A stretch of 37,738 bases of DNA. Origin: Alistipes sp. Lineage in GTDB: Bacteria; Bacteroidota; Bacteroidia; Bacteroidales; Rikenellaceae. The first letter of the stretch is position 1; every line of letters begins with the position of its first letter. The position numbers and the translations under genes are program-made. Below the pieces are notes generated by a model, which was given only the letters and a program-made list of their open reading frames with translations, had not been told where the DNA came from and did not search any database. Shown piece by piece: positions 1 through 37,738 of the stretch. Where the stretch lies: NCBI GenBank assembly GCA_017451685.1, contig JAFTNV010000012.1:1-37738 (forward strand), given 5' to 3'.

Positions 1-165
1 ACTCACTACTCATTGCTCACTACTCACTACTCGCTACTCATTGCTCATTGCTCACTACTCACTACTCACTACTCGCTACTCATTACTCCTTGCTCACTAC
101 TCACTACTCACTACGCACTACTCACTACTCACTACTCACTGCTCACTGCTCACTGCTCATTTGCA
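1..165. repeat. Heptamer tandem repeat (CTCACTA)n, cut by the window edge
   Basis: About 165 bases made almost wholly of a 7-base unit, CTCACTA, with variants CTCATTG, CTCGCTA and CTCACTG. The array begins at or before base 1, so its true length is unknown. It gives an open frame reading as LTTHYSL-type peptide repeats, but that is a by-product of a 7-mer repeat, not a gene. It ends about 50 bases before the promoter of the following lipoprotein gene. Function unknown; such arrays can vary in copy number by slippage. Confidence 0.9.
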
Positions 166-194
166 ATAACTGTTCATTATTTATCAGATGTTTG

Positions 195-226
195 TTTGCA
201 CTTCCGCAAAAAAAATACTACTTTTG
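195..226 (+). promoter_or_regulatory. Bacteroidota-type promoter of the first lipoprotein gene
   Basis: TTTG at 195-198 and TACTTTTG at 219-226 are separated by 20 bases, matching the TTTG / TAnnTTTG promoter pattern of Bacteroidota. Transcription would start around 233, about 30 bases before the ATG. Confidence 0.7.
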
Positions 227-264
227 CCTATAGTTTAGTTCGATAACATTAAAAATTAAAAATT

Positions 265-1713
265 ATGCTTATGAAAAGACTATTTTCTATTGTAGCTATC
301 CTCGCTGCTACGATGCTGACATTCTCGGCATGCGAAGATGGAATGACGGGTACTAATGGTGGTGACAACAATACCAACAACCCGAGCAACCCTAACAACC
401 CTAACAACCCTAACAACCCGGGAGGTAATGACAACGAGCAGGACCCCATCAATCCGGGTGAAGATGTAATTGGCGACTCGGATCTTACGCCCGGCGAGCA
501 CAAAGCACGCTTGGAGGAGATTGCCATAGAGTTTGTCGAGGCCTTCAATCCCGCAGATGTTGAGGAGTTAGTAAACAGTGCCTTTGCTCTTGCGGAGTAT
601 GCCGAGTATTTCGACTATGGCTTTGTAGCTGAGAGTGAGGATGTTGTTGAAGAGGGAGGTGCTCCCGTGGAGACTCTTGCACGTGGCCTTCAGCGCTTCT
701 CGGCTGCCGATATCGTTGCGTTCGCAACACGCGCTACGGAGGACTTCGTTGTAGACATCAACGATCCCGATATGAACCCCTATGCTGGTAAGTGCTATAC
801 TTGGAATGGCGATGACTACGCATGGGAGGAGACCAACGGCAAGGACAAGACCATCACCTTCGAGTGGGATGACACCGTGGCAACAATCAGCTGGGCAAAG
901 AGTACGAAGGTTGAGTACTACTACGAGGATGAGGATATGAACGTAGTCGTTTATGTGCCTAATAATGTTGAGATTAGCTTTAAGATTAACGGTAAGGAGT
1001 ACCTCAACATAGTGCTTGAGACCAACATTACGAATATTCAGACATGGGCACCTGAGTATAAGGTGACACTTAATGGCGGCTATGAGTTCACAGGACGCTC
1101 GAAGGGTAACAGCAAGGGCTTGGAGGCTGGCGGCTCAATAAAGAAGAGTGGCAAGACGTTGTTGAACGCCGCTGCGGTTGTTGCCATCAACGATGCTACC
1201 GATATCGACAACTGGATGACGGAGTACTACGATGAGTATGATGGTGTATATTACACAGAGGTATCGGTCGAGTACTTCTTTGATCAGGTGAAGACGGGTG
1301 CTGCGCAGCTCGACATCTTGGAGCTCTCGATTGTTGGCGAGGGTGACTTCAAGGGCATGTACGAGGAGATTGAGCGACTTGATGAGGAGTATGACTATTG
1401 GGATGAGAACTGGAATAAGTTGCCTGATGTAGAGAAGGAGTACTGCGATGAGGTGTGCAAGTATGTAAACGAGAAGGTTAAGGTTGTCCTTGTATACAAC
1501 GACACCAAGGAGCGCGTAGCAAATATCGTCTTCGCAACCAGAAAGTATGTTGATGAGTATGACGGTTTTATCGACTACGACTTCGAGCCCATCTTGGTAT
1601 TCCCCGATGGTAGCAAGTTCGCATTCGATGAGTACTTCACCGAGAAGGCCTTTGGCGACCTTATCGAGGCTGCCGAGGCTCTTGCCGAGGAGTTTAGCTC
1701 TCTCCTGTCATAA
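265..1713 (+). CDS. Secreted lipoprotein of unknown function with Asn/Pro-rich linker
   Basis: 482 residues. The N-terminus is a lipoprotein signal: MKRLFS, a hydrophobic stretch, then the lipobox TFSAC with Cys23 as the lipidated residue. An NPNNPNNPNNP tract at about residues 40-52 looks like a flexible tether between lipid anchor and folded domain. The remainder is acidic and rich in Asp/Glu/Tyr (many DEYD, YYDEYD patches), suggesting a surface or periplasmic beta-rich protein; I recognise no catalytic motif. Two in-frame ATGs (265 and 271) are possible; the second gives the more typical MKRLF start. It has its own promoter and is followed by a terminator-like hairpin. The protein probably sits in the outer membrane. 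Function is not assigned. Confidence 0.85.
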   Translation: MLMKRLFSIVAILAATMLTFSACEDGMTGTNGGDNNTNNPSNPNNPNNPNNPGGNDNEQDPINPGEDVIGDSDLTPGEHKARLEEIAIEFVEAFNPADVEELVNSAFALAEYAEYFDYGFVAESEDVVEEGGAPVETLARGLQRFSAADIVAFATRATEDFVVDINDPDMNPYAGKCYTWNGDDYAWEETNGKDKTITFEWDDTVATISWAKSTKVEYYYEDEDMNVVVYVPNNVEISFKINGKEYLNIVLETNITNIQTWAPEYKVTLNGGYEFTGRSKGNSKGLEAGGSIKKSGKTLLNAAAVVAINDATDIDNWMTEYYDEYDGVYYTEVSVEYFFDQVKTGAAQLDILELSIVGEGDFKGMYEEIERLDEEYDYWDENWNKLPDVEKEYCDEVCKYVNEKVKVVLVYNDTKERVANIVFATRKYVDEYDGFIDYDFEPILVFPDGSKFAFDEYFTEKAFGDLIEAAEALAEEFSSLLS

Positions 1714-1733
1714 TTCTATTCACCGACTATATT

Positions 1734-1769
1734 GGGGCGGACTAAAGGCTTTTTAGTCGGCCCCTTTTA
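1734..1769 (+). terminator. GGGGC-ACTAAA hairpin terminator, member of a repeated family
   Basis: GGGGCGGACTAAA and TTTTAGTCGGCCCC pair around a short loop, with one G:G mismatch, followed by TTTTAT. It lies 20 bases after the lipoprotein stop and ends 6 bases before the GTG of the TonB receptor. Similar hairpins occur at 4679, 12033 and 31661. Confidence 0.75.
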
Positions 1770-1774
1770 TCTTC

Positions 1775-3808
1775 GTGAGACTACTACGACAACATATAGT
1801 GCTACTATGCCTCATGTTCGTATCGCTACGCGCATACGGACAGGTGGATAGTGCCGCCATGCACCTAAACGTGGATGATGTTGTCGTCACGGCACAGCAT
1901 CGCATAGTGTCGATTCCCGACAATACGGGCAACGTGTCGTTAAACATGGAGGCGCTCAGCGACATGCCGCGCCTCGGAGGTGCTGTCGATGTGCTTAAGT
2001 TGTTGCAGTACACCCCGGGTGTTGCAGCCACGCAGGAGGGTAACACGGCGATGTATGTGCGTGGCGGCGATGCGGGAAATAGCCGCATACTCCTCGACGG
2101 CGCACCGCTATACTCGCCAGCGCACCTGTTGGGCTTCTTCTCGGTGCTCAACACGCCACACATCGGTGGCCTCACGCTCTATAAGTCGGGCATCCCTGCG
2201 CGCTATGGCTCCTCGACGGCATCTATCACCGAGGTGCGTACACATAGGTATATCCCGAGCGCGTTTCACATCGAGGGTAACATAGGCATCATCGAGGCGG
2301 ATGCTGCCGTGAAACTACCTCTCGGTGAGCGCTTTGCGCTCTTTGCCTCGGCACGCCACTCCTACGCCTCGTGGCTCACGGGGTTGATTAGCGACAACAC
2401 CTCGATAGACTACGAGTTTGGCGACTACGGCTTGGGCTTCGTTGCCGATGTGGGGCGTGCGGGCAGACTGATGTTTAATTCGCACTTCAACGACGATGGT
2501 GCCAAGGCAGATGTATTCCTCTACAATGCTGATTGTAAGCTCCGCTGGTGGAATGCCCTCGGCACGCTCACGCTGGAGACGCCGATAAACGATAGGGTGG
2601 AGCTCAGTAATATGGTCTACGCCTCGATATACGATAATATGCTGCGGCCCAACATTACCGCTGTCGACTATAACGTGGCGGCGGGTGTCACGGACATGGG
2701 GCTGCGTAGCGATGTGGCCGTGGCGCTTGGTAGGGTAGATATATCTGCCGGCGTGGAGGCCATCTATCGAAGCATCATGCCGCAGACCATTGTCGGGGGC
2801 GACCACCTGCGTGCTACGACAAAAACGGAGGATACCATCGAGGCGGCACTCTATGCCTCGGTGCGTTGGCCTATATCGTCGCGCGTAATCCTCGATGCGG
2901 GGCTGCGCTATAGCCTCTATGCCAACGATAGGGTGTGGGCGCTGCCCGAGCCACGTGTGGCGATAGAGCTGCCGCTATCCTCGACTACGAGGTTATGGGC
3001 GAGCTACAACCTTATGACTCAATATGTGCACCTCGTGCCACAGTCTAACCTGTCGTTTGCTACGGACTTCTACCTCTCGAGCGACGAACATATCCCTCCG
3101 CAGTGGGCGCATAACGCTTCGTTAGGATATGCGGGTGAGGCTCTCTCGGGGCGCGTGAGGTGGTCGGTGGAGGCCTACTACAGATATATGTACAACGTCA
3201 TCGAGTACGACTCGCGCATCCTGGATGTGCTCACGGGCGTCGAGGATCACATGTCGATGCTCCACTGTGGCCGTGGCGAGTCCTACGGTGTGGAGCTGAG
3301 CGTGGGGTATAGCGATAGCCGTGTGGATGTTCAGGCTAACTATACACTGTCGCGCTCCTTGCGACGCTTCGAGGCGATAAACGATGGTCGCCCCTTCCCT
3401 GCGCACTCCGACCGTCTGCATAACCTCTCGCTCATAGCCTCGTATAAGCCCTCGCCACGCTGGACGCTCTCGGCTACGTTTGCCTACGCCACGGGCATGC
3501 CCTATACGGGAACTACGGCGCTATATATCAGCGGCAACGCCTTCCTGCGCGAGTTCGGCCCCTATAATGGTGCTAAGCTCCCCGACCTGCACCACCTCGA
3601 CCTCTCGGCGACATACTGGTTTCGGTCGCGTAAGCTGGAGCGTAGTGGCATAAACCTGTCGATATATAATGTCTATGCGCGGAAAAACCCGCTCATGATA
3701 TCGTATAGCGTGCAGAGGGATGACGAAACAAACACGATGTTTATGGAGGAGCGTAAGCATGCCATATATACGATTATCCCATCCATAAGTTGGACTTATA
3801 AGTTTTAG
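1775..3808 (+). CDS. TonB-dependent outer-membrane receptor
   Basis: 677 residues starting at a GTG; no other start lies upstream in frame before the hairpin. Residues 1-22 form a signal peptide (RLLRQHIVLLCLMFVSLRAYG, then QVDSA). Residues about 33-155 are the plug domain, seen in DVVVTAQ, LLQYTPGVAA, MYVRGGDAGNSRILLDGAP and the ARYGSSTAS end. The rest alternates aromatic and polar residues as an outer-membrane beta barrel and ends in SWTYKF, the usual terminal Phe. It lacks the N-terminal carboxypeptidase-like (CarboxypepD_reg) domain often present in Bacteroidota receptors, so it is short. The stop is 4 bases from the DUF4249 gene, so the two are one unit. The substrate cannot be told from sequence; energised import through TonB-ExbBD is the family role. 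Confidence 0.93.
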   Translation: MRLLRQHIVLLCLMFVSLRAYGQVDSAAMHLNVDDVVVTAQHRIVSIPDNTGNVSLNMEALSDMPRLGGAVDVLKLLQYTPGVAATQEGNTAMYVRGGDAGNSRILLDGAPLYSPAHLLGFFSVLNTPHIGGLTLYKSGIPARYGSSTASITEVRTHRYIPSAFHIEGNIGIIEADAAVKLPLGERFALFASARHSYASWLTGLISDNTSIDYEFGDYGLGFVADVGRAGRLMFNSHFNDDGAKADVFLYNADCKLRWWNALGTLTLETPINDRVELSNMVYASIYDNMLRPNITAVDYNVAAGVTDMGLRSDVAVALGRVDISAGVEAIYRSIMPQTIVGGDHLRATTKTEDTIEAALYASVRWPISSRVILDAGLRYSLYANDRVWALPEPRVAIELPLSSTTRLWASYNLMTQYVHLVPQSNLSFATDFYLSSDEHIPPQWAHNASLGYAGEALSGRVRWSVEAYYRYMYNVIEYDSRILDVLTGVEDHMSMLHCGRGESYGVELSVGYSDSRVDVQANYTLSRSLRRFEAINDGRPFPAHSDRLHNLSLIASYKPSPRWTLSATFAYATGMPYTGTTALYISGNAFLREFGPYNGAKLPDLHHLDLSATYWFRSRKLERSGINLSIYNVYARKNPLMISYSVQRDDETNTMFMEERKHAIYTIIPSISWTYKF

Positions 3809-3812
3809 ACCG

Positions 3813-4646
3813 ATGCGCAGAGTACCAATATATATATGTGTGCTACTCGCCCTTGTGGGGTGCATCGCGGAGCGCGAGCATAATGCCGGCTACCGCCAGA
3901 GGCTTGTCGTCGAGGGCTCCATCGAGGCGGGGCGCGGTGCTATCGTTGCCCTGTCGCTCAACACCCCTTTCGACGAGGAGTACGAGGAGGATGACCTCCG
4001 CGACTTGGTTGTGCGCTGGGCGAAGGTCACGGTCGAGAGTGGCGATAGGAGCGAGGTGCTCGTGGGGCGCGGTAATAAGGATTACCCCACGCGATACATA
4101 TATACCGGCACGGAGATTGTCGGCGAGGTGGGCGAGAGCTATACCCTCACGGTGGAGTATAGCGGTCGCACATGGCGGGCAACGACGACAATCCCAGCCC
4201 CCGCGGAACTCGGCGATATAACCATCACGCCCGTGCGCGACACGCTCTATACCGTCACGGCCACGCTGCCGCCTACATCCACCCCCTGCATGATAGAGTG
4301 CTCCCTGGGCGGTAGTAGCTACTTTGCCCCGACGATGCTCGGTGTATACGATGTGAGTGACCGCACGCGCCGTGTCACGGTAAATCGACCTATGGGCAAC
4401 CTCTATGTCAACGAGTATATGACCCTCTTCCATGTGCGCGATACGGTAGCACTTAAACTGCGCACCATGGGCGACTTTGCGTACGAATATTGGAACCTAT
4501 GGCAGAACAACGTGATTAACAGCCTTAACCCTATCTATCCGGCTGTCGATAACCTGCCGACGAATATCTCTAACAATGCAATGGGTATCTGGGCGGGGTA
4601 TGGTAGCAGTGTTCGGGTTGTAAGCAGAGGGAATGAGGTTGAATAA
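3813..4646 (+). CDS. DUF4249 family outer-membrane lipoprotein, partner of the TonB receptor
   Basis: 277 residues. The start MRRVPIYICVLLALVGC has a lipobox with Cys17 as lipid site. The mature part opens with RLVVEGSIEAG, the hallmark beginning of DUF4249 proteins (a first beta strand and turn), followed by LSLNTPFDEEY, and later beta-rich segments such as YTLTVEYSGRTWRATTTIPAP. DUF4249 genes are regularly found directly downstream of TonB receptors in Bacteroidota, as here (4-base gap). By analogy with SusCD-like pairs it may cap or assist the receptor in binding substrate, which is inference. At 277 residues it is at the short end for this family. Its last codons (GAG GTT GAA TAA) form the left arm of a downstream hairpin. 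Confidence 0.85.
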   Translation: MRRVPIYICVLLALVGCIAEREHNAGYRQRLVVEGSIEAGRGAIVALSLNTPFDEEYEEDDLRDLVVRWAKVTVESGDRSEVLVGRGNKDYPTRYIYTGTEIVGEVGESYTLTVEYSGRTWRATTTIPAPAELGDITITPVRDTLYTVTATLPPTSTPCMIECSLGGSSYFAPTMLGVYDVSDRTRRVTVNRPMGNLYVNEYMTLFHVRDTVALKLRTMGDFAYEYWNLWQNNVINSLNPIYPAVDNLPTNISNNAMGIWAGYGSSVRVVSRGNEVE

Positions 4647-4710
4647 AAGGCTCTTTTTATTCTACCTCCTAACAAAATGGGGCTGACTAAGCAACTTTTT
4701 AGTCAGCCCC
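4635..4710. repeat. Two-hairpin intergenic element between convergent genes
   Basis: First hairpin: GAGGTTGAATAAA (4635-4647) pairs with TTTATTCTACCTC (about 4656-4668). Second hairpin: GGGGCTGACTAA (4679-4690) pairs with TTAGTCAGCCCC (4699-4710), with a T-run inside its right arm. Both lie between the 3' ends of convergent genes, so they probably act as a bidirectional terminator. The same two-hairpin arrangement, with the same flanking GCTTGTA sequence, occurs at 31535-31691. Confidence 0.8.
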
Positions 4711-4732
4711 ATTGCTTGTAGGTATACGACCT

Positions 4733-6478
4733 CTATAGGCCCAATTCAACCTTGATGTCCTCAATCTTCTGGTCGAGGGCGGCGAGCGTCTCGTCGAACT
4801 TATCGACCGTCTCGAGCTGCGCCTTAACACCGAAGTAGAACTTAATCTTAGGCTCCGTGCCCGAGGGACGCACCGACACCTTCGTGCCATCCTCCGTGAG
4901 CCACTGGAGCACGTTGCTCTTGTCGTCGATGCCGTCGATGGCCTTGCGCTCACCCGTGGCGGTGTCTATCTCCTCCAACGTCTTGTAGTCCAAAATCTTG
5001 GCTACGCGCGAGCCGAGGATAGACTTGGGCGGATTCTGGCGGTAGTCGACCATCATCTGCTGAATCTCGGCAGCGCCATCCTTGCCCTTGCGTACCACGT
5101 TCACGAGACCCTCGCGGTAGAAGCCGTACTTAACGTACAACTGCTGCAACCACTCGTAGAGCGTGATGCCCATAGTGTCGCGGGCCCATGCTGCGGCCTC
5201 CGCAACGAGCGTGATGGCAGCAACGCCATCCTTGTCGCGCACGAAGTCGCCCGGGAGGTAGCCGAATGACTCCTCACCACCACCGATATACTTCGTCTTG
5301 CCCTCCTGCTCGCGGATGATCTTGGCGATATACTTGAAGCCCGTGAGGCAGTTGTAGCACTTGACGCCAAAGTGCTCGGCAACAGCATCGGGCATCATAG
5401 ACGTAACGATGGTCTTTACGACGAACTCCTTACCCGTAATCTTGCCGAGCTCTGCCCAGCGTGTGAGCTGGTAGCACATAAGGAGCACGAGTGTCTGGTT
5501 GCCGTTCAAAAGCACATAGTCGCCCTTGCCTGTGCGCAGTGCCACGCCGAGGCGGTCAGCATCGGGGTCGGTAGCCATGGCGAAATCGGCCCCCTCTCTC
5601 TCGGCACGCTCGATGGCCATGGCCATGGTCTTACGCTCCTCGGGGTTGGGCGAAGCGACGGTGGGGAAGTTGCCGTCGAGAACCATCTGCTCGTCGACAC
5701 ATATAATATTATTAAAGCCGTAGTTGCGCAGCGACTGCGGTACGAGCTTCACGCCGGCACCGTGGAGCGGCGTGTAGACAATCTTCATGTCGTTGTACTT
5801 GGCAACCGACTCGGGCGATAACGAGAGGTCTTTGATGGCCGCAAGATACCTCTTGTCGAACTCCTCACCGAGGATGTGGATATTCTCAGCGTTCTTACCC
5901 GTGAGCACCATGTCGTTGTCGGTAATCTTGCCCACCTCGGCGATGATGTTTACATCGTGGGGCGATGTCACCTGCGAGCCGTCAGTCCAGTATGCCTTGT
6001 AGCCGTTGTACTCCTTGGGGTTGTGCGATGCCGTTACCATGACGCCCGACTGGCAGCCGAGCTCACGGATGGCAAACGACAGCTCGGGTGTGGGGCGGAG
6101 AGCATCGAAGAGATATACGACGAAGCCGTTCGAGGCGAAGATGTCGGCTACGCGCTCAGCAAACATGCGCGAGTTGTTACGGCTGTCATGCGAGATGGCA
6201 ACCTTAATCTGCTCGCCCTTAAAGTTGATTTTGAGGTAGTTAGCGAGGCCCTGTGTTGCGGCACCCACGGTGTATATGTTCATGCGGTTTGTGCCTACGC
6301 CCATGATGCCACGCAGACCTCCCGTGCCGAACTCGAGGTCTTTGTAGAAGCTCTCGGTAAGCTCCGTGGGGTTTGTCTCCATCATCACGCGCACCTGCTC
6401 CTTGGTTTCGTTGTCGTAGTTGCCATCGAGCCATGCCTGCGCCTTAGCCAATACCTGCTTGTCTAAATTATTCTCCAT
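4733..6478 (-). CDS. Phosphohexomutase (phosphoglucomutase/phosphomannomutase family)
   Basis: 581 residues, alpha-D-phosphohexomutase family, converting hexose 1-phosphate and 6-phosphate for glycogen, cell-wall and nucleotide-sugar metabolism in the cytoplasm. All four family signatures are visible: the phosphoserine loop VMVTASHNPKEYNGY with Ser151; the Mg-binding DPDADR at 304-309; the sugar-specificity loop GGGEES at about 399-404; and the phosphate-binding RPSGTEPKIKFYF near the C-terminus. The N-terminal EFGTGGLRGIMGVG motif is typical of the long bacterial PGM/PMM class that includes phosphopentomutase-like enzymes, so exact substrate preference (glucose, mannose or ribose phosphate) cannot be fixed. 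It is alone on the minus strand, convergent with the DUF4249 gene and divergent from dnaA. A TATATTTG -7 box may lie at 6535-6542 (minus strand). Confidence 0.93.
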   Translation of the reverse strand: MENNLDKQVLAKAQAWLDGNYDNETKEQVRVMMETNPTELTESFYKDLEFGTGGLRGIMGVGTNRMNIYTVGAATQGLANYLKINFKGEQIKVAISHDSRNNSRMFAERVADIFASNGFVVYLFDALRPTPELSFAIRELGCQSGVMVTASHNPKEYNGYKAYWTDGSQVTSPHDVNIIAEVGKITDNDMVLTGKNAENIHILGEEFDKRYLAAIKDLSLSPESVAKYNDMKIVYTPLHGAGVKLVPQSLRNYGFNNIICVDEQMVLDGNFPTVASPNPEERKTMAMAIERAEREGADFAMATDPDADRLGVALRTGKGDYVLLNGNQTLVLLMCYQLTRWAELGKITGKEFVVKTIVTSMMPDAVAEHFGVKCYNCLTGFKYIAKIIREQEGKTKYIGGGEESFGYLPGDFVRDKDGVAAITLVAEAAAWARDTMGITLYEWLQQLYVKYGFYREGLVNVVRKGKDGAAEIQQMMVDYRQNPPKSILGSRVAKILDYKTLEEIDTATGERKAIDGIDDKSNVLQWLTEDGTKVSVRPSGTEPKIKFYFGVKAQLETVDKFDETLAALDQKIEDIKVELGL

Positions 6479-6867
6479 AATAGTATCAGTTATTTTTATA
6501 ATTTATAAGTTACGAAGTTGAAATTTCCAATATGCAAATATACGAAAAAATCCTAATATATAGGTGTATCAGTAGGTTAAATTTTACGGCAAAAATTCGG
6601 CCGGTTTATCCATATTAAAAAAAAACGAATTTTGCAACTCTTTTTTGAGTTTATTTTAATAAAATTATCCACATCTTTGCAATGTCGAAACGCCCTTAAG
6701 GAGCTTTGCAAATCGAGGGTGTCTTAGCAGAAAAAGAGTGATAAAAAGTTAACATGTTGGAACAGAGCGTGAGAGCCTGTTTCGGGGCATCTATCGCCTA
6801 AATTTTTTTGGCGATGAGGCATTGTTGATAAAGTTAGAACACAACGGAATAAAATGTAAAGAACCGC
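6479..6867. other. Intergenic region between the phosphohexomutase gene and dnaA with DnaA-box-like sites; candidate regulatory or origin region
   Basis: 389 bases without a gene between divergent genes. TTATCCACA at 6665-6673 is a perfect match to the consensus DnaA box. TTATCCATA at 6606-6614 and TGTTGATAA (inverted) at 6823-6831 are one-mismatch versions. A strongly AT-rich stretch with an A9 run (about 6612-6665) lies between the first two. A possible -7 element CATCTTTG (6672-6679) overlaps the perfect box, which would fit DnaA autoregulation. I see no dense box cluster, so an origin is only a possibility. Confidence 0.5.
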
Positions 6868-8271
6868 ATGATGCAGACGGAGACATATAAGGAGGTTTGG
6901 CAAGACTGCCTCGACAGACTTCGACTCTCGATTACCGAGGAGGAGTTTGTCAAGTGGTTCAAGCCTATATGGCCCATCGGCTTCGATGGCTCGAATCTGC
7001 GTCTGAGGGTGCCCAACGAGAGCTTCGTGGTGAACATCGAGAAGCAGTTCCTTACACACCTTAAGCCTATCATCTCGGAACTCTATGGCGCTGATACTCA
7101 GCTGCATTATGCTGTGCCACGTGCTGCGCAACAGCCCCGCGTGGAGGCCTCTGCAACGGCCGTGCCGGAGTTCGCACGTCCGATAGACACTGCAAAGATA
7201 AAAAATCCTTTTGCAATTCCGGGCATGCGACGAATAATTATCGACCCGCAGCTCAACCTAAACTACACCTTCGACAACCACATCGAGGGTGAGTGCAACC
7301 GCTTAGCACGCTCGGCGGGCATGGCTGTGGCCGTGTCGCCCGGAACTACGGCATTCAACCCCTTGTATATCTATGGCGACTCGGGCCTTGGTAAGACACA
7401 TATCGTTCAGGCCATAGGTCACGAGGTGCGCCAGCGCCACCCCGAATTGCAGGTGCTCTACGTCTCGATGAATAAGTTCCAGGCGCAGTTCCAGACGGCA
7501 TACAAAAATGGCGATATTACCGACTTTATCCACTTCTACCAGACTATCGACGTGCTCATCATCGACGATATTCAGGAGCTCACGGGAAAGACCGGTACGC
7601 AGAACGTATTCTTCAACATCTTCAACCACCTACAGCTTGCCGGCAAGCAGCTAATCCTCACGTCGGATAAGCCCCCCGTGGAGCTGAAGGATATAGAGCA
7701 GCGTCTGCTCACACGTTTCAAGTGGGGACTCTCGGCATACCTCAGCGTTCCCGACTACGAGACGAAGGTTAAGATCATCCGCGCGAAGGCCAAGCGCCTC
7801 GGTGCCAACATCCCCGAGGATGTCGTTGCCTACCTCGCCGAGAACATCTCGGCAAACGTGCGCGAGATTGAGGGTGCTCTCTCGTCGCTCATAGCCAACG
7901 CCTCGTTCCTCGGCCGTAAGATAACGATATCGTTAGCGAAGGATATCTTGAAGGTATACGTAAAGCTCACGCAGCGCGAGATCACCATCGACCACATCGT
8001 CAAGGTCGTATGCGACTACTTCGAGATAGACCTCGACACCTTCAACTCGGCAAAGCGCACGCGCGATGTGGCACAGGCACGCCAGGTGGCTATGTATCTC
8101 TCGAAGCAGCACACCAAAGCACCGCTCACCGTCATAGGCTCATCTATCGGTGGCCGTAACCATGCCACGGTGCTCCACAGCTGCAAGGCTGTTGCCGACA
8201 TGATGGACACGGACAAGCAGTTTAAGGCGCAGATTGAGGAAATTGAGCGTATAGTGCTCGGTAAAAACTAA
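6868..8271 (+). CDS. dnaA: Chromosomal replication initiator protein DnaA
   Basis: 467 residues, normal length. Domain I (about 1-85, YKEVWQDCLDRLRLSITEEEFVKWFKPI) is the oligomerisation and helicase-contact domain. A short linker follows to about 120. The AAA+ domain shows NYTFDNHIEGECNRLA, Walker A GDSGLGKTH (170-178), Walker B LIIDDIQ (230-236) and LTSDKPP as sensor I. Domain IV carries the DnaA signature GGRNHATVLHSC, which contacts the DnaA box. It binds ATP and melts the origin to load DnaB. Two adjacent ATGs start the frame (6868 and 6871); no better start exists. A consensus DnaA box sits about 195 bases upstream, so autoregulation is likely. The stop codon merges with a large inverted repeat (8271-8397). 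Confidence 0.98.
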   Translation: MMQTETYKEVWQDCLDRLRLSITEEEFVKWFKPIWPIGFDGSNLRLRVPNESFVVNIEKQFLTHLKPIISELYGADTQLHYAVPRAAQQPRVEASATAVPEFARPIDTAKIKNPFAIPGMRRIIIDPQLNLNYTFDNHIEGECNRLARSAGMAVAVSPGTTAFNPLYIYGDSGLGKTHIVQAIGHEVRQRHPELQVLYVSMNKFQAQFQTAYKNGDITDFIHFYQTIDVLIIDDIQELTGKTGTQNVFFNIFNHLQLAGKQLILTSDKPPVELKDIEQRLLTRFKWGLSAYLSVPDYETKVKIIRAKAKRLGANIPEDVVAYLAENISANVREIEGALSSLIANASFLGRKITISLAKDILKVYVKLTQREITIDHIVKVVCDYFEIDLDTFNSAKRTRDVAQARQVAMYLSKQHTKAPLTVIGSSIGGRNHATVLHSCKAVADMMDTDKQFKAQIEEIERIVLGKN

Positions 8272-8397
8272 ATTTAGCGTGATAGCGGCGCATTAGCGGC
8301 GCTTCAATCAAAGCCATGAATGGAATGTACGTCAAGTACTATCCATCCATGGCTTTCTCATGTCAGCGCCACTACTGCACCACTCTGACGCTAAATT
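8271..8397. repeat. Stop-codon-anchored 127-base inverted repeat after dnaA
   Basis: AATTTAGCGT at 8271-8280 pairs perfectly with ACGCTAAATT at 8388-8397. Inside, AAGCCATG pairs with CATGGCTT, and GGCGC with GCGCC less regularly. The left arm begins at the last base of the dnaA stop. It closely parallels 19822-19953 after tsf in layout and length. It may act as a terminator or RNA-stabilising 3' structure, which is inference. Confidence 0.8.
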
Positions 8398-8405
8398 GGG
8401 TATGC
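8359..8405. repeat. About 47-base dispersed repeat, copy 1
   Basis: The block beginning CATGTCAGCGCC and running through ACTACTGCACCACTCTGAC to AAATTGGGTATGC matches 19960-20007 with few differences. GTCAG and CTGAC inside it can pair. The right end doubles as the right arm of the dnaA-distal inverted repeat. Confidence 0.85.
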
Positions 8406-8483
8406 TATCTGCTATGTCATGTTGAGCGAAGCGATAGCGCAGTCGAAACATCTCGGCACCCTTCTGACAAGAAATTGGGTGTG
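8401..8483. repeat. GTTGAGCGAAGCG/CGAAACAT interspersed element between direct repeats
   Basis: A segment containing CATGTTGAGCGAAGCG and CAGTCGAAACATCT (about 8417-8453) lies between two similar sequences, CTCTGACGCTAAATTGGGTATGC and CTTCTGACAAGAAATTGGGTGTGC (the second at 8462-8483). Translated, it yields a CHVERSDSAVETSRHP peptide, a pattern I recall as frequent in spurious frames from Bacteroidota intergenic repeats. It is not coding. Confidence 0.6.
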
Positions 8484-8492
8484 CTAACCTTA

Positions 8493-8573
8493 AATGAGTT
8501 TAGGGAGATTGACGATTTTGTTGATAGCGCTATCTCTAAAATCGTTAACCTCCCTAACTTCCCTAAACTCATT
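8493..8573. repeat. TTTAGGGAG inverted repeat downstream of the Na/Pi gene
   Basis: AATGAGTTTAGGGAG at 8493-8507 pairs with CTTCCCTAAACTCATT at the right end, and ACGATTTT pairs with AAAATCGT further in, making an 81-base hairpin. It ends 10 bases from the stop of the minus-strand transporter gene and may terminate it. A related array is at 20024-20125. Confidence 0.85.
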
Positions 8574-8583
8574 ACAGTTGCGC

Positions 8584-10296
8584 TTACTTGCCCAGCGCCT
8601 GCGAGATGTTGATGATAAAGTCGCCCATGCGCTCAATCTCCGAGATGGTGTCGAGGTAGTAGACGCTCGACTGGTAGTTCGTGCCGTCGTTCTCAATCTT
8701 GAGAATCTCCTCCTCGCGGATGTTGTTACGCAGCTCGTTAATCTCAATCTCGCAATCCGTAGCCAGGCGCAAGCCCATAGCATCGTACTCCTCGGTGCGG
8801 AGATTGTCGATCATCACGCCATAGGCCTTGTCTACGGCCGTGAGCATAACATCGAGCTTGGCCTTCTGCTCCGCGGTGAAAGTCTTGCCGTGGCTATTGC
8901 GGCGTGCGAGGATGCGGCTGATGCTCTCGCCAGAGTCGCCAAGGCTCTCAAGCTCACCGATAATCTTATACATGCGCTTGGTCTCCGTGCGTGTCTCCTC
9001 CGAGATGCTATCCTCGGGAAGGGCGTTGAGGAACTGTGCTATCTCGTACTCTATGCGGTCAGAGATCTCCTCGTACTTAACGAGCTTCTGGCGTGCCTCT
9101 TCGAACTCCTTGTCGTTCTTGGCCTCCACGGCGCGGCGGATGAAGCCTATGCCGCGGCGTGAGATCTCGGCAAAGTGGACAACCTCGTTGCGGGCCTCGC
9201 CAACAGCAATCTCGGCTGTCGAGAGTGGGCCTGCGTTGATATACTTGAGCTTCACGTTATCCTCATCGGCACCCTTCTTATCCTTGATGACACGTGTCAC
9301 AATCTTAACGATTAGCTTCACGAACCATATAAGGATACATGTGTTGAATACGTTGAAGAGCGTGTGGAGCATAGATATACCGTAGAGTGCCGCCATGCTC
9401 TCGGGAGACTCGGGCTTCGCCGTCATAAGCATCTCCGAGGTTACATCCAAGGGGTTGGGGAGTCCCATCCACGTGATAGTCTCGCCGATAAGGGTAAGGA
9501 AGGGGGTGAAGAGCAGCAGTGCCCAGCATACGCCAAACACGTTGAAGAGCGTATGTGCCAGAGCGGCACGGCGTGCGTTAGCGTTACCCACAACAGCAGC
9601 AATGTTTGCCGTGATGGTTGTACCTATATTCTCGCCAAGCACCATTGCTGCGGCCATCTCGAAGGGTATGTAGCCCATGTTCATCGCCACGAGCGCGAGC
9701 GCCATTGTCGCTGATGATGACTGCAACACGAGCGTTAGTACCGTGCCGAACACCAAGAAGATAAGCACCGAGCCAAAGCCGTAGCTTGTCCATCCCTCAA
9801 TGAAGGCGAGGGTCGAGGCGTTAAGCTCGGGAACAGACTCCTTCATGAACGATAGACCGAGGAATAGGAGCGAGAAGCCCACGAGAAGCTCGCTGATATG
9901 GCGACGCTTATCCTGCTTAGAGAGGCTGAGGAGGAAGCCTACGGCCATGATGGGCACAGCAAAGATTGATATGTCGGCCTTGAAACCGAGCCATGACACG
10001 AGCCATGCCGTTACCGTGGTACCGATGTTAGCACCCATAATCACACCTACGGCCTGTGATAGCGTGAGCAGACCTGCGTTAACGAAGCCTACGGTCATCA
10101 CCGTAGTTGCCGAAGATGATTGTATCACCGAGGTGATACCAAGGCCGGTCATTACACCCTTGAGGGGGTTTGAGGTCATAGCAGTGAGGAAAGTACGCAT
10201 CTTGCTACCTGCCGCCTTCTGTAGACCCGAGCTCATGAGGTTCATTCCGTAGAGGAACATACCCAAGGCTCCAAGAAGTGTCAATAATTGCATCAT
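8584..10296 (-). CDS. Na/Pi cotransporter family protein with C-terminal PhoU-like domain
   Basis: 570 residues. The membrane half (about 1-320) contains the family's inverted repeats, each with QSSSAT: VIQSSSATTV at 58-67 and LQSSSATMAL at 191-200, plus GANIGTT (88-94) and GENIGTT. These form the sodium and phosphate sites in the NptA/SLC34-type family. After about residue 350 a helical PhoU-like domain follows (many charged helices, MGDFIINISQALGK at the end), as in bacterial YjbB-like members. Family role: sodium-coupled phosphate transport across the inner membrane; for YjbB homologues export has been reported, so direction here is open. A TTGC/TATCTTTG promoter is readable at 10336-10366 on the minus strand. 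Confidence 0.93.
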   Translation of the reverse strand: MMQLLTLLGALGMFLYGMNLMSSGLQKAAGSKMRTFLTAMTSNPLKGVMTGLGITSVIQSSSATTVMTVGFVNAGLLTLSQAVGVIMGANIGTTVTAWLVSWLGFKADISIFAVPIMAVGFLLSLSKQDKRRHISELLVGFSLLFLGLSFMKESVPELNASTLAFIEGWTSYGFGSVLIFLVFGTVLTLVLQSSSATMALALVAMNMGYIPFEMAAAMVLGENIGTTITANIAAVVGNANARRAALAHTLFNVFGVCWALLLFTPFLTLIGETITWMGLPNPLDVTSEMLMTAKPESPESMAALYGISMLHTLFNVFNTCILIWFVKLIVKIVTRVIKDKKGADEDNVKLKYINAGPLSTAEIAVGEARNEVVHFAEISRRGIGFIRRAVEAKNDKEFEEARQKLVKYEEISDRIEYEIAQFLNALPEDSISEETRTETKRMYKIIGELESLGDSGESISRILARRNSHGKTFTAEQKAKLDVMLTAVDKAYGVMIDNLRTEEYDAMGLRLATDCEIEINELRNNIREEEILKIENDGTNYQSSVYYLDTISEIERMGDFIINISQALGK

Positions 10297-10335
10297 AACT
10301 TATAGAGTTTATAGTTTTTTTCTTCTATTCCGATA

Positions 10336-10366
10336 CAAAGATATTTATCCAAAATATTTCGTGCAA
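10336..10366 (-). promoter_or_regulatory. Promoter of the Na/Pi cotransporter gene
   Basis: On the minus strand, TTGC (10363-10366) and TATCTTTG (10336-10343) are separated by 19 bases. It lies about 40 bases before the ATG. Confidence 0.65.
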
Positions 10367-10436
10367 TAGTCTAAAGGGAATGTAACAAAAATTTAACGCC
10401 ATTGAAAATGGTTTGTTACGATGCAACAAAAATGTA

Positions 10437-10460
10437 GGCCGGCGAAATAAATCACCGGCC
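10437..10460 (-). terminator. Hairpin after the Bax-inhibitor-like gene
   Basis: GGCCGG (10437-10442) pairs with CCGGCC (10455-10460). On the minus strand it is followed by TACATTTTTGTTG, so it can end transcription of the gene at 10486-11181. Confidence 0.65.
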
Positions 10461-10485
10461 CAATACCTATATAATATTAGATTCT

Positions 10486-11181
10486 CTATCGACGGTCGCC
10501 GAGGATGCGCAGGAGGAACAGGAAGAGGTTTATGAAGTCGAGGTAGAGCGTGAGAGCGCCAAAGAGCGCTATCTTATTGCCCATCTCGTCGGCCGAGCCA
10601 TACTCCATGAACATCTGCTTAATCTTCTGCGTGTCGAAGGCGGCAAGTCCCGTGAAGATGATAACGCCCGCGTAGCTAATTATCCAATACATGGTTGTTG
10701 AGCCGAGGAAGATATTCACTACCGAGGTTATAATCAAACCTATGAGCGCCATGAAGAGCAGGCTGCCGAGCTTCGTGAGGTCGAGGCGTGTCACGTAGCC
10801 GAGGATGCTCATTGCGAAGAACATGCCCGCGGTGATGAAGAATACCGAGGCTATGGAGCTCATGGTGTAGACCATGAATATCGACGACATCGTCACGCCC
10901 ATCAACACGGAGTAGAGGATGAAGAGCACCGTCGCCATCGTCATCGACATGCGCATAAGTCCTGTCGACATCCATATTACGAGGCCGAGTTGCGCAAAGA
11001 GCGCAATCCATAGCATTGAGGGGTTCTCGGCGAGGAAGAACCAAAAGTCTGCCGACTGCGATAGGAAGTATGCCACGAGGCCGGTCACGGTGAGGGCTGC
11101 CGCCATCTGCATATATAGGCTCTTAAAGAGCGTCGCCACGGCCGACTCCTGCGCCGTCTGCGATGAAACATAATTTGCCAT
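10486..11181 (-). CDS. Bax inhibitor-1/YccA family membrane protein
   Basis: 231 residues with about seven hydrophobic helices, matching the BI-1/YccA (TMBIM) family in length and layout. Family-like segments are the GLAAFDTQKIKQMF loop, in which the Asp is part of the conserved pH-sensing site, and the C-terminal GALTLYLDFINLFLFLLRILG helix. Homologues include calcium-leak channels (BsYetJ) and FtsH-interacting YccA; which role applies here is unknown. The N-terminus MANYVSSQTAQES is cytoplasmic without signal peptide. No clear TAnnTTTG promoter was found in the 60 bases upstream. It is a single gene followed by a hairpin. Confidence 0.92.
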   Translation of the reverse strand: MANYVSSQTAQESAVATLFKSLYMQMAAALTVTGLVAYFLSQSADFWFFLAENPSMLWIALFAQLGLVIWMSTGLMRMSMTMATVLFILYSVLMGVTMSSIFMVYTMSSIASVFFITAGMFFAMSILGYVTRLDLTKLGSLLFMALIGLIITSVVNIFLGSTTMYWIISYAGVIIFTGLAAFDTQKIKQMFMEYGSADEMGNKIALFGALTLYLDFINLFLFLLRILGDRR

Positions 11182-11243
11182 AGTTGTCTATTGTTTTTCT
11201 TAAATTAACGTCTGTTATGCGGATTTATTGTCTTGGATTACGA

Positions 11244-11657
11244 CTATATCTGGGCCATATCCCTCCCTATTCGACGTATAGTGTCGAGGATGAGGTCTAT
11301 ACGCTCCTGTGAAGGTGTCTTTGTCCCATAAATGTATTTGGCAAGAAGAGTCTTGTTTATGCCTATTGTTCTTGCTATCTCCGATACGTTAAGTTGTGGA
11401 AAGCGTGCGAATGTTTCGGATATAACATTGGGCTTTATCTCCTCGGTGGCGAGAAAACTATCGAGGTGAATATCTTCGTCAATCTCTTCCCAGCGTATGG
11501 CATCCCCAAATTTATTTATGTCGTATCTTTCGCGTTGTGCATCCGAGGCCTCCATCAATAGGGGGAAGGCGCGTAGCGAGCGACTGTACGTATTTCCTTT
11601 GTCGGTAGATACGTATACTCTCTCATCGCGAAACCATACTTTTGTAATCTTCTCCAT
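11244..11657 (-). CDS. DUF2442-like protein with C-terminal helix-turn-helix-like segment
   Basis: 137 residues, starting at MEKITKVWF; the frame is open further upstream but that would overlap the neighbouring gene, while this ATG lies 4 bases after its stop. Residues 1-75 (VWFRDERVYVSTDKGNTYSRSLRAFPLL, with FGDAIRWEEIDEDIHLDSFL) fit the DUF2442 pattern of a small beta-rich domain. Residues about 88-125 (LNVSEIARTIGINKTLLAKYIYGTKTPSQERID) look like an XRE-type helix-turn-helix. DUF2442 next to DUF4160 is a recurring pair, often discussed as toxin-antitoxin-like; a DNA-binding tail would suit an antitoxin or autoregulator. That role is inference. Confidence 0.75.
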   Translation of the reverse strand: MEKITKVWFRDERVYVSTDKGNTYSRSLRAFPLLMEASDAQRERYDINKFGDAIRWEEIDEDIHLDSFLATEEIKPNVISETFARFPQLNVSEIARTIGINKTLLAKYIYGTKTPSQERIDLILDTIRRIGRDMAQI

Positions 11658-11661
11658 CGCT

Positions 11662-11892
11662 TTACTCAAAATATTCGTGCCATTTGGCAATAATTTCCTC
11701 TTGGTACATTTCGATAACCTCCAATGCTCTGCGCATATCAATCGCTTTTATTCCTCGGTTGTATACCACCTTGCGAGTCATTATTTCAACCTTCGCATCG
11801 TACTCACCGTATTGTATGTGGATGTGTATCGGCAGATGCTCGTCGGAATAAAAGTAAAATCGCAGTCCAAAAAGTGTCAGTATCGTTGGCAT
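11662..11892 (-). CDS. DUF4160 domain protein
   Basis: 76 residues. MPTILTLFGLRFYFYSDEHLPIHIHIQYGEYDAKVEI is the typical DUF4160 opening (MPTI, FYFYS.EH.P.H.H), and the end ALEVIEMYQEEIIAKWHEYF matches the closing helix of the family. The conserved HLPIHIHI motif suggests a catalytic or metal site, but no activity is known to me. It precedes the DUF2442/HTH gene by 4 bases, so the two are co-transcribed. On the minus strand a TTGC / TATTTTTG promoter (11919-11949) is present. Confidence 0.85.
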   Translation of the reverse strand: MPTILTLFGLRFYFYSDEHLPIHIHIQYGEYDAKVEIMTRKVVYNRGIKAIDMRRALEVIEMYQEEIIAKWHEYFE

Positions 11893-11918
11893 GTATTCCT
11901 AATGTTTATTACTTAATG

Positions 11919-11949
11919 CAAAAATAGGACAAAAATTTAAGACCTGCAA
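11919..11949 (-). promoter_or_regulatory. Promoter of the DUF4160/DUF2442 pair
   Basis: On the minus strand, TTGC (11946-11949), a 19-base spacer and TATTTTTG (11919-11926) precede the DUF4160 ATG by 26 bases. Confidence 0.6.
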
Positions 11950-12032
11950 TGTGTATAATTATTTTTAGTGTTGTTGAAAATTTATATAAGGGATAATTAT
12001 GCGAGGAACGTTGTTTACTATCTTAAATATCA

Positions 12033-12064
12033 GGGGCTGGCTAAATTACTTTTTAGTCAGCCCC
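12033..12064 (-). terminator. GGGGCTG-ACTTTTTAGTC hairpin after tRNA-Arg
   Basis: GGGGCTGGCTAAA and TTTTAGTCAGCCCC pair with one G-T wobble. It lies just past the 3' end of tRNA-Arg (minus strand) and belongs to the same family as the hairpins at 1734, 4679 and 31661. No T-run follows on either strand. Confidence 0.6.
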
Positions 12065-12074
12065 TATCCTGTCG

Positions 12075-12146
12075 TAGCCCCTCCGAGACTCGAACTCGGA
12101 TCTAAGGTTTAGGAAACCTTCGTTCTATCCCTTGAACTAAAGAGCC
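12075..12146 (-). tRNA. tRNA-Arg (anticodon CCT)
   Basis: A 72-base cloverleaf reads on the minus strand: acceptor GGCTCTT/AGGGGCT (three G-T pairs), D stem GTTC/GAAC, anticodon stem AAGGT/ACCTT with loop TTCCTAA (anticodon CCT), and T stem CCGAG/CTCGG with TTCGAGT loop. CCA is not encoded. The CCT anticodon reads AGG. A perfect promoter lies upstream (12157-12187). Confidence 0.95.
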
Positions 12147-12156
12147 AAATAATAGG

Positions 12157-12187
12157 CAAAGATAGTGTTTTCTTGGGAAAAAACAAA
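12157..12187 (-). promoter_or_regulatory. Promoter of tRNA-Arg
   Basis: On the minus strand, TTTG (12184-12187), a 19-base spacer and TATCTTTG (12157-12164), ending 11 bases before the mature 5' end. Confidence 0.75.
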
Positions 12188-12375
12188 GTTTTTCGTGAAA
12201 TAAGCAAATTATTTGGTCAAATGTGCAAATTGTAAAAATCGGATATCGTGGTCGTTGGAAAATTATACAATTAAATTACAAAGATTAATTGTGCGATAAT
12301 ACATTGATATATAGCCTATTACGCTGTGGGTGCAAAATAACAGTTCTAACTTAACAGTAGAAAATCGGTTGAATA

Positions 12376-12407
12376 TTTCGGTTAGTCGTAAAAAAGTCGT
12401 ATATTTG
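12376..12407 (+). promoter_or_regulatory. Promoter of the acyl-CoA synthetase gene
   Basis: TTTC (12376-12379), 20-base spacer, TATATTTG (12400-12407), 35 bases before the ATG. The 12147-12442 stretch is otherwise AT-rich with no gene. Confidence 0.7.
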
Positions 12408-12442
12408 CGGTGCGAAATATCATATAAAACCAAGATAACACT

Positions 12443-14146
12443 ATGTTAGAAAGGAATTTAATTAAGCTCTATGAGAAGAGTTTCCGCGATAATCGCGAGA
12501 TGTCGGCACTCACCGACTACTTCAAGGGCGAGAACTTCTCATACTACGAGATGGCTAAGGAGGTGGCAAAGATTCACCTTCTGTTCAAGGAGGCGGGCAT
12601 CGAGCGCGGTGATAAGATTGCGCTTATCGGCCGTAACAATACGCGCTGGTGCATAAGCTACATCGCAACAATCACCTACGGTGCTGTCATTGTACCTATC
12701 CTCCAGGACTTCAATCCTACGGATGTCATAAATATCGTAAATCACTCGGAGAGTAGGTTGCTATTCCTCGGTGATAACTTCTGGGACGACATCGAGGGCG
12801 ACCAGATTCCCGCTATCGAGGCTGTGTTCTCGCTCACCGACTTCCATGTTATCTACGAGAAAGATGGCGACAAGCTCACGAACTACATGAAGAATATCCT
12901 TCTTCACTACCGCGAGGCCTATCCTCGTGGCTTCAGTGTCGACGATATCAAGTATCCGGATGTTCCCAATGAGCAGATATGTCTGCTCAACTACACCTCG
13001 GGTACGACGGGCTCGTCGAAGGGCGTCATGCTCAGCGTGAACAACCTTACGGGTAATGTGGGCTTTGCGATGGATATGGTCGACCCCGAGACGGGCGAGC
13101 ACTTCTTCCGCAAGGGTGGCCGCACGCTCTCGTTCCTGCCCTTGGCGCACGCCTACGGCTGTACCTTCGACTTCCTCGCTCCGTTAGCATGTGGTGCTCA
13201 CATCACGCTCCTTGGTCGTATTCCCTCGCCCAAGATTCTCGTTGAGGCGATGAAGGTTACGCGCCCGAATATCGTATGCTCGGTGCCTCTCATCCTCGAG
13301 AAGGTATACCGTAAGAGCATCCTCCCGATGTTGGAGAAGGGCCCCATGAGTATCGCCATGCGTATCCCGCTTATCAACACGGCAATATACTCGACCATCA
13401 AGGCGCGACTTATGGAGCAGTTTGGTGGTTGCATCGAGATATTCATCGTTGGTGGCGCTGCACTAAACCGCGAGACGGAGGAGTTCTTGCGTAAGATTAA
13501 GTTCCCCCTCACGGTGGGCTACGGCATGACCGAGTGCGCTCCGCTTATCAGCTTTGAGCTTCCCACGCTCTTCAAGTCGGGCTCGTGCGGTAAGATTCTG
13601 CCGTCGAACTTGTTGGAGGGTAAGATATGTTCGCGCGACCCGCAGAATGTCCCCGGTGAGCTTCTCGTGCGTGGCGAGCATGTCATGTATGGCTACTATA
13701 AGAACGAGAAGGCCACGGAGGCTGTCCTCGATGCCGAGGGCTGGCTCCATACGGGCGATATGTGTACCATGGATGAGGATGGCACGCTCTACATTCGCGG
13801 TCGTTGCAAGACGATGATTCTCTCGGGCTCGGGTCAGAATATCTACCCCGAGGAGATTGAGGAGCGCCTGAATAACCTCTATATGGTTGGCGAGTCGCTC
13901 GTTATCGAGAATAACGGCCGTCTTACGGCATTGGTTGTGCCCGACTACGAGCTGGCAAATGCCGAGGGCATAAACCTCGATAACCTCCAGGAGATTATGG
14001 ATAAGAACCTTCAGGAGCTTAACAACATGGTTGCTTCGTACGAGAAGGTGTCGAATATCATAATCCACAAGGAGGAGTTCGTCAAGACTCCGAAGCGCAG
14101 TATCAAGCGCTACTTGTATAGTGCCGAGCGTTTGAACCTGAATTAA
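12443..14146 (+). CDS. AMP-forming long-chain fatty acid-CoA ligase family enzyme
   Basis: 567 residues, ANL adenylating enzyme superfamily. The nucleotide-binding P-loop is YTSGTTGSSKG (184-194). Further signatures are FLPLAHAYG, YGMTECAPLIS (A5 motif), WLHTGDMCTMDEDGTLYIRGR (A7/A8 hinge) and the C-terminal catalytic Lys region TPKRSIKRYLY. The enzyme activates a fatty acid with ATP to acyl-AMP and then acyl-CoA (or another thiol) in the cytoplasm, feeding membrane lipid synthesis or recycling of exogenous fatty acids. It is somewhat shorter than FadD-type proteins with an N-terminal extension. Chain-length preference cannot be read. Single gene with own promoter and terminator. Confidence 0.9.
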   Translation: MLERNLIKLYEKSFRDNREMSALTDYFKGENFSYYEMAKEVAKIHLLFKEAGIERGDKIALIGRNNTRWCISYIATITYGAVIVPILQDFNPTDVINIVNHSESRLLFLGDNFWDDIEGDQIPAIEAVFSLTDFHVIYEKDGDKLTNYMKNILLHYREAYPRGFSVDDIKYPDVPNEQICLLNYTSGTTGSSKGVMLSVNNLTGNVGFAMDMVDPETGEHFFRKGGRTLSFLPLAHAYGCTFDFLAPLACGAHITLLGRIPSPKILVEAMKVTRPNIVCSVPLILEKVYRKSILPMLEKGPMSIAMRIPLINTAIYSTIKARLMEQFGGCIEIFIVGGAALNRETEEFLRKIKFPLTVGYGMTECAPLISFELPTLFKSGSCGKILPSNLLEGKICSRDPQNVPGELLVRGEHVMYGYYKNEKATEAVLDAEGWLHTGDMCTMDEDGTLYIRGRCKTMILSGSGQNIYPEEIEERLNNLYMVGESLVIENNGRLTALVVPDYELANAEGINLDNLQEIMDKNLQELNNMVASYEKVSNIIIHKEEFVKTPKRSIKRYLYSAERLNLN

Positions 14147-14166
14147 AGTTAAATATATGTGATAAG

Positions 14167-14199
14167 TGTCCGTCGCAGTATTGTGGCGGACATTTTTTT
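14167..14199 (+). terminator. Terminator of the acyl-CoA synthetase gene
   Basis: TGTCCG (14167-14172) pairs with CGGACA (14187-14192), followed by seven T. Confidence 0.85.
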
Positions 14200-14230
14200 G
14201 TTGTATGTCGAATGGTTTGTCGATAAATAT

Positions 14231-14261
14231 TTTGTGTTTTATGGTTAATTGTATATATTTG
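14231..14261 (+). promoter_or_regulatory. Promoter of the BACON-like lipoprotein gene
   Basis: TTTG (14231-14234), 19-base spacer, TATATTTG (14254-14261). This is a consensus Bacteroidota promoter with a leader of about 65 bases before the ATG. Confidence 0.8.
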
Positions 14262-14331
14262 CATAACGAAAGATATTGTACTAACGCAAATAAAGACATA
14301 CACTTATATTATTTTTAACCAAATTTCATTT

Positions 14332-16758
14332 ATGCAAAACATTAAGTTTTTATTTATGTCGCTGCTTCTCGTTGTGGGTATCACCGCGTGCGAGAAGGAC
14401 ACAACAACGGATGATAAGACTCCGGTGTTGGAGTTTGAGCGTGCGGAGGTGGCTATCGTAGCCGAGGGTACGGCTGTGGAGCTCGCCTACGAGATTGAGA
14501 ATGTGGCGGAGGGGAGCACTTCAATGCTTGCGGTGACGAACGATGCCGAGTGGTTGACCATAGATACCACAACGCCCAATGTCGTTAAGTTTTCGGCTAC
14601 GCGCAACGAGACCAACGATGTGCGCAGTGTCGAGGTTGTCTTTGGCTACGAGGGTGCTGAGGATGTCACCATCGTTGTCCTTCAGGCGGGCGACGCGGCA
14701 CTAAGCAATAGAAGCATCGAGGTGGAGGTTACGTCGGTAGACTCGACGATGATAACCTTCAACGTGAAGGCTTCGCACGACGACCTCACGTGGATACCGA
14801 TGGTTACGTACAAGGAGGGCTGGGAGGAGCCCGTAAACGAGGAGGAGATATACCTATACGACTTGGCATATTTCGAGTACCTCGCGGAGGGCGCCGGTGC
14901 TACGCTCGAGATGTTCCTTGAGGAGATGCTTGGCGAGGGCTCGGAGGAGGGCATCGTCATCGAGCGCCTTGACCCCGAGACGGAGTATGTCGTATACGTA
15001 TATGGCCTGTCGAAGAGTGGCGAGCGCCTGACCGACATAGCGTGGACTACGGCAAAAACAAAGGAGGCATGGACGGGTGATATAACCTTCGAGTTCGACA
15101 TCACGGAGAAGGATTTCAAGCTCGAGTATGTCGTTACACCCTCGCACCTCGGTGTGGACTACTACCAGGGTATTGCCAAGGAATCGGAGATTGAGGCGTG
15201 GAAGGCTGCTGCGGGTAGCGACGACCTCGCTGCGGCGATACAGTATGGCGATATTGAGCCTACGATGAAGAAGCTGATGGATGCCGGTTATATCCAGGAG
15301 CGCGTACAGTACTACAACATCTTCAACTACTACAACGTATGTGACGACGGCTGGGCAGAGGTGGATGCCGACACGAAGTATATCCTCTATGCTGCGAAGT
15401 GGAACACGGATTGCAAGATTATCGGTGCGGTGTCTACGGCAGAGTATACCACACCGCGTGCTAACCTCTCGGACAATGTCATCACGTTGAACATCACCGA
15501 GATTACGCAGTCGTCGGTGACGGTCGAGATGAAGACTACGAATAACGACCCGTATGTCGTTATACCCGTCAAGACGAGTGTCCTCGAGGGCATGACCGAG
15601 AAGGAGATTTACGCCTTCATTGTCGATGAGTATAGCGTTATCGTGAACGAGTATACCTTCTCGGGTAACTGGTCGAAGACCTATGGCCGCATGCGCCCGG
15701 GCACGGAGTATACCATCTTGGGCTTCGGTCATAAGGCGGGTGTGCAGACGACGGATATGATTAGAATCGACATTACGACCCCCGAGTCGGGCGACCCGAA
15801 GGATTGCACTTTCGATATGCTGTGTGTCCCTGCCGACACGAATGTGTGGTTGCAGATTATACCCTCGGATAAGGGACACCATTACTTCTACGAGGTATTC
15901 CCTGCGGACTATACCGCTGACGATGCCAAGGCCTTCATCCGATATATCATCGAGGAGGACTACGAGGGCAATCTTCCCGCCTTCTCGTCATGGCGATTGC
16001 TCCAGGGCGACTATGTGACTACGGAGGAGGGCCTGAAGCCTACGACGGAGTATAAGCTCGGTATCATCATCATGAACTACGATACGGGCGAGTTCCTCAG
16101 CGACATGCACTTTAGCGATGTGTTTACCACGACGGAGATGACCTATGCCGATGTGTCGATTGAGGTTAAGTGGGATAAGTATTACGATGCCGACGAGCTT
16201 GTTGCTGCGGGATATACGCAGTATAGCGGTAGTGCTGGAATGGCTATCGTGCCCGTGTATGTTGAGCTTGAGGGCGACTACTCGGAGTTCTACTTCGCCT
16301 TCTATAACCGCGACCTTACGGATGAGAACACCTATCCCGATGATATATTCTATCAGGATATCCAGAATAACGGCTACAGACAGAAGAGCCTTATCCTCGA
16401 CCTTCCGTACGATAAGGAGATGACGGCTACGGGCGTTATCTACGACCAGAGTTACCACCCGGGGAAGGTCTTCCGCAAGGCTGTAACCTTCACGAAGGAG
16501 GGCGTGTCGCCCGTTAGCGACTATGCTGCCGACCGACAGATGGCACCCATGCCCGCCTCGCTCGTCATCGCTCCCGATGCTACGGTTAAGCCCGTGGGTG
16601 CGCAGCCCGTGCAGTCGCGCGATGCTGAGCTCTTCGCCTACGACGAGGAACTTGAGGCTGCCGCTGAGCGCTTCGTTGCGGAGTACCGCCGCGAGGAGGC
16701 TAAGTGTATCGTGGAGAGTCGTAGGGTAGTGAACGAGGAGCGCCGCATCGCCCGATAG
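14332..16758 (+). CDS. Large lipoprotein with N-terminal BACON-like domain
   Basis: 808 residues. Signal peptide and lipobox end at Cys20 (LVVGITAC). Residues about 30-125 resemble a BACON/Ig-like domain: LEFERAEVAIVAEGT, SMLAVTNDAEWLTID, then FSATRNETNDVRSVEVVFGYEGA and VVLQAG, the usual closing strand. Further on come repeated fibronectin-III-like units ending in YVVYVYGLS, YTILGFGHKAG and YKLGIIIMNYD, i.e. several beta-sandwich modules in tandem. The C-terminus (about 770-808) is charged and helical. Such proteins are surface-exposed in Bacteroidales; BACON domains are often next to mucin- or glycan-related proteins, but no enzyme or binding site is visible here. Single gene with its own promoter and strong terminator. 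Confidence 0.82.
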   Translation: MQNIKFLFMSLLLVVGITACEKDTTTDDKTPVLEFERAEVAIVAEGTAVELAYEIENVAEGSTSMLAVTNDAEWLTIDTTTPNVVKFSATRNETNDVRSVEVVFGYEGAEDVTIVVLQAGDAALSNRSIEVEVTSVDSTMITFNVKASHDDLTWIPMVTYKEGWEEPVNEEEIYLYDLAYFEYLAEGAGATLEMFLEEMLGEGSEEGIVIERLDPETEYVVYVYGLSKSGERLTDIAWTTAKTKEAWTGDITFEFDITEKDFKLEYVVTPSHLGVDYYQGIAKESEIEAWKAAAGSDDLAAAIQYGDIEPTMKKLMDAGYIQERVQYYNIFNYYNVCDDGWAEVDADTKYILYAAKWNTDCKIIGAVSTAEYTTPRANLSDNVITLNITEITQSSVTVEMKTTNNDPYVVIPVKTSVLEGMTEKEIYAFIVDEYSVIVNEYTFSGNWSKTYGRMRPGTEYTILGFGHKAGVQTTDMIRIDITTPESGDPKDCTFDMLCVPADTNVWLQIIPSDKGHHYFYEVFPADYTADDAKAFIRYIIEEDYEGNLPAFSSWRLLQGDYVTTEEGLKPTTEYKLGIIIMNYDTGEFLSDMHFSDVFTTTEMTYADVSIEVKWDKYYDADELVAAGYTQYSGSAGMAIVPVYVELEGDYSEFYFAFYNRDLTDENTYPDDIFYQDIQNNGYRQKSLILDLPYDKEMTATGVIYDQSYHPGKVFRKAVTFTKEGVSPVSDYAADRQMAPMPASLVIAPDATVKPVGAQPVQSRDAELFAYDEELEAAAERFVAEYRREEAKCIVESRRVVNEERRIAR

Positions 16759-16783
16759 CGTTGAGGCTATACCTTATATTATA

Positions 16784-16820
16784 TATTACCTCGGATGTGT
16801 AGTCCGAGGTAATATTTTTT
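16784..16820 (+). terminator. Strong terminator after the BACON-like lipoprotein gene
   Basis: TATTACCTCGGA and TCCGAGGTAATA form a perfect 12-base-pair stem with a 7-base loop, followed by TTTTTT. Confidence 0.92.
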
Positions 16821-16896
16821 ATGGGGTTAAAAATGTGTTAACGCGCTGAATGGTAATGCTTTGACCTTTTTACTGAAAAAAAAGATTGCGAGGGTG

Positions 16897-16926
16897 TTTG
16901 TAACTGTTGAAAAATGTGTATCTTTG
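16897..16926 (+). promoter_or_regulatory. Promoter of the rplM-rpsI operon
   Basis: TTTG (16897-16900), 18-base spacer, TATCTTTG (16919-16926). The spacer is one base under the usual range. Confidence 0.65.
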
Positions 16927-16930
16927 CAAG

Positions 16931-16950
16931 CCCGAAATAGGTTTTTCGGG
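16931..16950 (+). promoter_or_regulatory. Leader hairpin upstream of rplM
   Basis: CCCGAA (16931-16936) pairs with TTCGGG (16945-16950) at the extreme 5' end of the predicted transcript, 44 bases before the GTG. It could protect the message or be part of a ribosomal-protein autoregulatory leader; this is inference. Confidence 0.45.
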
Positions 16951-16994
16951 TAAGGATTACAATAAAATTAAGTATTAACTAAACTTTTAACAAA

Positions 16995-17456
16995 GTGGAT
17001 TCAAAGAGCTACAAGACTATCTCGGTCAAGGCAGAGGACGCTCAGAAGGAGTGGTTCGTGATTGACGCTACGAACGAGATTTTGGGACGTCTTGCTTCGC
17101 AGGTTGCTAAGATCCTCCGTGGCAAGAACAAGCCCAGCTACACTCCCCACACTAATTGCGGTGACTACGTTATCGTAATCAATGCGGATAAGGTGAAGCT
17201 TACGGGCGCAAAGATGACCGACAAGGTCTACACACGTTATACCGGTTTCCCCGGTGGTCAGCGTTTCGCTACACCTGAGGATTTCTTGACTACAGGCAAG
17301 AAGCCCCAGTTCGTTGTTGAGCACGCCGTACGCGGCATGTTGCCCAAGACACGTCTCGGCGAGGCGATTATGAAGAATTTGAAGGTTTATGCTGGCGCAG
17401 AGCATCCTCACGCTGCACAGAACCCCAAGGAGATTAAGTTAAACGAGATTAAGTAA
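16995..17456 (+). CDS. rplM: 50S ribosomal protein L13
   Basis: 153 residues. SYKTISVKAEDAQKEWFVIDA is the standard L13 opening; YTPHTNCGDYVIVINADKVKLTG, YTGFPGG and AVRGMLPK are family landmarks. It begins with GTG, giving MDSKSYKTIS; no in-frame ATG fits better. L13 assembles early into the large subunit. First gene of a run with rpsI (5 bases downstream). Elsewhere in bacteria L13 is the autoregulator of rplM-rpsI, so the leader hairpin may matter. Confidence 0.98.
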   Translation: MDSKSYKTISVKAEDAQKEWFVIDATNEILGRLASQVAKILRGKNKPSYTPHTNCGDYVIVINADKVKLTGAKMTDKVYTRYTGFPGGQRFATPEDFLTTGKKPQFVVEHAVRGMLPKTRLGEAIMKNLKVYAGAEHPHAAQNPKEIKLNEIK

Positions 17457-17461
17457 GAGTT

Positions 17462-17848
17462 ATGGAAGTTGTAAACACCGTAGGTCGCCGTAAGGCAGCT
17501 GTCGCTCGCGTATTCGTGAAGCCCGGCACAGGTAAGATTACAATCAACCACAAGGAGCTTGAGGTATACTTCCCCTTGCACATTCTCCAGTATGAGGTTA
17601 AGCAGCCTTTGATGGTGACTAACACGTTGGAGAACTACGACGTTGTGATCAACCTCGTAGGTGGTGGTATCAAGGGTCAGGCTGAGGCTGCCCGTATGGG
17701 TATCGCTCGTGCTCTCTGCCAGATTGATGCAGAGATGCGTCCTGTATTGAAGAAGAACGGCTTCCTTATGCGTGATGCGCGTGAGGTTGAGCGTAAGAAG
17801 CCCGGTCAGCCCGGAGCACGTCGTAAGTTCCAGTTCAGTAAGCGTTAA
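17462..17848 (+). CDS. rpsI: 30S ribosomal protein S9
   Basis: 128 residues. VNTVGRRKAAVARVFVKPGTG at the start, GGGIKGQAEAARMGIARAL in the middle and the basic tail PGARRKFQFSKR, whose last residues reach the P-site tRNA, identify S9. Follows rplM at 5 bases in the conserved order. The 188-base gap to rpsB holds a possible structured leader. Confidence 0.98.
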   Translation: MEVVNTVGRRKAAVARVFVKPGTGKITINHKELEVYFPLHILQYEVKQPLMVTNTLENYDVVINLVGGGIKGQAEAARMGIARALCQIDAEMRPVLKKNGFLMRDAREVERKKPGQPGARRKFQFSKR

Positions 17849-17907
17849 TCCATACTACGACCACACTTTCGGCATAAGCACAATCTGGGTTTTGAAACAC
17901 TGCGGAC

Positions 17908-17993
17908 TACACCTTATATATGGGTGTGCTGCCACGGCTGTTGCCCGATTGCGATTAAACCATCGAGAACAACTCCTCACGGAGTGCTACTCG
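17908..17993 (+). promoter_or_regulatory. Candidate structured leader before rpsB
   Basis: Between rpsI and rpsB two hairpins can form: ACACC (17909-17913) with GGTGT (17923-17927), and a nested stem CGAG (17964-17967) ... ACTCC (17972-17976) - TCAC - GGAGT (17981-17985) ... CTCG (17990-17993) with facing 4-base internal loops. No TAnnTTTG promoter is evident in the gap, so the leader would be intercistronic. S2 often controls rpsB-tsf; a role here is inference. Confidence 0.4.
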
Positions 17994-18036
17994 GCGGTTG
18001 ATTAAAGAGTTAAAAACAAAAAAAAGATTTAAGAAA

Positions 18037-18882
18037 ATGGCACGTACAGATTTTAATACACTTTTGGATGCCGGTGTACACTTCGGTCACTTGAAGAGAA
18101 AGTGGAACCCCAAAATGGCTCCCTACATCTTCATGGAGAAGAACGGCATTCACATCATCGATCTTCACAAGACCGTAATCAAGCTCGACGAGGCAGCTGC
18201 AGCGTTGAAGCAGATCGTAAAGAGCGGTCGCCGCGTATTGTTCGTAGCAACGAAGAAGCAGGCTAAGGAGATCGTTGCCGAAAAGGTAGCAGCCGTAGCT
18301 ATGCCCTACGTTACGGAGCGTTGGGCTGGCGGTATGCTTACAAACTTCCCCACTATACGTAAGGCCGTTAAGAAGATGGCTACCATCGATAAGATGACCA
18401 ACGACGGCACTTTCGACAACTTCTCTAAGCGCGAGAAGCTTCAGATCGCTCGTCAGCGTGCGAAGCTCGAGAAGAACCTCGGTTCTATCGCCGACCTTAA
18501 CCGTCTTCCCGCAGCATTGTTCGTTATCGACGTGCAGAAGGAGCAGAACGCCGTTAAGGAGGCTAAGCGTCTGAACATCCCCGTATTTGCAATGGTTGAT
18601 ACTTGTTGTGATCCTACCGATATCGATTACGTAATTCCTGCAAATGACGATGCTCAGAAGTCTATCGCAACCATCCTCGATGTAGTTTGCGGTGCTATCG
18701 CTGAGGGCGCTGAGGAGCGCAAGCTCGAGAAGGAGAAGGAGGCTCAGGAGGCTGAGGCCGCTGAGGAGGGTGCAAAGCAGGCAAAGCCCCGCATCAAGAA
18801 GGCTGTGAAGGCCGCTGTTGATGCTGAGGAGGCTACCGTTGCTGAGGTTGTTGCAGCCACTGAGGAGGCTAAGGAGGAGTAA
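18037..18882 (+). CDS. rpsB: 30S ribosomal protein S2
   Basis: 281 residues from MARTDFNTLLDAGVHFGHL; an upstream in-frame ATG at 17998 lies in the leader and gives a non-family extension. Landmarks: VHFGHLKRKWNPKMAPYIF, RWAGGMLTNFPTIR, PVFAMVDTCCDPTDIDYVIPANDDA. The C-terminus (from about residue 228) is an Ala/Glu/Lys-rich tail (EKEKEAQEAEAAEEG...), longer than in E. coli and common in Bacteroidota. S2 is the last small-subunit protein to join and binds S1-region mRNA. Followed by tsf after a hairpin. Confidence 0.97.
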   Translation: MARTDFNTLLDAGVHFGHLKRKWNPKMAPYIFMEKNGIHIIDLHKTVIKLDEAAAALKQIVKSGRRVLFVATKKQAKEIVAEKVAAVAMPYVTERWAGGMLTNFPTIRKAVKKMATIDKMTNDGTFDNFSKREKLQIARQRAKLEKNLGSIADLNRLPAALFVIDVQKEQNAVKEAKRLNIPVFAMVDTCCDPTDIDYVIPANDDAQKSIATILDVVCGAIAEGAEERKLEKEKEAQEAEAAEEGAKQAKPRIKKAVKAAVDAEEATVAEVVAATEEAKEE

Positions 18883-18909
18883 TCCTACGGTCTTCGCCCC
18901 ATGGGGCAA

Positions 18910-18956
18910 ATATTACCGAGGCGGGTAGGCGTGAGGCCCGCTCGCCACGGTTTTTT
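18910..18956 (+). terminator. Terminator or attenuator between rpsB and tsf
   Basis: CCGAGGCG and CGCCACGG pair around an inner G/C-rich loop, followed by TTTTTTAG. It lies between two genes that are normally co-transcribed, and no separate tsf promoter is obvious, so partial read-through is likely. Confidence 0.65.
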
Positions 18957-18992
18957 AGATTTATAAATTAACGATTAAAACATTTTTGAGAT

Positions 18993-19823
18993 ATGGAAAT
19001 CAAAGCAGCTGATGTAATGAAGCTCCGCAAGATGACCGGTGCAGGTATGATGGATTGCAAGAAGGCTCTCCAGGAGGCTGAGGGCGATTTCGAGCGCGCT
19101 AAGGATATCATCCGCGAGAAGGGTAAGCTCGTTGTTGCTAAGCGTTCAGACCGTACTGCAACTGAGGGTGTTGTTGTAACTAAGATTGTTGGCCAGAAGG
19201 CTTATATCCTCTGCCTCGCTTGCGAGACTGACTTCGTGGCAGCAAACGTAGAGTTCGGTGCTTCGGCAAACGCTATGTTGGAGGTTGCTGTTGCTGCTGA
19301 TGCAGCTGACCGCGACGCTCTCATGGCCACTAAGAACGCTGAGGGTAACACTGTTGAGGAGATGGTAACAGAGAAGTCTGGCCAGACAGGTGAGAAGGTA
19401 GAGCTCGCTTACTACGCTCGTATCGAGGCTCCCTACTGCGTATCATACGTTCACTTCAACAAGAAGCTCGGTACTATCCTCGGCTTCAACAAGGCTGTCG
19501 ACGAGGAGGTTGCAAAGAAGGTGGCTATGCAGGCTACGGCTATGGCTCCCCTCTCAATCGACGAGAACGACTGCCCCGCAGAGGTTGTTGAGAAGGAGAA
19601 GACTATCCAGATGGAGATGATGAAGCAGGATCCCAAGAACGCTAACAAGCCCGACGCTATCCTCGAGAAGATTGCTGAGGGTAAGATGCGTAAGTTCTTC
19701 GAGGAGAACACTCTTCTCAACCAGTGCGTTGTAGGCGAGAAGGAGTCTATCCGCGAGTTCATCCAGAAGGCTGACAAGGAGGCTACGGTTGTGGCATACA
19801 AGCGTTTCGCTCTCGAAGCTTAA
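18993..19823 (+). CDS. tsf: Elongation factor Ts
   Basis: 276 residues. The N-terminal UBA-like domain with VMKLRKMTGAGMMDCKKALQEAEGD and the core motif CETDFVAAN, which contacts EF-Tu and disrupts its Mg site, are intact. The C-terminal part (KFFEENTLLNQCVVGEKESIREF) is also standard. EF-Ts recycles EF-Tu-GDP to GTP in the cytoplasm. The usual bacterial order rpsB-tsf is kept. Its TAA forms the beginning of a 132-base inverted repeat (19822-19953). Confidence 0.98.
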   Translation: MEIKAADVMKLRKMTGAGMMDCKKALQEAEGDFERAKDIIREKGKLVVAKRSDRTATEGVVVTKIVGQKAYILCLACETDFVAANVEFGASANAMLEVAVAADAADRDALMATKNAEGNTVEEMVTEKSGQTGEKVELAYYARIEAPYCVSYVHFNKKLGTILGFNKAVDEEVAKKVAMQATAMAPLSIDENDCPAEVVEKEKTIQMEMMKQDPKNANKPDAILEKIAEGKMRKFFEENTLLNQCVVGEKESIREFIQKADKEATVVAYKRFALEA

Positions 19824-19953
19824 TTTGGAGTGATAAGGGGCCATCTATGCCCTATCATAAATAGTAAGACCCCTCGGGCTGTACGTTTTAGTACTATCCC
19901 GAGGGGATCTTCTATTTAGATAGAACAAATCTAACCCCTTCTGACTCCAAATT
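19822..19953. repeat. Stop-codon-anchored 132-base inverted repeat after tsf
   Basis: AATTTGGAGT (19822-19831) pairs with ACTCCAAATT (19944-19953); AGGGG then pairs with CCCCT further in. A strong inner hairpin, CCCCTCGGG (19870-19878) with CCCGAGGGG (19898-19906), extended by AAATAG/CTATTT, can terminate tsf transcription. Compared with 8271-8397, the stem triplets differ on both sides so that pairing is kept. Confidence 0.85.
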
Positions 19954-19959
19954 AATTTT

Positions 19960-20007
19960 CATGTCAGTGCCACTACTGCACCACTCTGACATGAAATTAG
20001 GGCGTGC
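19960..20007. repeat. About 47-base dispersed repeat, copy 2
   Basis: CATGTCAGTGCC through ACTACTGCACCACTCTGAC to ATGAAATTAGGGCGTGC matches 8359-8405. Here TTTCATGTCAG and CTGACATGAAA form a perfect 11-base-pair hairpin with extra GTG/CAC. Confidence 0.85.
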
Positions 20008-20023
20008 AACCCAGAATGGTGTG

Positions 20024-20125
20024 ATTTAGGGAGTTTAGGGAGATTAGAGAGTTTAGAGAGATTAGAGAGTTTAGGGATGACAATTCAAAAAACACCCTAA
20101 ATTCCTTAAATTCCCTAAACTCCCT
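20024..20125. repeat. TTTAGGGAG repeat array with inverted counterpart
   Basis: Left half: direct repeats of TTTAGGGAG and ATTAGAGAG (20024-20077), with a 16-base unit GAGATTAGAGAGTTTA twice. Right half: CCCTAAATTCC, TTAAATTCC and CTAAACTCCCT (20093-20125) complement it. Probably related to 8493-8573. No gene. Confidence 0.85.
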
Positions 20126-20218
20126 ACTAATAAAAACACTCTTGACGCAACCTGTCAAAAAGCGGTGGTTACTTTGCATCGTGAAACAAACGATAACGAT
20201 GATTAAAACCGCAAAGTT

Positions 20219-20431
20219 ATGGGACTAAACTACACGATAGATTGCTGTCACTGCGGCTCGCACACCGAGTTCCGCGCAACGACAAACAGCCGCACAAGGT
20301 ACGTAGATGCAAGTCATCTTGCCGATAACATTGACACGGAGTGCGCCATACGCTGCCCCGTATGTCGCTCGAAGCTCAACACCTCGCGCACGGATTTCCT
20401 CCGTCAGGTGAAGATTGAGGTCGAAGCATAG
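20219..20431 (+). CDS. Small Cys-rich protein, possible zinc ribbon
   Basis: 70 residues, not recognised. Two cysteine clusters, CCHC at 9-12 and C-x3-CPVC at 42-49, are spaced like a zinc-ribbon. The remainder is hydrophilic with no membrane segment or signal peptide. It could be a small nucleic-acid-binding or regulatory protein, but there is no direct sign. It lies alone between the tsf-distal repeats and the bcp promoter. The ATG at 20219 is the only plausible start; a -7-like TTACTTTG sits 43 bases upstream without a good -33. Confidence 0.65.
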   Translation: MGLNYTIDCCHCGSHTEFRATTNSRTRYVDASHLADNIDTECAIRCPVCRSKLNTSRTDFLRQVKIEVEA

Positions 20432-20471
20432 CTTTTGCTTATAGCGTGATAGATAAAAAGTGTCGCCTATA

Positions 20472-20503
20472 TTTCTCGGTTTAGGAAAAAATAAGTAACT
20501 TTG
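20472..20503 (+). promoter_or_regulatory. Promoter of bcp-recA
   Basis: TTTC (20472-20475), 20-base spacer, TAACTTTG (20496-20503), 38 bases before the bcp ATG. Confidence 0.65.
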
Positions 20504-20541
20504 AAAGTGAAAAATATGATAACACTTAAAACGATAATACT

Positions 20542-21015
20542 ATGAGTAAGCTAAATATAAATGTCGGAGATCTTATTCCCAACTTCGCAAGCGTAACACA
20601 GGGTGGTGATGACTTCACTCTCGACAACCTCAAGGGCTCGCCCACGGTGCTCTACTTCTACCCCAAGGACAACACCTCGGGCTGCACGTTGGAGGCTAAG
20701 AGCCTGCGTGACGGCAAGGAGGAGCTCTTGAAGCGCGGTTATAAAATTGTTGGCGTGAGCCCCGACTCGGTGAAGTCGCACCAGTCGTTCTGCGCGAAGC
20801 ACGACCTTAACTTCACGCTCCTGGCCGACACCGACCACTCGCTCGCCACGGCTGTGGGTGTATGGCAGAAGAAGAGCATGTACGGCAGGGAGTATATGGG
20901 CATTGTGCGCACGACGCTCCTCTTGGATGCCGAGGCTCGCGTTGAGCACATCATCGAGAAGGTAGACACGAAGGACTCTTACGGTCAGATAATCAGGATT
21001 TTGGATAAGGAGTAA
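20542..21015 (+). CDS. bcp: Thioredoxin-dependent peroxiredoxin, Bcp/PrxQ type
   Basis: 157 residues. Reduces hydrogen peroxide and organic peroxides in the cytoplasm. The peroxidatic Cys48 is in [14 protein letters not shown] (Ser replaces the usual Pro before Gly). The common resolving Cys five residues later is Lys53, so the E. coli-type pair is absent; Cys84 ([11 protein letters not shown]) occupies the alternative alpha-helix-3 resolving position known from PrxQ of Xylella. So it is probably an atypical 2-Cys enzyme through Cys48-Cys84. recA starts 20 bases downstream without a separate promoter, so the two are co-transcribed. Confidence 0.94.
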
Positions 21016-21035
21016 ACGTAAAAAATAGATATATT

Positions 21036-22052
21036 ATGGCAGAGAAAGTACAGGTAAACGCCGATAAGCTGAAGGTGTTGTCGGCGGTGATGGACAAGAT
21101 CGAGAAGGATTTTGGCAAGGGCTCGATTATGCGTATGTCGAGCGAGACGGTCACGGATGTTCCGGTGATACCCACAGGCTCAATCACGTTGGATATGGCC
21201 TTGGGTGTTGGTGGCTACCCCAAGGGCCGCGTAATCGAGATTTTTGGCCCCGAGTCGTCGGGTAAGACTACGCTGGCGATACACGCCATTGCTGAGGCAC
21301 AGAAGGCCGGAGGCATAGCTGCCTTCATAGATGCGGAGCACGCCTTCGACAGCTACTATGCTCAGAAACTCGGCGTGGATGTGGATAACCTCCTCGTGTC
21401 GCAGCCCGACAATGGCGAGCAGGCGTTGGAGATTGCCGACTCGCTCATACGCTCGAGTGCCATCGATATCATCGTCATCGACTCTGTTGCTGCGCTCACG
21501 CCCAAAGCTGAGATTGAGGGTGACATGGGTGACTCGAAGATGGGCCTCCAGGCGCGCCTCATGTCGCAGGCGTTGCGTAAGCTTACGGCCTCGATATCGA
21601 AGACCAAGACCGTATGTATCTTCATCAACCAGCTGCGCGACAAGATTGGCGTAGTTTATGGTAATCCTGAGACTACGACGGGTGGTAACGCCCTGAAGTT
21701 CTATGCCAGCGTGCGTATCGACATACGTCGCTCGTCGGTAATCAAGGATGGCGAGGAGCAGCTCGGCACGCGCACGAAGGTTAAGGTCGTGAAGAACAAG
21801 GTGGCACCCCCGTTCAAGAAGGCGGAGTTCGACATCATGTTTGGCGAGGGCATCTCGAAGCTGGGTGAGATTATAGACCTCGGCGTAGACTATGAGATTA
21901 TCAAGAAGTCGGGCTCGTGGTTCTCGTATGGCGACAGGAAGATAGGCCAGGGTCGCGATGCCGTGAAGGAGGCGTTGAAGAACGATGCTGCGCTGATGGA
22001 GGAGATTGAGCTTCGCGTGCGCGAGGCTATGAGCGAGGCGCGCAACAAGTAG
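21036..22052 (+). CDS. recA: Recombinase RecA
   Basis: 338 residues, usual length. Walker [21 protein letters not shown] (about residues 68-87), the ATP-capping [15 protein letters not shown], Walker [19 protein letters not shown] with DNA-binding loop L1, and [28 protein letters not shown] (L2 region) are all intact. RecA forms filaments on single-stranded DNA for strand exchange and SOS co-protease activity. It is second in a bcp-recA unit. A hairpin without a T-tract follows (22078-22113). Confidence 0.98.
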
Positions 22053-22077
22053 CGAGCCTGATATAGTAGATGATAGC

Positions 22078-22113
22078 CCAAACACGGCTGCCGATAGGGT
22101 AGCCGTGATTTGG
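22078..22113 (+). terminator. Hairpin between recA and relA/spoT
   Basis: CCAAACACGGCTGCC and GGTAGCCGTGATTTGG pair with two small bulges around a 5-base loop. There is no T-run after it, so it may be a processing or stability element rather than a terminator. Confidence 0.55.
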
Positions 22114-22147
22114 CGGATGTTGGTTTAAGGAGTAAAATTAACGTAGT

Positions 22148-24391
22148 ATGGAGTATTCACCCGCGGATGAGATACTTATTGAAGAGAAGTGGCAGGAGCT
22201 CGTCGAGGCGTGCCGCAAGGCTAAGATATGCCGCAGGGATGACGACTGGCAGTTTGTGCGCCGTGCCTACTTCCTCGCGAAGGAGGCACATAAGGGTGTG
22301 CGTCGTCGCTCGGGTGAGCCCTACGTGATACATCCCATCGAGGTGGCGCTCATCGCTGTGCGCGAGATAGGCCTCGGCAAAAAGTCGGTGGTGGCGGCAC
22401 TCCTACACGATGTTGTCGAGGATACGGACTACACGGTCGAGGATATAGCCCACGCCTTCAGCCCGAAGATAGCCTCGATGGTCGACGGCCTGACGAAGAT
22501 GTCGGGCGTATTCAATGCCGACAGCTCGGAGCAGGCGGAGTACTTCCGTAAGGTGTTGCTCACGCTCTCGGACGACGTGCGTGTCATCATCATCAAGATT
22601 GCCGACCGCCTGCATAACATGCGCACACTCGGTGCCATGCCCCACAATAAGCAGATAAAGATTACGAGCGAGACGATATACCTCTTCGTGCCGCTGGCCT
22701 ACCGCCTCGGCCTCCACGCCATAAAGAGCGAGCTTGAGGACTTGTGCATGAAGTATCGCTTCCCGGAGGAGTATGCCGCGATACAGCAGAAGATTGAGGA
22801 TACACGTGGCGAGCGTCAGCAGTATATCGAGCGCTTCATGGCACCCATACGCGAGGTGCTCGACAGGAATAAGTTCCAGTACGAGATGACGGCGCGCGTC
22901 AAGAGTGTCTACTCCATCTGGAACAAGATGCGTCGCAAGGAGATACCCTTCGAGGAGGTCTATGACCTCTTTGCCATACGCATCGTCTTTAAGGCGCTGC
23001 CCTTCCCCTCGGAGAAGACGCAGTGCTGGCAGGTGTACTCGTGCGTGACGGACATATATACCCCCAAGCCCGACCGCCTGCGCGACTGGATAAGCATCCC
23101 TAAGTCGAATGGCTACGAGGCGCTGCACTCCACGGTCATGGGCCCAGATGGTATATGGGTCGAGGTGCAGGTGCGCACGGAGCGCATGGACGACATCGCC
23201 GAGCGTGGCTTCGCGGCACATTGGAAGTATAAGCATGCCTCGATTGCTGCCGAGGAGGATGGACTCGATAAGTGGCTTAAGAAGGTGCGCGATGCGCTGA
23301 ATAGCCCCACGGAGAATGCCTTGGAGTTCTTGGATAACTTCAAGCTGTCGCTGTATAAGAGCGATGTGGTAGTCTTCACGCCCAAGGGCGAGCCTCAGTC
23401 GCTGCCCTATGGCGCCACGGTGCTCGACTTCGCCTACGAGATACACACGAAGATTGGCGACCATGCCATTGGTGCTAAGATAAACCATCGCACGATGCCC
23501 GTCACGGCACGCCTGAATAGTGGCGACCAGGTGGAGGTCATCACGGCAGATAATGCCCACCCGAAGGCGGAGTGGCTCGATGCTGTCGTCACGAGCAAGG
23601 CGCGACAGGCCATCCAGGACTTCCTGAAGCGCGAGCACGACAATAACCTCGACTACGGCATGGAGCTGCTGCAACAGCGTCTTGCGGAGCATAATGTCAC
23701 GCTCAGTGGCCGTGTGCTGCGTAAGCTGATGCCGGCGTACGACTGCCGTAATAAGGATGAGCTCTATAGCAAGATTGGCGCAGGCATCATCAAGCTCGAT
23801 AACCTCGACAAGCTCCTTAAGGAGAACTCCTCGCGTAAGATTCTGAAGTTCTGGAAGCTCCTCATCCCGGGTAGCACGGTGGAGGAGGATGCCGACATAG
23901 ACCTCGACGATGAGGCCGTGTCGCTCGACGATACCGTCGTTGCGGAGGATGGTGATGAGCCCGAGTTTGTCATGGCGGAGTGCTGCGAGCCGATACCCGG
24001 CGATAGGGTTGTGGGCTACCGCGACCCGCAGAGTGGCCGTATTATCGTGCATAAGTCGACGTGCGATACGCTCATTCGCCTCGCTGCGCAGTTTGGCGAT
24101 AACATCATCAAGGAGGAGGATATCAAGTGGTCGCAGCAGAAGGCCGTGTCGTATCTTGCCTCCGTAGAGATTCGCGGCATCGACCGCACGGGCATAATCT
24201 TAGATTTAACGAAACTTATCACACAAGACTTCAGCATAAATATGCGCGCAATTAGCGTGCAGTCGCACGATGGCATCTTCGAGGGAACGATAAGCATCTA
24301 CGTTCAGGACATCGATAGCCTGAATGCCTTGCTGGATAACATCCGTAAGATTAAGGGCATCGATAGAGTTAAGAGGTTGCTTAATACTTAA
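22148..24391 (+). CDS. Bifunctional (p)ppGpp synthetase/hydrolase, RelA/SpoT family
   Basis: 747 residues. The HD hydrolase domain has His62 and HDVVEDTDYT at 87-96, both intact, so hydrolysis is likely. The synthetase domain shows RVKSVYSIWNKM, DLFAIRIVF and RDWISIPKSNGYEALHSTV with EVQVRTERMDDIAERGFAAHW. TGS (VFTPKGEPQSLPYGATVLDFAYEIHTKIG) and a C-terminal ACT domain (SVEIRGIDRTGIILDLTKLI) follow. It makes and degrades the stringent-response alarmone. The ATG at 22148 gives the usual length. No clear own promoter; it may be transcribed with recA. A long antisense frame (22403-24052) is a shadow. Confidence 0.96.
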   Translation: MEYSPADEILIEEKWQELVEACRKAKICRRDDDWQFVRRAYFLAKEAHKGVRRRSGEPYVIHPIEVALIAVREIGLGKKSVVAALLHDVVEDTDYTVEDIAHAFSPKIASMVDGLTKMSGVFNADSSEQAEYFRKVLLTLSDDVRVIIIKIADRLHNMRTLGAMPHNKQIKITSETIYLFVPLAYRLGLHAIKSELEDLCMKYRFPEEYAAIQQKIEDTRGERQQYIERFMAPIREVLDRNKFQYEMTARVKSVYSIWNKMRRKEIPFEEVYDLFAIRIVFKALPFPSEKTQCWQVYSCVTDIYTPKPDRLRDWISIPKSNGYEALHSTVMGPDGIWVEVQVRTERMDDIAERGFAAHWKYKHASIAAEEDGLDKWLKKVRDALNSPTENALEFLDNFKLSLYKSDVVVFTPKGEPQSLPYGATVLDFAYEIHTKIGDHAIGAKINHRTMPVTARLNSGDQVEVITADNAHPKAEWLDAVVTSKARQAIQDFLKREHDNNLDYGMELLQQRLAEHNVTLSGRVLRKLMPAYDCRNKDELYSKIGAGIIKLDNLDKLLKENSSRKILKFWKLLIPGSTVEEDADIDLDDEAVSLDDTVVAEDGDEPEFVMAECCEPIPGDRVVGYRDPQSGRIIVHKSTCDTLIRLAAQFGDNIIKEEDIKWSQQKAVSYLASVEIRGIDRTGIILDLTKLITQDFSINMRAISVQSHDGIFEGTISIYVQDIDSLNALLDNIRKIKGIDRVKRLLNT

Positions 24392-24513
24392 GCCTCCGGA
24401 CGGGATGGCGATAGTGCCATTGCGACCTTTGGGGCTATGTTTTAGGATAAGTAGGGTAGTTAGTTGGCTACTTCTCAAATATGATATTTTTGGACTAAAT
24501 TTCAAACTTAATT

Positions 24514-24897
24514 ATGGCAACGATTTTTTCACGTATTGTAGCAGGTGAGATTCCATGTTATAAGGTTGCGGAGAACGAGCGCTTCTTCGCGTTCCTCGAC
24601 ATCGCACCTCTGGCTAAGGGTCACACGTTGGTTATCCCGAAGCGCGAGGTCGACTACTTTTACGACCTCGAGGACGACGAACTTCAGGAAATGATTGTTT
24701 TCGCTAAGAGTATTGCGAAGAAAATTCAGGCAACTACGCAGTGCAAAAAGGTAGCAACCGTGGTTTTGGGCCTCGAAGTACCCCATGCACACATCCATTT
24801 GGTGCCCATGAACACCGAAAAAGATGTAGATTTCAGCAAGGAGAAGCTTCAGTTGACCCCCGAGGAGTTCGCAGAAATAGCAGAGTCCCTCCGTTAA
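24514..24897 (+). CDS. HIT family hydrolase
   Basis: 127 residues. IFSRIVAGEIPCYKVAENERFFAFLDI is the HINT-like opening and PHAHIHLVPM is the histidine-triad motif (His-x-His-x-His) carrying the nucleotidyl-His intermediate. Proteins of this branch cleave nucleoside phosphoramidates or AMP-linked substrates in the cytoplasm; the natural substrate is unknown. Possibly own promoter (TATTTTTG at 24485-24492, weak -33). A good terminator follows. Confidence 0.93.
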   Translation: MATIFSRIVAGEIPCYKVAENERFFAFLDIAPLAKGHTLVIPKREVDYFYDLEDDELQEMIVFAKSIAKKIQATTQCKKVATVVLGLEVPHAHIHLVPMNTEKDVDFSKEKLQLTPEEFAEIAESLR

Positions 24898-24940
24898 TAT
24901 CGGGCTGTTGATAACTTTATAAGTTGTTGATTATAAATAT

Positions 24941-24979
24941 AGTGCAGTGTTATTAATAATACACCGCACTATTCTTTTT
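24941..24979 (+). terminator. Terminator of the HIT gene
   Basis: AGTGCAGTGTTATTA pairs with TAATAATACACCGCACT, with two mismatches, followed by ATTCTTTTT. Confidence 0.85.
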
Positions 24980-25499
24980 AACATAATATAACCCTCATTT
25001 CTTTCGCTATCAATTTTCGCGCTTCAGAGAGGGTTTTTCGCAATATTTTTACCAATTCTTTACAATTGTAATTACAAATGTAACAACATGACATCTGTAA
25101 TCTATACTGACATATTACAAATGTAATTACAAGAATAACATTTCAACATTGTTAATAGTTACAAATGTCAATTATTTTAGCATGTTTCCCGATGCTTATT
25201 TTACGCCGATTATCGCACGTTTCAATAGTTAAACATTTATTTTATATGTCCGTTGTATCAACGAGTTACGATTTTTATATAAATTATATTATAGCAAAAT
25301 ATGACTAAAAGGTGCTTTATGTGGTATTTATTATATATTGTGTTGTATAATATGTGTAAAATGCCTAAACACAATGAAATGCAATAATAACCTAAAGTAA
25401 ATTATGGTGTAGTCTATTTTCTGTGTTTTACCATAATCTTGTAATTTACAAATGTGATAGTTGTTAACAGTTGTTGCGGATTTACTTTTGTAATGAAAA
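24980..25499. other. AT-rich non-coding tract with TTACAAATGTAA palindromes
   Basis: About 520 bases with no credible gene, base composition far more AT-rich than its neighbours. It holds TTACAATTGTAA (25060-25071), TTACAAATGTAA (25072-25083 and 25115-25126), TTACAAATGTCA (25159-25170) and TTACAAATGTGA (25446-25457). It also holds two longer inverted repeats: ATTGTGTT/AACACAAT (25337-25344, 25368-25375) and ATTATGGT/ACCATAAT (25401-25408, 25430-25437). Probably regulatory for the HTH gene downstream, or an unannotated RNA. Confidence 0.8.
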
Positions 25500-25531
25500 T
25501 TTGTTTTACAAAAATAAAGTTTGTATATTTG
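25500..25531 (+). promoter_or_regulatory. Promoter of the HTH regulator with flanking half-sites
   Basis: TTTG (25500-25503), 20-base spacer, TATATTTG (25524-25531). TTTTACAAA within the spacer and TTTGTAAAA overlapping the -7 box form an inverted repeat resembling the upstream palindromes, consistent with autoregulation. Transcription would start about 10 bases before the ATG. Confidence 0.75.
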
Positions 25532-25546
25532 TAAAAATTATGGATT

Positions 25547-25981
25547 ATGAAGGAAAAACTCGAATATTTGCTCCGAACAAAGAGTCTTACGGCGACAACA
25601 CTCGCCCGACTGCTCGAAATTCAGCCCTCGGGAATATCTCATATTTTGTCGGGACGCAACAAGCCGAGCTTCGATTTGGTAGTAAAAATACTGCGCGCCT
25701 TTCCCGATATCAACCCCGACTGGTTGATACTCGACGACGAGCGTGTCTACCGCGATGAGGTTCCCTCGTCGTCTGCTACCCACACTACTCCCCGAGAGTC
25801 GGAGCAGCCGCGCAGTGTATCGCTCTTTGCTGCCACTGAAAATAACACATCGACGACAAGAATCGAGGAACAAAAAAATGAACAACCGTTCATTTTTCCT
25901 TCGGCCGAGAGGGGCGTAAAAACAGTCGAGCGAGTGATTGTCCTCTACTCCGATAAGAGCTTCGAGAGTTACGGTCGTTAG
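25547..25981 (+). CDS. Helix-turn-helix transcriptional regulator (XRE-like)
   Basis: 144 residues. Residues 1-60 are a Cro/C1-type HTH: LTATTLARLLEIQPSGISHILSGRNKPSFDLVVKILRAFPDINPDWLI, matching a regulator family very common in Bacteroidales. Residues 70-115 form a Ser/Thr/Glu-rich linker. The C-terminal VERVIVLYSDKSFESYGR is a conserved short tail in this family, perhaps a beta strand for dimerisation. The start is the ATG at 25547, just after a consensus promoter, giving a very short leader. Target genes unknown; repeated TTACAAATGTAA palindromes upstream are candidate binding sites (inference). Confidence 0.9.
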   Translation: MKEKLEYLLRTKSLTATTLARLLEIQPSGISHILSGRNKPSFDLVVKILRAFPDINPDWLILDDERVYRDEVPSSSATHTTPRESEQPRSVSLFAATENNTSTTRIEEQKNEQPFIFPSAERGVKTVERVIVLYSDKSFESYGR

Positions 25982-26045
25982 CCTGCTCGTGGCCTGATTG
26001 CGAGTGTTGACTTTCGCTCCGTCTGCTGTCATATACATAAGGGAT

Positions 26046-26085
26046 GAGCATATCTCTCCGTAAATGGAGGGGTATGCTCTATTTA
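26046..26085 (+). terminator. Terminator of the HTH gene
   Basis: GAGCATA (26046-26052) pairs with TATGCTC (26073-26079), with inner CTCC/GGAG, followed by TATTTATT. Confidence 0.75.
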
Positions 26086-26185
26086 TTGTGCTTAAATGAT
26101 TATGCGCATAATTGGAATATTATGTAAAAACATTGCATAATTATATGCGTTATTTGCGAAGGATTTTGCCTTATTTAGAGTGTGA

Positions 26186-28237
26186 TTATAGTTGCTTGCG
26201 TAGTTTTTGCAGCTCGTACATGCGGTCGCGGTGGCGTGCTGCGGCGATAAAGTCGAGGACCTTAGCGGCGCTCTCCATCGCCTCGCGTGCCTCCTCGATA
26301 AGCCTCTCTACGCTCTCGGCCGTGGCGCTCATGCTCTCCGTAGTGGGGGCATCCTTGCGCGTTGTGGTGTACTCGGCAAGGCTCTCGGCAACGATGTTTG
26401 TAGCCTCCGTGGTGTCGCTACCGCTTTGACTAAGAAGTGTGCTCTGCCCGCGGCCGCTCTTCTTGGCGCTCCTCGGGAGGATGTTATGCTCGTAGTTATA
26501 TGCTATCTGCTTCGAGCGGCGGCGGTTGCTGTCGACGATAGAGGCGCGTAGCGACCCTGTGACCACATCGCCAAAGAGTAGCGCCTGGCCATTTGTGTGG
26601 CGCGCAGCACGGCCCGAAATCTGTGTTATGGCGCGCACGTTACGCAGGAAGCCATCCTTGTCGGCATCGAGGATGATGACAAGGCTCACCTCCGGGAGGT
26701 CTATACCCTCGCGCAGGAGGTTTACGCCGACGATGACATCTATCTTGCCGTCGCGCAGGTCTTCGAGAATCTGTATGCGGTTGAGCGTCTCGACGTCGGA
26801 GTGTATGTAGCTGTTGCGTATGCCCACGCGCCCGAGGTAGCGCGACACCTCCTCGGCCGAGGCCTTGGATATGGTTGTCACTATCGCCCTCTCGCCACGA
26901 TTTACTACGGCATCTATCGCCTCAATGACCTCGTCCATGGGGTGCTCCGCGCTACGTAGCTTGAGGGGCGGGTCGACGATATGTGTGGGGCGTATTAGCT
27001 GCTCGATAATCTCGCCATAGCTCTCCTCTATCTCGTAGTCCGCGGGCGTGGCACTCACATATATGCTCTTGTCGACCATCGCCTCATACTCGGCAAACAT
27101 GAGCGGGCGGTTGTCCAATGCTGCGGGCAGGCGGAAGCCGTACTCCACGAGGTTCTCCTTGCGCGAGTGGTCGCCACCGTACATGCCGCGTATCTGCGGC
27201 ACGGTGACATGGCTCTCGTCGATGACCGTGACGAAGTCCTTCGGGAAGTAATCCATGAGGCAGAAGGGGCGCGACCCTGGTGCGCGGTTGTCGAGGTAGC
27301 GCGAGTAGTTCTCTATGCCCGAGCAGTAGCCCAGCTCGTTAATCATCTCTATGTCGTACTCCACGCGCTGCTTTATGCGCTGTGCCTCAATCTCGCGGCC
27401 CTCGGCCTCGAAGTATGCTATCTGGGTTGCGAGATCCTGGCGTATGTTATCCACGGCACGACGTATCTGGTCGCGTGTCGATACGAAGAGGTTCGCGGGG
27501 TATATCGTCACGCTGTCGAGCGACGATAGCTTCTGTCCCGTTGCGGGGTCTATGGTGTATATGGCCTCAATCTCGCGGTCGAAGAAGAGTATACGGAAGC
27601 ACTGACTGCCAAACTCGCCAAACGATGCCATGATGTCTATGCTCTCGCCCGTCACGCGGAACTTCGCGGGTGTGAGCTCGCCATCGGTACGGTCGTAGAG
27701 GGCATCCACGAGGCGTATGAGGAGATCCTTGCGGTGGTGCCTGTCGCCCACCTTGAGCTCTATTGCCGAGGCGTGAAAGGCCTCGGGATTGCCACATCCG
27801 TATATGCACGACACGCTCGACACGACGATAACATCCCTGCGCCCCGAGAGGAGCGTGGCCACGGTCTTGAGCCTCATGCGCTCTATCTCGTCGTTTATGG
27901 CGAGGTCTTTCTCTATGTACGTGTCTGTCGAGGGAATGTATGCCTCGGGCTGGAAGTAGTCGTAGTACGACACGAAGTACTCCACGGCATTCTCGGGGAA
28001 GAAGTTCTTGAACTCGCCGTAGAGCTGCGCTGCGAGGGTCTTGTTGTGACTTATCACGAGCGTGGGCCTGTTCAGGCGCTCGATGACGTTGGCCACGGTG
28101 AATGTCTTTCCCGAGCCTGTCACGCCCAGGAGTGTCGTGCCACGCTTGCTGTCATCCTCCACGGCCTGCACGAGCTGTGCTATGGCCTCGGGCTGGTCGC
28201 CCGTGGGGGTGTATTCCGCCACAAGTTTGAAATCCAT
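26186..28237 (-). CDS. uvrB: UvrABC excinuclease subunit B
   Basis: 683 residues from MDFKLVAEYTPTG, the standard UvrB opening; the frame extends 10 codons upstream but that part overlaps the promoter. Walker A GVTGSGKT (38-45), the beta-hairpin region with YYDYFQPEAYIP, DESHVTVPQIRGMYGGD, YVSATPADYE and LREGIDLPEVSLVIILDADKDGF are intact. Between them and the end lies a linker, then the C-terminal UVR motif (KVLDFIAAARHRDRMYELQKL) that contacts UvrC. It verifies DNA damage delivered by UvrA and directs incision. A TATCTTTG box lies only 4 bases upstream of the ATG (28242-28249), which suggests a leaderless or nearly leaderless message. Confidence 0.97.
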   Translation of the reverse strand: MDFKLVAEYTPTGDQPEAIAQLVQAVEDDSKRGTTLLGVTGSGKTFTVANVIERLNRPTLVISHNKTLAAQLYGEFKNFFPENAVEYFVSYYDYFQPEAYIPSTDTYIEKDLAINDEIERMRLKTVATLLSGRRDVIVVSSVSCIYGCGNPEAFHASAIELKVGDRHHRKDLLIRLVDALYDRTDGELTPAKFRVTGESIDIMASFGEFGSQCFRILFFDREIEAIYTIDPATGQKLSSLDSVTIYPANLFVSTRDQIRRAVDNIRQDLATQIAYFEAEGREIEAQRIKQRVEYDIEMINELGYCSGIENYSRYLDNRAPGSRPFCLMDYFPKDFVTVIDESHVTVPQIRGMYGGDHSRKENLVEYGFRLPAALDNRPLMFAEYEAMVDKSIYVSATPADYEIEESYGEIIEQLIRPTHIVDPPLKLRSAEHPMDEVIEAIDAVVNRGERAIVTTISKASAEEVSRYLGRVGIRNSYIHSDVETLNRIQILEDLRDGKIDVIVGVNLLREGIDLPEVSLVIILDADKDGFLRNVRAITQISGRAARHTNGQALLFGDVVTGSLRASIVDSNRRRSKQIAYNYEHNILPRSAKKSGRGQSTLLSQSGSDTTEATNIVAESLAEYTTTRKDAPTTESMSATAESVERLIEEAREAMESAAKVLDFIAAARHRDRMYELQKLRKQL

Positions 28238-28262
28238 ACCGCAAAGATACCTTAACGTATCA

Positions 28263-28291
28263 AACAAAAAAGAGAGAAACCTTCGTTTCTC
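28263..28291 (-). terminator. Terminator of tRNA-Leu
   Basis: On the minus strand GAGAAAC (28285-28291) and GTTTCTC (28274-28280) pair around a 4-base loop, followed by a T-rich run (28263-28272). It separates tRNA-Leu from uvrB. Confidence 0.88.
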
Positions 28292-28298
28292 CCTTCAG

Positions 28299-28382
28299 TA
28301 CCCAGAGCCGGGGTCGAACCGGCACAGGGGTGAACCTACTGGTGTTTGAGACCAGCGCGTCTACCGATTCCGCCATCTGGGC
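28299..28382 (-). tRNA. tRNA-Leu (anticodon CAA)
   Basis: An 84-base type II tRNA reads on the minus strand: acceptor GCCCAGA/TCTGGGT, D arm with GGCGGAATCGGTAGACGC, anticodon stem CTGGT/ACCAG with loop CTCAAAC (anticodon CAA), a long variable arm (TAGGTTCACCCCTGT region) and T arm GCCGG/CCGGC with TTCGACC loop. CCA is not encoded. It reads UUG. Confidence 0.96.
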
Positions 28383-28406
28383 ATCAGATTTCTCCGATTT
28401 GGTGTG

Positions 28407-28437
28407 CAAATGTAGATATTATTTTGTAATCGACAAA
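28407..28437 (-). promoter_or_regulatory. Promoter of tRNA-Leu
   Basis: On the minus strand TTTG (28434-28437), 19-base spacer, TACATTTG (28407-28414), 25 bases before the mature 5' end. Confidence 0.75.
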
Positions 28438-28484
28438 ATTTTTCGACACTTTTTTTCTCAACACGCCTAAAAGTGGCGATATAA

Positions 28485-28515
28485 TTTGCCGTTATAGAAA
28501 TTTTTCGTACATTTG
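28485..28515 (+). promoter_or_regulatory. Promoter of the thiamin operon
   Basis: TTTG (28485-28488), 19-base spacer, TACATTTG (28508-28515); the riboswitch follows within about 10 bases, so the transcript would start at its 5' edge. Confidence 0.78.
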
Positions 28516-28521
28516 TGAAGA

Positions 28522-28596
28522 CAAAGGGGTGCCTTCAGTGGCTGAGATTATACCCTCGAACCTGATGCAGTTAGTACTGCCGTAGGAATTGTGGAT
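28522..28596 (+). promoter_or_regulatory. TPP riboswitch (THI element)
   Basis: The aptamer core is visible in order: AGGGGTGCC, GGCTGAGATTATACCCTCGAACC, CTGATGCAGTTA and ACTGCCGTAGGAATTGTGG. These correspond to the conserved CUGAGA pyrimidine-binding and ACCUGAU/CGUAGG pyrophosphate-binding segments of the thiamin pyrophosphate riboswitch. It controls thiD-thiE-thi4 and the second thiE-like gene downstream. Its platform is a transcription terminator (28605-28642). Confidence 0.95.
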
Positions 28597-28604
28597 AATA
28601 TCAT

Positions 28605-28642
28605 AACGCATACCCCATATAATATAGGTATGCGTTTTCTTG
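28605..28642 (+). terminator. Riboswitch-controlled terminator
   Basis: AACGCATACC (28605-28614) pairs perfectly with GGTATGCGTT (28627-28636), followed by TTCTTGTTT. It begins 9 bases after the aptamer, so TPP binding could favour it and stop transcription before thiD. Confidence 0.85.
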
Positions 28643-28679
28643 TTTAGGCCCCCGTTGTTATACTTTTAATTGTGTTCGT

Positions 28680-29570
28680 ATGAAACAGAGAGTTAACAAC
28701 ACCGAGGGGTGCTGTGATATCAATCCCTCACGCTCGCCATCGCGGCGCTATCCCGTCGCCCTATCTATTGCCGGCTCGGACTCCTCGGGGGGTGCGGGCA
28801 TACAGGCCGACATCAAGACATTCTCCGCCCTTGGGGTCTATGGCGCCACGGCCATCACGGCCATCACGGCGCAGAATACGCGCGGTGTCTACGCCCAGCA
28901 TGCCATACCTCCGCAGCTCGTGTACGACCAGATTGTAGCCGTCATGGAGGATGTGTCGCCCGCGGTCATTAAGGTCGGCATGCTCGCAAACGCGGATGTG
29001 GTAGATGCTGTGGCAGAGGCTCTTATGCGCTACGATGTGCCCGTAATCCTCGACCCCGTGATGGTGTCGAGCAGCGGACATAGGCTGCTATCTGTCGAGG
29101 CCGAGGAGGTCGTTAAGCAGCGCCTTATGCCTATGGCCACGCTCCTTACGCCCAACATCCCCGAGATGCAGGCGCTAACATCCATGCCCTTGTCGTCCGA
29201 CGATGAGAAGCGCGAGGCTGCCAAACGCCTTATGGCTCTCGGTGCGCGCGCAATACTCCTCAAGGGTGGCCACGAGGAGGGGGCGACGAAGAGCGACATC
29301 CTCTATCAGCATGGCGCTGTGGGCATCACTGCAACGCCCTTCACGCTACCCACCATCGCCACACGCAACATCCACGGCACGGGGTGTACGCTGTCGTCGG
29401 CAATCGCGGCATACATGGCGCGTGGCTATGCGTTGACGGAGGCTGTGGCGGCAGCGAAACGCTATGTATATGAGGCTATCATGGCGGGTGCCGACATATC
29501 TATTGGTGGCGGTCATGGCCCTGTAAATCATCTGTTTAACCCCTGTAAGATGCAAGTATATGAGGAGTAA
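28680..29570 (+). CDS. thiD: Hydroxymethylpyrimidine/phosphomethylpyrimidine kinase
   Basis: 296 residues. Phosphorylates HMP to HMP-P and HMP-PP for thiamin synthesis. Family signatures are intact: SIAGSDSSGGAGIQADIKTF (about 29-48), DPVMVSSSGHRLL, LLTPNIPEM, LLKGGH and the anion-hole/ATP site HGTGCTLSSAIAAYMARG. The first 22 residues (MKQRVNNTEGCCD...) are an extension not needed for the fold; no later start fits better. First gene of the riboswitch operon; its end overlaps thiE by 11 bases (29560-29570). thiC is not in the window. Confidence 0.96.
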   Translation: MKQRVNNTEGCCDINPSRSPSRRYPVALSIAGSDSSGGAGIQADIKTFSALGVYGATAITAITAQNTRGVYAQHAIPPQLVYDQIVAVMEDVSPAVIKVGMLANADVVDAVAEALMRYDVPVILDPVMVSSSGHRLLSVEAEEVVKQRLMPMATLLTPNIPEMQALTSMPLSSDDEKREAAKRLMALGARAILLKGGHEEGATKSDILYQHGAVGITATPFTLPTIATRNIHGTGCTLSSAIAAYMARGYALTEAVAAAKRYVYEAIMAGADISIGGGHGPVNHLFNPCKMQVYEE

Positions 29571-30195
29571 GCGCCATAAACTACAGTTTATCACGCACAG
29601 CACCGAGCGCTTCACGTATATCGACTCTGCCCGCCTTGCGCTGGAGGGTGGCTGTCGCTGGGTGCAACTCCGCATGAAGGGTGCGGATGAGGGTGTGTTG
29701 GAGGTGGCAGCACGCGAGGTGCAGAGGCTATGTAGAGCCTACGATGCCACGTTTATCATCGACGACAATGTAGCTCTTGCGCAGCGCATCGGGGCGGATG
29801 GGGTGCATCTGGGCAAGGAGGATATGTCCATTGCTGAGGCACGCGCGATGCTTGGCCAGAGGTATATCATCGGTGCTACGGTAAATACGTTTGAAGATGT
29901 CTTGGCCCATGTTCGCGGTGTTGCGCCCGACTACTTCGGCTGTGGGCCCTATCGTTTCACCGCGACCAAGGAGCGCCTTGCGCCCACACTCGGCATCGAG
30001 GGCTATCGCGACATGATGCGTAGGATGCGTGCCGAAAATATAAGTATCCCCCTTGTCGCCATCGGGGGCATCGCCAAGAGTGACATTCCGGCGCTTATGT
30101 ATTGTGGCGTAGACGGCATTGCGCTAAGTGGCTCGGTGTTAAGGGCCGAGAATCCCGTAGCCGAGATGCGGGGTATTATTGATATATTATATTAA
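29560..30195 (+). CDS. thiE: Thiamine-phosphate synthase
   Basis: 211 residues, TIM-barrel. Joins HMP-PP and thiazole phosphate into thiamin phosphate. Motifs: WVQLRMKGAD (pyrophosphate-binding QLR.K), IIDDNVALAQRIGADGVHLGKEDM, GATVNT, DYFGCGPYRFTATKE (the usual ...GP.F.T.TK), AIGGIAKSDI and GIALSGSVL. All ligand positions look preserved, so this is the functional ThiE, in contrast to the shorter paralogue at 31001. Translationally coupled to thiD by an 11-base overlap. Confidence 0.95.
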   Translation: MRSKRHKLQFITHSTERFTYIDSARLALEGGCRWVQLRMKGADEGVLEVAAREVQRLCRAYDATFIIDDNVALAQRIGADGVHLGKEDMSIAEARAMLGQRYIIGATVNTFEDVLAHVRGVAPDYFGCGPYRFTATKERLAPTLGIEGYRDMMRRMRAENISIPLVAIGGIAKSDIPALMYCGVDGIALSGSVLRAENPVAEMRGIIDILY

Positions 30196-30222
30196 AAACC
30201 AATAACTTAAAACTTATTTGTT

Positions 30223-30996
30223 ATGATTGAAAGAAGAGTATCGCAGGGTATCGTTTCGACTTACTTCGATAAGTTGGAGAAGAACTTAGAGTTGGATGTG
30301 GCTATCGTTGGCGGTGGCCCCTCGGGCATCGTTGCGGCCTACTTCCTCGCGAAGGAGGGCTTCAAGGTGGCGCTATTCGATAGGAAGCTGTCACCCGGTG
30401 GCGGCATGTGGGGTGGCGCTATGATGTTTAACCAGATTGTCGTGCAGCAGGAGGCGCTACACATCATCGAGGAGTTTGGCATCAACTACGCGAAGTACGA
30501 CGACAACCTCTACGTCATGGACTCGGTCGAGAGCACCTCGGCATTGCTATATAAGGCCGTGCATGCGGGTGCTACCATCTTCAACTGCTACTCTGTTGAG
30601 GATGTGATATTTAAGAACGACGTTGTGAGTGGCGTTGTGGTCAATTGGACTCCCGTCCTGCGCGAGGGTCTGCACGTAGACCCGCTGAATATCTTGGCGC
30701 GATGCGTTGTCGATGGCACGGGGCACGATAGCGAGATGTGTACGACGGTGGCGCGTAAGAATGGCATACGCCTCGCCACGGATACGGGTGCTGTCATCGG
30801 TGAGCGCTCGCTGGATGTGGTGTCGGGCGAGCAGGAGGTTGTCAACGGCACGAAGGAGATATACCCGGGATTGTACGTATGCGGCATGGCGGCATCGGCC
30901 GTGAGTGGAACGCCACGCATGGGCCCCATCTTTGGTGGCATGCTCCTCTCGGGTAGGAGGGTTGCCGACCTTATCATCGAGCGCCTGAAGCGATAG
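30223..30996 (+). CDS. Thi4-type thiazole synthase, His-containing (sulfide-dependent class)
   Basis: 257 residues. Rossmann FAD/NAD-type fold: VAIVGGGPSG (27-36), LFDRKLSPGGGMWGGAMMFN, and the end ASAVSGTPRMGPIFGGMLLSGRR. The segment NWTPVLREGLHVDPLNI aligns with yeast Thi4 around its sulfur-donor Cys205; here the residue is His151. In the family, Cys enzymes sacrifice their own sulfur, while His enzymes such as those of methanogens use free sulfide and turn over with iron. So this is expected to be a catalytic, sulfide-using enzyme making ADP-thiazole from NAD and glycine. No thiS, thiF, thiG or thiH occurs nearby. Third gene of the riboswitch operon. Confidence 0.93.
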   Translation: MIERRVSQGIVSTYFDKLEKNLELDVAIVGGGPSGIVAAYFLAKEGFKVALFDRKLSPGGGMWGGAMMFNQIVVQQEALHIIEEFGINYAKYDDNLYVMDSVESTSALLYKAVHAGATIFNCYSVEDVIFKNDVVSGVVVNWTPVLREGLHVDPLNILARCVVDGTGHDSEMCTTVARKNGIRLATDTGAVIGERSLDVVSGEQEVVNGTKEIYPGLYVCGMAASAVSGTPRMGPIFGGMLLSGRRVADLIIERLKR

Positions 30997-31000
30997 TGCT

Positions 31001-31534
31001 ATGCTGAGGATAGCGATAACGCTCCCCGAGGCTATCGACGGGGAGGTGGCCATCATTCGGCGCCTCCTTGTCGAGGGCTTCGACATTGTGCATCTGCGTA
31101 AGCCCGAGGCGGGTGTGGAGTATTGTAGGCAACTGCTCGAACTACTGACACCGGCAGAGAGGGCTAACATCGTAATCCACGACTACTACACCCTATATGA
31201 GGAGTATGCCCTGCGTGGCGTGCATCTGAATAGGAATATACGTAGTTATCCGAATGGCTATCGTGGCTCGCGCACACGGTCGTGTCACTCCTTAGCGGAG
31301 GTTGTGATGTATAAGGATGAGTGCGACTATCTACTCCTTAGCCCCATATTCGACAGCATATCGAAGCGTGGCTACGGCTCGGCATTTAGCCATGACGAAC
31401 TGCGACAGGCTGCCGATGAGGGTATCATTGACGGTAGGGTAGTAGCCCTCGGAGGTGTTACGCCCGACAAGATACCATACTTGGAGGCGTTGTGTTTCGG
31501 GGGAGTGGCGATGTCGGGTGATATATACAAGTAA
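31001..31534 (+). CDS. Second ThiE/TenI-like protein
   Basis: 177 residues, shorter than ThiE (211). It keeps TIM-barrel ThiE/TenI landmarks: DIVHLRKPEAG in place of QLR.K, RGVHLNRN, LLLSPIFDSISKRGYG, VALGGVTPDKI and GVAMSGDIY. The pyrophosphate-binding residues of ThiE (QLR.K with following Asn/Asp, T.TK) are altered, so thiamin-phosphate synthase activity is doubtful. TenI members act as thiazole tautomerases; Thi4 already makes an aromatic thiazole, so such a job would be odd here. It starts 4 bases after thi4, and ends the operon; its stop adjoins a two-hairpin element. Confidence 0.85.
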   Translation: MLRIAITLPEAIDGEVAIIRRLLVEGFDIVHLRKPEAGVEYCRQLLELLTPAERANIVIHDYYTLYEEYALRGVHLNRNIRSYPNGYRGSRTRSCHSLAEVVMYKDECDYLLLSPIFDSISKRGYGSAFSHDELRQAADEGIIDGRVVALGGVTPDKIPYLEALCFGGVAMSGDIYK

Positions 31535-31691
31535 GAGGCTGAATAAAAAGGCTCTTTTGTCGTTATGCTTGCCCTCAAAATGCTCATTTACGTCGAGTAA
31601 ACTCCGCTTTTTCGGGCTTCGCAGGCCTAAAAATAGCTCTTTTTATTCAACCTCAACAACGGGGATGACTAATTTACTTTTTAGTCACCCC
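31535..31691. repeat. Two-hairpin element with internal insertion after the thiamin operon
   Basis: GAGGCTGAATAAAAAGGCT (from 31535) pairs with AGCTCTTTTTATTCAACCTC (31635-31654). Between them is an 80-base insert holding TTTACGTCGAGTAAA. Then GGGGATGACTAA pairs with TTAGTCACCCCC (31661-31691), with an A-C mismatch. It has the same order as 4635-4710. It follows directly on the last stop of the operon and faces the 3' end of the NifX-like gene. Confidence 0.85.
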
Positions 31692-31714
31692 CTTTGCTTG
31701 TATATCTACCTCTC

Positions 31715-32068
31715 TTAATGGTTGCCGCAGTTGTGGTGGTCGCAGCCCTCGCCCGAGTCCATGATGAAGCCCGTGAGGTAGCCCCTGACAACGGCCTCGA
31801 TGTCGCCCTTGCAGCCACGTATAACATTTATGTTGTGGCTTTCGAGCTTGTTCTTAGCCCCTGCGCCCATATTGCCTGCGAGCATCACCTCGATGCCCAT
31901 AGTCTCCATCACCGAGGCTATGTTCGACTTACAGCCGCAACCCTCGGGCGAGTCCAAGCGCGTGGTGGCAACAATCTGGCGATTCTCCACCTCGAAGATG
32001 GTGTAGTAGGCGCAGTGGCCAAAGTGGTCGTCGACGTGCCCATCGCGTGTAGGTACTGCTATCTTCAT
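31715..32068 (-). CDS. NifX/NifB-like iron-molybdenum-cofactor-binding family protein
   Basis: 117 residues from MKIAVPTRDGHVDDHFGHC, the standard family start; the frame is open for 19 more codons upstream but that part overlaps the mdh terminator. The fold is the small ribonuclease-H-like dinitrogenase cofactor domain: HVDDHFGHCAYYTIFEV, SPEGCGCKSNIAS and LAGNMGAGAKN. The tail DSGEGCDHHNCGNH is Cys/His-rich, suited to binding a metal cluster. No nitrogenase genes are nearby. Stand-alone members may handle iron-sulfur clusters; role unknown. Minus strand, downstream of mdh but separated by a terminator. Confidence 0.85.
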   Translation of the reverse strand: MKIAVPTRDGHVDDHFGHCAYYTIFEVENRQIVATTRLDSPEGCGCKSNIASVMETMGIEVMLAGNMGAGAKNKLESHNINVIRGCKGDIEAVVRGYLTGFIMDSGEGCDHHNCGNH

Positions 32069-32091
32069 GTCGCTGATTATTTCTGTGTAGT

Positions 32092-32123
32092 AAAAAGGGC
32101 TGAATGAGAGTATCACCCAGCCC
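32092..32123 (-). terminator. Terminator of mdh
   Basis: On the minus strand GGGCTG (32118-32123) pairs with CAGCCC (32097-32102), followed by TTTTTA. Confidence 0.75.
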
Positions 32124-32163
32124 ATTTATCGAAGTGTCGCCGTAGCGCAGCTATCGCAATAGA

Positions 32164-33156
32164 TTAGAGGTTGGGGTTAATCTTAGACCACTCCTCGATT
32201 GCGGGCACGATGCCGAGGGTTACGAGCTCGTCGCGCATCTTGCAGAGGTGTGCGTATGAAGCGTCGAGCTTAGCAATCTCCTCCTCGGTGCCTACGGGCA
32301 TCTTGTACGAGCAGCCGTTCTGGTCGAGCGTCGTATCCATAGCCATCATGATGTGGTTGTACTTCTCGTTAGATACGTACGTGCCTGCGGGGAAGCGGAA
32401 GGGCTCGCCACCCATAACCGAGCGAATCATCTCTACCGAGAGGTACGAGGGGCTCTGGAACGATGAACGGCCACGGAGCTTGATGATGGCAGCACCGCCC
32501 TGCGTTACAGCCTTCTTCATCTCCTCCCACTCCTCTGCGGGGAACTCCTCAGTGCCGATGATGTCGGTGAGCTTGCGGCCGGCAACCTTAACAGCGCTGC
32601 CGAATACGGCCATCTGCTCGCCGTGGCCACCGTATGTTGCGCAACCCTCAATCTCGCTCTGCATAACGCCGAACTTCTTCGCGAGGGCGCTCTTAAGACG
32701 TGTGGTGTCGAGACCTGCAAGCGTCGTAACCTGACCGGGCTTCAAGCCTGAGTAGAGGAGCGTTACAAGACCCGTGAGGTCGGCAGGGTTGAAGATGATA
32801 ACCACGTGCTTAACATCGGGGCAGTATGTCTTGATGTTCTTGCCGAGCTGCTCTGCGATCTCGCAGTTGCCCTTCAAGAGGTCCTCGCGTGTCATACCCT
32901 CCTTGCGGGGAGCACCACCCGACGAGATGATATACTTAGCATCCTTGAAAGCCTCAGCCACGTCGGTCGTAGCCGTGATGTTCACGTTGTCGAAGCCGCT
33001 CTGGCGCATCTCCTCGGCAACACCCTCGGGTGAGAATACGTCGTAGAGGCAGATGTTCTTCGTAAGACCCATCATAAGGGCCGACTGAACCATGTTTGAG
33101 CCAATCATGCCGGCAGCGCCAACGATAACGAGCTTGTCTTCAGTAAGAAAGTTCAT
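32164..33156 (-). CDS. mdh: Malate dehydrogenase
   Basis: 330 residues, lactate/malate dehydrogenase superfamily, type common in Bacteroidales. The NAD-binding loop is VGAAGMIGS (about 12-20). GGAPRKEGMTREDLLKGN carries the substrate Arg residues and mobile loop, AGLDTTRLKSALAKKFGV the conserved Asp/Arg, and YGGHGEQM the catalytic His. Interconverts malate and oxaloacetate with NAD in the cytoplasm, in the reductive branch to fumarate and succinate. Single gene, with a TAATTTTG -7 box (33230-33237) and TTGC -33 (33257-33260) on the minus strand, divergent from aroB. Confidence 0.96.
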   Translation of the reverse strand: MNFLTEDKLVIVGAAGMIGSNMVQSALMMGLTKNICLYDVFSPEGVAEEMRQSGFDNVNITATTDVAEAFKDAKYIISSGGAPRKEGMTREDLLKGNCEIAEQLGKNIKTYCPDVKHVVIIFNPADLTGLVTLLYSGLKPGQVTTLAGLDTTRLKSALAKKFGVMQSEIEGCATYGGHGEQMAVFGSAVKVAGRKLTDIIGTEEFPAEEWEEMKKAVTQGGAAIIKLRGRSSFQSPSYLSVEMIRSVMGGEPFRFPAGTYVSNEKYNHIMMAMDTTLDQNGCSYKMPVGTEEEIAKLDASYAHLCKMRDELVTLGIVPAIEEWSKINPNL

Positions 33157-33229
33157 AGCTGTAAATGTTTTTTTAAGTTATTATTTAGTTGTATTGTTAT
33201 CTCCGTGGTTGTTGTTCACAATATCCTTG

Positions 33230-33260
33230 CAAAATTAGGAAACATTCGAGTATAATGCAA
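33230..33260 (-). promoter_or_regulatory. Promoter of mdh
   Basis: On the minus strand TTGC (33257-33260), 19-base spacer, TAATTTTG (33230-33237). Confidence 0.65.
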
Positions 33261-33281
33261 CTTTTTTCGCCACTTTTTTCA

Positions 33282-33289
33282 TACCTTTG
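33282..33289 (+). promoter_or_regulatory. -7 element of the aroB promoter
   Basis: TACCTTTG matches TAnnTTTG, 19 bases before the aroB ATG; no clear -33 is visible. Confidence 0.5.
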
Positions 33290-33308
33290 CCATCATAATA
33301 ACAACATA

Positions 33309-34322
33309 ATGTATAGAACTGAATTTATCGCTTTGAACTCGAGATTGTATGTAGGTCGTGCCGAGGAGCTTCTCGAGGAGCTACTCCCCGCGGGGCGTGT
33401 CATCGTCATCACGGATGCCAACATCGACCGCCTCTACCCACACCTTGTGCGCCGCTGGGAGCATATCATCATCGGCGGTGGCGAGGCTAACAAGAGTCTG
33501 CAAACCGTGGCCGCCATCTACGACCGCCTCATGGCTATGGGTGCCGACCGCTCGACATTCATCCTCGCCATGGGCGGGGGTATAGTGACCGACATTGCGG
33601 GCTTCGTCGCTACGACATATATGCGAGGCCTCAGCTTCGGCTTCCTGTCGACAACGCTGCTGGGCGAGGTGGATGCCTCGGTAGGGGGTAAGAATGGCGT
33701 GAATGTTGGTGGATATAAGAATATGGTGGGCACCTTCTCGCAACCACGCTTCGTAATCTCGGATGTCGAGATGCTCAGAACGCTACCCTTGAGGGAGCTG
33801 CGTGCGGGCATGGCCGAGGCCGTAAAGAGCGCCATCGTGGGCGATGCCGAGCTCTTCGACTATATCGAGGCACGTGCTACGGAGGCGTTGCATGGCGACA
33901 CGGAGGCGCTGAGCCACATCGTGTTACGCTCGGTGGCCGTGAAGAGTGCTATCGTTGCTCGCGACGAGCGCGAGGGTGGTGTGCGTAGGCTCCTAAACCT
34001 CGGCCATACGCTCGGCCACGCCATCGAGAAGCTCACACGCACCCTGAATCATGGCGAGGCTGTGGCTGTGGGCATGTCGCTCGTGGCGCATGCTGCCGTG
34101 CGTCGCGGAGTGCTTGAGGTGGGTGTTGCGGAGCGCATAGATAACCTCCTCGTTCGGTTGGGCTTCGACATAGTGCCCCCCGTGCCCGTTACGGAGATAT
34201 TGCGCGAGGTGAAGCACGATAAAAAGAGGGAGGATGACACCATACACATCGTTCTCCCCGAGCAGATAGGCCGCTGCCGTGTGGAGCGCGTGGCGATTGA
34301 TGAGTTGGTAAATATGTTTTAA
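33309..34322 (+). CDS. aroB: 3-dehydroquinate synthase
   Basis: 337 residues from MYRTEFIALNSRLYVG; an upstream ATG at 33189 gives a non-family extension crossing the promoter region. NAD-binding AMGGGIVTDIAGFVA, substrate region TTLLGEVDASVGGKNGVN, and the zinc ligands in RAGMAEAVK, LNLGHTLGHAIE and NHGEAVAVGM are intact. Second step of the shikimate pathway. The DJ-1 gene starts 2 bases after the stop, so the two form a unit. Confidence 0.96.
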   Translation: MYRTEFIALNSRLYVGRAEELLEELLPAGRVIVITDANIDRLYPHLVRRWEHIIIGGGEANKSLQTVAAIYDRLMAMGADRSTFILAMGGGIVTDIAGFVATTYMRGLSFGFLSTTLLGEVDASVGGKNGVNVGGYKNMVGTFSQPRFVISDVEMLRTLPLRELRAGMAEAVKSAIVGDAELFDYIEARATEALHGDTEALSHIVLRSVAVKSAIVARDEREGGVRRLLNLGHTLGHAIEKLTRTLNHGEAVAVGMSLVAHAAVRRGVLEVGVAERIDNLLVRLGFDIVPPVPVTEILREVKHDKKREDDTIHIVLPEQIGRCRVERVAIDELVNMF

Positions 34323-34324
34323 CG

Positions 34325-34879
34325 ATGAACGGAAAGAGAGCGTATATACTTGTTGCCGAGGGCTTTGAGTGCGTCGAGACACTTGCCCCGATAGATGTTA
34401 TGAATCGTGCCGGCGTGGAGCTTCGACGTGTTGCTGTGGGTGGGTCGTTGGATGTCACCTCGTCGCATGGCTTGGTCACGCTGCGCTGCGATGAACGTAT
34501 CGAGGATGCCGACCTAAGTGATGGCGTGGCGCTCATCCTCCCGGGTGGCTACCCCGGGTATGTTAACCTGCGCAGTCCGGAGGCTGTATGTCGTTGGGTG
34601 CGCGACTATTACGCTGCCGGCCGCCTCGTTGCTGCCATCTGCGGTGCGCCCACGGTGTTGGCTGCTGCGGGTGTTGCGCACAATAGGCGTATCACGTGCC
34701 ACAGCTCGGTAGTCGAGGAGATGGGCGACTATCGTTATGTCGGTGAGGATGTTGTCGAGGACGACAACCTTATCACGGCAGCGGGTGCAGGGCTATCTAT
34801 CGCCTTTGCCCTTGCCGTCGCCGAGCGCCTTGTTGACAAGGATACACTCTCGCGGGTACGTCGGGGTATGGAGCTATGA
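34325..34879 (+). CDS. DJ-1/PfpI family protein
   Basis: 184 residues. The nucleophile elbow AAICGAPTVLA holds Cys106, with Glu18 (EGFECVE) and His126 (ITCHSS), all at the same numbers as in human DJ-1. Bacterial relatives (YajL, Hsp31 branch) are linked to thiol protection, glyoxalase or protein repair; which applies here is unsettled. It overlaps functionally with nothing nearby but shares its transcript with aroB. A perfect terminator follows. Confidence 0.92.
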   Translation: MNGKRAYILVAEGFECVETLAPIDVMNRAGVELRRVAVGGSLDVTSSHGLVTLRCDERIEDADLSDGVALILPGGYPGYVNLRSPEAVCRWVRDYYAAGRLVAAICGAPTVLAAAGVAHNRRITCHSSVVEEMGDYRYVGEDVVEDDNLITAAGAGLSIAFALAVAERLVDKDTLSRVRRGMEL

Positions 34880-34882
34880 TAG

Positions 34883-34922
34883 AAGCAGTAGAGGGCATCG
34901 TTTGATGCCCTCTACTGCTTTT
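34883..34922 (+). terminator. Terminator after the DJ-1 gene, between convergent genes
   Basis: AAGCAGTAGAGGGCATC and GATGCCCTCTACTGCTT pair perfectly over 17 bases with a 4-base loop, followed by TTA. It faces pheT and may serve both strands. Confidence 0.92.
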
Positions 34923-34938
34923 ATATGCCCGTGTGCGA

Positions 34939-37404
34939 TTACTTACGCACCTCGGCACCAGCCTTCTGCTCGAGCTGTGCCTGGAGGTTGGCCATCGTGC
35001 GCTCAATCTGCTTGTCCGTGAGCGTCTGGTTTCTATCCTCGAGGATGAAGCTCAGGGCGTACGACTTCTTACCCTCGGGGAGCTTGTCGCCCTCGTAGAC
35101 GTCGAAGAGCGATACCGACTTCAAGAGTTTCTTCTCCGTGGCAAAGGCTATAGCGCGGAGCTCCGAGAACGTAACGCTCTTATTCACAAGGAGTGCCAAG
35201 TCGCGCTTAACCTCGGGGAACTTCGAGAGCTCCTTGAACTGTATCTTCGCCTTCTTGGTCATCTTGACGAGCTGGTCGAAGTCTATCTCGGCGAAGTACA
35301 CCTCCTGCTTGATGTCGAACTTCTTACGCACCATGGGCGATACGACACCCATGCGCAGCACCTCCTTCGGGCCCTGCTTGTAGACGATAGCATCGGCGTA
35401 GAGGTCTGACTCTAAGCTCTCCGACTGGAGGGCGTAGATGTCGATGCCGAAGCGCTTAAGTAGGCGCTCAACGGCACCTCTGAGGGTGAAGAACGACGAT
35501 GCCTCGGCCTTGCTGTTCCACGCCAACTGCGACTCGAGGCCCGTGACGGTGATGCCTATGCGGTAGTTCTCCTCGTACTTGGCTAAGGTGTTATCCTCCG
35601 TGGCCTTATCCTCGGCGTAGGCGTAGCAGTTGCCCACCTCGAACATGCGCAGGTTGGCATTGCGGCGGTTTACGTTGAGCTCCACGGCCTCCAAGGCGTT
35701 GAACATGAGCGTCTGGCGCATGACGTTGAGGTCTTGCGACAGGGGATTCAATATCTTCACGCAGCGCTCCGCGGGGTACGACGTGCACGCCTCGTAGTAC
35801 GATGCCTTGGTGAGCGAGTTAGACATAATCTCGGTGTAGCCGTTTGCTGCGAGGAAGTCCGAGGCTATGTTCTGAAGGCGTGCCTTGTCGGGCTTCGGGG
35901 CATACGAGAGTGTCGAGTTCACATGGTCTGACACCTCGATGTTGTTGTAGCCATATACGCGCAACACATCCTCCACAAGGTCGGCCTCGCGCTGCACATC
36001 CACGCGGTAGGGGGGCACGGCAACGTGTAACACCTCGCCCTCGCGGCCACGTACATCTACATCCAGCGCCTCGAGGATGGTCATAAACGTCGCCTCGGGG
36101 ATGTTCTTGCCTATGAGCTTGCGCGCACGCTCCATCGAGAAGTCGAACTCGAAGTGCTTGGCGGGCGTGGGGTTGATGTCTATAATCTCGGATGTTATGG
36201 TGCCACCCGCAAGCTCCTTCATGAGCATGGCGGCACGCTTCAGGGCGTACACCTGCATGTTGGGGTCTATGCCGCGCTCGAAGCGGAACGAGGCATCGGT
36301 GTTGAGGCCGAAGCGCTTAGCCGTCTTACGCACCCATACGGGGTGGAAGTAGGCGCTCTCGATAAAGACGTTCACCGTAGCGTCCGAGATGCCCGAGTCG
36401 AGACCTCCGTATACGCCAGCGATACACATGGGGCGCTCTGCCGAACATATCATGAGGTCGTTCTGTGTCAGCGTGCGCTCCACGCCATCGAGCGTGACGA
36501 ACTTCTCGCCCTCCACGGCCGAGCGTACCACTATTTTACTGCCCTCAATCTTGTCGGCATCGAAGGCGTGCAACGGCTGGCCGAGCTCGAAGAGCACGTA
36601 GTTGGTGATGTCCACGAGGTTGTTCTTGGGGTTTATGCCCGCGGCGCGTAGCTCGTTCTGCATCCACTCGGGTGAGGGTGCTATCTTACATCCGCTCACG
36701 GTGATGCCCGCATAGCGGGGTGCTGCCTCGCTGTTTACCACCTCTACGTCTATCGTGCGCGAGGTGTTGTCTACGGCGAAGTCCTCGACCGAGGGGAGGG
36801 TGAGCGTCACATCCTCGCCACGGCTGCGCAGGTATGCCACGAGGTCACGCGCCACGCCTATGTGCGAGGCGGCATCTACACGGTTGGGCGTGAGGCCTAT
36901 GCCTATGAGGTAGTCGTCGGCAATGCCTAAGTACTCCTTTGCCGAGGTGCCCACCACGGCATCCGCGGGGAGCTCCATGATGCCCTCGTGGTTGCGACCT
37001 ATGCCGAGCTCATCCTCAGCGCAGAGCATGCCTAACGACTCTACGCCACGAATCTTGCTACGCTTAATCTTAAACTCCTCATCCGAGTCGATGGGGTAGA
37101 GCACCGAGCCTACCGTGGCACACATCACCTTCAAACCCTTGCGACAGTTTGCTGCGCCACATACGATTTGCAGCGGTGCCTCGGCACCCACATCTACGGT
37201 TGTGATGTGTAGGTGGTCCGAGTCGGGATGCTCCTGGCAGGTGAGCACCTCGCCCACGACAACGCCCTTCAATCCGCCCTTTATGGTCTCAATCTTCTCG
37301 AACTCCTCGACCTCGAGGCCGAGCTCTGTGAGTATTTCGGCTATGCGCTCAGCCGACATGTCGGTCGCGATGTAGCGCTTAAGCCAGTTGTAAGATACGT
37401 TCAT
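34939..37404 (-). CDS. pheT: Phenylalanyl-tRNA synthetase beta chain
   Basis: 821 residues, usual for the bacterial beta chain. MNVSYNWLKRYIATDMSAERIAEILTELGLEVE is the standard start. An N-terminal tRNA-binding (EMAP-like) domain covers about 40-155 (VVVGEVLTCQEHPDSDHLHITTVDVG, IVCGAANCRKGLKV). The B3/B4 editing region follows, then B5 and the catalytic-like core (RFERGIDPN, LIEDVL-like DLVEDVLRVYGYNNIE). The C-terminal anticodon-binding-like domain (FPEVKRDLALLVNKSVTFSEL, ALSFILEDRNQTLTDKQIE) ends it. pheS is not in the window. Minus strand; TATCTTTG at 37444-37451 could be its -7 box. Confidence 0.97.
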   Translation of the reverse strand: MNVSYNWLKRYIATDMSAERIAEILTELGLEVEEFEKIETIKGGLKGVVVGEVLTCQEHPDSDHLHITTVDVGAEAPLQIVCGAANCRKGLKVMCATVGSVLYPIDSDEEFKIKRSKIRGVESLGMLCAEDELGIGRNHEGIMELPADAVVGTSAKEYLGIADDYLIGIGLTPNRVDAASHIGVARDLVAYLRSRGEDVTLTLPSVEDFAVDNTSRTIDVEVVNSEAAPRYAGITVSGCKIAPSPEWMQNELRAAGINPKNNLVDITNYVLFELGQPLHAFDADKIEGSKIVVRSAVEGEKFVTLDGVERTLTQNDLMICSAERPMCIAGVYGGLDSGISDATVNVFIESAYFHPVWVRKTAKRFGLNTDASFRFERGIDPNMQVYALKRAAMLMKELAGGTITSEIIDINPTPAKHFEFDFSMERARKLIGKNIPEATFMTILEALDVDVRGREGEVLHVAVPPYRVDVQREADLVEDVLRVYGYNNIEVSDHVNSTLSYAPKPDKARLQNIASDFLAANGYTEIMSNSLTKASYYEACTSYPAERCVKILNPLSQDLNVMRQTLMFNALEAVELNVNRRNANLRMFEVGNCYAYAEDKATEDNTLAKYEENYRIGITVTGLESQLAWNSKAEASSFFTLRGAVERLLKRFGIDIYALQSESLESDLYADAIVYKQGPKEVLRMGVVSPMVRKKFDIKQEVYFAEIDFDQLVKMTKKAKIQFKELSKFPEVKRDLALLVNKSVTFSELRAIAFATEKKLLKSVSLFDVYEGDKLPEGKKSYALSFILEDRNQTLTDKQIERTMANLQAQLEQKAGAEVRK

Positions 37405-37443
37405 ATAATGTTGTTTTTAGTCTTTCGAAAGCCTATAATCGCA

Positions 37444-37451
37444 CAAAGATA
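37444..37451 (-). promoter_or_regulatory. -7 element of the pheT promoter
   Basis: TATCTTTG on the minus strand, about 40 bases before the pheT ATG; no convincing -33. Confidence 0.5.
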
Positions 37452-37501
37452 CAACTTTTTTTCTTAATTCTTAATTTTTAATTACCACTGATGCGATAAT
37501 A

Positions 37502-37613
37502 CTTGATTTTCTGGTGCAATGCACCTTCACCACAATAATATAGTAACACTTATCAAGCGAGCTTGAAGTGCTACTATATTATTGTGATGCTACCACTGTA
37601 GCAGAAAATCAAG
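37502..37613. repeat. 112-base cruciform with two side hairpins
   Basis: Outer arms CTTGATTTTCTG (37502-37513) and CAGAAAATCAAG (37602-37613) pair perfectly. Inner arms CACAATAATATAGTA (37531-37545) and TACTATATTATTGTG (37572-37586) pair perfectly, ending in a CAAGC-GA-GCTTG tip (37554-37565). Each strand between outer and inner arms has its own small hairpin: GTGCAATGCAC on the left, GCTACCACTGTAGC on the right. The result is a four-way junction. No gene overlaps it. It may be a MITE or a structured RNA. Confidence 0.85.
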
Positions 37614-37653
37614 ATATATAACATATTAAACATCTATATTTTATATGTTTCAT

Positions 37654-37735
37654 ATTTACAATCCCTCCAAACCTCCCTTTGATAAGGGAGGCTTGTGGCA
37701 AGGCGTTGCCTTGCACACCTAAAGGTGTCGATTGA
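37654..37735. repeat. String of short hairpins at the window end
   Basis: CCTCCCTT-TGA-TAAGGGAGG, GCAAGGC-GT-TGCCTTGC and CACCTAAAGGTG follow one another within about 80 bases. They resemble dispersed intergenic repeats; the element may continue beyond the window. Confidence 0.65.
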
Positions 37736-37738
37736 AAT

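Follow-up and report, generated by a model that had tools for sequence, protein, structure and literature searches.

YPAL, a palindromic element of Yersinia, sits just after stop codons. Under this name or as RU-2, it is described in a 2007 review as occurring at filled sites that have empty counterparts, and as possibly influencing the stability of the upstream transcript (PMC2229807). The same review treats ERIC as a MITE that is tied to mRNA stability and whose orientation is crucial, and describes a transposase mechanism for it as lacking experimental support (PMC2229807); ERIC is listed elsewhere in Vibrio cholerae and Yersinia pestis (PMC2267715). REP and REPIN sequences are likewise palindromes described as short and mobile, for which hairpin intermediates are proposed (PMC3116915), and the termini of GTAG REPs are reported often to supply a TAG stop codon (PMC3733652). 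Strain typing makes wide use of ERIC. The titles and abstracts listed in a literature search, outside of which most subscription papers lay, name no element of Alistipes or other Bacteroidetes of the kind described below.

The DNA considered here, referred to as the window, is the whole stretch of 37,738 nucleotides of contig JAFTNV010000012.1 from an Alistipes sp. assembly (GCA_017451685.1; 1.59 Mb, 43 contigs, 80.6% complete). In it the genes dnaA and tsf, whose identities are confirmed by Pfam, each run at their stop codon into an imperfect palindrome that belongs to a large family. We put at roughly 0.65 the probability that this family represents ERIC in the Bacteroidota, as a branch whose copies dock on stop codons and act as exchangeable 3'-end modules.

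Results

The two palindromes (Table 1) fold end to end. The original prediction had described outer arms that pair in spite of their differing triplets, a start at the stop codon, GATA after each left arm, CTG before each right arm, and total lengths of 127 and 132 bases. All of these features are present, and the description was if anything understated, the two hairpins being two of at least 87 places in the genome. Inward of the outer stems, pairing carries on to a central terminator-like hairpin in both elements. As RNA, the dnaA and tsf elements have folding z-scores of -10.3 and -9.7 on the gene strand and -12.1 and -11.0 on the other strand, with none of 200 shuffles as stable in each case, on either strand; the predicted energies are -76.0 kcal/mol (minus) versus -61.6 kcal/mol (plus) for dnaA and -72.2 versus -63.6 for tsf. 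The rearranged mini-element just downstream of the tsf element has z-scores of -5.6 (plus) and -4.1 (minus). Rfam gave no match above gathering score at either element, and in region 8200-8600, searched at E values up to 10, nothing came near that score. A simple terminator scan left the dnaA copy unflagged and, in the tsf hairpin, picked out just a short stretch. The GTGATA/CTGAC loop was considered as a kink-turn or box C/D motif, a reading rejected because its bulge is by eye too short.

Table 1. Coordinates of the two window elements, their parts and adjoining remnants
Feature	Position	Strand	Remark
Complete element after dnaA	8271..8397	(-), the better-folding strand, opposite dnaA	Covariance model R1, 130.3 bits; among R1's 18 copies
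dnaA stop codon TAA	8269..8271	+	ORF 6868-8271, Bac_DnaA; overlaps the element's first base
Left outer arm, dnaA element, triplet AGC	8271..8280	+	AATTTAGCGT
Right outer arm, dnaA element, triplet GCT	8388..8397	+	ACGCTAAATT
Central hairpin, dnaA element, loop GTAC-GTCAA-GTAC, terminator-like module	8310..8356		Fold
Apparent right-arm remnant of an older element, AAG-ended subtype	8452..8476	+	By eye
Complete element after tsf	19822..19953	(-)	Covariance model R1, 110.8 bits; among R1's 18 copies
tsf stop codon TAA	19821..19823	+	ORF 18993-19823, EF_TS; overlaps the element
Left outer arm, tsf element, triplet GGA	19822..19831	+	AATTTGGAGT
Right outer arm, tsf element, triplet TCC	19944..19953	+	ACTCCAAATT
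Central hairpin, tsf element, loop GTAC-GTTTTA-GTAC, terminator-like module	19866..19911		Fold
Rearranged mini-element just downstream of the tsf element	19954..19998	+	Right-arm-type sequence at both ends; arms complementary again

Other repeats share the window. Palindromes of a second type, TTTAGGGAG...CTCCCTAAA, lie after both elements (8494-8575 and 20027-20126) and recur after several other element copies in the genome. A terminator-like hairpin of the form GGGG(C)TGACTAA..TTTTTAGTCA.CCCC occurs three times (4676-4727, 12030-12081 and 31658-31709; 62-81% alike to the first), and hairpins related to it are found inside or beside some elements. Tandem 7-base repeats of the ACTCACT type occupy positions 1-168, with similar tracts downstream of several element copies, and a TPP riboswitch (RF00059, 64.3 bits) lies at 28515-28605.

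The covariance model R1, built from 18 copies that include the two of the window, returned at least 126 rows from the assembly, which merge across strands into at least 87 places (150 of 504 candidates scored; C29:18304 and C29:18377 partly overlap, and several places are cut pieces at contig ends). Across the 1.59 Mb, the pattern AATTTAGCGTGATA is matched exactly at 7 places, and a reversed control pattern at none. Across the genus, R1 matches at least 66 of 101 genomes, this one included, with 34 candidates scored per genome, and the expectation that a covariance search of the genome and its relatives would bring up more copies was thus borne out. With candidates capped in this way, and with stricter filters in searches over 40 genomes, these copy and genome counts are minima. 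Arrays of differing subtypes occur.

Against DnaA identity, the distribution of the element across the genus is patchy. For the 95 relatives having both values, strong matches (E at most 1e-15), among the matches listed, occur in 28 of 28 with a DnaA identity of at least 80%; at 70-76% at least 12 of 36 have any match and at least one a strong match, and at 60-66% at least 20 of 22 have any match and at least 18 a strong one. The closest named relatives of the tsf gene are Alistipes from yak caecum.

Some copies and contigs call for separate mention. Contigs C23 and C37 share regions with identical copies and flanks, which is probably assembly redundancy; the C37 copies were left out of the counts as duplicates of those on C23. 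At C24:5918 and C31:10867, and at L252:7074 in the relative G082, another central module, TGCTCATTTAC..GTAAACTCCGC, stands within similar outer arms, and the centre of the element was there apparently exchanged as a module. Downstream of dnaA in another relative (L215, G080), another perfect hairpin interrupts the element near its loop.

The siting at stop codons seen in the window is common in the family. In a set of 81 own copies (leaving out the C37 duplicates and 4 of the 87 places lacking fetched flanks), an open frame of 60 codons or more ends at the left end of the element (-8 to +12) in 59, compared with 2 of 81 in the mirrored test at the right end; the corresponding counts in G082 are 40 and 3 of 54, and the orientation of the element relative to the gene is therefore nearly fixed. 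The stops at the 59 docked copies are TAA in 49, TAG in 6 and TGA in 4, and the other 22 copies comprise 11 that follow another copy and 11 in other settings. Many copies start T|AATT, and TAA starts exactly one base ahead of the element in 38 of 83 rows. The gene next to a docked copy is convergent in 34 cases and co-directional in 23, with none within 1 kb in 2. The best copy is also stop-adjacent in 21 of 27 other genomes of the genus (two loci of uncertain strand uncounted). No clean pair of empty and filled sites with a target duplication was found, the intergenic DNA at sites empty in G082 differing throughout by eye. One copy (L172, about 994-1187, in G000:C13) lies directly after a duplicated tRNA-Gly 3' end, downstream of the intact tRNA gene, an arrangement like an integration scar.

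The stem covariation that the original prediction had read from AGC/GCT after dnaA and GGA/TCC after tsf extends to copies outside the model. In 40 copies from G082, none of them in R1, both sides have changed in 35 of 45 pairs. Standard pairs make up 91.8% of cells versus 74.0% when shuffled, cells changed on both sides number 289 versus 88.5, and pairing with partners slid by 1-3 columns is 41-46%, all in an alignment that was fitted to R1 and so favours pairing, and that the slid controls share. The arm triplets are fully complementary in 78 of 115 regular-ended copies, compared with a mean of 21 and a maximum of 34 in 2000 permutations. Together with the further copies and the siting at stop codons, this covariation supports a conserved folded element, as had been proposed.

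The fold is also consistently better on one strand. Among 130 copies (77 own and 53 from G082, those under 118 bases left out), the strand opposite the gene is the more stable in 121 under RNA parameters and in 121 under DNA parameters, and so it is in 56 of the 59 stop-adjacent own copies, where orientation is independent of the model. Mispairs on the opposite strand are biased, G-T numbering 587 versus 194 and G-A 656 versus 229. The 6-mers beside the covarying triplet differ between the arms in 128 of the 130 copies, 65 of which have GATA against CAGA. Given the strand-biased mispairs and the same 6-mer on both arms in just 2 of 130 copies, the arms fall short of perfect pairing and are not freely homogenised, and what is kept is an imperfect fold. 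A founder effect is unlikely as the sole cause of the strand bias, which very different copies from other genera show in 18 of 18 cases.

On either strand the central hairpin resembles a terminator: five or more T in the 8 bases beside it are found on the gene strand in 101 of 130 copies and on the opposite strand in 84 of 130, versus 4.5% of 830 random positions in upstream flanks. Were transcription to stop at this hairpin, the resulting RNA would not contain paired outer arms.

Comparison with relatives reveals that the position of a site is kept while the content of the element is swapped. In 1.15 Mb of G082, 26 of the 34 own stop sites that have an orthologous gene end are occupied. The mean identity of these orthologous elements is 0.72, versus 0.69 for random pairs of own and G082 copies (Mann-Whitney P about 0.009), and the best own paralogue, with a mean identity of 0.90, beats the orthologue at 25 of the 26 sites; a few orthologous sites look inherited (identity 0.8-0.9). 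Inspection by eye of 0.64 Mb of G081 gave the same picture. At the dnaA site G082 has a CTT-type element, and by eye, among 29 relatives, the stop of dnaA is followed by an element in 8, of various subtypes (L214, L215, L216, L227, L229, L231, L233 and L234), by a remnant in one (L213) and by an ordinary terminator-like hairpin in many others. After tsf, two of seven relatives have other subtypes and three have ordinary terminators.

A mobilising enzyme was not found. The reverse-transcriptase family RVT_1 has no match in this genome (80.6% complete) and matches in 33 of 101 genus genomes, and a reverse-transcriptase mobiliser was rejected on the former ground; a REP/RAYT identity was likewise rejected, Y1 (PF01797) having no match in this genome, at the same completeness, and matches in 1 of 101 genus genomes. 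A strict arm pattern was used to look for an autonomous copy, in which a gene would lie between ends of this kind, in the window and in the stretches of G082 (1.15 Mb) and G081 (0.64 Mb), and none of the 22 short and 4 long-only pairs was convincing.

Beyond the genus, related elements occur across families of the order. R1 matches at least 3 other genomes among 295, in two other families (best E 1.5e-7; 11 candidates per genome), and the model R2, which adds four of the loci from other families of the order to R1, matches at least 15 of the 295 genomes and at least 13 of the 184 genera, this genome and its genus counted, with 11 candidates scored per genome. The 18 loci from other genera, one of them in the same family, fold better on the opposite strand in 18 of 18, with the strand assigned by the model, and 9 of 18 have the stop of an open frame between -14 and +21, a wider range than that used for own copies. 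In L303 the TGA inside GTGATAA closes a 403-codon open frame, whose last codons are complemented by the right arm. A third model, R3, combines 19 loci of the order with the two window copies (21 in total, 2 of them from Alistipes, with no proteobacterial sequence) and in the phylum matches at least 5 of 395 genomes, namely this one and four of a single distant family, f136 (8 candidates scored per genome). Of three f136 copies read, two by eye come immediately after an apparent tRNA 3' end; a place similar to the f136 element is found in 1574 of 5426 E. coli genomes. The element of another family (f88, L381) had no BLAST match in plasmids or E. coli.

The core common to the copies across the order is one that we take to be ERIC-like. 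As a pattern it matched 8 viral contigs, among them L391, and a longer pattern matched none. A sequence similar to L391 occurs in 5376 of 5426 E. coli genomes, at a median of 11 places (BLAST, one query), and at L403, the best of the E. coli loci, which lies some 50 bases downstream of psuT, the ERIC2 primer site agrees at 22 of 22 positions and ERIC1R at 21 of 22; at two further loci primer-site identity is 18-19 of 22. R3 matches L391 (45.9 bits, E 1.9e-7). Enterobacterial ERIC-type loci were retrieved through similarity to L391, and of 5 such loci R3 matches 4 and misses L405, rates that are biased by L391 having been picked by the core and the other loci through L391; L409 was dropped from the ERIC set. 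The alignment of R3 to ERIC runs end to end (model positions 1-127), with similar blocks, GGCG..AAG and AACGCA, outside the core. Among the pattern-matched viral contigs, R3 also matches L388 and L389 and partially L386 (positions 39-88), and has no match in L387, L390, L392 or L393. Nor does it match L397, L398, L399 or L401, L400 giving only E 0.32, and in 49 kb of K-12 it has no further match at E up to 10. The Alistipes-only R1 matches none of eight loci (six ERIC-type, two f136), and R2 matches neither L391 nor the ERIC-type loci given to it. One ERIC copy of K. aerogenes starts right at the ffh stop codon, oriented as the Alistipes copies are, and 4 of 4 ERIC-type loci that were folded have their more stable fold on the same strand. 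Beside the hemE stop in E. coli (L399, hemE-nfi) lies a longer palindrome whose core is related. The link to ERIC is thus stepwise, in that R1 reaches other families and R3 reaches ERIC with R1 alone lacking an ERIC match, and through this chain of models we consider kinship between the Alistipes elements and ERIC to be quite likely.

Discussion

In the reading that we favour, the element would be a short non-coding palindrome, an ERIC-like (IRU/RU-1, 127 bp) miniature mobile sequence, that docks on a stop codon in a fixed orientation, its first bases AATTT completing TAA in many copies. The central hairpin and its T-rich tails would terminate transcription of the upstream gene and, between convergent genes, of the opposing one too. 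The outer arms would be under a structural constraint on the strand opposite the gene, which most probably stems from a folded single strand, either DNA or antisense RNA, that is recognised by some machinery during movement or recombination. The host may have grown dependent on the module as a 3' end, which would keep old sites occupied, while other copies would repeatedly replace the sequence found at each of them, either through re-insertion at shared AATT ends or through ectopic recombination, with both of which the mosaic copies and the arrays sharing AATT are compatible. The original prediction had offered a family of 3'-end structures, a terminator and a mobile hairpin inserting at stops as three readings; the structural family is seen directly, and each of the three may hold in part, with terminator activity and mobility put forward here as proposals.

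It is also worth weighing whether the elements could be a purely functional family of 3'-end RNAs, a terminator with an outer structure, that evolves in place by compensatory change and never moves. The retention of sites between species (26 of 34), the abutting of copies on gene ends and the strong covariation all fit such a family, as does the presence, by eye, of ordinary terminator-like hairpins at the same place in several relatives that have no element. However, similar copies lie at unrelated loci, with paralogues (mean 0.90) closer than orthologues at 25 of 26 sites, differing subtypes stand in arrays, the strand opposite the gene folds better, and the outer arms reach beyond the presumed point of termination, and we therefore regard evolution purely in place as unlikely. 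Still less probable, in our view, is that the complementarity of the arms is a DNA-level by-product of template switching, in which one arm is recopied from the other and structure is not selected at all. Template switching is described as homogenising arms in yeast (PMC8604942), rearranged copies with arms that match again do exist (19954-19998 in the window and the G081 copy C24:1694), and at C13:20516 the right arm complements the last codons of the gene; nonetheless, full homogenisation would erase the difference between the arm 6-mers that persists in 128 of 130 copies, and the process leaves the one-strand bias of G-T and G-A mispairs unexplained.

A separate doubt concerns the tie to ERIC, in that convergence might account for the likeness of two palindromes, each about 127 bases long and with a loop of the GTAC type. 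That R1 finds none of the eight loci and R2 also lacks an ERIC match would be expected of convergence; small palindromic cores can recur, and the loci were selected through the core. The end-to-end alignment of R3 with similar blocks outside the core speaks against it, as do the scarcity of R3 matches (among those listed, 5 of 395 phylum genomes, and none in the K-12 background) and the shared better-folding strand in 4 of 4 ERIC-type loci, and we are inclined to doubt convergence about as much as evolution in place. We hold more tentatively, at somewhat short of even odds, the wider proposal that ERIC is the enterobacterial end of an ancient class of elements that spans phyla; its members would be recognised by their opposite-strand fold and would dock at stops as interchangeable 3'-end modules, with sequence replaced while position and fold persist.

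The many covarying Bacteroidota copies provide a denser data set for such elements, and the related species allow gain, loss and replacement to be watched. Position kept with content swapped, along with the consistent strand bias, offers testable clues to how the elements spread, and suggests that in these gut bacteria exchangeable repeats set where core genes, dnaA and tsf among them, have their 3' ends.

When set beside known systems, the Alistipes elements share with Rho-independent terminators a central hairpin with a T-rich tail on the gene strand, and differ in that their covarying outer arms run from the stop codon past the presumed termination point; several relatives that lack the element have, by eye, ordinary terminator-like hairpins at the same place. 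The palindromic candidate RNA HMP2_4205 (132 bp, mostly Bacteroidetes), which was compared by its description, is alike in size, palindromy and a predicted terminator (PMC8040213). REP and REPIN sequences differ, the REP units being 20-40 bp and RAYT-mobilised. YPAL, at about 168 bp, is likewise a palindromic element, and is set apart, going by its description, by its greater length, its internal inverted repeats and its target duplications of 3-26 bp (PMC2229807).

ERIC is the closest of these systems, with several differences. The Alistipes copies have AATTT ends, other central modules and strong docking on stop codons, and their density is apparently higher, at least 87 covariance-model places in 1.59 Mb compared with a median of 11 BLAST places in E. 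coli, counts obtained by differing methods. The hosts belong to different phyla, ERIC being found in enterobacteria and their relatives and the present element in Alistipes. ERIC inserts at TA with a target duplication, and many Alistipes copies read T|AATT, though no clean empty site was found. ERIC is co-transcribed with neighbouring genes and affects mRNA stability, and the stop-codon position of the Alistipes copies is compatible with a like behaviour. Finally, both ERIC (IRU/RU-1) and the present elements are full-length imperfect palindromes of about 127 bp that are intergenic, that share a core in the model alignment and a folding bias towards the opposite strand, and that, in the one case of ffh, share a start at a stop codon.
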